A stretch of DNA of 39,968 bases from Nitrospinaceae bacterium (GTDB lineage: Bacteria > Nitrospinota > Nitrospinia > Nitrospinales > Nitrospinaceae): contig JAJDBJ010000077.1 of the NCBI GenBank assembly GCA_029261395.1, positions 1-39,968 on the forward strand. Direction: 5' to 3'. Of the stretch, positions 1 to 39,968 are shown piece after piece. The position numbers and the translations under genes are program-made. The notes below the pieces were generated by a model. It worked only from the letters and a program-made list of their open reading frames with translations, ran no database searches and was not told the origin of the DNA. How positions within the stretch are numbered: position 1 is the stretch's first letter; every line of letters begins with the position of its first letter.

Positions 1-1
1 C

Positions 2-589
2 AAGGCCCAAAACATGCCGCAGGACAACATCCTGCGCGCCATCAAAAAGGGTTCCGGCGAACTGGAAGGCGTCAATTACGAAGAGATCACTTACGAGGGT
101 TACGGTCCCGGCGGGGCGGCCATCCTGATTGAAGCGATGACGGATAACAAGAACCGCACAGTCGGCGAAGTCCGCACCATCCTCGGCAAAAACGGCGGCA
201 ATATGGGGGAATCCGGTTGCGTCGCCTACCTGTTCGAGAAGAAGGGGCTCATGGTGGTTCCCGGCGACGCAATGGACGAGGACGCGCTGATGGAACTGGT
301 GCTGGAGGCCGGGGCGGACGATCTGCAAAACGTCGACGGCCATTACGAAATCCTCACCTCCAAAGACAATTTCCACGCGGTCCATACATTACTCGAAGAG
401 AAAGGGATCCCAATGGAGGTCGCCGAGTTGACTGCCATTCCGAGCAACACCATTCCAATGGATGAGAAACACGGCAAGGCGATGTTGCGGGTGATGGATC
501 TGCTGGAGGACCACGACGACGTGCAGAAAGCCTATTCCAATTTCGATATCACCGACGAGGTCATGGCGGCCATCGAAGCGGATTCTTAG
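2..589 (+). CDS. yebC: YebC/PmpR-family regulator or translation factor, 5'-truncated
   Basis: Cytosolic YebC/TACO1-family protein. Members are described as DNA-binding transcriptional regulators and, more recently, as factors that relieve ribosome stalling. The reading frame enters from the left edge (K-A-Q-N-M-P-Q-D-N), which matches the family's N-terminal A-x-N-M-P-x-D-N-I-x-R-A-I segment. About the first 55-60 residues of a roughly 250-residue protein therefore lie outside the window. The core GPGG at residues 31-34 after the internal Met, and the stretch E-x-R-T-I-L-x-K-x-G-G-N-M-G, are characteristic. The gene lies upstream of ruvC, the usual yebC-ruvCAB arrangement. The stop TAG is followed at once by an interspersed repeat. 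The internal ATG at position 14 is not the true start. Family assignment is secure; which molecular role applies is not shown here. Confidence 0.95.
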   Translation, partial: KAQNMPQDNILRAIKKGSGELEGVNYEEITYEGYGPGGAAILIEAMTDNKNRTVGEVRTILGKNGGNMGESGCVAYLFEKKGLMVVPGDAMDEDALMELVLEAGADDLQNVDGHYEILTSKDNFHAVHTLLEEKGIPMEVAELTAIPSNTIPMDEKHGKAMLRVMDLLEDHDDVQKAYSNFDITDEVMAAIEADS

Positions 590-811
590 AACCCAAATTG
601 ACCACAGATGAACACAGATAAACACAGATTAGTTTGTATGAGATTTTAATGGATCTCCCCTCCTTACGAAGGAGGGGATACAGGGGAGGTTATGATAAAC
701 ATTTCCTTCAAAATCCACCCCACCTTTATCCTCCCCTTGGTAAGGGGAGGAACTATTTAGATCGTTGTCATAAATTTTTTCCTGCTCATCCTGTTATCCT
801 GTCAAAATTTT
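590..811. repeat. Repeat-filled spacer between yebC and ruvC
   Basis: This 241-nt gap holds no gene. In order it contains: a 40-nt element (590-629) whose reverse complement recurs at 27101-27140 with two mismatches; a palindrome of CCCCTCCTT/AAGGAGGGG type (657-677) followed by ATACAGGGGAGGTTAT, which recurs inverted near 35731-35777; a second palindrome, CCTCCCCTTGGTAAGGGGAGG, cut here as 730-750; and a CTCATCCTGTTATCCTGTC motif (about 785-803) resembling one at 18838-18855. The palindromes could form hairpins that separate yebC from ruvC expression, but there is no U-tract typical of an intrinsic terminator. Confidence 0.8.
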
Positions 812-830
812 AAGTGGAGAATTCATCCTT

Positions 831-1328
831 ATGCGCGTCATGGGAATCGATCCCGGAAGTCTCTGCACCGGTTACGGCATTGTCGAAGAGACCGGCGGAC
901 AGCTGACGAGTATTCACTTCGGAAGTATTGCCAGTAAATCGAAGAGCCCGTTCCCGCAGAGGCTGAAATCCATTTACGATGGCCTGGTCTCGGCGATGGC
1001 GGAATTTCAACCGGATGCCGTGGCGGTGGAGGATATCTTTTTCGCGACCAATGCCAAATCGACCATCAAGCTGGGGCAGACGCGCGGTGTCGCCCTGCTC
1101 GCCGCCGCTCAGGCGGATATCGATCTGGCCGAGTATTCGCCGCTGGAGGTCAAGCAGTCCGTGGTAGGCTATGGACGGGCAGACAAAAATCAGGTGCGCG
1201 ACATGGTGACGGCGATCCTCAAACTGAAAACCAAACCGGAACCGCTTGACGTCTCGGACGCGTTGGCGGTCGCCATCTGCCACCTGCATTCGTATCAGGC
1301 GCGGGCGCGGCTGAAAACGGGAGTGTGA
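831..1328 (+). CDS. ruvC: Crossover junction endodeoxyribonuclease RuvC
   Basis: Holliday-junction resolvase that nicks two opposing strands of four-way junctions during recombinational repair, acting with RuvAB. The 165-residue length is normal. The four acidic catalytic residues are visible: D7 in GIDPGS, E67 in VAVEDIFF, and D140/D143 in the C-terminal DVSDALAVA motif. The ATG is preceded by a purine-rich AGTGGAG about 11 nt upstream. ruvA starts 4 nt after the stop, so the two are probably co-transcribed. Nothing unusual was seen. Confidence 0.97.
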   Translation: MRVMGIDPGSLCTGYGIVEETGGQLTSIHFGSIASKSKSPFPQRLKSIYDGLVSAMAEFQPDAVAVEDIFFATNAKSTIKLGQTRGVALLAAAQADIDLAEYSPLEVKQSVVGYGRADKNQVRDMVTAILKLKTKPEPLDVSDALAVAICHLHSYQARARLKTGV

Positions 1329-1332
1329 CGGC

Positions 1333-1941
1333 ATGATTGCGCGTCTCAAAGGCCAGCTGATTGAGAAGTCCCCGATCTCCCTGGTGGTCGATGTACAGGG
1401 CGTGGGCTACGAAGTGTTCATTCCGCTGACCGTTTATTACGAATTGCCGGAGTGCGGTGCGGCGGTCTCGCTTTATATTCATACGCGGATGCGGGAGGAG
1501 TCGCTCAAGCTGTTCGGCTTCATCAAGGAAGCCGACAAGCAGATGTTCGAACTGCTGACGCGCATCAGCAAGGTCGGCCCGAAAATCGCGCTGGCGTTTC
1601 TGTCCGGCATGACGGCGCAGGAGTTGACGCAGGCCGTGTTCAGCGATGACATTGCCACCCTCAGCGCTATTCCGGGTGTCGGACGCAAAACCGCCGAGCG
1701 GCTGGCGCTGGAGCTGAAAGACAAGTTATCGGAACTGAATCTGCAACCGGAAGCTGTCACTGCGACAGCGAGCGCCGACAGTATTCCGGGCGGCGGCCTC
1801 AAGGACGATGCAGTATCGGCGCTGGTCAACCTGGGATACAAAAAAGCGCAGGCCGAGCAGGCGCTGAAGAAAGTCTGGCGGGACGAAGCCAAGCCCTCGC
1901 TCGAAGAATTGATCCGCGACAGTTTGAACTGTCTGTCTTGA
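1333..1941 (+). CDS. ruvA: Holliday junction branch migration protein RuvA
   Basis: DNA-binding subunit of the RuvAB branch-migration motor; it tetramerises on Holliday junctions and loads RuvB. The 202-residue protein begins MIARLKGQL, the typical OB-fold N terminus. It has two helix-hairpin-helix motifs (KVGPKIALAFLS near residue 78 and IPGVGRKTAERLALELK near 113). The C-terminal UBA-like domain that contacts RuvB begins with KDDAVSALVNLGY. It lies 4 nt after ruvC and 10 nt before ruvB, which indicates one operon. Confidence 0.97.
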   Translation: MIARLKGQLIEKSPISLVVDVQGVGYEVFIPLTVYYELPECGAAVSLYIHTRMREESLKLFGFIKEADKQMFELLTRISKVGPKIALAFLSGMTAQELTQAVFSDDIATLSAIPGVGRKTAERLALELKDKLSELNLQPEAVTATASADSIPGGGLKDDAVSALVNLGYKKAQAEQALKKVWRDEAKPSLEELIRDSLNCLS

Positions 1942-1951
1942 AGGATAACGC

Positions 1952-2995
1952 ATGACGATAGAACGCGACATTCCACCCGACCGCGACATGGACTCTGCCG
2001 TCGCTCCACAGGAAACGGTGTACGAGACGAAACTGCGTCCGAATACCTTCGACGATTACACCGGCCAGGAGCAGATCAAACAGAATCTCCATATCTCCAT
2101 TTCCGCCGCGAAGATGCGCAAGGAACCGCTCGATCATGTGTTGTTCTACGGACCGCCCGGCCTCGGCAAAACCACGCTGGCGCACATCATCGCATCGGAG
2201 ATGGGATCGAACCTGAAAACCACGTCCGGCCCGGTGATCGAAAAGTCGGGTGACCTGGCGGCTCTGCTGACCAATCTACAGCCGGACGATATTTTGTTCA
2301 TCGACGAGATTCACCGCCTGCCCAAACAGATCGAGGAAATTCTGTACCCGGCGATGGAAGATTACCAGTTGGATATCATGATCGGGCAGGGACCGAGTGC
2401 GCGTTCGATCAAACTCGAACTGCCGCCGTTCACGCTGGTGGGCGCGACCACACGGGCGGGATCGTTGACCTCTCCCCTGCGCGACCGTTTCGGCGTGGTG
2501 CATCGTCTCGACTTTTACTCGGCGGAGGATTTAAGCACGATCCTGCACCGCTCAGCGAAAATCCTCGATGTCGAAATGACCGAAACGGGATGCCAGGAAA
2601 TCTCCCGACGTTCGCGCGGCACCCCGCGCATCGCCAACCGTTTACTGCGGCGCGTGCGCGACTACGCCCAGGTGAAGGGCGACGGCAGCATCAATCCGGA
2701 GATCGCCGACAAGGCACTGGCGTTGATGGAAGTGGATCACGCCGGGCTGGACAAGATGGATCACAAACTACTGCTGACGCTAATCGACCAGTTCAAGGGT
2801 GGCCCGGTGGGGGTGGAAAGCCTCGCCGCCTCCATCCACGAAGAACGCGAAACCATCGAAGACGTCTACGAACCGTATCTTCTGCAAATGGGATTCCTCC
2901 ACCGCACCCCACGCGGACGCGTCGCCACAGCTCTGGCGTACGAACATTTCGGCAAAACCCTACCCAGCCAAAATTCTCAAAACTCCTTGTTCTAA
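1952..2995 (+). CDS. ruvB: Holliday junction ATPase RuvB
   Basis: AAA+ motor that drives branch migration with RuvA. The length is 347 residues. Walker [10 protein letters not shown] lies at residues 67-75; Walker B is LFIDEIHRL; the sensor and arginine-finger region [15 protein letters not shown] and the C-terminal winged-helix domain with TPRGRVAT are present. RBS AAGGATAA precedes ATG 1952. It closes the yebC-ruvCAB cluster; an interspersed repeat begins within 10 nt of its stop. Confidence 0.97.
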
Positions 2996-3000
2996 CTCTT

Positions 3001-3060
3001 CCCCAGAGGGGGAATTTGCTGACGGGTAACGGCGGACGACGACCGTTGAGCGCAACTCAG
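3001..3060 (-). repeat. Interspersed repeat R1, copy a
   Basis: Read on the minus strand this copy contains TTGCGCTCAACGGTCGTC followed by GCCGTTACCCGTCAGC. The same pattern recurs at 8775-8820, 8839-8889 and, with a different middle, 20114-20166. It fills the space between the convergent ruvB and PHP genes. No coding potential was seen. Confidence 0.7.
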
Positions 3061-3064
3061 GGTT

Positions 3065-3967
3065 TTAGATTTGCTCCGGCGCTTCGCCGGTCCAAACTTT
3101 TTGGAAGCGTGGTAGGAACGAGTCGTCCATTTTGGTGGTGCCCAGCATGTCGGGCGTCTGGTAGGTGGTGAAGCCGTGGAAATCGCGGCTACCGGTGGGG
3201 ATCATGTCGTACTCATCGGCGAGGTCGAGGAAGTATTGCACCTTGCCGGTTTTCTCGTGGTGAGGGTAGATGCATTCCAGGCCGAGTAATCCCTTGGCCT
3301 TTAAATCCTCCACCATTTCCGGTACAGCTTCCTGTTTTCTGCCCTTGTCCGGGTTGTAAAGAGAGTAGGTCCGCTCGCCGGGATGCGCGAGGACCGGCAC
3401 ACCGTTACTGGCGCGCACCATACTCAAGGCTTCTTCAATTTTCAGGTTATCTTTTTCGACATTGTATTTGACCAAATATTTTTCGAATGCGGCATTGGTA
3501 CTTTTGACGATTCCGAGACGAACCATCTCGCGCGCCAGATGCGGCCGCGCCAGCACCCCTTCCGACCCTTTCTTCACGTTGTCGAACGTGATTGTTCCGC
3601 GAAAGCGATCGGGAATCACCTCATTGATCTTGGCAATCAGTTGGTGCATGCGATCTTCGCGGGCTTCTTTCATCGTCTCGACACGGTCCCACAAATCCGG
3701 AAGTATGGCATCGAGAGATTTAAAATAGGACAACAGATGCAGATTGAAATCGCGGTACTGGACAGTGATCTCGATGCCGCAAAATGCGAAGATTCCGGAG
3801 TCTTTTGCGGCATCCATGAACTCCGGCAGACCCGAAAAGGTATCGTGATCGGTCAACGCCATGATGCCCACGCCATTTTTTTTACCGATATCAATCAGCG
3901 CGGCCGGCGCAAACTCGCCATCGGAAAAAACGGAGTGCATGTGAATTTCAGATTTGCGTGTGGTCAT
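3065..3967 (-). CDS. PHP-domain metallophosphoesterase (TrpH/YciV/RNase AM-like)
   Basis: Cytosolic phosphoesterase of the polymerase-and-histidinol-phosphatase superfamily. Relatives include E. coli YciV (RNase AM), which trims short 5' RNA ends and hydrolyses 3',5'-nucleotide bisphosphates. The 300-residue protein shows the metal-binding pattern: HMHSVFSDG near residues 9-17, ALTDHDTFSG near 37-46, GIEIT near 64, LARPHLAREM near 139, LAHPGE near 194, and DFHG near 262. All expected His/Asp positions appear intact. ATG 3967 is the first Met in frame. It is transcribed alone on the minus strand, convergent with ruvB. The fold is clear; the substrate is inferred only from family membership. 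Confidence 0.88.
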   Translation of the reverse strand: MTTRKSEIHMHSVFSDGEFAPAALIDIGKKNGVGIMALTDHDTFSGLPEFMDAAKDSGIFAFCGIEITVQYRDFNLHLLSYFKSLDAILPDLWDRVETMKEAREDRMHQLIAKINEVIPDRFRGTITFDNVKKGSEGVLARPHLAREMVRLGIVKSTNAAFEKYLVKYNVEKDNLKIEEALSMVRASNGVPVLAHPGERTYSLYNPDKGRKQEAVPEMVEDLKAKGLLGLECIYPHHEKTGKVQYFLDLADEYDMIPTGSRDFHGFTTYQTPDMLGTTKMDDSFLPRFQKVWTGEAPEQI

Positions 3968-4164
3968 GGGTCCTCACAAAAGAGATGAGGCGCGAAGAAG
4001 ATCATTGCCTCGTGTATCCATATTAGCTTCTTTTACGCTCAAAAGAAACGAATCACCTTGAAAAACAGCCGTTTTCCCGGATGTTCTTTCATTTCCCAAC
4101 GCCCGTGCCATGATGTAAAATTGTAGAACCATTGATTTACGCACTCCACCATGAGGAAGAACTC

Positions 4165-5505
4165 TTGCGCCCACACAACCGAATCCTAAAAATTCCCAAG
4201 GCCGTCATGGTCCTTCTGGTGACGCTTTTGATGAGCTGTACCGCTCTTCCCGATCAGCCCGAACCTCAGTCCGGTGAGGTGTTCATCATCTATTCGGGAA
4301 ACGCGCTGGGCGAGCTCAAACCCTGCGGCTGTGACAAGGAGGAAGACCAGGGCGGCATTGAGCGCCGCATGAGTTATCTGAAACATGTCATCCCACAGGA
4401 ACCCAACACACTGCTTGTCGATCTGGGAGACAACTTCAAGGGATCGACCCGGCAAGGCAAACTCAAGTCGCAGACCATGATGCAGGCCCTGGGGCAGATG
4501 AACTATGACGCCATCACTCTGGGCGACAAGGATCTGCTGTACGGCAACGGGTTTCTCGGCGGCATAGCCAACATCCCGTGGGTGGCCGCCAACCTGCAAC
4601 TGGAAGGACTCGCCCTGCCGCCTTCGCGCACCAAGGTGCTGGCCAATGGCTTGAAAGTGTTCATCACCGCCGTGGCCGATCCGGATCTTTTTTACGCGTC
4701 TCCCGATTCCAACGTCAAGCTGAGCGATCCCGTGGTGGCATTACAGCAACAAATCGACACCGCCCGCAAGAATGATTCGCCGGACCTGATCGTGGTCCTC
4801 ACCCATATGCCGCGCGACAAGGGAATAAAATTTCTGGAAGTGCCCGGCGTTGATATCGTCATCAACGGTCATATTGAAACGGATAACGATTTGATCGACA
4901 TGACCCCGGTAGAACGGAACGGAAAAATATTCGTCCAGCCCGGACCCTTGGGACAGAAAATGGGGGAGTTGCGAGTCCGTATCAATCCGGATGGTGACAA
5001 ATCATTTCAGCAGAAAATGGTGCGCCTCGGGTCAAAGGCGCCGATGGACCCGGAAATGACGCAATTATACGACGCCTACAACGCGGAAGTGGAGGAGCTG
5101 TTCATGGCCACCCTGGCCGCCAAGCGCAAGCAAAAACAGAATCGAGTCTACGCAACGGACCAGGTCTGCCTGACCTGCCACGCCAGGGAACATGGCCTCT
5201 GGTCGAAGACGGGTCACAGCCGGGCTTACGCGGCGCTTGAGGAAGCAAACAAATCGTTCGACCCGGAGTGTCTGGCCTGCCATACCACCGGCTTTGAGAA
5301 ACCGGGCGGCTTCATCAGTGAAATCGACACGCCGAAACTCAAAAATGTACAATGCGAAATGTGCCACGGCGCGCGCTTGGAGCATACCCAAAACCCGCAA
5401 GGGGGATTCGCGAAGGAAGCCAGGGCGGCCTGCGGCAAATGTCATGTCAAAAAACACAGCCCAAAATTCAATTTTAGCCAGTATTGGCCGCGTATCAGGC
5501 ACTGA
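4165..5505 (+). CDS. Lipoprotein: metallophosphatase-like domain fused to tetraheme cytochrome c
   Basis: Probable periplasm-facing lipoprotein. I place the start at TTG 4165 because GAGGAAG lies six nucleotides upstream, and because this start gives a basic N terminus, a short hydrophobic stretch and the lipobox LLMSC. The frame is open upstream to TTG 4132, and ATG 4207 is an alternative. The N-terminal part (about 40-300) resembles 5'-nucleotidase/calcineurin-like phosphoesterases (LLVDLGDNF, ITLGDKDLLYG, VLTHMPRDKG, VINGHIE). The usual first D-x-H motif is replaced by SGNALGELKPCGC and the usual GNHE/D by GDKD, so metal binding or hydrolysis may be altered. The C-terminal part has four CxxCH haem sites at residues 335, 369, 397 and 423 (CLTCH, CLACH, CEMCH, CGKCH), like cytochrome c554-type proteins. 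Downstream are a DsbA-like protein and an S41 protease. Electron transfer is likely; any phosphatase activity is uncertain. Confidence 0.85.
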   Translation: MRPHNRILKIPKAVMVLLVTLLMSCTALPDQPEPQSGEVFIIYSGNALGELKPCGCDKEEDQGGIERRMSYLKHVIPQEPNTLLVDLGDNFKGSTRQGKLKSQTMMQALGQMNYDAITLGDKDLLYGNGFLGGIANIPWVAANLQLEGLALPPSRTKVLANGLKVFITAVADPDLFYASPDSNVKLSDPVVALQQQIDTARKNDSPDLIVVLTHMPRDKGIKFLEVPGVDIVINGHIETDNDLIDMTPVERNGKIFVQPGPLGQKMGELRVRINPDGDKSFQQKMVRLGSKAPMDPEMTQLYDAYNAEVEELFMATLAAKRKQKQNRVYATDQVCLTCHAREHGLWSKTGHSRAYAALEEANKSFDPECLACHTTGFEKPGGFISEIDTPKLKNVQCEMCHGARLEHTQNPQGGFAKEARAACGKCHVKKHSPKFNFSQYWPRIRH

Positions 5506-5585
5506 AAATTTCCTGTCGAAGGGATGGCATAACCACCCCCTTTTCCCATATAATAGAAGTACATTCAATCCTATTGGGAGTTTCC

Positions 5586-6254
5586 ATGAGATACGCTACC
5601 GCCATCATTTGTTGCACGTTACTTGCATTCCTGACCTCCGGGAGTGTGGCACTATCCGCCGACAAAAACACCCGCCCGCCGGTGAAATTGGATCAGGTAC
5701 CCGGAGTCAAGGGCAAGTACCAGCTTTTGGGCAAGGCGGATGGGCTCAAAGGAGCCAAACAGATTGAGATGATTGAGTTTTTTAATTATTCCTGCGGCCA
5801 CTGTTACAAGTTTTTAAAAGCTTCCGAGCGGCTTCATAAAAAATATAAAGGCAAACTCCTGCACAAAAAATCCCCCATCTATTGGGGAGAACAGACCCCC
5901 TACCCGGCGATGGCGTTCTACATTGCAGACGAACAGGGAATAGAGGAAAAATTCACCCAGGAGTTGTTTGACACCAATTTTCAGTTGAACGTCAATATCT
6001 TCCAACCCCGCGTTCTCAAACTCCTTGCCAAGGATCACGGCATCGAGAAAGAAATGATGGAGGGCATGCAGTCCTCCTCCATAAAATCCAAGGTTCAAAA
6101 TTCGCTGGCACTGGCCCAACAATACAAAGCCAACGAAACGCCAACGGTCATCATCAACGAAACCTTAAAAGTGACTCCAAGTATTTCCGGGGGCAGCATC
6201 GAAATGATGACAGACAACCTGGAAGTTATTTTTGACAGCATCTTAAACCCGTGA
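5586..6254 (+). CDS. DsbA-like thiol:disulfide oxidoreductase, periplasmic
   Basis: Thioredoxin-fold protein with signal peptide MRYATAIICCTLLAFLTSGS, cleaved near ALSA. The active site is C70-G-H-C73 in the context FNYSCGHCYKF, and the cis-proline loop NETPTVII is present. CGHC is typical of DsbA-type oxidases or isomerases of the periplasm. ATG 5586 is chosen over the longer upstream frame because TTGGGAG lies just before it and the signal peptide starts there. The gene follows a tetraheme cytochrome and overlaps the start of the S41 protease gene by 4 nt (GTGA). It could help fold the neighbouring exported proteins; that is inference. Confidence 0.9.
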   Translation: MRYATAIICCTLLAFLTSGSVALSADKNTRPPVKLDQVPGVKGKYQLLGKADGLKGAKQIEMIEFFNYSCGHCYKFLKASERLHKKYKGKLLHKKSPIYWGEQTPYPAMAFYIADEQGIEEKFTQELFDTNFQLNVNIFQPRVLKLLAKDHGIEKEMMEGMQSSSIKSKVQNSLALAQQYKANETPTVIINETLKVTPSISGGSIEMMTDNLEVIFDSILNP

Positions 6255-7840
6255 TCCCCATAACTATGCGCAAATCATTCAGCTTGAAAAATTTATTGGG
6301 GATGACTTTTATTCTCCTGACCGTTTTCGCGGCCAACCCCATTGGCTTTCAGTCCGGCCCCTTCCAGGCCCAGCCGGCTCATGCCGGTTTCTTCGATGAC
6401 GATCTGGATGTATTTGATGAAGTCCTGGACCTGGTAGCTGGCAATTACGTTTACCCGCCGGATTTCAAAAAACTGTTCACCGCCGCAACCGATGCCATGT
6501 TGAAAACGGTGGAAAAAGAGGAGCTTGCTGTTACTTCCGTGCATACAGGCAAGACCCTCGAAACCAATGGCAAGAAATTCAGTTATCAGTTGAGCTTCAA
6601 TAAAGATGAAAATATGAAGGCTCTGCAGGGCGTTTATGATTTCATCAGTCGGGAGTTCAAAGGCAAGGTCTCCAAAAAAGATTTGGAAAAAGCCGGCATC
6701 GACGGGTTGATGGATTCCCTGGACCCTTATTCGCTTTATATGGATAAGGAGGAATTTGAAGCCTCCATGAGAGATACCGAGGGCGAGTACGGCGGAGTGG
6801 GCATGGTCATCACATTGGTCGATAACCAGTTGACCGTGGTGCGGGTCATCAAAAACTCCCCTTCAGATCGGGCGGGAATTCTTCCCAATGACATCATCAC
6901 ACGGGTGGACAAGCAGGAAATCAAGGGGATGCAGATTCATGAGCTGGCGGCAAAGCTCCGCGGCTACCCCAATACCCAGGTCAACATCGATGTCTTCCGG
7001 CCTTCCACCAAGGTCACCCAGCTCACCACGCTAACACGGGAAATTATTTCCATCGAAACGGTGCAATACAAATATCTGGGAGACCAGACGGGATACATCC
7101 GCATCAGCAGTTTTTCCAAGAAAACCGATGACCAGTTGGAAGCCGCCTTCGAAAAAGCGGAAAAAGACGGTGTGCAGGCGTTGGTTCTGGATCTTCGTGA
7201 CAACCCCGGCGGTCTGCTGAGTCAATCGGTCAAAGTCGCCAGCCACTTCCTCGAAGAGGGTCAGTTGGTTGTTTACACGCAAGGGCGTGACCGTCATGAT
7301 ACGCAACAATACGAATCCGTATACGACGACCGATGGCGCAAAAAACCATTGGCGGTCTTGATCAACGGTCATAGCGCCAGCGCATCGGAAATCGTCTCCG
7401 GGTCCCTCAAAGATGCAGGCAAAGCATTGATCCTGGGGGAACGCTCCTACGGCAAGGGGTCGGTACAGACCATTTTTCGCATGAGCGATTCGTCCGGCCT
7501 GCGCCTCACCACTTCCAAATATTACACACCGTCAGGAATCGATATCACCGTGAACGGGATCGCTCCTGAAATTCAAATCGAGCGGGATATCTCCGGTCTG
7601 CCCAGTGACAACGCACCTTCGGCCAAATCCAAAACCACTAAACCCCCGGTAATCAAACCCATTATCGTGAAAGAATCGGAGGTCCAGGACTTCCTCAAAA
7701 AACGAGGGGAAACGGTTAAGGGCGATACCGATCTACTGGTCGCGTTTGCCAAAATGACGATCAACAATCCACCCCAACCGACCAAGGGTCACGCCCTCGC
7801 CAAAGCCCGGGAACTGGCAAAAGACATGCACCATTATTGA
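6251..7840 (+). CDS. S41-family carboxy-terminal processing protease (CtpA/Tsp type)
   Basis: Periplasmic serine-lysine protease that degrades or trims proteins from their C termini. The N terminus has a signal sequence ending near QPAHA. A PDZ domain (about 178-255, with YGGVGMVI and SPSDRAGILPNDII) is followed by the catalytic core. S377 in NGHSASASEIV and K402 in YGKGSVQ form the dyad (Tsp-like 25-residue spacing). The C-terminal tail is lysine-rich and low in complexity before a final helical segment. The start is taken as GTG 6251, which overlaps the dsbA-like stop as GTGA and suggests translational coupling; ATG 6266 would shorten the leader by five residues. Length is 529 residues. Confidence 0.93.
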   Translation: MIPITMRKSFSLKNLLGMTFILLTVFAANPIGFQSGPFQAQPAHAGFFDDDLDVFDEVLDLVAGNYVYPPDFKKLFTAATDAMLKTVEKEELAVTSVHTGKTLETNGKKFSYQLSFNKDENMKALQGVYDFISREFKGKVSKKDLEKAGIDGLMDSLDPYSLYMDKEEFEASMRDTEGEYGGVGMVITLVDNQLTVVRVIKNSPSDRAGILPNDIITRVDKQEIKGMQIHELAAKLRGYPNTQVNIDVFRPSTKVTQLTTLTREIISIETVQYKYLGDQTGYIRISSFSKKTDDQLEAAFEKAEKDGVQALVLDLRDNPGGLLSQSVKVASHFLEEGQLVVYTQGRDRHDTQQYESVYDDRWRKKPLAVLINGHSASASEIVSGSLKDAGKALILGERSYGKGSVQTIFRMSDSSGLRLTTSKYYTPSGIDITVNGIAPEIQIERDISGLPSDNAPSAKSKTTKPPVIKPIIVKESEVQDFLKKRGETVKGDTDLLVAFAKMTINNPPQPTKGHALAKARELAKDMHHY

Positions 7841-7885
7841 TCCTTAAACTAAAAACAATTGACTGAAAGATGGAGTGATGCAGGA

Positions 7886-8128
7886 ATGAATATTATCGAT
7901 ATCGATTATGACAAGGGAATCGTCAAGAGCGACTTCAAGGAGTGGCAGATCGTTTGCAACGATGCCAACAAATTCCTGTTGTTGCAAAGAGAAGAAAACG
8001 GCCGGTTTCATGCGGCGGAAGCAGACGTCAAGAAGAAGCACCTCTGGGAAGTCAAAGAGATCACCTTCCGCGCGCCCGAGGGAGAAATCTATGTACTTGA
8101 AGAGGATTCGGGAATTACCAAGCTGTAA
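7886..8128 (+). CDS. Small conserved-looking cytosolic protein, function unknown
   Basis: 80-residue protein beginning MNIIDIDYDKGIVKSDF, acidic and without signal peptide or membrane segment. I chose ATG 7886: GGAG lies 10 nt upstream, whereas the longer frame from TTG 7859 has no ribosome binding site. It has no motif that I recognise. It sits 45 nt after the S41 protease gene and probably belongs to the same transcript. Alternating hydrophobic and charged residues suggest a small beta-rich domain. Confidence 0.7.
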   Translation: MNIIDIDYDKGIVKSDFKEWQIVCNDANKFLLLQREENGRFHAAEADVKKKHLWEVKEITFRAPEGEIYVLEEDSGITKL

Positions 8129-8175
8129 CCCGCCTATCCTATTCCATCCTTAACATAGTTTTAGCGAGTCAACCG

Positions 8176-8706
8176 TTAATCCTCGTCGTCCTCATCTTCG
8201 GCATCCTGATACTCGAAATCGTCGAGGTCGTCGATGTGCAGATGGCACAGGCGGGTCCGGCATTTCGCCTTTTTCAGAGCCTCAATCCCCTCTCGCCGCA
8301 CACGGTTGGCGCTGATGAACAGATGGGTGACCTTGGTCAGTACTTCAGATTCGGCAATGGCGATCGCCCCTTCGTCCTCGACGAGGTTTCCGTACAGCCC
8401 CAGCTTTTTCAGTTTGGCAAAATGAGGAGAGGTCGCTATCGCCTTCACCCCATCATCACTGATCACGTTGCCATACAGATCGAGTTCGGTCAGGTTCTTG
8501 AAATACTCACAGTTGGCGATATCCTTCGCCCCTTCATCGCTGATGCTGTTGTTGGGCAGACGCAGGGACCGCAGTTTACCGCGGCTCAATTGAGGCGATT
8601 GAGTCACCTCCCGCGCGCCCTTGTCCCCCAGATTATAATTGCTGAGGTCCAGACTCCGTTTGTCCGGACTGAGAAACTGTTTGATCAAATATTCGGTACT
8701 GGCCAC
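8176..8706 (-). CDS. Leucine-rich repeat protein, ribonuclease-inhibitor type
   Basis: 176-residue cytosolic protein with about five LRRs of the RI-like class. Repeats carry the pattern L-x-x-L-x-L-x-x-N-x-I-x-D-x-G-A-x-x-I-A (for example LTELDLYGNVISDDGVKAIA and LKKLGLYGNLVEDEGAIAIA). Such repeats form a curved protein-binding surface. The tail is strongly acidic (DAEDEDDED). The start is GTG 8706, preceded by AAGGAAGGG about 9 nt upstream. No enzyme domain or signal peptide is present. The binding partner cannot be read from the sequence. Confidence 0.85.
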   Translation of the reverse strand: MASTEYLIKQFLSPDKRSLDLSNYNLGDKGAREVTQSPQLSRGKLRSLRLPNNSISDEGAKDIANCEYFKNLTELDLYGNVISDDGVKAIATSPHFAKLKKLGLYGNLVEDEGAIAIAESEVLTKVTHLFISANRVRREGIEALKKAKCRTRLCHLHIDDLDDFEYQDAEDEDDED

Positions 8707-8744
8707 TGATTAATTCCCTTCCTTGATAACGGCGAATCGCCGCA

Positions 8745-8925
8745 GACCAGCGTGACGCTGGACCCATTTTTAATTTGCGCTTAACAATCATAACCTGCCG
8801 TTAACTGTCAGCCAGTTGCCAGCGGGGGCTACCCCACATTGCGCTCAACGATCATCGTTTGCCGTTAACCGTCAACCATTTGCCCCTCCTGCTAAGGAGC
8901 ACCAGAGGGGGCGAATTCATAAGAT
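8745..8925. repeat. Tandem R1 repeats and a small GC palindrome
   Basis: The 275-nt gap between the LRR and permease genes holds a CCAGCGTGACGCTGG palindrome (about 8749-8763) and two R1 copies in the same orientation (8775-8820 and 8839-8889), sharing TTGCGCT-AAC-ATCAT and TGCCGTTAAC-GTCA. A CCCCTCCTGCTAAGGAGCACC segment follows. The CCAGCG...CGCTGG element recurs near 17102 and 17202. No gene was seen. Confidence 0.7.
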
Positions 8926-8981
8926 AATCGGTCATTTGGGAAAGTATACCACAGGTCGAAGGGCCGTTTGTCACCCGGAAA

Positions 8982-10319
8982 TTAGAGGGTGAAATAGCGC
9001 AATACAAACAACAGGGCGATGACCGCCATGCACCAGTGCACCTCCCGGACCTTGCCGCACAGGAGTTTGATGATCGGATAGGCAATGAACCCCAGCGCCA
9101 TGCCGTCGGCGATACTATAGGTCAGCGGCATTCCGATGAGAATCAGAAATGCCGGGAGAGATTCGTCCCACTGCCCCCAGCGGATGCGGGCGACATTGGC
9201 CGCCATCATGCACCCGACGATGACCAGCACCGGTGCCGTAATGGGATACAGCATCACCCCTTCCGTCGGGGAATAGCCGCCGCCGATCATCCGTGCGATC
9301 GGGGAGAACAGCAATGCCAGTAAAAACAACAGGGCGGTGACCACACTGGCCAAACCGGTGCGTCCTCCCTCGGCCACGCCGGCGGCGCTTTCGATGTAAC
9401 AGGTGACGGTCGAGGTGCCGAGCATGGCCCCGGCGGTAGTGCCGATCGAATCGGGCATCAGCGCCTTGCGGACCCGCGGTAGCTTGCCGTCCTTCAAAAA
9501 TCCCCCCTGATGCCCTATCCCCACCAGCGTCCCGGCGGTATCGAACAAATCCACGAACAGGAACACCCCGGCGATGGTGAGCAGTCCCAGATCCAAGGCG
9601 CCCAGAATATCAAGTTGCATCCAGGTCGGGCCGAGGCTGGGCGGTGCTGAAACCAATCCCTGGTACTCGACCAGCCCCAACGGCAGGCCGAGACCGGCCA
9701 TAACGACCATGCCGATCAGGATGGCTCCTTTAACTTTTCTTTGCAGGAGGGTGGCGATCAGGATCACCCCGCCGATGGTGAACAGCGCGGGCAGGCTCTT
9801 CAGAGACCCGAGTTGAACGAGTGTGCCCGGATGGCCCGTCACCAATCCGCCTTGCACCAGGCCGATGAAAGCGATGAACAACCCAATGCCAACGGCGATG
9901 CCAATCTTGAGATCTTCCGGGATGCTGTTGATGATGACTTCGCGAAACCGGAGGAGAGTGAGCAGGATCAGGCCGATTCCCGAAAGGAACACCGCGCCCA
10001 GAGCCACCTGCCAACTGATGCCCTGCCCCAGTACCACCGTAAACGTGAAATAGAAATTGATGCCCATCCCCGGCGCCAGAGCAATCGGGTAATTCGCCCA
10101 CAGGCCCATGATGAGACAGCCGATGGCGGAAGCAATGCAGGTGGCAGTCATCACCGCGCCGAAATCCATTCCCGCCTGCACCATGATGGCTGGTTGCACG
10201 AAAATGATGTAGGACGCGGTCAGAAACGTGACCAGCCCCGCCCGCACCTCGGTCCCCACCGTGCTTCCGCTGTCGCGGATGTTGAAAAACCGGTCGAGTG
10301 TATTTTGAAAGTTTGGCAT
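8982..10319 (-). CDS. NCS2-family purine permease (AzgA-like)
   Basis: Inner-membrane nucleobase transporter of the AzgA (adenine/hypoxanthine/guanine) branch. 445 residues with about 12-14 hydrophobic segments. The family signatures are N-terminal FFNIRDSGSTVGTEVRAGL, PGMGINFYFTF, LFVDLFDTAGTLVGIG (residues near 254) and GTSTVTCYIESAAGVAEGGR (near 308). The ATG is the first Met and gives the normal N terminus. It is on the same strand as the downstream LRR gene and the upstream nucleotidyltransferase (about 50 nt away), but repeats separate it from the LRR gene. Substrate within the purines is not resolved. Confidence 0.93.
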   Translation of the reverse strand: MPNFQNTLDRFFNIRDSGSTVGTEVRAGLVTFLTASYIIFVQPAIMVQAGMDFGAVMTATCIASAIGCLIMGLWANYPIALAPGMGINFYFTFTVVLGQGISWQVALGAVFLSGIGLILLTLLRFREVIINSIPEDLKIGIAVGIGLFIAFIGLVQGGLVTGHPGTLVQLGSLKSLPALFTIGGVILIATLLQRKVKGAILIGMVVMAGLGLPLGLVEYQGLVSAPPSLGPTWMQLDILGALDLGLLTIAGVFLFVDLFDTAGTLVGIGHQGGFLKDGKLPRVRKALMPDSIGTTAGAMLGTSTVTCYIESAAGVAEGGRTGLASVVTALLFLLALLFSPIARMIGGGYSPTEGVMLYPITAPVLVIVGCMMAANVARIRWGQWDESLPAFLILIGMPLTYSIADGMALGFIAYPIIKLLCGKVREVHWCMAVIALLFVLRYFTL

Positions 10320-10370
10320 AAGGGGAAACCTAATGGAGTTTCCTGCAAACGAAAAGTTACCGCCGTGAGC

Positions 10371-13007
10371 TCACGCGCCCAGAAAACGATCCTGCACCAG
10401 CGTGACCTCTTCCTCCCGCGAACGGACAAGGCCGTTGATCCGCGCATCCCGCAGGGCCTTAAACACCGTCTTGAAGACCGGCCCCGGTGGAATACCCATA
10501 CCAATCAAATCATCACCGGTGAGCGACAGCCGGGCCGAGTCGTGGTACTCGGTAAAAAACAGCAGGATGTATTTGTTGATCCGCTCGCTCCCGGAAACCG
10601 CCATCAGCAGTAACACGGCTTCGGGTGAAAGGTCGGACAGCAGATTATAAATTTCGCTGGGCTCGAGTTTGGATTTTTTCTTAAATGTCTTGAGCCGCGA
10701 TTTGCAGTGATCCAGGTCCTCTTTGATTTTCCGCCGCTGTTTCTGCGACAGGTGGAGCCGTGTTGCGGCCCGCGCAATTTCCCGGCCGTCGAGGGAATAC
10801 AACATCACCAGCAGGTACACGTATCCCTCGTCGCAATCCTGCACAAGATGCACGATCCGGGAAAGGGAAAACACCTCCTGCACCCGCTCGACCACTTCAA
10901 AATCCTTCTTGTGCTTCAACACCTTGGGATGAATAAACTGGAACAGGTCCAACTCCTTCATCCGCCGCAGGCAATTGAGGGGATCGGGTTCCTTCAGAAT
11001 CAACATCAGCTCGTTGTAAAGACGGGCACCACTCAATTTCTCGATGAACTTTTTCTTCACGGCATGCTTGATAAACGACTCGGTCTGCTTGCCGATACGA
11101 AATCCCAGCCGCTGTTCGAAACGGATGGCACGAAACGCACGGGAGGGGTCTTCAATGAAACTCAAATTATGAAGTACCCGCACCACCTTGTCTTTCAGGT
11201 CCCGCTGACCGTTGAAATAGTCGAGCAGGACAAACCTGTCTTTGCCGTTGAGTTTGAGGGCCAGGGTGTTGAAGGTGAAATCGCGGCGGAACAGGTCCGA
11301 CTTGATGGAACTCATCTCCACCGTCGGCAGGGCCGCAGGATGTTTGTAATACTCAGTCCGCGCGGTCGCCACGTCCACCTTGGACCCGTCGGGCAGGCAG
11401 ACCACCGAGGTGCCAAATTTGGGGTGGCTCACCACTTTGGCATTCAATTCTTTTCCCAGGGCTTTGGCAAACCGGATACCATCGTCTTCAATCACAATAT
11501 CCATATCATAGTTGTCGATACGCAGGAGCAAGTCGCGCACGAATCCACCGACCACGTAGGCCGATACACTCTGACGGTCGGCTACTTGGGTTACAGTATG
11601 CAACAGAGACATGATTGCCTTCGGCAATCGTTCCGCCATCAGGCTTTTGACATTTTTGACCGCCACCTCGCCACGCTCCAGCAGGGACGCGTAGGGCTCG
11701 GTCGAATACCGTGACAAATCCTGATGCAGAACCCGCAATAAGTCCCCCCGGCTCACGATCCCTACGAGATGACCGGTTTTGGGATCCACCACCGGAACCA
11801 CCTTCTGCTTGTCCTCGACGATGGTCGGGACGATGGTTTTGAAATACGACTCTGGAGTGGTCACCGAAAATTCGTGGGCCATCACCTCTTCAACTTTGTT
11901 CCGGGACATTTTATGGTACAGGGCTTTTTCCACCGTCTGCCGGGTAATGATGCCGACCGGTTTTTTTCCAGAAAGCACCGGCAAAGTATTCAGGTTGAAC
12001 CGGGTCATCTTTTTTTCAGTTTGCTCCAGCGTGTCTCCCGTTTTGACCGAAATGACCGGATAGTGCATCACTTCTTGAATTCGGCTCAGAGATTCTACCT
12101 TATCGCCTAAAACGGATATGAGTTTTTCCCGTGCCTGAATCAGCGTGAAGTCGCGGGAGCTGGCAGCCGCGGCTTGGGCATGCCCCCCTCCGCCAAATTC
12201 CCGCATGATTTGAGCCGCATTGATTTCTTCTGCGCGGCTTCGGCCAATGATGTACACCTGAGATTCCAGACGAATCAGGGCAAATGCGGCGTTCAGGTTT
12301 TGAAGGTCCATCAACCGGGACACCACCACGGCCAGATCCCCGACGTAATAATCCAACGAGGCGGTGCACAGCGCCACATCCACCCCGTTGAAGTTTTGAA
12401 TTTCCAGATTGCGGATTAAATCGTTCATCACTCCCAGCTGTTCGTCATTCAAACGGGCTTCAACGAACTCGGCTACCATATTCAAGTCGGCGCCCAGAGC
12501 CACCATTCGGCCCGCCGCCTGGAAATCTTCCGGAGTGGTGGAAACGGATATCAGGGAATGCGTGTCCTGATAGATGCCCAAAGTTATCAGGGTGCATTCT
12601 TCGGGAGACAAGTCGATACCCCGCTCGGCCAACACTTCACACAAAATGGTGGCACACGATCCGCGTTTGCGGATCACCGACTGGTCGGCTTTCAGGGGAT
12701 TCGCCACATCCATATGATGGTCGTACACGTGGACTTCCACTCCCTTTTTATTGAGAAGCTTTTTGAAGATGCCGATGCGCTCCGGGTCCTGGGTGTCGAC
12801 CACGATCAGGCGGGTGACCTGATCCATCTCCACATCCTTGATTCTGGAAAAATGGAACGGAGGGTTGACGGCTTTCAGATATTCCTGCAGGGGTTTTTCC
12901 ATGGAACCGGAGAACACCATTTTGGCTTCCGGATACAACTTGTGCGCGGCCACCATGGCGGACATGCAATCGAAATCGGCGCTAAAATGTGTGGTTATGA
13001 CCTGCAT
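10371..13007 (-). CDS. DHH-CBS-tRNA nucleotidyltransferase (CCA- or A-adding)
   Basis: Large 878-residue polymerase of class II tRNA nucleotidyltransferase type. The N-terminal DHH phosphoesterase domain (D11 in SADFDCM, D96-H97-H98, and GGGGHAQAAAA near 275) resembles nanoRNase/pAp phosphatase modules. A pair of CBS domains follows (about 311-430). The nucleotidyltransferase head begins near residue 484 with VVGGFVRDLLLRIDNYDMDIV, whose DxD pair binds metal. Then come the RNA-binding neck and body. This architecture is known from the A-adding enzyme of Aquifex and relatives, where a second enzyme adds CC. Whether this protein adds A only or the whole CCA cannot be decided here; a partner CC-adding gene would have to be sought elsewhere. 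A poly(A) polymerase role is less likely. Confidence 0.9.
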   Translation of the reverse strand: MQVITTHFSADFDCMSAMVAAHKLYPEAKMVFSGSMEKPLQEYLKAVNPPFHFSRIKDVEMDQVTRLIVVDTQDPERIGIFKKLLNKKGVEVHVYDHHMDVANPLKADQSVIRKRGSCATILCEVLAERGIDLSPEECTLITLGIYQDTHSLISVSTTPEDFQAAGRMVALGADLNMVAEFVEARLNDEQLGVMNDLIRNLEIQNFNGVDVALCTASLDYYVGDLAVVVSRLMDLQNLNAAFALIRLESQVYIIGRSRAEEINAAQIMREFGGGGHAQAAAASSRDFTLIQAREKLISVLGDKVESLSRIQEVMHYPVISVKTGDTLEQTEKKMTRFNLNTLPVLSGKKPVGIITRQTVEKALYHKMSRNKVEEVMAHEFSVTTPESYFKTIVPTIVEDKQKVVPVVDPKTGHLVGIVSRGDLLRVLHQDLSRYSTEPYASLLERGEVAVKNVKSLMAERLPKAIMSLLHTVTQVADRQSVSAYVVGGFVRDLLLRIDNYDMDIVIEDDGIRFAKALGKELNAKVVSHPKFGTSVVCLPDGSKVDVATARTEYYKHPAALPTVEMSSIKSDLFRRDFTFNTLALKLNGKDRFVLLDYFNGQRDLKDKVVRVLHNLSFIEDPSRAFRAIRFEQRLGFRIGKQTESFIKHAVKKKFIEKLSGARLYNELMLILKEPDPLNCLRRMKELDLFQFIHPKVLKHKKDFEVVERVQEVFSLSRIVHLVQDCDEGYVYLLVMLYSLDGREIARAATRLHLSQKQRRKIKEDLDHCKSRLKTFKKKSKLEPSEIYNLLSDLSPEAVLLLMAVSGSERINKYILLFFTEYHDSARLSLTGDDLIGMGIPPGPVFKTVFKALRDARINGLVRSREEEVTLVQDRFLGA

Positions 13008-13125
13008 GACAGTTACGCAATAATGGGTTCCAGGAGGGCCCGGGCAAGGCTCGAAACTGATTTTTCCAAAGCATTGGAACGTGACGGAAAAGTTACTTTC
13101 GCATGCCAGGAGTTTAAATTTACCA

Positions 13126-13140
13126 GCGGAGGTACTCCGC
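13126..13140. repeat. Palindromic repeat R4 (GCGGAGGTACTCCGC)
   Basis: A 15-nt palindrome found identically at 35800-35814. Here it lies just beyond the 3' end of the DsbD-alpha-like gene. AGTTAC also precedes both copies at a distance (13091 here). Confidence 0.5.
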
Positions 13141-13142
13141 TT

Positions 13143-13739
13143 TCAACTGGGTTCGCCCGATCCCACTATAACATGGGTTTGGAACTTCCTTGTTTGAGGC
13201 AGGGTGCAAACCCGGTTGTCACAACTTCGGAAATGGAGGGTTCCGGATAGGGGATACACGCCCGGCTTCAATCCTTTGGGTACGGAAAACAGGCGGGTGA
13301 ATTCGACACGGCCGGAGTGGGTCTTCATTACTTTTTCCATGACATCGTCACGGACCAGTTTGGGCGGCGTCTCCTGCCATTGCCCTTGGGGCGGGAACAC
13401 AAGGGTTGTCAGCTCGATCCGGGTCGCCACCGTTTCATCATCCGATTGTTTTTCGATGGAATACATGTGCCAACCTTCACCTAGAAATACCACGAGGTGT
13501 AACCAGAAAATTTCTCCCGGCTGTACCTTTTCCTTGTCGGGCATGGCTTCCAGCTGGAGCGACAGGTTTTGCTTTTTGAAATCCTTAAACTTTTCGTAAG
13601 AATCGAAGGCGTAGCCCGAAGGTGCGGCAAAGAGGCCCGCACAAAACAAACCCCATACTAAAATGATGGACACTACGGAGGAATGAAACGAACCCATCCC
13701 TCGAGGTCGGACCATTTTTCTTAATCGGGAGTCGGACAC
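13143..13739 (-). CDS. Stand-alone DsbD alpha-like (N-terminal) domain, exported
   Basis: Exported protein resembling the periplasmic N-terminal domain of the thiol:disulfide reductase DsbD. A hydrophobic leader (VVSIILVWGLFCAGLFA) ends near SGYA. The mature part shows W-H-M-Y-S-I-E and the cysteine pair C-D-N-R-V-C followed by TLP, the redox-active pair of this domain. Full DsbD also has eight membrane helices and a C-terminal thioredoxin domain; both are absent, so electrons must come from a separate partner. The start is taken as GTG 13739 because GGAGG lies nine nucleotides upstream; TTG 13745 and an ATG at 13715 are alternatives. It lies 19 nt downstream of a DsbA-family gene, which suggests a shared operon and thiol chemistry. 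Confidence 0.85.
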   Translation of the reverse strand: MSDSRLRKMVRPRGMGSFHSSVVSIILVWGLFCAGLFAAPSGYAFDSYEKFKDFKKQNLSLQLEAMPDKEKVQPGEIFWLHLVVFLGEGWHMYSIEKQSDDETVATRIELTTLVFPPQGQWQETPPKLVRDDVMEKVMKTHSGRVEFTRLFSVPKGLKPGVYPLSGTLHFRSCDNRVCTLPQTRKFQTHVIVGSGEPS

Positions 13740-13758
13740 AACCAACGACCTCCTTGAA

Positions 13759-14841
13759 TTATTCTTCGGAATGGTTCAGGTACTTTTCGATGAGGTTGAT
13801 GAACTTTGAAGGGGCAACGGCTCCGGAAAACATTTCTCCATTGATCGTGGAGGTGGAGTGATTGTAGGTGCCAATGATGAAAGTGGGCGTCCCCTGAATA
13901 CCCAGAGAAACCCCCTCTTCGAGGTCGTTCTGGACGCGCTTTTGGTATTTCCCGGAGTCCACACACCTTTCAAACGCGGGGATGTCCCGAATGCCCGCCC
14001 GTTGGGCATTTCTAATAAGCTCCAGCTTATTTTGCTGAAGACGGCGGGCATCGAGGAATACGAGATTTTGAAACTGCCAGAACCGACCCTGGTCGCGGGC
14101 GCATTCCACCGCTTCCGACAAACCCCGTGCCTCTTCATGGAGCGGGAAATGCCGATACCCAAACTGTACCGTATCCGCATATTTCTTACGAAGATCGCTC
14201 AGTGTCTTCTGAACCTTCTTGCAAAAGGGACACAAGAAGTCGGAATATTCCATAACGAACACTTTTCGAACCTGCTCGTTTTGCCCTTTGAACCACAACA
14301 CCGCCGAACCGACACTGGCTCTAAGGCGGAAATCGTTGGGCGGCTTGAAATAATCCACCACCCAACCTTTTTCAATCGCCATCTGGTACCGGGCTTCCAA
14401 ATTCCTCATATAACCCTGGCCCCGCATCTTCTCCAGGTAATTTCGAATCTGGCCGCGGAGCTGTTCCATACTGCCCAGCTCCTTGATTCCCGGCTCATTA
14501 AAGTAAAACTCTTCAACGTCTTTTTGTGTTATTTGCGGATCGTCATCGGATTTGAGTTCGGGATGGGACTCGATCAGGGATTTCACAACCTTCTGCTTCA
14601 ACAGCGCCCTTTGCATTTCATACAGACGCATCGTCAGTTCATGAATCTGGGCATTTTTGAGATCGTCCAGCTGGATGGGTTGACCTTCAGCAAGGGCGAC
14701 CACGGGATTGTTGGAATAGTGAACGACGTCTTCTTTTTTTTCTTCCTCCAGGGGCTGTGCCTGAATCGTGCTTGAGAAGCAGAGGGTAAAAAAGAAGGTT
14801 GTTAAAACAGATGATAAACCGGCTTTAAAAATTCCATGCAT
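13759..14841 (-). CDS. SurA-like N-terminal domain fused to DsbA-family thioredoxin fold
   Basis: Exported protein of about 360 residues. The leader (to about residue 28, ending TIQAQ) is followed by an acidic linker and a SurA/parvulin-N-like helical region (about 45-170: VVALAEGQPIQLDDL, ITQKDVEEFYF, LRGQIRNYLEKMR). The C-terminal half is a BdbD/DsbA-like domain with active site C204-P-F-C207 in MEYSDFLCPFCKK and cis-Pro loop GIQGTPTFIIG. The family is likely to bind exported substrates through the N domain while catalysing thiol exchange; that is inference. ATG 14841 is chosen, with TTGGGA just upstream; the frame runs open to TTG 14853. Downstream is a DsbD-alpha-like gene. Confidence 0.87.
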   Translation of the reverse strand: MHGIFKAGLSSVLTTFFFTLCFSSTIQAQPLEEEKKEDVVHYSNNPVVALAEGQPIQLDDLKNAQIHELTMRLYEMQRALLKQKVVKSLIESHPELKSDDDPQITQKDVEEFYFNEPGIKELGSMEQLRGQIRNYLEKMRGQGYMRNLEARYQMAIEKGWVVDYFKPPNDFRLRASVGSAVLWFKGQNEQVRKVFVMEYSDFLCPFCKKVQKTLSDLRKKYADTVQFGYRHFPLHEEARGLSEAVECARDQGRFWQFQNLVFLDARRLQQNKLELIRNAQRAGIRDIPAFERCVDSGKYQKRVQNDLEEGVSLGIQGTPTFIIGTYNHSTSTINGEMFSGAVAPSKFINLIEKYLNHSEE

Positions 14842-15011
14842 AGCTGATCCCAATACTTTCTGTAATTCACATCGAACCTGGATGGGTTCCGCGCATCCAC
14901 GTCTAACAGGTTTCGCAATCCCTTACTGAGATTACCCTATTATCCAACATTTGAGCCATCAATCGCAATGGGATTGTCAAAAGGAAAAAAGCGGAATTTT
15001 ACGGGGTTTAT

Positions 15012-15038
15012 AAAAAAAGGGACGGCATCAGCCGCCCC
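15012..15038 (-). terminator. Intrinsic terminator of the Mrp/ApbC gene
   Basis: On the minus strand GGGGCGGC-TGAT-GCCGTCCC forms an 8-bp stem (one G-T pair) with a 4-nt loop, followed by seven T. It lies about 55 nt beyond the stop at 15091 and upstream of the DsbA-family gene, so mrp and the dsb pair are separate transcripts. Confidence 0.85.
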
Positions 15039-15090
15039 TCAAATACCATTCACAACAAATTTCCGATCAAAATTTGCTTCGGATTTTCAA

Positions 15091-16002
15091 TCAACTCGCT
15101 TTGAGCGATTCCTCAGGATTCAAAAACTTGTGACAGTTTGCCGCCAGTTCCAGGAATGCCTTGGCCGCCGCGGAATCGGGCCGGGACAGAACGACCGGTT
15201 CCCCGCTGTCGGACCGAATAGCAACTTCGGCATCGAGCGGAATGCTTCCCAGGTAGGGAAGGACCAGCTCTTCGGCCAACTTTTTGCCACCCCCGCGCTT
15301 GAACACGTCAATTTCCCCTGCGCAATGCGGGCACGCCATGGTGCTCATGTTCTCGATAATGCCGACGATGGGAACGTTACTGTCGCGGGCGAAAGAAATC
15401 ATCTTGCGCGCGTCCAGAAGCGCCAGATCCTGCGGCGTTGTGACCACCACGCATCCGTCCACCTCACCGATGAAATCGATGATGGTGATCTGCTCGTTCC
15501 CGGTTCCGGGCGGCAGATCGATCAACAGGTAGTCCAGCTCGCCCCAGTTGATGTTGCCCAGGAGCTCGATGATGAAATCGTATTTCACCGCGTCGCGCCA
15601 GGCAATGTGCATGTTGGGGTCTTCGATCAGAAATCCTAAAGACGCCACCTTGAGACCATTGCGGGTTTCGTAAGGCTCAATGCCGTCATCCTCGGCTTTC
15701 AGACGGATGTTCTCAGCGTTAAGCAGTTTGGGGATGTTGGGGCCATGCAGATCCGCATCGGCCAGACCAACTTTGTATCCCTTTTCGGACAACGCAATGG
15801 CCAGATTGGTAGTGACGGTGCTTTTCCCGACACCGCCTTTGTTACTGCCGACGATCAACTTGAATTTGATATCGTTCATCCGGTGGTTGACCAACCAGCG
15901 GTTGTGTTCGTTGTGATCGGCTTTACAATCGTTTTCATTATTGTATTCACACATTTCGCAGGTGTGAAGCAAACGACATTCTCCGGTAACAGGCAAATCC
16001 AT
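15091..16002 (-). CDS. Mrp/ApbC-type Fe-S cluster carrier ATPase
   Basis: Cytosolic P-loop ATPase of the Mrp/NBP35 family that holds and delivers Fe-S clusters. The deviant Walker A SNKGGVGKST follows an N-terminal extension with C9, C15, C18 and C26. Switch motifs ADLHGPNIPK and LLIDLPPGTGNEQ are present, as is the C-terminal CxxC (ACPHC) that bridges the cluster at the dimer interface. The N-terminal cysteines recall the NBP35-type extension and could bind a second cluster. RBS GGGAGG lies 7 nt before ATG 16002. It is terminated by its own hairpin at 15012-15038. 303 residues. Confidence 0.93.
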   Translation of the reverse strand: MDLPVTGECRLLHTCEMCEYNNENDCKADHNEHNRWLVNHRMNDIKFKLIVGSNKGGVGKSTVTTNLAIALSEKGYKVGLADADLHGPNIPKLLNAENIRLKAEDDGIEPYETRNGLKVASLGFLIEDPNMHIAWRDAVKYDFIIELLGNINWGELDYLLIDLPPGTGNEQITIIDFIGEVDGCVVVTTPQDLALLDARKMISFARDSNVPIVGIIENMSTMACPHCAGEIDVFKRGGGKKLAEELVLPYLGSIPLDAEVAIRSDSGEPVVLSRPDSAAAKAFLELAANCHKFLNPEESLKAS

Positions 16003-16434
16003 TAAATCCTCCCGTGTTCCCTTTTAGTAAAAATAAAGCTTTCGCTCACTAATCTCGAGTTATTAACCTTTTAAGGCTATGGAATACCGCAAGTATATAA
16101 TTATTTTTCCCCATATGGAAAGAATAAAAAGGTTCTCCCCAAGGAAATCTGTTGGAAGGAGCCAATTGAAAATAAATTGAATCCATTTTATAATAACACC
16201 GCTCTAAACCCTTAAATCAGAAGGCGGAATCCCATAAGGCTCCTTTTTCGGAATGCCAGGGAACCTCTCCCTTGCCCCCTGATTGCCATAATCGCCTTTA
16301 TTATAATAAGTTATACTGCCTGCACTCTTTGGGTGCGGCGGAGTGAGTGGTCCATGTAACCCGGCTGAGAGGTCTTCCTTTCCAAGTCAGGGTGGAATTT
16401 AATTTCTTAACTTCATTACGGAGGAAGTATTTTC
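16003..16434. other. AT-rich intergenic region and long leader of the DUF4399 gene
   Basis: 432 nt without a gene between divergently transcribed mrp and the DUF4399 gene. The left part is AT-rich and probably carries the mrp promoter. On the plus strand a TATACT -10-like hexamer (16312-16317) would give a leader of about 110 nt. That leader starts with a GCACT...GGTGC hairpin (near 16322-16336) and contains GGCTGAGAGG, reminiscent of part of a TPP riboswitch, but the rest of that motif is missing. A structured leader is possible, not shown. Confidence 0.4.
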
Positions 16435-16851
16435 ATGAATAAATTGTTTTTAAAATTAAGTGCCCTTTTGTTGACTCTGCTGGTTTTCGGCCTTTCCACC
16501 GCTGTAGCGGGAACCCGTGCGATTGCCATCTCCGAGCCGGCCAATGGCGCAACCGTTTCCAGCCCGGTTAAAGTATGTATGGTCGCTCATGGTGTAACGG
16601 TAGAACCTGCCAAAAAAGGTGTGAATGACGGAGCAGGTCATCATCACATTCTGGTAGACGCCGACCTGCCCAAGGATTTGGGCAAAGGCATCGGCAAAGA
16701 CGCTCAGCATATCCATATGGGCGACGGCTCCACCTGTAAGGAGCTGAAGCTCGATGCAGGTATCCACGTCATCCGCGCTCTGTTCGCCAAAGGGAACCAC
16801 GTTCCCTACAATCCGGCGATTACGGCTACGGTGATCGTCAACGTTAAGTAA
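16435..16851 (+). CDS. DUF4399-type exported protein
   Basis: 138-residue exported protein. Signal peptide MNKLFLKLSALLLTLLVFGL ends near STAVAG. The mature domain has the DUF4399 pattern: ISEPANGATVSSPVKVCMVAHGVTVEPA, then H-H-H-I-L-V-D and Q-H-I-H-M-G-D-G, and a C-terminal Ig-like strand pair. The histidine clusters suggest metal or ligand binding, but the family's role is unknown to me. GGAGGAAG precedes the ATG by 8 nt and a strong terminator follows, so it is probably a well-expressed single-gene transcript. Confidence 0.9.
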   Translation: MNKLFLKLSALLLTLLVFGLSTAVAGTRAIAISEPANGATVSSPVKVCMVAHGVTVEPAKKGVNDGAGHHHILVDADLPKDLGKGIGKDAQHIHMGDGSTCKELKLDAGIHVIRALFAKGNHVPYNPAITATVIVNVK

Positions 16852-16885
16852 ATTTTTACCGATTCGAGGGACTGTCCCTCACTGG

Positions 16886-16919
16886 ACCCTCTCCCTAGAT
16901 CTAGGGAGAGGGTTTTTTT
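16886..16919 (+). terminator. Strong intrinsic terminator after the DUF4399 gene
   Basis: A perfect 28-nt palindrome, ACCCTCTCCCTAG/ATCTAGGGAGAGGGT (16886-16913), directly followed by six T. The stem begins 34 nt after the stop codon. Confidence 0.92.
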
Positions 16920-17328
16920 ATGGGAAACCTCCGGAGCAAATTACTCCCCCTTGTAAAGGGAGCTGGGGGGATTCTTCCTTTGTTTTGTAGTTGCTCGATT
17001 CATCGAGCGGTTTTGAACTACGCCCCATAATGGGGCAACTACTCTAAAACTAACCCCACCTGTATCCTCCCCTTGGTAAGGGGAGGAATATTAAAATGGG
17101 TCCAGCGTCACTCTGGATGGTTTACTGGCACAGGAAATTTCAAAACCCCTGGTTGGCGAAGGTAACTCATTGATCACGCCCCGACGCTCCAGCTAAATTG
17201 AGTCCAGCGTCACGCTGGCCGGGCAGGAGGGGGTTTTTTGTTGTAATCCCCTACCCCTGTTTATACAATCCAGACTATAGCAATATAATCCATTACCGAG
17301 GCAGGACAGCCGCAAGAGGATTCACAGA
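16920..17328. repeat. Repeat cluster between DUF4399 and protease/TPR genes
   Basis: About 400 nt without a gene. It holds: a CCCCCTTGTAAAGGGAGCTG element with GGGGGGATT (about 16945-16973), a type common in environmental genomes; an inverted repeat GTAGTTG...GAACTAC (16988-17021); element R3, GCCCCATAATGGGGCAACTACT (17022-17043), also at 18747-18770; a palindrome unit of family R2 (17051-17086); and two CCAGCGTCAC-CTGG palindromes (near 17102 and 17202). A T-rich tract (17232-17238) follows the last of them. Confidence 0.75.
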
Positions 17329-18714
17329 GTGTTTATGCACGCACTAAAATTCCAAAACGATAAAGCCTTCCGAAATTGTCTGTGGGCTCTGGCGCTGGTT
17401 GCTGTGCTTCTGCTCCAGCCGTCGGTAACACTGAGCCACGAGGTCAACAAGAACGCCATCGTCCTGCTGGTCACTAAAGGGGACAAAGGCCAAACTCTCG
17501 GGACGGGCACCGGCTTCATCGTGAAGCCCGACGGCACGCTGATCACGAATTATCATGTGCTGGTGGATGCCCTATCGGTCGAAGCCATTTTTCAAAACGG
17601 CGACCGCGTGCAAGTGCAGGGGGTGGTGAGCGTCGACCGCGGCCGGGATTTCAGCATTCTTAAGCTGGAGGGCGACCTGTACTCGACGCTGGAGCTCGGC
17701 GACTCGGACACCCTCAAGGTTTACGACTACACCAGCGCCCTAGGTTATCCCTCCCAGTCCGTGCAAAGTGAACGCGGTGGAATGAGAGGGGCTCTCCTCC
17801 AGACTTACGGATTCGTTCTGGGAATCCATCCGCAGGCGCTACCGGGATTTTCATTTCTCTACAACACCACCCCGTTCCAACCGGGATTCAGTGGCGGCCC
17901 GCTCGTCGACAAAGACAACAAGGTGGTGGGAGTGGCCACACTGGAAGGCCGATCCATCAATCTGGCCTTACCGATCAACCACATCAAGCCTCACCTGAAC
18001 GGTCAAAAATTAATGGCGTTCCAGCAACTGCTGACCGCCGACAAATTATCCAAGGAAGCGCTTTATTACAGAGGCAACTTTGCCCTGTACGCACTTGGGG
18101 AATCCGATCAGGCCATCGACCTGTACCAACGCGCCCTTAAAATTGATCCGGACTTTGTGCTGGCCCGCTACGATCTGGCGGTGACTTACCGGGGGTTGGG
18201 AGAAGTCGACAAGGCCATTGCGGAATACGAAAAAGTTTTGAAGATCAATCCCCAGTTTCCCGAAGCCCTGTCCAATCTGGGCGGACAATATTTCCGAAAA
18301 GGGGACGTGAAACAAGCGGTGGCTCATTTTCGCCGGGCCATCGAAGTGTATCCGAATTTCATTCAGGCGCTGTCCAACCTGGGAGCCGCTCTCAACAAAC
18401 AGGGAGAATCGAAGCAGGCCCTGCCGTATTTGAAAAAGGCGTTATCGCTCGACCCTGAGTTCGCCATCGCCTATTTCAATCTGGGGAACGCTCACTTTGG
18501 AGTGGGAAATCTGGATGAGGCGGAGAAAGCCTTCAATACCGCTATTGAAAAGGGAGTCGACTTTTTATCCCTGCACTGGAAACTGCACGAAATCCACCTC
18601 AAAAAAGGCCGACGCAGTCAGGCAATTGCCGAACTGCAAATCATTCTGCAAATGGACCCGCAACACCCCGATGCCCAAAAGAAGTTACAGGAATTGCAGT
18701 CCTCCCAGCCCTAG
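17329..18714 (+). CDS. Exported trypsin-like serine protease with C-terminal TPR repeats
   Basis: 461-residue exported protein. The leader (LALVAVLLLQPSVTLS) is followed by an S1C/DegP-like protease domain with triad H76 (ITNYHVL), D107 (GRDFSILKL) and S188 (FQPGFSGGPL). From about residue 245 there are at least five TPR units (for example DQAIDLYQRALKIDPDF, DKAIAEYEKVLKINPQF, AIAYFNLGNAHFG). No PDZ domain is present, unlike DegP, so the TPR array probably selects substrates or partners. The start is GTG 17329, with AGAGGA 8 nt upstream; ATG 17335 is two codons on. An R3 repeat follows about 30 nt after the stop. Confidence 0.9.
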   Translation: MFMHALKFQNDKAFRNCLWALALVAVLLLQPSVTLSHEVNKNAIVLLVTKGDKGQTLGTGTGFIVKPDGTLITNYHVLVDALSVEAIFQNGDRVQVQGVVSVDRGRDFSILKLEGDLYSTLELGDSDTLKVYDYTSALGYPSQSVQSERGGMRGALLQTYGFVLGIHPQALPGFSFLYNTTPFQPGFSGGPLVDKDNKVVGVATLEGRSINLALPINHIKPHLNGQKLMAFQQLLTADKLSKEALYYRGNFALYALGESDQAIDLYQRALKIDPDFVLARYDLAVTYRGLGEVDKAIAEYEKVLKINPQFPEALSNLGGQYFRKGDVKQAVAHFRRAIEVYPNFIQALSNLGAALNKQGESKQALPYLKKALSLDPEFAIAYFNLGNAHFGVGNLDEAEKAFNTAIEKGVDFLSLHWKLHEIHLKKGRRSQAIAELQIILQMDPQHPDAQKKLQELQSSQP

Positions 18715-18744
18715 CCTTACCGGTTGAATAGAGCATTTTTAAAA

Positions 18745-18773
18745 CTGCCCCATAAATGGGGCAACTACTCAAA
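18745..18773. repeat. Element R3, second copy
   Basis: GCCCCATAAATGGGGC followed by AACTACTC, matching 17022-17043 except for one extra A in the loop. It could form an extragenic hairpin after the protease/TPR gene. There is no T-tract. Confidence 0.65.
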
Positions 18774-18896
18774 TCCCCTCACCTTAATCCGTCACCCTGT
18801 GTGCTCCCCTGAGGGAGAGGAGATATTTGAAGCCCTGTTCATCCTGCCGTCCTGTCAAAGCCCTCAGCCCCCTTCGGAGAAGGGGGAGCTAAAAAT

Positions 18897-19826
18897 CTAA
18901 ATCCTCTTCATCGCGTCGACCACTACGGAAAATACGGCATACAAACTTTCCGGCGAGCATTTGTCGAGTGTGTCCTGCAGGGTGTGCCAGTAGGGATAAT
19001 CAAAATCCATCAGCACTGCCGCCGGGACTCCGATATTAATGAACGGCAGATGGTCGTCGCGCACGGTGTGTTTCGGTGGATTGAGAAACTGCGGCACCTT
19101 GAGTTTTTGTGCGGACTCGTCAATCATCTTCAGCAACCACGAGGCGTTTTCGGATGAGTACGTCTCTCTCGCAATCTGCAACTGCTTGTCACCCACCATG
19201 TCGATGATCAACACGCAGTACGGCCATTCTTTCCGGTCGGCCTTTTTGAGTTGAGCGGCGTAATGTTTGGACCCGATAAAATAGTGGGATGAAAATTTAG
19301 CGCCGTAATCCTCGCCGTCAAAAAATACCAGGCGCACCGGCCGTTCCGGTTTGTGGGCGTGCAGGTATTGCGCCAGCGCCAGCAGGACTGCCGTGCCCGA
19401 CCCGCCATCGTTCGCCCCCACAATAGGGAATTTCCGGGAATAGGTATCCTTCTCTTCATCGGCAAACGGACGGGTATCGTAATGCGCCCCCAACAGAAGC
19501 GGTGCTTTCTTTGTTTTGCCGTGAAATACCAGTTCAATATTGACCATGGCCACGGTAGGACCACCGGGCTTCTGGTAGGTGAATTTCTGCTCGCGAATTT
19601 CGTCGGCGTATTGTTTGCCCACCGACCGGATATAACCGCGCAGTTTTTCTAGGGCCGGGCTTCCCGGAGGACGCGGCCCGACGGCCACAACCGCTTCCAG
19701 GTGCTTCCAGAGTGTTTGCGGGTATCCCTTCAGATCCCCCGAAATCGCTGTTCCCGGAAAAATGGCAACCATCAGGAAACTCAAACAAAGTATTTTGTAG
19801 GCAATGGACATACGACGCCTTTTCAT
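18897..19826 (-). CDS. M28-family zinc peptidase, possibly glutaminyl cyclase-like
   Basis: 309-residue exported protein with leader ILCLSFLMVAIFPGTAISG. The zinc ligands and catalytic residues of clan MH are visible: LGAHYDTRPF, GANDGGSGTAVLL, VFFDGEDYG, IIDMVGD and a final WHTLQDT. The combination of FFDGEDYG, RDDHLPFINIGVPAAVL and a C-terminal WHT is reminiscent of the M28-like glutaminyl cyclases as much as of aminopeptidases, so both are possible. The gene is flanked by repeats and has no close partner; R3 and CTCATCCTG-like motifs lie beyond its 3' end. Confidence 0.88.
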   Translation of the reverse strand: MKRRRMSIAYKILCLSFLMVAIFPGTAISGDLKGYPQTLWKHLEAVVAVGPRPPGSPALEKLRGYIRSVGKQYADEIREQKFTYQKPGGPTVAMVNIELVFHGKTKKAPLLLGAHYDTRPFADEEKDTYSRKFPIVGANDGGSGTAVLLALAQYLHAHKPERPVRLVFFDGEDYGAKFSSHYFIGSKHYAAQLKKADRKEWPYCVLIIDMVGDKQLQIARETYSSENASWLLKMIDESAQKLKVPQFLNPPKHTVRDDHLPFINIGVPAAVLMDFDYPYWHTLQDTLDKCSPESLYAVFSVVVDAMKRI

Positions 19827-20146
19827 AAAAATATTCCCCTCCTCGGCAAAAGGAGGATTTTAATGAGGCAGGGGTTTAAAACATCGATTCTTCGTCGCCG
19901 TTGGCTCCTCAGAATGACAATACCTCACTCTCTGTCATTCTGAGCGTTAGCGAAGAATCTGTGTTTAGACTTTAAAAGAGGAACGGTTATACCATAACCC
20001 CACCTCAGTCCTCCCCTTGGTAAGGGGAGGAGGACCGGGCATGGCCCGGAGCAGAATTGGTTTCAGCGTAGCGCTGAGTGGCGTACCGCCACAGGTAATT
20101 TTAAAACCGTGAATTGCGCTCAGAAAAGCTCTCTTGTAATTAACCG
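19827..20146. repeat. Repeat-filled spacer between M28 and NUDIX genes
   Basis: 320 nt without a gene. An inverted pair lies at 19886-19959: GATTCTTCG...CTCAGAATGACA facing TGTCATTCTGAGCG...CGAAGAATC, a motif of a kind widespread in environmental genomes. An R2 unit lies at 19994-20030, followed by small palindromes (GGGCATGGCCC, TCAGCGTAGCGCTGA, TGGCGTACCGCCA). The start of an R1 copy (20114) reaches into the end of the NUDIX gene. Confidence 0.75.
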
Positions 20147-20166
20147 TCAGCCTATTCCCCCTCCGG
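20114..20166 (-). repeat. Interspersed repeat R1, copy d (divergent middle)
   Basis: TTGCGCTCA at 20114 and TTAACCGTCAGCC around 20139-20152, followed by a CCCCCTCC tract, align with the R1 copies at 3001-3060 and 8775-8889. The middle differs. It supplies the stop codon and last residues (PGGGIG) of the NUDIX gene. Confidence 0.6.
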
Positions 20167-20569
20167 GCAGGAGCCAAGAGGAATTCAGATAATCTTCCAG
20201 GATTTTCCGGTGGTCGAAGGCCAGAACATCCGGCAGTTGGTCTTTGGGGTAGATGGCGACGGATTTGGCGTCGTCCTCCGCCTTTGGCGTTCCCGTCGCC
20301 CGGGCGACAAAAACGGTCGAAATGCAGTGCATGCGGGGATCCCGATTGGGATCGGAGTAGGTATGAAACTGCCCCAACAATTCGACATCGAGACAAGTCT
20401 CCTCTTTGGCCTCACGGACCGCCGCCTGCTCCAGCGATTCGCCAACCTCGACGAATCCGCCTGGCAATGCCCAGCCTAAAGGCGGGTTCAGCCGCTCAAT
20501 CAGCACCAGACCCTGCCCTTCAATTTCAATAATCAGGTCGACCGCTGGCACCGGATTCTTATAATCCAT
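20147..20569 (-). CDS. NUDIX hydrolase
   Basis: Pyrophosphohydrolase acting on nucleoside diphosphates linked to another group; the substrate is not readable. 140 residues. The NUDIX box is [20 protein letters not shown] with E-T-C-L-D-V following, all catalytic Glu positions intact, preceded by P-P-L-G-W-A-L-P as in ADP-ribose or (d)NTP pyrophosphatases. ATG 20569 is used; TTG 20575 is two codons upstream. The C-terminal PGGGIG and stop lie inside an R1 repeat, so the end has probably been remodelled. It is divergent from flgM. Confidence 0.9.
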
Positions 20570-20676
20570 AATCAATTGATTTATTTAAAGTTAAATTTTC
20601 AACCCTGTCGTAGCGGATGATTTTCATCGATATTGAAATAAATGAGCAGAGGAAGTATCCCCTATTTTGCCCTGTA

Positions 20677-20705
20677 TTGACAACTCCCCTAATTACAGTT
20701 ATCTT
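20677..20705 (+). promoter_or_regulatory. Candidate sigma-70-type promoter upstream of flgM
   Basis: TTGACA at 20677-20682, a 17-nt spacer and TATCTT at 20700-20705. The -35 is perfect and the -10 matches 4 of 6. It lies about 160 nt before the flgM start and upstream of the sigma-28 site. Confidence 0.5.
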
Positions 20706-20758
20706 GACAGTGTGGGTCTGAATAGGTCAAAAAACCAATAAATAAAAGGCCTCGGGGC

Positions 20759-20785
20759 TTAAGTTTTGGTTTTATACGCCGATAA
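20759..20785 (+). promoter_or_regulatory. Sigma-28 (FliA) promoter of flgM
   Basis: TTAAGTTT (20759-20766), 11 nt, then GCCGATAA (20778-20785). The enterobacterial sigma-28 consensus is TAAAGTTT-N11-GCCGATAA, so 15 of 16 positions match with exact spacing. flgM starts about 80 nt downstream, and flgM is a known FliA-dependent gene. Confidence 0.88.
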
Positions 20786-20864
20786 ATTTTTTGAAGGTAC
20801 ACCTGTCCGGCTGGGCCGGCGGGATAGACCGGTATTCTCCTAAAATTGCGGAGTGGTCAAAATC

Positions 20865-21188
20865 ATGGAAATCCCAGGCAACGATATTCGAATCAACAAG
20901 AATAAAACCGTTCAGGACCGGGCGGATGTGGCTGGCAAGAAAGCGGCCAACCAGAAGCCGGAACCTGCTACAGGCCAAGTGCCCGGAGGGGAGCAGATTG
21001 CCCTGTCTGCCAAGGCCAAAGGCATCCAGAAAGCCCTGGAAACGGTCCAGACCTCGCCTGATATCCGTTCCGAGAAAGTGGCTGAGATCAAAAATCAGAT
21101 CGCCAGCAACAGCTACCGGGTGGATAGCGGAGCCCTGGCAGAGAAAATCCTGCAGGAGATCCTCACCGAGTCCCAGTTCATCGAGTAA
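20865..21188 (+). CDS. flgM: Anti-sigma-28 factor FlgM
   Basis: Small cytosolic protein that binds and inhibits FliA until the flagellar hook is complete, when it is exported. 107 residues. The N terminus is polar, lysine- and glutamine-rich and disordered-looking. The C-terminal part matches the FlgM domain: SEKVAEIKNQIASNSYRVDS followed by G-A-L-A-E-K-I-L-Q-E-I-L. I use ATG 20865 with GGAG about 11 nt upstream; GTG 20853 in frame would add four residues. A near-perfect sigma-28 promoter stands upstream. No other flagellar gene is nearby; rpmB follows. Confidence 0.92.
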   Translation: MEIPGNDIRINKNKTVQDRADVAGKKAANQKPEPATGQVPGGEQIALSAKAKGIQKALETVQTSPDIRSEKVAEIKNQIASNSYRVDSGALAEKILQEILTESQFIE

Positions 21189-21211
21189 TTGCAATCTCCC
21201 TTTAAAACCCC

Positions 21212-21240
21212 TTGCCCAACCCGATTTCGTATGTTAGCAT
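21212..21240 (+). promoter_or_regulatory. Candidate sigma-70-type promoter of rpmB
   Basis: TTGCCC (21212-21217), 17-nt spacer, TAGCAT (21235-21240); 4 of 6 at each box. It would place transcription start about 40 nt before rpmB, allowing expression independent of flgM. Confidence 0.4.
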
Positions 21241-21288
21241 CGTTCTCTTCTTTTGCAGATAATGAATTCAGGTAAGGAGTAGTTTCTG

Positions 21289-21483
21289 ATGTCCAAACGA
21301 TGTGAAGTGTGTGACAAAGGTCCGATGTTCGGGAACAACGTGAGTCACGCCAAAAATACCACCCGACGACGGTGGAATCCCAATCTAAAGAAATTGCGGG
21401 TGTTGTTTAAAGGTGCGGTTAAGACCATGAAAGTCTGCACCCGTTGCCTCAAGTCCAACAAAGTTGCGCGGGTCACGGCCTAG
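21289..21483 (+). CDS. rpmB: 50S ribosomal protein L28
   Basis: 64-residue protein of the large ribosomal subunit. It has the L28 core [20 protein letters not shown] and K-N-T-T-R-R-R-W-x-P-N. Zinc-type pairs C5/C8 and near-C-terminal CTRC (about 51/54) are retained (the C+ form). RBS TAAGGAG precedes the ATG. Its stop TAG overlaps the rel stop on the other strand in a CTAG, with no visible terminator between them. Confidence 0.97.
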
Positions 21484-23780
21484 TTAGCCCAGACCCCGGT
21501 TTCTTCCGAAGACCCCTCATCGTCTCCCAAGTCCTCCCCCGGATTTTTTCTGGGCATTTTTTTGCTGTACTCTTTAACACGCTCAACGTGAATCACGCCC
21601 GGTAATTTACGGAGGGCCGCCAGGGTTCGGTTAAGGTGACCCAGATCCAGAATCTCCAGGCTCAAATCAAAGTAGACACGTTTCAGAGTACCCACCTGAA
21701 CATTGGCGCGGGTCATGTTGACGTCGCACTTGGAAACGGCGCTACTGATTTCTCCCAGCAGGCCGGGTTTGTCTTCGGTGACAATTGAAATGCGCGCAGG
21801 AAACGGCATTTTATGGGACGTATCCCACTCGACCTCCACCATGCGTTCGGTTTCTCCAGCAAGGGACATTATGCTGGGACAATCCACGTTGTGAATCGAC
21901 ACTCCCCGACCGCGGGTGATGTACCCGATAATCGTATCCCCCGGCACCGGATTACAACATTTACCGATCCTCAACATCATGTCATCGCCGAAACTTTTCA
22001 CCTTGATGCCACTGTATCCCCCTTTACTCTCTGCTGAGGGTTCACTGACCTTGACCACCGGTGTCTGCTTGGCGAATTCCTCCAGTGTTGCTTTGGGCAG
22101 TAGTTTGTCCACCACATGGCGCACCGAAGTTTTTCCGAACCCGATCCCGATGTACAAATTATCCAGAGCATTGAACCCGCTCGCATGAATGGCCTCGTCC
22201 AGATTTTTTCCCTTTAAAATCTTATCAGGCTCGAACCCGTATTTACGGATTTCACTCTCTAGAATTTCCTTGCCCAACTCCAGGCTCTTCGCTCTCTCCC
22301 GATGATTGACATATTGGATGATTTTGCTTCGGGCCTTGGAGGTTTTGACAAACGACAACCAGTCGCGGCTGGGGTGTTTTTGTTTGGAGGTCAGAATTTC
22401 CACCCGGTCGCCATTTTTCACTTTGTATTTCAGGGTGACGATTTTGCCGTTGACCTTGGCCGCCAGGCAATGGTTGCCGATATCGGTATGCACCTGGTAG
22501 GCGAAATCCACTGGTGTTGCACCGCGCGGTAGGGCGATCACCTCGCCTTCAGGAGTGAACACGTAGACCTCCTGGAAAAACAAATCCACTTTGAACGCAT
22601 TGAGAAAATCCTTTGGGTCTTGAATTTCGGATTGCGCTTCCAGCAAACGCCGGACCCAGCCCAAATGATCTTCCTCATTTTTGGACTTTTCCTCACCATC
22701 CTTGTACTGCCAATGCGCCGCAATGCCCTCCTCCGCCACCTTGTGCATTTCCCTGCTACGTATCTGCACCTCCACCCGCTGGCCGTTGGGACCATTGACG
22801 GTGGTGTGCAGGGACTGGTACATGTTGGGCTTGGGCATCGCGATGTAGTCCTTGAACTTTCCCGGAATGGGACGCCACAACGAATGCACCAGACCGAGCG
22901 CCGCGTAACAATCCTTGACGGAGTCGGTGATGACCCGGACGCCGATGAGGTCGTACACATCCTCCAGGTCGATCTGCTGGAGCATCATTTTTTTGTAGAT
23001 GCTGTAATAATGCTTGGACCGCCCGCTCACCACTCCCTGAATCTGCATCGCGGCCAGTTCCTTTTCCACCGCATCGCAAACGGTTTTAACCAGAGCGTTG
23101 CGCTCATCTTCCCCCTGGTGCATGCGGTCGACAATAGACTTGTGTTTTTCCGGCTGAGTATACTGAAAAGAGCCGTCTTCCAACTCCGCCTTCAACCAGC
23201 CAATGCCCAGACGGTTGGCGATGGGAGCATAGATATCCAAAGTTTCGCGGGAAATGCGACGCTTTTGCTCGGGAGACATGGACTCAAGGGTCCGCAGGTT
23301 ATGAGCCCGGTCTGCGAGTTTGATCATGACCACGCGGATGTCATGGGCCATGGCCAGAACCATCTTGCGATAGTTCTCCGCCTGCTTTTCTTCGCGACTG
23401 GCAAACTGGACCTGACTGATCTTGGTCACCCCTTCGACCATGTGATAAATTTCCTCACCGAACATCTCTTTGATTTCTTCTTCGGTGGCCAGGGTATCTT
23501 CCAAGGTGTCGTGCAGGAGTCCCGCCGCCACGGTTTTCTCGTCCATCTTCAAACGCGTCAGGTTGTACGCCACCTCCACCGGATGCGAAAGGTACGCCTC
23601 TCCGGATTGCCGGCTCTGGCCGCGATGCGCTTTCGCGGAAAAGAAGTAAGCATCCAGAATGATGTCCACATCCGCTTCCGGGTGATACTCCAAAACTGCA
23701 TCGGTGATGTCGTCCAATGTCCGCATGGGTGTTACAACCTTGTCCGTTTTATTTTTTTTGAGAGTCGCAATAAAGGGCAT
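21480..23780 (-). CDS. Bifunctional (p)ppGpp synthetase/hydrolase (RelA/SpoT family)
   Basis: Stringent-response enzyme of the long RSH type, 766 residues. The HD hydrolase domain is intact (H90-D91-T-L-E94-D95, then [11 protein letters not shown]), so degradation of (p)ppGpp is expected. The synthetase domain has [21 protein letters not shown] and [23 protein letters not shown] (about 395-455), the zinc-finger-like region with [10 protein letters not shown], and a C-terminal ACT domain follow. No strong ribosome binding site is seen before ATG 23780; an internal Met at residue 19 (MRTLDD) is a possible start. It is convergent with rpmB and divergent from recG. Confidence 0.95.
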
Positions 23781-23950
23781 TCACAAATAAAGCCCTTATT
23801 TTAAAATGATTTAACACTATTTAAAGAATATTCCTTACGAGGCCGGGTGTCAATTTACTTTTATCCCCCAGCGGTTTCTGTGTAGGATGTGGGACGCGTT
23901 GTCTCAATGCGGATTCATCAACAGTCAACCTCTCCCATCACGAATCGTTC

Positions 23951-26086
23951 ATGCCAACCACCGACAAAACGAAGACCGGCCTCTCTCTGGATGATTCCAT
24001 TCAGTACGTCAAGGGTGTCGGCCCCAAGCGCGCCTTACTGCTCCAGAAGATGGGACTGGAAACGGTGGAACAGTGTCTCTACTGTATTCCGTTCCGCTAC
24101 GAAGACCGGAGTCGGGTCAAAAAAATCGGAGAGCTGGTCGCAGGCGAACAGATCACGTTCCAAGGACGAGTTTCCGAAGTCCATGTCCAGCAAATCTGGC
24201 GGCGCAGAAAAATCCTCGAAGTCACGGTGCAGGACGACACCGGCTCGATTTGCATCAAGTGGTTCAAGTTCCACGAAAAATACATGAAGGAACGCTACGC
24301 GGTCGGGCGCCTGTTGATCGTGTCCGGCAAGCCGACTCGCAGTAAATATAAGGGCGGGGGCCTGGAGATCATCCACGCCGATGTCGATGTCAGCCTGGAG
24401 GAGGAAGCCGACCCGCTGGACATCGGCAGTATCATCCCCATCTACAGCACCACCGAAGGGCTGTACCAGAAATCCCTGCGCTCCATCATGAAAGGCCTGG
24501 TGGATCAGTACGCGCCCCTGCTGGAAGAGTTTCTGCCGGACGTCATCCGGCGGCGCAATCACCTGCCGGATCGCGCCACGGCTTTTCGCGAAACGCATTT
24601 CCCGCCGCTCGGTACGCAGGAAAATCTGCTGAGACAATTCCGCACGGAAGCGCAGGTGCGGCTGGTGTTCGAGGAACTGTTTCTCCTGCAACTCGGTCTC
24701 GCGTTCAAACGCAAACACACACAACAGGAGGAACCGGGAACGCCGCTCAAAACCCGCGGCGATACCATCCACCGCTTCATCCGCCTCATGCAATTCGAGC
24801 TCACCGGCGCGCAGATCAGGGTACTGGGACAGATCATGGACGATCTGGAGCAAACCCGTCCGATGAACCGCCTGCTCCACGGCGATGTCGGGAGCGGTAA
24901 AACCATCGTCGCTCTCATCTCCCTGCTCACCGCGGTCGACAACGGCATGCAGGGGGCGTTGATGGCGCCGACGGAACTGCTGGCGGAACAACATTACATG
25001 AACATCCAGCCCTTCTGCGAGACTCTGGGTATCCGCGTGCAACTATTGACCAGTGCCATGTCGGCCAAGGACAAGAAAGCGCTCCTCGCCAGTATTAAGG
25101 ACGGCAGTACGCACATTGCCGTCGGCACCCATGCGCTGATCCAAAAAGGCGTCGAGTTTAAAAGCCTGGGACTGGCGGTGATCGACGAGCAACACCGTTT
25201 TGGCGTCCTGCAACGGGAAGCGATCAGTAAAAAGGGAGTGTACCCGCACGTACTGGTGATGACCGCCACGCCCATCCCACGCTCGCTGGCGATGACACTG
25301 TACGGCGATATGGACGTCTCCGTCATCGACGAAATGCCGCCGGGACGGCAACCCATCCAGACCAAACGTTATTACGAAAGCCAGCGCGACAAGGCGTACG
25401 CCTTCATGAAAAAGGAAGTCAAGAAAGGACGGCAGGCCTATGTGGTCTGCCCGCTGATCGAGGAGTCGGAAACCAAGGATTTGAAAACAGTGCTGGAAGT
25501 GTACGAGGATTTACAGGAGCGGTTCCCGGATGTCACGGTCGCACTGATCCACGGCAAACTCAAAAAAGAAGAACGCCAACGCATCATGGCCGAGTTCAAA
25601 GCCGGCAAGGCGGATATCCTGGTCGCCACCACCGTCATCGAAGTGGGCATCGACATCCCCAACGCCACAGTGATGCTGATCGAACACTCCGAGCGCTTCG
25701 GCCTGGCGCAATTGCACCAACTGCGCGGACGCGTCGGGCGGGGCAAACACAACTCGTTCTGCCTGCTGGTGGCCTACCTGCCGCTGACCGACGACGGCAA
25801 ACTGCGCGTCAAAGCCATGATGGATACCTGCGACGGCTTCAAAATCGCCGAGCAGGATTTACAGATTCGCGGTCCGGGTGATTTCCTGGGGACGCGCCAG
25901 TCCGGTATGCCGTCACTGCGGTTCGCCAATATCATCCGCGACATCCCCATCATCGAAACTACGCGCAAGGAAGCCTTCGCCCTGATCGACCGCGACCCCA
26001 AACTCACAGACCCCGAACACCAGAACCTGAAAATAGCGTTCCAGGAATACCTCGGCGACAAATTGGATTTTATGGATATTTTATAA
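23951..26086 (+). CDS. recG: ATP-dependent DNA helicase RecG
   Basis: Superfamily 2 helicase that remodels stalled forks and Holliday junctions. 711 residues, close to the usual 690. The N-terminal wedge domain has SIQYVKGVGPKRALLL. Motif I is GDVGSGKT, motif II DEQH (AVIDEQHRFG), motif III MTATPIPRSLAMT, motifs V and VI ATTVIEVGIDIPNA and QLRGRVGRG, followed by the TRG region. It is expressed divergently from rel. Together with ruvCAB, the window carries both main Holliday-junction branch-migration systems. Confidence 0.97.
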   Translation: MPTTDKTKTGLSLDDSIQYVKGVGPKRALLLQKMGLETVEQCLYCIPFRYEDRSRVKKIGELVAGEQITFQGRVSEVHVQQIWRRRKILEVTVQDDTGSICIKWFKFHEKYMKERYAVGRLLIVSGKPTRSKYKGGGLEIIHADVDVSLEEEADPLDIGSIIPIYSTTEGLYQKSLRSIMKGLVDQYAPLLEEFLPDVIRRRNHLPDRATAFRETHFPPLGTQENLLRQFRTEAQVRLVFEELFLLQLGLAFKRKHTQQEEPGTPLKTRGDTIHRFIRLMQFELTGAQIRVLGQIMDDLEQTRPMNRLLHGDVGSGKTIVALISLLTAVDNGMQGALMAPTELLAEQHYMNIQPFCETLGIRVQLLTSAMSAKDKKALLASIKDGSTHIAVGTHALIQKGVEFKSLGLAVIDEQHRFGVLQREAISKKGVYPHVLVMTATPIPRSLAMTLYGDMDVSVIDEMPPGRQPIQTKRYYESQRDKAYAFMKKEVKKGRQAYVVCPLIEESETKDLKTVLEVYEDLQERFPDVTVALIHGKLKKEERQRIMAEFKAGKADILVATTVIEVGIDIPNATVMLIEHSERFGLAQLHQLRGRVGRGKHNSFCLLVAYLPLTDDGKLRVKAMMDTCDGFKIAEQDLQIRGPGDFLGTRQSGMPSLRFANIIRDIPIIETTRKEAFALIDRDPKLTDPEHQNLKIAFQEYLGDKLDFMDIL

Positions 26087-26120
26087 AGAAAGGGGGGAGA
26101 ACTTAACCAAAGTATTAGGC

Positions 26121-26972
26121 TCAAGGGGTAGGATTTTGATTTTCTTCCAATATGGCACTCACATATAAGCTCCTACCATTTCTAAACAACAGAATTAGGA
26201 TTTTGCCGCCAGGGCGACTTTTGGAAATTATATCGAGCAAGTCTTGGGGACTATAAATAGTTTTCCGATTAATTTCTGTTATTACATCTCCACGCAATAT
26301 CCCAGACTTTTGGGCTGGGCTATTTGAAATTACGCTATTAACAAAAACACCACCTAAAACCTGATGGTCTATATTCAATCGCTTCTTTATCTCCGACGTG
26401 AGAACTTGGACTTCCACTCCCAGCCATGCTCCATGAATCTTAGATCCCGCAGTCTGGCGTAATTTCTGATAAACGATTTCGCAGTCTTTGCCTTTCCACC
26501 GCCATTTTCTGATTACATCATCATCATTTACTTCCAACCAAAATACACATTGAAGGTTATCCGGCAAACTATCAATCAATTTCGAAACGATAGGGGTCGA
26601 ATGTGTAAGTGGAATCCCATGCAAGGAACCATAAGCAACCAAAAGGCCACCAAGTAATCTCTCTCCCAGTTTATTTCTTTTAATATTTGAAAAATCATAC
26701 TCAAACACCCTGTTCTTGTTGGGGGCTTCAAAAGATTTAGCAGGGAACCCGAGCCTATCTGTCATGTACTCAATATCTTTCCCCTTAGTTGACTCAAGCA
26801 CATGTTCAAAAGGTGCCTTTGGAGCTTGTGAGACAATATCTTGATATTTCTTAGGGGGAGGAGTGGGAACAATAACTTGCTCCTGTTTTGCTCCTGTACT
26901 ACAACCGAGAAAAGGCAGAAGGAATAGGAAAACTAGAAACTTGAAAATGCATTTTAAGTGCAGGGTTTTCAT
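26121..26972 (-). CDS. PDZ-domain lipoprotein, AT-rich
   Basis: About 283 residues. I start at ATG 26972 because it yields MKTLHLKCIFKF, a hydrophobic stretch and lipobox FLGC, typical of a lipoprotein; the frame is open to ATG 27032, and no clear RBS supports either. After a proline/lysine linker comes a region with GFPAKSFEAPNKNRVFEYDF and a later W-R-W-K-G-K-D-C, a pattern like small outer-membrane lipoprotein domains of the SmpA/BamE kind. The C terminus is a PDZ domain (GVFVNSVISNSPAQKSGILR, GDVITEINRKTI). No protease residues are present. Base composition is clearly more AT-rich than in recG or the M1 gene, which suggests later acquisition. Function unknown. Confidence 0.75.
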   Translation of the reverse strand: MKTLHLKCIFKFLVFLFLLPFLGCSTGAKQEQVIVPTPPPKKYQDIVSQAPKAPFEHVLESTKGKDIEYMTDRLGFPAKSFEAPNKNRVFEYDFSNIKRNKLGERLLGGLLVAYGSLHGIPLTHSTPIVSKLIDSLPDNLQCVFWLEVNDDDVIRKWRWKGKDCEIVYQKLRQTAGSKIHGAWLGVEVQVLTSEIKKRLNIDHQVLGGVFVNSVISNSPAQKSGILRGDVITEINRKTIYSPQDLLDIISKSRPGGKILILLFRNGRSLYVSAILEENQNPTP

Positions 26973-27065
26973 ATTGGAGTTGAATATAGATATGTTTACC
27001 GAACCTGTCAACTTTTGATATATTTTGAGCAAGATGCTATAGAGGGTTTATTTGAAAACCTGCCG

Positions 27066-27176
27066 CCCTTCGACAAGCTCAGGGTGACAGGTTTTGTTTC
27101 ATCCGTGTTTATCTGTGTTCATCTGTGGTTAATTTGGGTTCAGGTTTTCTCTGCGTCCTCTGTGCCCTCTGTGGTG
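27066..27176. repeat. Cluster of widespread-type interspersed motifs
   Basis: CCCTTCGACAAGCTCAGGG (27066-27084) with GTGACAG; then GTGTTTATCTGTGTTCATCT (about 27105-27124), which with its flanks (27101-27140) is the inverse of 590-629 with 2 mismatches in 40; then CTGCGTCCTCTGTG...CTCTGTGGTG. Motifs of this kind occur in many unrelated environmental genomes (general knowledge). No gene was seen here. Confidence 0.75.
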
Positions 27177-27215
27177 AAAAGGGTTTTGGGCCATGCGAAT
27201 ATGGTAAACTGAGGC

Positions 27216-27584
27216 ATGAAAATCACACGGGCGGATAAAATTCTGATTGCCTGCCTGTTTGCGCTGAATATTTTTCTGTTCGCGCAGGTGGACTTGGGCA
27301 ATCGGGCGGGCAGTTGGGTGGTGATCGAGGTCAATCATAAGGAAGTCGAGCGCCTGCCCTTGTCGCAGAACCGGATCGTGCACGTCACCGGCCCCATCGG
27401 CGAGACCGAGGTGGAGATCAAGGACGGTAAAGCGCGCGTGCTGAAATCACCCTGCAACAAGAAACTGTGCATCAAATCCGGATACATCCAGTACGCCGAC
27501 CGGTTCGCCGCCTGCCTGCCCAACCGGGTGGTGGTGCGTGTGCTTGGCGGCGCACATCGCGGCATCGACGCCGTGTTGAGTTAA
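27216..27584 (+). CDS. NusG domain II-like protein, membrane-anchored
   Basis: 122-residue protein. An N-terminal signal anchor (ILIACLFALNIFLFA) is followed by a domain like the NusG domain II family: WVVIEVNHKEVERLPL, GPIGETEVEIKDGKARV and the paired cysteines SPCNKKLCIKSGYI plus A-A-C-L-P-N-R-V-V-V. In other genomes such proteins occur beside flavin-transferase or redox-complex genes; no such neighbour is visible here. The short spacer GAGGC before the ATG may be its RBS. The following M1-like gene starts about 20 nt after its stop. Confidence 0.85.
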   Translation: MKITRADKILIACLFALNIFLFAQVDLGNRAGSWVVIEVNHKEVERLPLSQNRIVHVTGPIGETEVEIKDGKARVLKSPCNKKLCIKSGYIQYADRFAACLPNRVVVRVLGGAHRGIDAVLS

Positions 27585-27604
27585 CTTTTTACCTTTCCAA
27601 TTGC

Positions 27605-29818
27605 GTGGCAAACTTTCTTCCAGAAATACCAACAATTCATCGATGGGCTCTGCTGGCTCTTGTGTGCGTTTGTTTTTTTTCAGGAACATTCCAAAAAGCT
27701 GAAGCCGCACCGTGGGCGCGTCCCGCTCACCACGAGCTGGAGGTTACATTAAACCCGGCAGACCACTCAGCACAAATCGCGGACCTGGTCACTTTGTATC
27801 CCGGTGACCGCAAGGAATCGACGATCAGCTTTCTCCTGCACGCCAACTACAAAACGGTGGAAACTGAAATTCCTCACAGTGGCAACTGGCATGTGGAGAT
27901 CACTCCCGCCAAAAGCGGCAACCCATCTCTGCAACAAATCACCGTTCACAAACCGGAGAACCAGACGTGGCCGGATTTCCTGCAGATCAAATTCCGTTAT
28001 CACGGAAAGTACACCGACGCCTTGCGCGAAAATGGCGAACCGCCGCCCGGCCCTCCTGAAGAGGAAGAAGACCACGGCATCTTTTTGTCAGGCGCCAGTT
28101 ATTTTTACCCAGTGGTGGTCGATAAAGACGGAACCTCATTGATTACCTATTCCCTCTCCGCCAACCTGCCCTCCGAATGGAAAGTAGTCAGCCAGGGCAA
28201 GCGCATCCGCGAAACGACGGTCAACGGACCCCGCCACACCTTCTGGCAATGCGACGACCCGATGCAGGAAATCTTCCTGATCGCCGATCATTTTGAGGAA
28301 TATAGCGACCAATATGAAGACGTCAAGCTCTACGTGTTCCTGCGCAAGAAAGAAAGCAAACTGGCGCGGAAATATCTGGAGGCGGCGAAATCCTACATCG
28401 CGTTTTACGAACAACTGATCGGTGCCTACCCGTTCGTCAAGTTCGCGGTGGTGGAGAATGCCCTGCAGACCGGATACGGCATGCCGTCGTTCACTCTGCT
28501 GGGATCGCGCATCATCCGTTTCCCGTTCATTCTGCATACGTCGTACCCGCACGAGATTCTGCACAACTGGTGGGGCAACGGGGTGTACGTCGACCGCCAC
28601 GGCGGCAACTGGTCGGAGGGACTCACCGCCTACCTGTCGGATCATTTATTCCCGGAATTGGATGGCAATGGCGACCGCACCCGTTTTCAGGAATTGATGA
28701 AGTACGCCAGCTACGTGAACGCGGACAACGATTTTCCGCTGGAACAATTTGAAGGGCGTACCGACATGGCCTCGCAGGCTATCGGTTACGGCAAGCTGGT
28801 GATGGTGTTGAACATGCTTCGCCTGGAATTGGGAGACAAGGTATTTTTAAAAGCGCTGAGTGAATTTTTCATCACCCAGAAATTCCGTCACGCCGGGTTC
28901 GACACATTGCGCGGCCATTTCGAAGCGGCAAGCGGCAAAAAGCTGGAGGTCTTTTTCCGGCAATGGGTACGTGCCAAAGGCGCACCGGAACTGGAGTTGG
29001 CCGACGCCACGTATGAAAATTTCCAGAACGAGTATCGCCTCACTCTGAACCTATTGCAGAAACAGAAACGACCACTGTTCAACCTGACCCTGCCGGTAGC
29101 GGTCTGGATGGAAGGCTCTGACAAACCCCATATTCAAAATTTAAAATTGGATTCAAAATTCAGTCAAACCCTGCGCCTGTTCGTCAAAGGCGAACCACGA
29201 GCGGTACTGCTCGACCCGTATACCGATTTGTTCCGCAAACTCGATCCGCGCGAAGCACCGACGAGTATCGGCCAGAGTTACGGCGCTCCCGCCGCCGTGG
29301 CGGTTCTCCCCACAGGAGGTCCGCAACCGCTACTTCAAGCCTACTCTCGGTTCATCCAAACACTGAGTCCACCGGCACGGTTGTTTGACGACACCACGTA
29401 CCTGCCGGCACCCAAAGCCGCGCTGTGGTTGTTCGGCAAGGACAACATTGTGGCGCGGTCTTTAATACCTGCGCTCAAACAACTCGAAGTTACGATTGAA
29501 AAGGACCAGGTAACCGTTGAAGGCAAACCGTTTGCGTGGAAGGATCACAGTTTCGTGTTCACCGTGCCGCATCCGCACGACCCGACACGCTCGGCCACCT
29601 GGATCATTACCGACGATCCCAAAAGCATGCCCGGCCTGATCCGCAAACTGCCGCATTACGGCAAGTACGGTGCTCTGGTATTCAAAGAGGAAGCCCCCAC
29701 CAACGTGCACAAAGGCACCTGGCCCGCGCAACGTACCGGCCTGATGAAAATTTTCAAAGAAGGGAATTACCACACACTCCCCAAACGCCCTCCGCTCGTT
29801 AATTTCAAACCGAAATAA
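27605..29818 (+). CDS. M1-like exported zinc metallopeptidase
   Basis: Gluzincin peptidase of about 737 residues. I place the start at GTG 27605, after the NusG-II gene, because it leads into a plausible signal peptide (WALLALVCVCFFSGTFQ, ending KAEA). The frame is open to ATG 27467 inside the previous gene, and no clear RBS is seen. The zinc site is H316-E-I-L-H320 followed by E338 in NWSEGLTAY. Seventeen residues separate the second His from Glu, one fewer than in the leukotriene-A4-hydrolase-like norm. The N-terminal beta domain and the ENALQTGYGM stretch (GAMEN-like position) support M1. A C-terminal region of about 250 residues has no recognised motif. Its stop abuts that of the convergent radical SAM gene with no gap. 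Confidence 0.88.
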   Translation: MANFLPEIPTIHRWALLALVCVCFFSGTFQKAEAAPWARPAHHELEVTLNPADHSAQIADLVTLYPGDRKESTISFLLHANYKTVETEIPHSGNWHVEITPAKSGNPSLQQITVHKPENQTWPDFLQIKFRYHGKYTDALRENGEPPPGPPEEEEDHGIFLSGASYFYPVVVDKDGTSLITYSLSANLPSEWKVVSQGKRIRETTVNGPRHTFWQCDDPMQEIFLIADHFEEYSDQYEDVKLYVFLRKKESKLARKYLEAAKSYIAFYEQLIGAYPFVKFAVVENALQTGYGMPSFTLLGSRIIRFPFILHTSYPHEILHNWWGNGVYVDRHGGNWSEGLTAYLSDHLFPELDGNGDRTRFQELMKYASYVNADNDFPLEQFEGRTDMASQAIGYGKLVMVLNMLRLELGDKVFLKALSEFFITQKFRHAGFDTLRGHFEAASGKKLEVFFRQWVRAKGAPELELADATYENFQNEYRLTLNLLQKQKRPLFNLTLPVAVWMEGSDKPHIQNLKLDSKFSQTLRLFVKGEPRAVLLDPYTDLFRKLDPREAPTSIGQSYGAPAAVAVLPTGGPQPLLQAYSRFIQTLSPPARLFDDTTYLPAPKAALWLFGKDNIVARSLIPALKQLEVTIEKDQVTVEGKPFAWKDHSFVFTVPHPHDPTRSATWIITDDPKSMPGLIRKLPHYGKYGALVFKEEAPTNVHKGTWPAQRTGLMKIFKEGNYHTLPKRPPLVNFKPK

Positions 29819-30676
29819 TCACTGCCGGGAATAATGACCAGCAAAGCCTGCGGCGGAGATGCCAACCGGCAAATAAGTCCGCGCGATGGCGGCGATGCGA
29901 TCGCGGTACGCGAGGCGGGTCGATTCGGGGTCGACTGATTCCATGGAACGAGGCAAGTCCGTTTTCCAGGTGCGGGAGCCTTCACGAGTGCCGTCGCCTT
30001 CGATGAAGTGATCAATGACCACAGCGTCGACTCCTGCCTCGGCGAGTTGCTCGAAAAATACGGCGGGGTGCTTCATGGGATACAGAGGCGACAAACAGGC
30101 GACCGCGAAAATCCCGGCGGAGCTCAATTGCCGCAGTAGTTCGATCCGCCCTGCAACCGTCGCAGGAGGGGGTGGCAGACCGGGCAGGCGTTCGGTATCG
30201 CCTTCAATCGACACATGCACACGCAGTCGACATTGTTGGGACAACGCGGCCACCAACTCCAGATCGTCGCGCATGGCAGTGGCATGCGTCTGCAGAATCA
30301 ATTCATCCGGCGGATGCGCCAACATGGATTGCAAGAGACGGCGTGTGATGCGGTACTGCTTTTCGATCGGTTGCCACGGCTCGGTGGCACTGGAGAAGAA
30401 TACCGAGAACAGTTGATCCCGTCGATGCGCCCAGCGTTGTTCCGCCTCGTACGTTTGCAGGTACACTTCCGGGGCGTTCGTTTTCACTTCGACGAAGCTT
30501 CCCCAGTCGCGCCCTTTGGTCAGCCAGGCATTGTGCCGAACGTAACAGCCGACGCCGCAGGCTGACTGTCCGAACCCACAACCCACGTACGGATTCAATG
30601 AATGCGAGCACACTTCCCGTAGATAGCCGCCGGCGCGGGTGAGGATAGACTTGCACTGGACCTCGGTGATTTCCAC
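29819..30676 (-). CDS. Radical SAM protein of the SPL/Rv2578c-like type, variant Cys motif
   Basis: 285 residues, predicted cytosolic. The SHSLNPYVGCGFG...CYVRHN context resembles spore-photoproduct-lyase-like radical SAM proteins, which read L-N-P-Y-x-G-C-x3-C-x2-C-Y. Here the cysteines are C33-x6-C40-x3-C44 (CGFGQSAC and GVGC), not C-x3-C-x2-C. The rest fits a TIM-barrel radical SAM protein: FFSSATEPWQPIEKQ, ILQTHATAMRDD, VHVSIEGDTE, LSPLYPM. The substrate is unknown. The stop is directly adjacent to the M1-like stop, with no terminator. Confidence 0.85.
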   Translation of the reverse strand: MEITEVQCKSILTRAGGYLREVCSHSLNPYVGCGFGQSACGVGCYVRHNAWLTKGRDWGSFVEVKTNAPEVYLQTYEAEQRWAHRRDQLFSVFFSSATEPWQPIEKQYRITRRLLQSMLAHPPDELILQTHATAMRDDLELVAALSQQCRLRVHVSIEGDTERLPGLPPPPATVAGRIELLRQLSSAGIFAVACLSPLYPMKHPAVFFEQLAEAGVDAVVIDHFIEGDGTREGSRTWKTDLPRSMESVDPESTRLAYRDRIAAIARTYLPVGISAAGFAGHYSRQ

Positions 30677-30725
30677 GAGACACTCCCGTTACTCTGAACC
30701 TTCCAAAAGTCTAACGCAAACGTTC

Positions 30726-31247
30726 TTAATTGCCGGGCGCCTGGTATGCTGATTTCCGGGGAATATCACCTTGCCACCACTGGCCCCACTTGACTGATGA
30801 AAGGTTTTGATCAAATCCGGATCCCTTGTGGTAAAACGCTTCGTACCCTCCCGATTGACGGCTTGCCGGTATGGTCGTCCATTGACCCGGGGGTAGATTT
30901 TCCAGATCGTGGATCCAAATCATCTTGTCGTCCATTTTTCGCACCACCAGAAAACCAGCCTTTTGGCCAAAATTAAATTGAGCGTAGAGGGTTACGGTTC
31001 TCCCCTTCTCTCCTCTCAGTGTCATTTCATAACGGCCCTGGCAATGAAAATTGCGAAATTCCCGCATGTCGGCAACATCTCGGCCATATTTAACATCATA
31101 CATTTCCGTACAACCCAGCTGTCTTGCGTCCTCGAATTCGTAAATCGGGATTTTATTTAAAATCAGCGCTCCGCGTTGTTCGGCGGCGTGAAGCGTTCCG
31201 GACAGAAACAGGATCAGGCCGACGACAACGATAATTTTGTATTTCAT
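30726..31247 (-). CDS. Exported protein of unknown function
   Basis: 173-residue protein with a clear signal peptide (MKYKIIVVVGLILFLSGTLH, cleavage near AAEQ). The mature part has two cysteines (LGCTEMYD and NFHCQGRY) about 24 residues apart that could form a disulfide, and many aromatic residues near the C terminus (VKWGQWWQGDIP). I recognise no family. AAAGG lies close before the ATG. It is transcribed toward the radical SAM gene, 49 nt away. Confidence 0.75.
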   Translation of the reverse strand: MKYKIIVVVGLILFLSGTLHAAEQRGALILNKIPIYEFEDARQLGCTEMYDVKYGRDVADMREFRNFHCQGRYEMTLRGEKGRTVTLYAQFNFGQKAGFLVVRKMDDKMIWIHDLENLPPGQWTTIPASRQSGGYEAFYHKGSGFDQNLSSVKWGQWWQGDIPRKSAYQAPGN

Positions 31248-31482
31248 GACACCTTTCCCCTTTCGGTTAAGGAAGTATTAAAGCTCTATCCGAAAATTAT
31301 ATCACTTTCAGAAGTTCAGAATTTTTCTCTTTTTCTGACATTGGATCAAGTTTTCACTGATTGCTTTGGAGGCTCGTCCTCCCCAAACTCTTTTATTTTC
31401 AGAACGTTTCTGATTCCTACTGGTACTCATCCATTCCAATAGTCTATAATGATGCATTCCTATTTTTCACGATGTAAGGCAG

Positions 31483-33090
31483 GTGTTCGCACTGAAGTAC
31501 AAACTCAAAGACATGCCCATAGTGCTGACGGTCATTTGGGTTCTATTGGCCGTTTTTATCTTCCTGGCGGATATCTTTATTCCCACCGGAGTCGCCGATG
31601 GCATGCTCTATGTCGCTCTGGTACTGGTCGGACTGCTGGCTCGAAACAGGCGACTGCTCCTGGGAGGTGCCATTCTTGGAACCCTTCTCATTATCGCGGG
31701 GTTCTTTTTGTCTCCATCTGGCGGTGAGATTTGGAAGGTGGTGATCAATCGCATGCTATCCATTTTCACCCTGTGGATGGCTTATTTTCTGTGCCGACTG
31801 CAAAACCGTTCTCAAAAAGAACTCGCCGACGCCCACCTTAATCTGGAAGATAATGTCAAGGATCGAACTCTTCAATTGAATGAAGCCAACCGTCTGTTAA
31901 AACAGGAGAGCGATTTCGTCCAGTTGCACAAGGATATCGCGGTAGCCTCCAACGAAACCCGCAACGTGACGGATACTTTTCAATATTGTCTCCGACGAAT
32001 CTGCAATCATGCTGGATGGCCGGTGGGACATTTGTATCTGGTGGACAAGAACGCCCAACCTCCGTTGGTATCATCCACCCTTTGGCATCTGGACGATTTG
32101 GATCAGTTTGAAACGTTTCGTACCATTTCCGAAGCGACGGCATTCGATCCGGGTATCGGACTTCCTGGACGAGTGCTGGAAAGCGGCAAACCGGCCTGGA
32201 TTATTGACGTGACGCAAGACCCGAATTTCCCTCGCGCCCAGTTATCCCATGACATTGGAGTCAAAGCCGGTTTCGCATTTCCGGTTCTGATCCGGGAAGA
32301 GGTGGTGGGCATTATGGAGTTTTTTTCCGAGAAGGCGGCGGAGCCCGAAGACGAATTACTCGAAATTATGGCGTATTTAGGGGCGCAGTTGGGACGGGTC
32401 ATCGAACGCCAGCGGGCGGAAGAAGGAGGCCTCAAATCCCGGCAACAACTCCTCAACTTGTATCATCGGCTCGAAATGATCCAGGAAGAAGAGCGCACAC
32501 GCATCGCCCGCGAAATTCACGATGAGCTGGCGCAGGTTCTGACCGCCTTGAAACTGGAAATTTCTTTGCTCAAGAAAAAACTGGCCACTCAGGCTCCGGC
32601 CCTTGAGAAAAACGCGGAAATGCTTCTGGGTCTGGTCGATCAAACCATTCCCTCCATAAAAGAATTGATTCACGATCTCCGGCCGCCGATTCTGGACGAT
32701 TTTGGGCTTCAGGAAACGATCTCGTGGCAGGGTAAGGAGTTTGAACGACGCACAGGCATTCATTGCAGTTTAGACTTGAACCTGATGAATCCCGAAATCG
32801 ACAGCGCGCGAACCACCGCCATGTTTCGCATCTTTCAGGAAACCCTGAACAATGTCGTTCGCCATGCACACGCCCGCCATGTTAAAGTTAATCTGGAAGA
32901 TGAAGCGAACATCCTCACTCTCCGGGTGGAGGATGACGGAATCGGCATCGATTCCAAACATCTTCTCAGTGGCAACTCACTGGGGATAATGGGTATGCGA
33001 GAGCGAGCCCGAGTCTGGGGCGGACATGTGGATATTCAGAGCGAATCTCAAAAAGGAACGACCGTTGTGGTCCGAATCAGCAGGAGTTAA
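31483..33090 (+). CDS. Membrane-bound GAF-domain sensor histidine kinase (NarX/DegS-like)
   Basis: 535 residues. Several membrane helices (about 12-105) are followed by a coiled coil (QLNEANRLLKQESDFVQLHK), a GAF domain (about 150-305, IGLPGRVLESGKPAWI and GFAFPVLIREEVVGIMEF), a HisKA_3 dimerisation domain with H346 in RIAREIHDELAQVLTALK, and an ATP-binding domain (N-box FQETLNNVVRHAHA, G-box VEDDGIGID, then GIMGMRERA). This is the NarL/FixJ-partner class. GTG 31483 is chosen, with AAGG just upstream; ATG 31513 is possible. The response regulator starts 2 nt after its stop, so the two form one operon. The signal is not known. Confidence 0.92.
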   Translation: MFALKYKLKDMPIVLTVIWVLLAVFIFLADIFIPTGVADGMLYVALVLVGLLARNRRLLLGGAILGTLLIIAGFFLSPSGGEIWKVVINRMLSIFTLWMAYFLCRLQNRSQKELADAHLNLEDNVKDRTLQLNEANRLLKQESDFVQLHKDIAVASNETRNVTDTFQYCLRRICNHAGWPVGHLYLVDKNAQPPLVSSTLWHLDDLDQFETFRTISEATAFDPGIGLPGRVLESGKPAWIIDVTQDPNFPRAQLSHDIGVKAGFAFPVLIREEVVGIMEFFSEKAAEPEDELLEIMAYLGAQLGRVIERQRAEEGGLKSRQQLLNLYHRLEMIQEEERTRIAREIHDELAQVLTALKLEISLLKKKLATQAPALEKNAEMLLGLVDQTIPSIKELIHDLRPPILDDFGLQETISWQGKEFERRTGIHCSLDLNLMNPEIDSARTTAMFRIFQETLNNVVRHAHARHVKVNLEDEANILTLRVEDDGIGIDSKHLLSGNSLGIMGMRERARVWGGHVDIQSESQKGTTVVVRISRS

Positions 33091-33092
33091 AC

Positions 33093-33740
33093 ATGAAGAC
33101 TGAATGTAAATCCAAAATTAAAATTCTCATTGCAGACGACCACCCCCTGTTCCGGCAGGGACTGAAGAACGCTTTTAGCGAAACTCCAGACATTGAAGTG
33201 GTGGATGAAGCTGAGAACGGTAACGATGTTCTGGAAAAAGTCCGGGAACATGAATTGAACCTGGTATTGCTCGATATTTCCATGCCGGGAAAGGGCGGAC
33301 TGGAGGTTCTCAAACAATTGAAAACCGAGTACCCTAAAATCCCGGTTTTGATCCTCAGCGTTTATCAGGAAAGCCAGTATGCCATCCGTTTCATCAAAGC
33401 GGGCGCTTCCGGTTACCTGACCAAAGAAAGCTCCATCGACACCCTTCTTGCCGCAGTCCGAAAAGTCGCACAAGGTGGGAATTATGCCAGCGCCGATATC
33501 ACCGAAAAACTGGCCTTCGATTTCTTGAATATCGACAAACCGCTACACGAGCTGTTGTCTGATCGCGAATACCAGGTGTTTTCAATGATTGCTACAGGCA
33601 AATCCCTCACCGAAATTGGAGTGGATCTATCATTGAGCGTCAAAACCATTAGCACCCACAGAACCCGTATTCTGGAAAAAATGAAGATGAAAAAAAATGC
33701 GGAACTGATCCACTACGCCATCCAACATGAGCTGATCTGA
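33093..33740 (+). CDS. NarL/FixJ-family response regulator
   Basis: 215 residues: receiver domain with acidic pocket D15/D16, phospho-acceptor D61 (LLDISMPG) and conserved K in GYLTKES, then a LuxR-type helix-turn-helix (about 150-210: LSDREYQVFSMIATGKSLTEI and SVKTISTHRTRILEKM). The RBS CAGGAG lies within the end of the kinase gene. Targets are unknown; the two small exported-protein genes downstream are candidates. Confidence 0.95.
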   Translation: MKTECKSKIKILIADDHPLFRQGLKNAFSETPDIEVVDEAENGNDVLEKVREHELNLVLLDISMPGKGGLEVLKQLKTEYPKIPVLILSVYQESQYAIRFIKAGASGYLTKESSIDTLLAAVRKVAQGGNYASADITEKLAFDFLNIDKPLHELLSDREYQVFSMIATGKSLTEIGVDLSLSVKTISTHRTRILEKMKMKKNAELIHYAIQHELI

Positions 33741-33945
33741 GACCAGCCTCCCCTGAAACATCTCACCCGAGACATAACTCCTATGCATACTAGGTATTTA
33801 TCCTATACGAGATTAGGACTCCAGCTGATACCCCCGATGGCTCGGATCATCTAAACTCCCCTCAAAAGACAGTACTAACTTCGCCAAGTCCAAGCAATCT
33901 TACAAAAGTACTACTTTAGAATTGTGGTTCTCTGATGGTTTCTTT
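33741..33945. promoter_or_regulatory. Intergenic region with palindromic site after the regulator gene
   Basis: 205 nt. CCTATGCATACTAGG (about 33780-33794) is an imperfect palindrome, followed by TATTTATCCTATACGAG with a related half-site. Such a site between a LuxR-type regulator gene and small exported-protein genes could be an operator, but no experiment or consensus supports this here. Confidence 0.3.
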
Positions 33946-34359
33946 ATGAGCAATATAAAAATTTATTCCAATAGAAATTCTTTCCACTCATTGAACACTA
34001 TCGGCCTAGCGGTGTTGGCTGTGTTGTGCCTGTGCTTTCCCTCAAATATTTTTGGTGAACCACTGGCTCGCACGATTTCCCTGGAAGCCACCGATCAAGA
34101 ACATGACATTCGTATCCCTGTAGGGTCTTCGGTAACTTTTCTCAATAATTACCCACAGGAATTATATAAAACATCAATCATCACGGATCATTTAGACAAA
34201 ACACTTTTGAGCATAGATTCTTTTTTGCCCGGCCAATCTTTTGGCTTGGAATTTCCCAAAAAAGGTCCTTACTCAATTTGTTATTCGTTGAAACCGAAAA
34301 CCAATTCAACGAATCCGATTTGTTTGCATATTAACGTAGTTCCGCTTCGAGCCGCGTGA
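33946..34359 (+). CDS. Small exported protein, cupredoxin-like fold suspected
   Basis: 137 residues from ATG 33946 (the frame is open to GTG 33922; neither has a clear RBS). A signal peptide (LAVLAVLCLCFPSNIFG) is followed by IRIPVGSSVTFLNNYP and FLPGQSFGLEFPKKGPYSIC, the pattern of plastocyanin-like beta sandwiches. The usual copper ligands (His, Cys, His, Met) are not all present: C112 and C126 look more like a disulfide, and the C-terminal His/Met pair is missing. It may therefore not bind copper. It lies just after a two-component pair. Confidence 0.65.
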   Translation: MSNIKIYSNRNSFHSLNTIGLAVLAVLCLCFPSNIFGEPLARTISLEATDQEHDIRIPVGSSVTFLNNYPQELYKTSIITDHLDKTLLSIDSFLPGQSFGLEFPKKGPYSICYSLKPKTNSTNPICLHINVVPLRAA

Positions 34360-34444
34360 TCTTCGTCCAACACGCGTGGGGAGCAAATGTTTTATTTGAG
34401 TTATTGAAAACCAGTGTGTTCACTTACTTTGAAAGGAGTGGGGA

Positions 34445-34885
34445 ATGAAAAAAGTAACTTTGTTAACTGTAGTTCTGTTTGCGGGTTTTACCACTGCTGC
34501 ATTTGCCGGCGATATCAAAACAGGTCAAACGGCTGCTTGCACCAATGCTAAATCCATCACCATTGCAGTCGCTAAAATCGCCAACCAAACTGGTGGAAAA
34601 TTTGGTTACACCACGAATGACCGGGGAACTGGCAACGTTGTGGTTTGGAAATCCTCCAATGCCACTACCGTTCCCATCACCTTGGGACCGAACGATGACA
34701 ATCGGTCTATCAACGCCACCGATCACGGTAAAACCGGTATCCCAGTTATGGGTGAGATGGGTCGCAACAAAGTAATCCTGACCTCTCAATCGGCTTTCAG
34801 CCGAGGCGACTCCATCGGCGACATCAGCGGTAAAGTAACGGTAACCAATACCGGAACCAACCCTGTATCTGTTGTTTGCAACTAA
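34445..34885 (+). CDS. Small exported protein, probably highly expressed, unknown function
   Basis: 146 residues with signal peptide MKKVTLLTVVLFAGFTTAAF cleaved at AFAG. The mature part is rich in Thr, Asn, Gly and Ser with beta-type alternation (GKVTVTNTGTNPVSVVC). Two cysteines, in TAACTN and at the penultimate position, could clamp the ends with a disulfide. The very good RBS (AAAGGAG) and the clean terminator at 34958-34990 suggest strong expression as a single gene. I recognise no family. Confidence 0.8.
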   Translation: MKKVTLLTVVLFAGFTTAAFAGDIKTGQTAACTNAKSITIAVAKIANQTGGKFGYTTNDRGTGNVVVWKSSNATTVPITLGPNDDNRSINATDHGKTGIPVMGEMGRNKVILTSQSAFSRGDSIGDISGKVTVTNTGTNPVSVVCN

Positions 34886-34957
34886 ATTGGATCCAGCGCT
34901 ACTGGCGCTGTTCCATCGGGTGTTGTCGTTAGATGCAACTCCGAAGCCCAAAAAGAA

Positions 34958-34990
34958 ACAGCCGACTCCCCTGAGTCGGCTGTTTTGCTT
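34958..34990 (+). terminator. Intrinsic terminator after the 146-residue exported-protein gene
   Basis: ACAGCCGACTC-CCCT-GAGTCGGCTGT forms a perfect 11-bp stem with a 4-nt loop (34958-34983), followed by TTTGCTT. With the upstream A-rich tract it may work in both directions and so also serve the small minus-strand gene. Confidence 0.9.
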
Positions 34991-35047
34991 TGCGCCCCTT
35001 CTCTAAACCTTCCCTGAAGAGCCAACGGTCTGTTTTAAAACTCCGGC

Positions 35048-35248
35048 TTAACCGAGAGCCTCTTCATCGGGCTCTTCGTTTTTCATAAAATTCCGCAAAA
35101 TATCAAAGCAATAACTCGGATCAGTCCGGTTATCGTAACCACTGTCCCCTATGGATTCCAAAAATCCAATACGGGCATTCCTCTTATTGACCTTTATCAT
35201 ATCGCGCGCTTTCTTCTTGGGTCCGCCAGGCTGAGTCATCTTTTTCAT
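35048..35248 (-). CDS. Possible small basic/acidic protein, unknown
   Basis: 66 residues, MKKMTQPGGPKKKARDMIKV at the start and an acidic tail (NEEPDEEALG). There is no signal peptide or known motif. The lysine-rich start and lack of a good RBS leave it uncertain whether it is expressed; the composition looks more protein-like than the shadows around it. It would end at the bidirectional hairpin near 34958. Confidence 0.45.
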   Translation of the reverse strand: MKKMTQPGGPKKKARDMIKVNKRNARIGFLESIGDSGYDNRTDPSYCFDILRNFMKNEEPDEEALG

Positions 35249-35581
35249 TTCGAACTCTTCAAATTAAAGGTTCATGAGAATGCTATCTACACCTTTACTG
35301 TTATAGTAACAAGCAATACTGATGCCATCAATACCCAAAAATTCATATTTTTATATGCCTCAAGTATTCAATATGATAGGGAAAAATAAGCGCTCACCAG
35401 CCGGAAGCATGTCGCCTTTCCCCCGCCCTTTTTTGTCATTCCCAGTGAATTTTTGTCAGGCAATGGGCCCGGCAGAATTTCGGCGATCTTCTGGCACTGC
35501 TCGTTTTTCACCCCTACCGCCGCTTTCCCGGTTCTCACAAGTGTCCACTTAAATAAGAACGCCCGGCTTCCAGGCAAATAG

Positions 35582-35611
35582 TTGACAGCCAAGGAATCTC
35601 CACCTGATAAA
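35582..35611 (+). promoter_or_regulatory. Candidate sigma-70-type promoter for gltX
   Basis: TTGACA (35582-35587), 18-nt spacer, GATAAA (35606-35611; 4 of 6). It would give a leader of about 210 nt containing the R2 and R4 repeats. Confidence 0.35.
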
Positions 35612-35697
35612 CTGAAAAAGATTTCGCGCTTAATTTCACTCGCCGATTCTGCTAGTCTAGGCGACTGCTTGCCACTGGCCAGCGCAGGTTTTTGCCT

Positions 35698-35776
35698 CCT
35701 CCCCTTACCAAGGGGAGGATTGAGGAGGGGTTATGATAACCTCCCCTGTATCCCCTCCTTAGTTAGTAAGGAGGGG
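35698..35776 (-). repeat. Interspersed repeat R2, full unit
   Basis: Two hairpins, CCTCCCCTTACCAAGGGGAGG (cut: 35698-35718) and CCCCTCCTT...AAGGAGGGG (35752-35776), linked by GGAGGGGTTATGATAACCTC. Half-units or units recur at 657-750, 17051-17086 and 19994-20030; a variant lies at 39838-39859. Confidence 0.75.
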
Positions 35777-35826
35777 AGCACATTGCCCAAAAGTTACCCG
35801 CGGAGGTACTCCGCTAAGGAGCATGA

Positions 35827-37239
35827 ATGACTGAAGAAGTACGCGTCCGTTTCGCCCCCAGCCCCACAGGATTCCTCCACATCGGCGGGGTACGCACCGC
35901 CCTGTTCAATTGGCTGTTCGCCCGCCACTTTAATGGCAAGTTCATTCTGCGGATCGAGGACACCGACCACGAACGCTCCACCGAGGACTCCATTCATGAA
36001 ATCATCGAGTCGATGCGCTGGCTGGGGCTCGACTGGGACGAAGGCCCCTTCCGCCAGACGGAGAGGCAAAGCCTCTACACGCAAAAAGTTCAGGAATTGC
36101 TGGACGGTCAAAAAGCGTATCTCTGTTACTGCACTGCGGAAGAACTCGAACACCGCCGCAAAATGGCGCAGGACCAGGGCGCCAAACCGAAGTACGACGG
36201 CAAATGCCGCAGTCGCACCGAATTCCCCGAAGGCGCGCCGCACGTCATCCGCTTCAAATGCCCGCAGGAGGGCAACGTGATCGTCAACGATATCCTGCGC
36301 GGCAACGTCACGTTTGATCTGGCCGAGCAGGACGACTTCATCATACTGCGCACCGACGGCTCGCCGACCTATAACTTCGTGGTGGTGGTGGACGACGCCG
36401 ATATGCGCATCAGCCACGTCATCCGGGGCGACGACCACCTGTCCAATACGCCGCGCCAGGCGCTGCTAAACGACGCCCTCGGCTTCACGCGCCCGCAGTT
36501 CGCGCACATCAGCATGATCCTCGGCGAAGACAAATCGCGCCTGTCGAAACGCCACGGCGCAACGGCCACCCTCGCCTACCGCGACATGGGCTACCTCCCC
36601 AACGCATTGGTCAATTTCCTGGCGCGCCTCGGCTGGTCGCACGGCGACCAGGAACTGTTCACCATCGACGAATTGATCAAACATTTTACACTTCAACACG
36701 TCACCACTTCCGCCGCCGTGTTCAATCCCGAGAAATTGTTGTGGGTCAACGAGCAGTGGATTCAGTCGGACGAGAAAATTTCTTCTCTGGAATTGGCAAA
36801 ACATCTGGAGCCGATTTTGGTTCAGGAAAAAGTTTTACCTGAAAACCACAGCAAAGCTTTAGAAGATATCGCCAAAGTCATCCCCTCATTACGACAAAGA
36901 GCAAAGACCCTGATCGAAATGGCCCACGGCGCCGAGTTTTATCTCAAAGATGAAGTGACGTTTGACGAGAAGGCGAAAGCCAAATTTCTAAAGCCGGAAG
37001 TGAAGCCGCTGTTTGAAACACTGGTGGCAGGATTGGAAACGATGGTGGAACCGTTGAATCACGACGTCGTCGAACTCCTGTTCAAAAAGACCGTCGAGGA
37101 CGCCGGTCTGAAACTCGGCAAACTCGCCCAGCCCGTCCGCGTCGCCCTCACCGGCAAAACCGCGTCTCCCGGTATTTTTGACGTCGTGCTATTGCTGGGG
37201 AAAAAACGAACCATTGAGCGGCTCCAAAAGGCTTTTTAA
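35827..37239 (+). CDS. gltX: Glutamyl-tRNA synthetase
   Basis: Class I aminoacyl-tRNA synthetase that charges tRNA-Glu in the cytosol. 470 residues. The HIGH motif is FLHIGG in PSPTGFLHIGGVRTALF, and the KMSKS-like loop is DKSRLSKRHG. The C-terminal anticodon-binding domain ends with GKTASPGIFDVVLLLGKKRT and a final helix. RBS AAGGAG lies 6 nt before the ATG. A 71-nt copy of part of its 3' end (37093-37163) sits downstream at 38411-38481. In the ancestral order it probably faced glnS directly. Confidence 0.97.
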   Translation: MTEEVRVRFAPSPTGFLHIGGVRTALFNWLFARHFNGKFILRIEDTDHERSTEDSIHEIIESMRWLGLDWDEGPFRQTERQSLYTQKVQELLDGQKAYLCYCTAEELEHRRKMAQDQGAKPKYDGKCRSRTEFPEGAPHVIRFKCPQEGNVIVNDILRGNVTFDLAEQDDFIILRTDGSPTYNFVVVVDDADMRISHVIRGDDHLSNTPRQALLNDALGFTRPQFAHISMILGEDKSRLSKRHGATATLAYRDMGYLPNALVNFLARLGWSHGDQELFTIDELIKHFTLQHVTTSAAVFNPEKLLWVNEQWIQSDEKISSLELAKHLEPILVQEKVLPENHSKALEDIAKVIPSLRQRAKTLIEMAHGAEFYLKDEVTFDEKAKAKFLKPEVKPLFETLVAGLETMVEPLNHDVVELLFKKTVEDAGLKLGKLAQPVRVALTGKTASPGIFDVVLLLGKKRTIERLQKAF

Positions 37240-37306
37240 TTTCAACTTGACTCCAAAAATTCTCTGGGTAAAACTTGTCATAAATTTCATCCGGAGGATT
37301 ATCACT

Positions 37307-37639
37307 ATGAATACTCAACTCAGCTATCTTTACCGGGACGCATGGAACTACAAAAGGTTTCATTCTATTATTTTGCCGGGCATCATCACCCTAGAGCAAA
37401 TCGAACCTTTTTTAAGAGAGCAGACTTTCTTTATCCCCTCTGAAGTCGGCTTACCGGACTTACAAGAAGACGTTTTTAAATCCTACGATCATATCTGGCA
37501 TGAAATAGAAGCCATCGAATTAATCGACGAGCAACCCACCGCAACCATCAACGCCTCAGTTCTATTGGCTAATTTTAAAAAGGCTCATAGTTTGAACTGG
37601 AATGAGAGAGAAGTCTTTGCGCGAAAGGGTTTAGTGTGA
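37307..37639 (+). CDS. Cassette A, first gene: small partner of HNH nuclease, unknown
   Basis: 110 residues from ATG 37307, with GGAGG nine nucleotides upstream. The frame is open into gltX, so the RBS decides the start. It begins MNTQLSYLYRDAWNYKRFHS and has IIPGI-type hydrophobic strands, a FFIPSEVGLPDLQ segment and an acidic middle. No membrane segment or enzyme motif is seen. Its stop overlaps the GTG of the HNH gene by 4 nt (GTGA), so the two are translationally coupled and very likely act together, perhaps as an accessory or regulatory subunit. Low GC compared with gltX marks it as acquired. I do not recognise the family. Confidence 0.75.
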   Translation: MNTQLSYLYRDAWNYKRFHSIILPGIITLEQIEPFLREQTFFIPSEVGLPDLQEDVFKSYDHIWHEIEAIELIDEQPTATINASVLLANFKKAHSLNWNEREVFARKGLV

Positions 37640-38373
37640 GCGACACCGAACGCAAACTATGGACAAGAGACGAGCTACTCCTCGCTATTAATCTGTATTG
37701 CAAAATACCCTTTGGAAGAATTCATTATAAAAATCCTGAAATTATTGAGTTAGCAAATAAACTTGGGCGAACGCCGGGTTCCATCAGTTATAAGTTGGCA
37801 AATTTCTCTAGCCTAGATCCAACTCTTGATCGTAAAGGCGCAGCGAATGTTAGCAAGCTAGACAAAGAAGTTTGGGCTGAGTTCTATGACAATTGGGAAG
37901 AGAAGCTTTCGGAAAGCGAATCGAAGTTGGCGGAATTGAAAGGCGCACTGGATATCCCAGAAGAATTACCGGAACTTGAAATAACAGAGGGAAAAACCAG
38001 AGAAGCTATTGTTAAAACGCGGGTGAATCAGGGCTTGTTTCGGAAAATCATCCTGTCGTCCTACGATGAGAAATGCTGTATTACAGGAATCGATAATGCC
38101 GAGCTATTAATCGCCAGCCACATTGTCCCTTGGTCGCGAGATACCAAAAATCGCTTAAACCCCATGAACGGAGTTTGCCTAAACGCACTCCATGACCGCG
38201 CTTTCGATAAGGGACTAATTACAATCAGCGAAGACTATCGAGTGGTGGTTTCCAAAAAAGTAAAACATGAATTACTTTTAAAATATAATACCGCACAAAT
38301 TTCCCTGCCAAGCCGTTTCCGCCCCGACCAAAATTTTCTTAAATTCCATAGAAACGAAATATTTAGAAATTGA
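37636..38373 (+). CDS. Cassette A, second gene: HNH endonuclease
   Basis: 245 residues from GTG 37636. The N-terminal part (about 8-65: TRDELLLAINLYCKIPFGRI, ELANKLGRTPGSISYKL) is a helical, probably DNA-binding domain often found in front of restriction-type HNH domains. A linker rich in Glu/Leu follows. The C-terminal HNH_2-like nuclease domain (about 130-205) has CCITGID, H162 in ASHIVPWS, N179 in MNGVCLN and H186 in ALHDRAFDKGLI, the metal and catalytic positions. It is AT-rich, coupled to the preceding gene, and ends 7 nt before a remnant of the glnS stop. Likely a restriction or defence nuclease; no methyltransferase lies nearby. Confidence 0.88.
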   Translation: MSDTERKLWTRDELLLAINLYCKIPFGRIHYKNPEIIELANKLGRTPGSISYKLANFSSLDPTLDRKGAANVSKLDKEVWAEFYDNWEEKLSESESKLAELKGALDIPEELPELEITEGKTREAIVKTRVNQGLFRKIILSSYDEKCCITGIDNAELLIASHIVPWSRDTKNRLNPMNGVCLNALHDRAFDKGLITISEDYRVVVSKKVKHELLLKYNTAQISLPSRFRPDQNFLKFHRNEIFRN

Positions 38374-38380
38374 CACCCCT

Positions 38381-38414
38381 TTACCCCTTCTTTTGGACTT
38401 TGGCCCAGGTGTCG
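38381..38414 (-). pseudogene. Remnant of the glnS 3' end (34 nt)
   Basis: Identical to 39862-39895, the last codons and TAA stop of glnS on the minus strand. Identity stops abruptly at GTCG, which is shared with the start of the adjoining gltX remnant. With 39862-39895 it forms direct repeats bounding a 1,481-bp unit that contains cassette B. Confidence 0.95.
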
Positions 38415-38488
38415 AGGACGCCGGATTGAAACTCGGCAAACTCGCCCAGCCCGTCCGCGTCGCCCTCACCGGCAAAACCGCAACCTAG
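38411..38488 (+). pseudogene. Remnant of the gltX 3' end (71 nt) with new stop
   Basis: Positions 38411-38481 match gltX 37093-37163 at 69 of 71 positions. The two differences (GGT to GGA, CTG to TTG) are adjacent-codon synonymous changes. After GKTA the frame reads one Thr and TAG (38486-38488), so a protein ending here would lack the last 24 residues of GltX. The TAG overlaps the GTG (38488) of the next gene by one base. Confidence 0.95.
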
Positions 38489-39822
38489 TGGTGTATCATA
38501 AAAAAATGACTATTGATCAATCCCCCACATTAACCTCAGAGCAATTACGTGAAGCTTTGGTCTTTGCCAAACGACTAGTTAACTCTATCCATCCCAAATG
38601 GTTAGAAAGACAAAATAGGAAGCGGCCCATCGATCCTGTTCTCTTGGAACCACAAAGAGCGCTTTATACAAGAAATCAAAATATTGCAACTATAGCTGAC
38701 GGATATCAGGACACCTCTATTCACCCCGTAGCAGAATGCATATTATCAGCAGAAAAAGCCCTTAAGGATACTGACGAAGGAAAGCATGTAATATTTTCTC
38801 CTTCCTTTTATAGGGTTCTTTCTCTAGCGGATGTCGAAAAAAATAAAACTCATATTAAAGGAATTGAAACAAGATTTCCAAAGCTTCTAACTCCAAAGGA
38901 ATGGAAAAGCACCCTCCACGAATTAATTATCGCAATAAGCTATCTCCCTGAAGTTAAGCCAGAATTATTGCCCGACAATACGGACCAAAAAGGCGTAGCA
39001 GATATTTTACTGCCGACCATTCCAGAAACCTTTGTCGAATGCAAAACTCGCCTGCAATATGAAGATAAAATTATAAAGTTAAATGAAAAATGGAGAAAAA
39101 ACGCCTTACGTGAAATTTGGAAAGCATTGATGAAATACCAGGGAAGCTTTCTTATCAAAATCAATCTCCTCAAGCCACAAGTCGAAAAGACCTTAAAAAA
39201 AGATATCCCAAATTTCATTGAAGACATGATTAACAACGGGATACGCAACAAAACCTTTAATGATGATTATTCAATTTCCATTGAACCTTTCTTGGAAGAA
39301 GAAAAAAACCTGCCACAACCTATGCCAACAACAGATCTTAAAATTTGGGAATGGGCCTTTGATTTCAAAGAATGGGATGAATGGCATCATTGGCTTCCAA
39401 CAGGCGACATTACAACCTCCAAAGAAAACCCTGGGTTAGCAGTAAAAGTTAAGAAATTAATTTTAATTTGTTTCAGGGCGGATTACCTCAAAGACAATAA
39501 AGCCAATCTGATAAACTCACTAAAGCATGCCTCAAAACACCAATTAAAAAAAGGGAACCCCGGTATAATTTTTGTGCATTTGAACGCTAGTCTATATGGA
39601 TTAGGTCAATTGAGAAAAATTGAATCAATACGTGATGATCTAAATGGTCCTATACGGCAATTCTTAAAAAATCATTCAAGGGTTTGGAAGGTAATAATTG
39701 ACGTCACTTATGAAGGAGACTATTTTCCGTTTGAAGCAAAAGCCTATAGGATCGTAGCTACTAATAGTAAATGGGCAACACCTGATCATTATGTAGAACC
39801 CAAGCCCATATTAATTTTGTAG
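38488..39822 (+). CDS. Cassette B: putative PD-(D/E)XK-type nuclease, unknown family
   Basis: 444 residues from GTG 38488, which overlaps the stop of the gltX remnant (TAGTG); ATG 38506, six codons on, is the alternative, and neither has a clear RBS. Counting from ATG 38506, E139 (LHELIIAIS), D166 (KGVADILLP) and E178-C-K180 (ETFVECKTR) have the order and spacing of a PD-(D/E)XK nuclease core, with D and ExK on successive predicted strands. No methyltransferase, helicase or membrane segment is present. The gene is strongly AT-rich with lysine and asparagine abundant, unlike gltX. It lies in the gltX-glnS hotspot beside an HNH cassette, which makes a restriction or anti-phage role the best guess. 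Family not recognised. Confidence 0.72.
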   Translation: MVYHKKMTIDQSPTLTSEQLREALVFAKRLVNSIHPKWLERQNRKRPIDPVLLEPQRALYTRNQNIATIADGYQDTSIHPVAECILSAEKALKDTDEGKHVIFSPSFYRVLSLADVEKNKTHIKGIETRFPKLLTPKEWKSTLHELIIAISYLPEVKPELLPDNTDQKGVADILLPTIPETFVECKTRLQYEDKIIKLNEKWRKNALREIWKALMKYQGSFLIKINLLKPQVEKTLKKDIPNFIEDMINNGIRNKTFNDDYSISIEPFLEEEKNLPQPMPTTDLKIWEWAFDFKEWDEWHHWLPTGDITTSKENPGLAVKVKKLILICFRADYLKDNKANLINSLKHASKHQLKKGNPGIIFVHLNASLYGLGQLRKIESIRDDLNGPIRQFLKNHSRVWKVIIDVTYEGDYFPFEAKAYRIVATNSKWATPDHYVEPKPILIL

Positions 39823-39837
39823 AAATAATCCCTCGTC

Positions 39838-39860
39838 CTCCCCCTTACAAAGGGAGGGCA
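39838..39860. repeat. R2-like palindrome before the glnS end
   Basis: CCTCCCCCTTACAAAGGGAGGG, a variant of the R2 hairpin, between the convergent cassette B gene and glnS. It is absent from the remnant copy at 38381. Confidence 0.55.
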
Positions 39861-39861
39861 A

Positions 39862-39968
39862 TTACCCCTTCTTTTGGACTTTGGCCCAGGTGTCGCGGAG
39901 GGGGGTGGTGCGGTTGAAGATGGGGGTGCCGGGTTTGCTGTCCACAGCGTCGGCGATGAAGTAGCCCA
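39862..39968 (-). CDS. glnS: Glutaminyl-tRNA synthetase, C-terminal fragment
   Basis: The minus strand reads GYFIADAVDSKPGTPIFNRT and then TPLRDTWAKVQKKG with a TAA stop, the typical C terminus of GlnRS (F-N-R-T-x-x-L-R-D-T-W-A-K). Only 34 codons are inside the window; the gene continues to the right. It faces gltX, with the two cassettes between them. The last 34 nt are duplicated at 38381-38414. Confidence 0.9.
   Translation of the reverse strand, partial: GYFIADAVDSKPGTPIFNRTTPLRDTWAKVQKKG

Follow-up and report, generated by a model that had tools for sequence, protein, structure and literature searches.

The window analysed here, a stretch of 39,968 nucleotides from a member of the Nitrospinaceae, carries a two-gene nuclease module between the convergent housekeeping genes gltX and glnS, the C-terminus of the latter being recognised at 6.7e-8. 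A gene for a small protein is followed by that for an HNH endonuclease (Table 1), and both reading frames are open. The first-pass annotation had pointed to the GTGA overlap of the two genes and to a strong ribosome-binding site ahead of the first; coordinates and overlap proved to be as described there, and the site reads GGAGGA. Its notion of a nuclease module with an unrecognised, translationally coupled partner likewise stands, given this overlap and the conserved, unnamed family to which the small protein belongs.

Table 1. Features of the gltX-glnS region of the window.
Feature	Coordinates	Strand	Remarks
gltX, flanking housekeeping gene	35827..37239	+	Pfam
gltX 3' part	37093..37163	+	original of 71-bp direct repeat
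Ribosome-binding site of small gene	37293..37298	+	GGAGGA, 8 bases ahead of ATG
Small partner gene	37307..37639	+	110 aa; ATG at 37307, stop TGA at 37637-37639
Overlap of the two genes	37636..37639	+	GTGA, 4 bases; HNH GTG start inside small-gene stop
HNH endonuclease gene	37636..38373	+	245 aa; helical N-terminal domain and HNH_2 domain
Copy of glnS 3' end	38381..38418	+	97%; fused to gltX copy at cassette junction
Copy of gltX 3' segment	38411..38481	+	97%; downstream of HNH gene
Third island gene	38506..39822	+	438 aa; D...ExK-like stretch (D...ECK)
glnS 3' end	39862..39899	-	original of 38-bp repeat

The three genes enclosed by gltX and glnS form an island with a third-position GC content of 0.48, 0.42 and 0.33, against 0.72 for gltX. 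Copies of the ends of both flanking genes follow the HNH cassette and precede the third gene, so that this junction is a fusion of a glnS end with a gltX end. Insertion with long target duplication is known for restriction-modification genes, and the repeats of the island resemble it. The third gene resides in a repeat-bounded cassette of its own and encodes a protein that gave no family match in Pfam, PADLOC, PHROG or NCBIfam; judging from its sequence, it is possibly a second nuclease cassette of the PD-(D/E)XK type. In a genome of the same genus (G018, locus L123), a Vsr gene (2057-2497) and, by eye, a response-regulator-like gene (2558-3511) follow directly after gltX, and another genome carries different genes at the gltX site. 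Since related genomes hold Vsr or other genes there, the site is a hotspot, and the copied gltX and glnS ends suggest repeated insertion at a defence hotspot.

The window HNH protein matches Pfam HNH_2 (E=7.8e-13) and, over almost its whole length, the PADLOC HNH model PDLC04132 (E=2.2e-93); its C-terminal part additionally resembles the NCBIfam model PT-DNA_restrict (NF045808, 2.7e-17), with 62.8 bits and thus under the 180-bit cut-off. H162, N175, N178 and H186 are invariant in 22 HNH sequences, and H162 aligns with H224 of VcaM4I in a PDB profile match (3.3e-19) that is limited to the HNH part (profile positions 100-251), the EVE domain of VcaM4I being absent from the window protein. In this respect, the catalytic residues are intact, as expected of a type IV enzyme. 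According to the excerpted VcaM4I study, the alanine variant of H224 is an inactive control (PMC7897488). The predicted structure (pLDDT 88) comprises an all-helical N-terminal domain, and its structural neighbours are VcaM4I (1.4e-6) and TagI (1.1e-3), both of which are modification-dependent. For the N-terminal part, Pfam yielded no modified-base reader domain, and structure matches of helix-turn-helix type were weak. The family at large was surveyed in the best 80 of at least 584 relatives, with one genome per GTDB species. Nine of these 80 loci adjoin a second HNH gene matching a phosphorothioate-dependent restriction model, above the cut-off in L043 and L109, by profile only in L100 and nearly at full length, below the cut-off, in the others. 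By its sequence, the window protein is an intact endonuclease whose HNH domain is nearest to those of modification-dependent (type IV) enzymes, and it is probably modification-dependent itself.

The small partner belongs to a family with the motif Y-x-YRD-xxN-x-K ... DH-x-W-H-E, in which 26 diverse members all have Y9, D11, N14, D61 and H62 and nearly all have K16. Using tblastn and profile searches, relatives were found in 12 plasmid and 6 phage records as well as in many bacterial phyla, which answers in the affirmative the question, raised by the first-pass annotation, of whether the gene is conserved as a protein. Searches of Pfam, PADLOC, PHROG and NCBIfam with the small protein gave nothing above cut-off; CoiA_C (Pfam, E=0.018) and MAG3960 (NCBIfam, E=0.02), both below it, were dropped as candidate families. 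An AlphaFold2 model of the protein is confident and compact (pLDDT 94, pTM 0.85) and consists, in this order, of two strands, helices, a third strand and two C-terminal helices. The invariant residues are polar, are also present in copies that occur solo on plasmids and phages, and map, in the model, to the loop joining strands 1 and 2 and to the stretch immediately ahead of strand 3. Fold searches with this model returned noise only (best E=0.52 in the PDB and 0.18 among viral structures), and the best hit of a VIA fold search (phage p6, Z 3.1, 48 residues) lay within 1 of unrelated rows; these blanks do not amount to a demonstration of a new fold. With a pI of 5.1 and a net charge of -6, the window protein is acidic, as are the small proteins of the first two alignments (A1 and A3, pI 4.1-6.1), whereas the 22 HNH proteins have a pI of 7.2-9.7. 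Several of the small proteins are nearly neutral (net charge -1), for which reason a strong DNA-mimic reading was set aside.

Among the best 80 HNH loci, the small gene immediately adjoins the HNH gene in 17, eight times upstream (L040, L051, L055, L056, L059, L064, L065 and L106) and nine times downstream (L068, L075, L078, L083, L103, L107, L108, L113 and L114). The hosts of these pairs include Desulfobacteraceae, Lentisphaerota, Cloacimonadota, Planctomycetota, Chlorobiota, Bacteroidota, Chloroflexota and Gallionellaceae. Four-base overlaps (ATGA or GTGA) occur in six of the eight upstream pairs listed, a list that includes the window and omits L064, with L056 read by eye from its bases. 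In the phylum of the window itself, three further genomes (G007, G024 and G047) have the HNH gene followed by the small gene. Each of the 17 paired genomes contains a single small copy, namely the one adjoining the HNH gene, and an eighteenth genome searched along with them has none. Whole-genome scans of phyla named after the organisms of the centre genomes, using profiles built mostly from HNH-linked copies, detected the small family in 0 of 395 Desulfobacterota genomes, in 19 of 395 from Bacteroidota/Chlorobiota and, in Pseudomonadota, in 3 (narrow profile) or 4 (broad profile) of 398. Measured against these frequencies, the pairing in 17 of 80 loci is far above chance, though it is not a fixed pair, as the remaining 63 loci are without the small gene. 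Hence, the conserved pairing that had been anticipated recurs, and does so in both gene orders, whereas strict two-gene pairing is ruled out: HNH homologues regularly occur without the small gene, which is just what the first-pass annotation had named as speaking against its proposal. Judged by genomic context, the same 63 loci also depart from toxin-antitoxin systems, where the partner is expected wherever the toxin occurs.

No DNA methyltransferase is present in the island or among the eight large ORFs of the window that were run against Pfam, so that the adjoining methyltransferase of a type II restriction-modification system was not found there and the window locus conforms, as far as these ORFs go, to type IV enzymes without a cognate methyltransferase. 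A genome-wide C5 search gave one partial match (PF00145) at a contig end. The earlier statement that no methyltransferase is present is thus correct for the island and the large window ORFs and may be too broad for the genome. Similarly, the view that a classical restriction-modification system is unlikely is upheld at this locus and does not extend to the whole HNH family, in which an intact C5 methyltransferase adjoins or is fused to the nuclease in three of the best 80 loci: on the same strand beside the HNH gene in L071 and L088, and, apparently intact, joined to HNH in a natural fusion in L113 (Gallionella, 3714-5762), where the small gene follows. The family therefore is mixed and not purely type IV. 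Further C5 methyltransferase matches lie within the fetched 5 kb of L060, L064, L070, L076, L089, L092, L110 and L114. By eye, the HNH genes of L070, L089, L092, L110 and L042 stand in apparent operons with a GHKL-type ATPase, and a C5 methyltransferase heads this cluster in the first four.

Remnants were traced by tblastn with the Dcm part alone. Just upstream of the small or HNH genes, C5 methyltransferases truncated at the 3' end, with five different cut points, were found in L021, L035, L040, L055 and L056 (the first two being outside the best 80 loci), and L116 retains the last 41 residues only. By its layout, with Vsr and a methyltransferase remnant of 133 residues, L035 is the gonococcal NgoAXIII locus. 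In the excerpt of the corresponding study, this locus is described as having methyltransferase remnants only, truncated in all strains studied, with a longer methyltransferase in N. lactamica (PMC6789123), and another work, in a section headed conflict avoidance, lists frame-shifted methyltransferases next to certain modification-dependent enzymes (PMC11037411). The remnants fit a nuclease that may tolerate, or even select, methyltransferase loss. They also bear on the proposal that the window HNH belonged to a type II system which lost its Dcm-type methyltransferase, and that it now would be inactive or protected by a methyltransferase elsewhere in the genome. The intact enzymes of L071, L088 and L113, the truncated and residual ones and the partial C5 match in the own genome are all in line with such decay. 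Yet, both reading frames of the module are open, the HNH residues are conserved, the state in which the methyltransferase is lost and the nuclease kept recurs in unrelated phyla, and the structural kin as well as some of the neighbours belong to the type IV enzymes, and we regard decay as very improbable.

When chromosomal copies of the small gene were collected by searches independent of HNH, a defence-type nuclease was found less than 1 kb away in 24 of 25 cases, a tally made outside the centre genomes G084, G092 and G090 and the window. It comprises 17/17 copies from Bacteroidota/Chlorobiota (about 16 independent cases, G539 and G660 being near copies), 2/3 from Pseudomonadota and 5/5 from the phylum of the window. 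The partners in Bacteroidota/Chlorobiota are eight members of the present HNH family (one of them split), seven PDC-S41 proteins and two SauUSI-like ones. The PDC-S41 partner (PADLOC, 4.2e-191) is a Schlafen group 3 helicase whose N-terminus looks, by eye, D...ExK-like, and in six of the seven cases its gene is convergent with the small gene, not operonic. The SauUSI-like partner is a PLD-ResIII-DUF3427 protein, pieces of which match PADLOC mREase_IV (5.8e-112 and 7.6e-87). Of the three copies in Pseudomonadota, the first is oriented divergently to an EVE-HNH enzyme that constitutes a full-length VcaM4I homologue (4.4e-72), the second is separated by 34 bases from the end of an HNH gene that is truncated where the contig stops, and next to the third, situated within an ORF of 247 residues beside a YqaJ-like gene (by eye), no nuclease was found. 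Within the phylum of the window, three of the five copies accompany this HNH family. For the other two, the small gene and a gene for a 149-residue protein are located about 0.8 kb from a full-length VcaM4I homologue (3.6e-81) in G041 and, in G040, at about the same distance from an SRA-HNH protein whose SRA part scores below cut-off. The 149-residue protein (L163, 5916-6365; L164, 5997-6446, with a pI of 4.5) is encoded ahead of the small gene with a 4-base overlap, and in both loci the two genes stand near SRA-HNH or EVE-HNH enzymes. The small family is thus associated with at least five nuclease types, i.e. HNH, EVE-HNH, SRA-HNH, SauUSI-like PLD-helicase and PDC-S41.

In a tree of 49 small proteins (without L182, L159/L191, L166, L190, L013 and L014), copies with different partners are interspersed, and this is well supported. 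A PDC-S41-linked copy has a SauUSI-linked one as its sister (99/93), the PDC-S41 clade is joined by an HNH-linked sister copy (100/98), and the copies near SRA-HNH and EVE-HNH enzymes form a sister pair (100/97) next to HNH-linked ones. Because of this intermixing, the small family appears to have exchanged its nuclease partners. The HNH genes, for their part, are accompanied by any of six recognised coupled small families in 41 of the best 80 loci and by none in 39. Besides the present family, these are a zinc ribbon (SDQPxTCPxCG) coupled to HNH in 12 loci, one of which also has the small gene, with the zinc ribbon directly upstream in 11 (e.g. L058, L093, L095 and L109) and downstream in L116; a 79-residue ETVADIAY family coupled to HNH in four; an 82-residue YLRASR family beside the HNH gene in two; a YGLETFG family coupled to it in two; and an XRE-like gene of Chlorobiaceae in five, once as a fragment. 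Plasmids gave no match for the ETV family and four records for the YGLE family. In an HNH tree whose bootstrap support is not fully settled and from which L041 (same contig as L017) was left out, near-identical HNH proteins have different partners, namely ETV in L062 versus the zinc ribbon in L069, and YRD in L113 versus the zinc ribbon in L116. This supports a two-way swapping by which the small family would change nucleases and the HNH family would change small genes.

Such exchange is also what one would expect if the small protein were a sensor, activator or targeting factor that binds an infection signal or a modified nucleotide and switches on the adjoining nuclease. One small family serves unrelated nucleases, near-identical HNH proteins occur with different partners as exchangeable sensors would, and the invariant polar residues are placed in the model (pLDDT 94) as a binding or active site might be. 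However, neither fold nor sequence matches a known reader, the copies on plasmids and phages would have no effector, and about half of the best 80 HNH relatives are without a recognised small partner. The last observation can be taken either way, as together with the single small fold on unrelated nucleases it favours a general sensor or reader. Overall, a role in sensing or targeting seems unlikely, albeit worth serious consideration.

The solo copies were inspected in 9 of the 12 plasmid records and 2 of the 6 phage records, and the window-type HNH family is absent from the fetched flanks of these loci. An annotated DNA methyltransferase lies within about 1.5 kb in four of the nine plasmid loci, a proportion to be read without a baseline frequency. 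A Mrr-type endonuclease is found about 1.25 kb from the small gene in L009, and a gene annotated as endonuclease about 1.5 kb from it in L014. The protein of the latter locus, from a Thalassospira plasmid, is not claimed as a fusion of two small-partner families, the similarity covering about 33 residues (E=1e-4 and 0.0018). Scans of viral contigs with profile A4 and with the phage copy yielded no relative of the small family, and none of five tested small families turned up in three viral HNH loci. Conceivably, the small genes are hitchhiking cargo, that is, independent anti-restriction or accessory genes that gather in common hotspots and do not act on the nucleases. The solo copies, the methyltransferases near four of the nine plasmid loci and the six out of seven PDC-S41 genes that are convergent with the small gene point in this direction; the four-base overlaps with the nuclease gene, the occurrence of both gene orders, the single copy per genome and the presence of a nuclease less than 1 kb away from 24 of the 25 chromosomal copies collected independently of HNH point away from it and leave cargo a quite improbable explanation.

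As a rule, modification-dependent nucleases are portrayed as enzymes encoded by a single gene. VcaM4I (PDB 6yex) resembles the window protein in its homologous HNH domain, the aligned catalytic histidine and the helices ahead of it, and in G041 and G971 homologues of VcaM4I stand next to members of the small family found in the window; VcaM4I differs by its EVE domain, and the excerpted study mentions no small partner (PMC7897488). TagI and the SBD/SRA-HNH type IV enzymes have the HNH fold in common with the window protein, which in contrast to the latter lacks a recognised SRA/SBD domain. The NgoAXIII locus of Neisseria gonorrhoeae (pheS, Vsr, truncated C5 methyltransferase, HNH, pheT) likewise encodes an HNH protein, 44% identical to that of the window, and is inserted between housekeeping genes with no working methyltransferase, as far as the excerpted study goes (PMC6789123); unlike the window, it includes Vsr, and the present small family is absent from the fetched locus. 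SauUSI-like enzymes (PLD-helicase-DUF3427) and PDC-S41 (Schlafen group 3 helicase) are unrelated in architecture to the window HNH and have the small family in common with it in other genomes. A small coupled gene beside a toxic nuclease is also a trait of restriction-modification controllers and toxin-antitoxin pairs. The small family departs from these in that no helix-turn-helix was recognised, that it is not obligatory and that it is common to unrelated nucleases.

We read the window module as a mobile restriction cassette without methyltransferase, probably modification-dependent, with an exchangeable acidic accessory. The most likely reading, although we put it at somewhat less than an even chance, is that the small protein restrains or times the nuclease. 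It would be made just ahead of the nuclease and would hold it in check, or tune the time of cutting, until infection, while the HNH enzyme would work without a cognate methyltransferase in a mobile defence cassette of restriction type; the solo copies found on plasmids and phages may act as anti-restriction proteins. Restraint is favoured because the small protein is made first and is acidic, and because freed HNH domains can be toxic: in the excerpt of the VcaM4I study, the HNH domain released from its autoinhibitory linker is a non-specific toxic nuclease (PMC7897488), which suggests that HNH domains of this kind need restraint. The solo copies, in four of nine plasmid loci near an annotated DNA methyltransferase, as expected of anti-restriction proteins, further argue for it.

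On the other hand, several observations speak against restraint. The 39 loci without a recognised small partner imply that the nuclease can live without one, and the intact C5 methyltransferase of three relatives corresponds to ordinary restriction-modification. That one small fold accompanies nucleases of unrelated folds does not sit easily with a lock-and-key inhibitor, and the polar invariant residues, present in solo copies too, could mean an enzyme or a ligand binder. The convergent orientation in six of seven PDC-S41 cases, the want of a recognised modified-base reader in the HNH N-terminus, and the mild acidity of the window protein, unlike known DNA mimics, also count against it. That the small protein binds or restrains the nuclease, and that solo copies counteract restriction, is something we infer. 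Going further, the YRD/DH family might represent a general control module for at least five unrelated nucleases that is traded for unrelated small modules such as zinc ribbons, with phage and plasmid anti-restriction proteins as the source of the host copies; this extension is rather doubtful.

The components of the module are of known kinds, while the small family, its link to multiple nucleases and the two-way swapping are absent from the literature searched, by text and not by sequence. A small partner common to several unrelated modification-dependent nucleases would reveal a hidden regulatory layer and would explain how such nucleases stay safe without a methyltransferase. The small copies of plasmids and phages would then be a candidate anti-restriction family that is directly testable.

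Follow-up and report, generated by a model that had tools for sequence, protein, structure and literature searches.

Between the convergent genes gltX and glnS of a Nitrospinaceae bacterium lies a solitary gene of foreign composition, and the question that it raises is what kind of protein it encodes and what such a protein could be doing there. The gene, called here cassette B, is found near the right edge of the analysed window, a stretch of 39,968 nucleotides that forms contig C77 of a 2.9-Mb genome. As originally predicted, the open reading frame may begin at a GTG at 38488 or at an ATG at 38506, with its stop at 39822 (438 codons counted from the ATG). The ATG is preferred and the GTG start is unsupported, because the closest relative, encoded by another Nitrospinaceae genome (G010), begins with an aligned MTID... 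at the equivalent ATG. The gene is consequently placed at 38506..39822 on the forward strand, with a predicted 438-residue PD-(D/E)XK-type protein as its product. Its low G+C content is equally borne out, with 37% in 38501-39500 versus about 50-58% in housekeeping genes. The comparisons described below and the model of a homologue make it rather probable that this product is a stand-alone, metal-dependent PD-(D/E)XK nuclease, most likely serving as a single-gene defence effector.

The locus itself has the features of an insertion hotspot. Its left anchor is gltX (35827..37239, forward strand) and its right anchor the 3' end of glnS (39862..39968, reverse strand), inside which the contig ends. 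In the window, as in the six family-mates whose contigs permit the comparison, the two genes are adjacent and convergent, separated by a variable interval of 0.5-5.1 kb. In the sister species G001 this interval (L054 1548-6694) is occupied by genes of the restriction-modification type, identified by reading their translations as coding for a C5 methyltransferase, a Vsr-like nuclease, a GHKL ATPase and a receiver-type protein. A two-ORF cassette (175 and 247 aa) occupies the interval of G005 (L053, reverse strand, 1616-3203 in gltX orientation).

In the window, cassette B is the second of two cassettes stacked between the anchors. The main gene of the first, cassette A (37636..38373, forward strand), encodes an HNH endonuclease that matches Pfam HNH_2 and the PADLOC model HNH PDLC04132 (2e-93), its score against the NCBIfam phosphorothioated-DNA restriction endonuclease being 62.8 bits, below the cut-off of 180. 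A small ORF upstream of it (37307..37639, forward strand, 110 aa) has no confident family. Homologues of cassette A occur in 10 of the 77 genomes of the phylum, the window genome included. At the junction of the two cassettes there is a displaced copy of the glnS 3' end (38381..38414, 34 nt, identical to 39862-39895), fused over GTCG to a displaced copy of the gltX 3' region (38411..38481, 71 nt, 97% to 37093-37163). The arrangement would be most simply explained if an allele carrying A had recombined with an allele carrying B, through ordinary homology at one end and through an illegitimate joint at the other. Such a junction suggests a way of stacking defence cassettes without an integrase.

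The original prediction proposed a possible new PD-(D/E)XK family and stated that the protein outside the nuclease core matched nothing recognisable. Taken alone, the window protein indeed gives no significant match in Pfam, NCBIfam, PADLOC, PHROGs or the PDB sequences, and direct searches with it of plasmids, phages, viral contigs, the PDB and Pfam found nothing. Its closest relative is the G010 protein (41% identity), the only homologue among all 77 genomes of the phylum. The G010 copy sits downstream of a tRNA gene and runs into an apparent IS30-family transposase at both contig ends (L004 11868-12001, L005 11880-12001), the gene having probably been broken and inactivated by this IS30-type element. 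When the G010 relative was used as query, a tblastn search of plasmids returned two weak matches (E 0.01 and 0.2), one of which served to reach 65 plasmid records and a single P2-like phage; prophage contigs contributed 22 further loci. In the opposite direction, a profile of the proteobacterial and prophage members finds the G010 protein (hmmsearch E 1.7e-8, Z = 1e6), and the profile-profile comparison that had been proposed as a check joins the Nitrospinota pair to the family with an hhalign probability of 96.8 (E 2.9e-10, residues 75-396). The window protein by itself fails the filters of the profile search, and it is through this comparison, via its G010 relative and not by direct scan, that it enters the family, in which the pair forms a long, separate branch. 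Statistically this link holds up, and the window protein appears to be a strongly diverged representative of a broad, unnamed protein family.

Part of this family is already present in PHROGs v4 as phrog_37220 ('unknown function'), which is matched by 14 of the 16 scanned members of alignment A8 and by most prophage members (in L039 over residues 34-480 of 487). By these members phrog_37220 is the same family, with no function attached to it; a direct scan of the window protein alone against it gave no match. No model for the family was found in Pfam, NCBIfam or PADLOC among the window protein and its homologues, and no PADLOC model matches any member; nor was any mention found in the literature of six member accessions or of phrog_37220. 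The statement that the rest of the protein matches nothing therefore holds for Pfam, NCBIfam and PADLOC but not for PHROGs. Likewise, the proposal of a new PD-(D/E)XK family stands as regards the motif and the homologue fold, but not as regards an orphan protein, the window sequence being a divergent branch of a wide family that is itself new within the known PD-(D/E)XK superfamily.

The members of this family, 438-487 aa long, are hosted by P2-like prophages, by enterobacterial, Aeromonas and rhizobial plasmids, many of them conjugative, and by E. coli genomes. Close copies of each of the two sampled E. coli types occur in 42 of 5,426 complete genomes, the two sets possibly overlapping, and of the complete E. 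coli genomes about 1.5% carry the family. In the three family pairs where dS could be estimated, dN/dS is 0.10-0.14, a sign of purifying selection and therefore of proteins that are maintained. Three rhizobial members carry the RefSeq label 'transposase' (L015 4947-6287, L062 5935-7281, L065 5986-7353), an annotation that looks wrong.

The catalytic motif was followed through an alignment of 23 non-redundant members (<90% identical, with identities down to about 15%). The residues E139, D166, E178, C179 and K180, numbered from the ATG at 38506, read as predicted, and only five columns are both filled and identical in every row: E139 (38920..38922), D166 (39001..39003), E178 (39037-39039), K180 (39043-39045) and, in the C-terminal domain, Q346 (39541..39543), all on the forward strand. 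The conservation of the four motif residues in 23/23 sequences, which the original prediction had named as a check, goes beyond chance. R35 and R376 are identical in all 22 rows that cover them. The E178-C179-K180 triplet (39037..39045) constitutes the (D/E)xK motif, its central residue being Cys in 22 rows and Ala in one, the prophage homologue L043 (EAK), which rules out a strict requirement for the Cys. D166 corresponds to the 'PD' aspartate, preceded by Ala in the window protein ('AD') and by Pro in most relatives. The motif thus comprises a conserved acidic residue of helix A, a conserved Asp at the start of strand 2 and a conserved (D/E)xK on strand 3, E139, D166, E178 and K180 having the spacing typical of PD-(D/E)XK enzymes.

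The structure prediction that had been suggested as a further check points in the same direction. An AlphaFold2 model of the window protein from a two-sequence alignment reached a pLDDT of 42 and was not used. The prophage homologue L039 (about 15% identity to the window protein), modelled from a 16-row alignment headed by its own sequence, gave a pLDDT of 82.7 and a pTM of 0.85. Its core follows the order helix 151-166, strands 170-173, 185-189 and 192-200, helix 206-226 and strand 233-239, which is the canonical alpha-beta-beta-beta-alpha-beta arrangement of PD-(D/E)XK enzymes. E157, the equivalent of window E139, lies on helix 151-166; D184, the equivalent of D166, just precedes strand 185-189; and E197 and K199, equivalent to E178 and K180, are on strand 192-200. 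Mapped from this model, the predicted nuclease core of the window protein would span residues ~117-222 (38854..39171, forward strand). Homology to L039 argues for a nuclease fold in the window protein, and the topology of the model suggests that E139, D166, E178 and K180 cluster within it.

In Foldseek searches, the best high-probability local matches of the L039 model are PD-(D/E)XK enzymes: the resolvase Hje (1ob9, probability 0.96, 2.3 A over 48 columns) and the homing enzyme I-Ssp6803I (2ost, probability 0.85, 3.0 A), followed by Hjc, HindIII and, in BFVD, viral Holliday resolvases and VRR-NUC proteins. No significant full-length structural match was obtained with this model, the top full-length ranks (Lnt, acetyl-CoA carboxylase and a mimivirus protein) having an rmsd >20 A and a probability <=0.13. 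Several members show sub-threshold Pfam matches to Mrr_cat, Hjc and AHJR-like, which point to this superfamily as well. Outside the core, similarity is confined to other members of the family. The possibility that the C-terminal half is a dead duplicate of the nuclease domain was examined with hhalign and found unsupported (probability 3.5). Weak matches to PtuA (E 0.022), a tail spike (0.32) and an acyl-CoA-binding protein (0.15), as well as the Abi_C match of a C-terminal fragment (E 0.02), were taken as chance.

Since the best local folds are those of the Hjc/Hje resolvases, the family could be imagined as a phage or plasmid DNA-processing enzyme of the Holliday-junction resolvase type, with no part in defence. 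The likeness, however, is a local superposition of the core limited to some 50 residues, with no relation in the remainder of the protein or in genomic context, and the Hjc Pfam model is reached by 3/16 members at a best E of 0.013, below the cut-off. In addition, the protein is much larger than resolvases, its distribution is sporadic and accessory, and its gene is found next to defence genes and not within modules for replication or recombination, all of which renders a processing role very improbable.

Two groups of defence nucleases come closer. With the Mrr-type enzymes of type IV restriction (Mrr_cat, PF04471) the family shares the motif spacing E...D...ExK and weak matches of several members (E 0.01-0.06), but these remain below the Pfam gathering score (best E 0.01) and the N- and C-terminal regions are different. 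Shedu (SduA, DUF4263) resembles the proposed system in being a single-gene defence that combines a PD-(D/E)XK nuclease with sensor-like regions, and mutation of the catalytic Lys of this nuclease in V. cholerae SduA abolishes defence (PMC12137116). In the window family, by contrast, the core is placed mid-protein and not C-terminally, and neither the window protein nor its homologues match DUF4263/SduA in Pfam or PADLOC. The favoured view is accordingly that the working principle would be closest to that of Shedu or of type IV restriction, with the family belonging to neither group by domain tests.

The surroundings of the homologues are consistent with a role in defence. The genes are lone ORFs that stand beside defence genes or occupy cargo positions of prophages. 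In E. coli P2-like prophages, the gene is flanked by those for tail-fibre assembly and tail sheath, in the slot taken by fun(Z) in P2, and in another group of prophages it adjoins the integrase at the prophage end. The plasmid neighbours recognised by PADLOC, which were picked by eye from the fetched records without a matched control set or background rate, include GajA-GajB in Aeromonas and a weaker such pair in Agrobacterium, DndC in Rhizobium, SspA/SspB and IetS in Agrobacterium, AbiJ in Moellerella and the TIR partner of a short Argonaute in Roseibium.

This variety of positions also bears on the reading of the protein as a homing-type endonuclease, or a mobile-element protein, that spreads its own cassette. 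The lone gene, the local match to I-Ssp6803I, the cassette borders within duplicated gltX/glnS ends and the 'transposase' annotation of the three rhizobial members could all be taken in this sense. Yet the insertion sites differ wholly among homologues (tail-fibre assembly/tail sheath slot, integrase side, plasmids, tRNA neighbourhood, gltX-glnS), the terminal repeats typical of an element are missing and the junction in the window is explained by recombination between alleles, which leaves this reading with little to recommend it. Somewhat less improbable, though still unlikely, is an orphan type II restriction endonuclease with its methyltransferase encoded elsewhere, as might be suggested by the PD-(D/E)XK core, its local similarity to HindIII and the methyltransferases found near some homologues (Kosakonia, Klebsiella). 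Against it, no methyltransferase gene is present in the window cassette, and hence none beside the nuclease as a cognate partner, nor in most of the homologous loci looked at, and the gene travels alone.

Because the cassette lacks a methyltransferase, a type IV-like or Shedu-like action is expected, and not that of one half of a type II restriction-modification system. In the proposed mechanism, E139, D166, E178 and K180 of the catalytic core would bind the metal for the cleavage of phosphodiester bonds, with DNA as the probable substrate. Sensing or recognition of the target, and control of the nuclease, would fall to the helical N-terminal region and to the alpha/beta domain at the C-terminus, which between them contain Q346, R35 and R376. 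What is recognised could be foreign DNA that is modified, structured or marked in some other way, or else an infection signal. The gene would move alone on prophages and plasmids, and in the gltX-glnS hotspot it would have come to be stacked behind another nuclease cassette.

The main rival to this single-gene nuclease defence is abortive action on host nucleic acid, that is, an effector with a PD-(D/E)XK fold that, on being triggered, would cleave the host's own DNA, or an RNA such as tRNA, and so kill or arrest the infected cell. A solitary gene with neither antitoxin nor methyltransferase, separate sensor-like N- and C-terminal regions and the cargo position on prophages and plasmids would all suit such an effector, which is nonetheless the less likely possibility, given that the local matches of the core are mainly DNA enzymes. 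The family as a whole suggests single-gene defence against phages or plasmids. Chances seem evenly balanced that it constitutes a widespread single-gene immune system, common to P2-like prophages, conjugative plasmids and the chromosomes of bacteria ranging from Enterobacteria to Nitrospinota, in which a built-in sensor is coupled to a PD-(D/E)XK nuclease and the target is recognised via the two terminal domains, which hold the invariant Q346 and the near-invariant R35 and R376. Testing one member would extend the defence catalogue by a single-gene system and would let defence annotation recognise the family in many genomes.

Some homologues are followed by further genes. In E. coli P2-like prophages a DUF3800 gene comes after the nuclease (L060 10666-11712), and in the prophage contig L026 two ORFs with no assigned function (2261-4626) take this place; both may possibly represent additional cargo.
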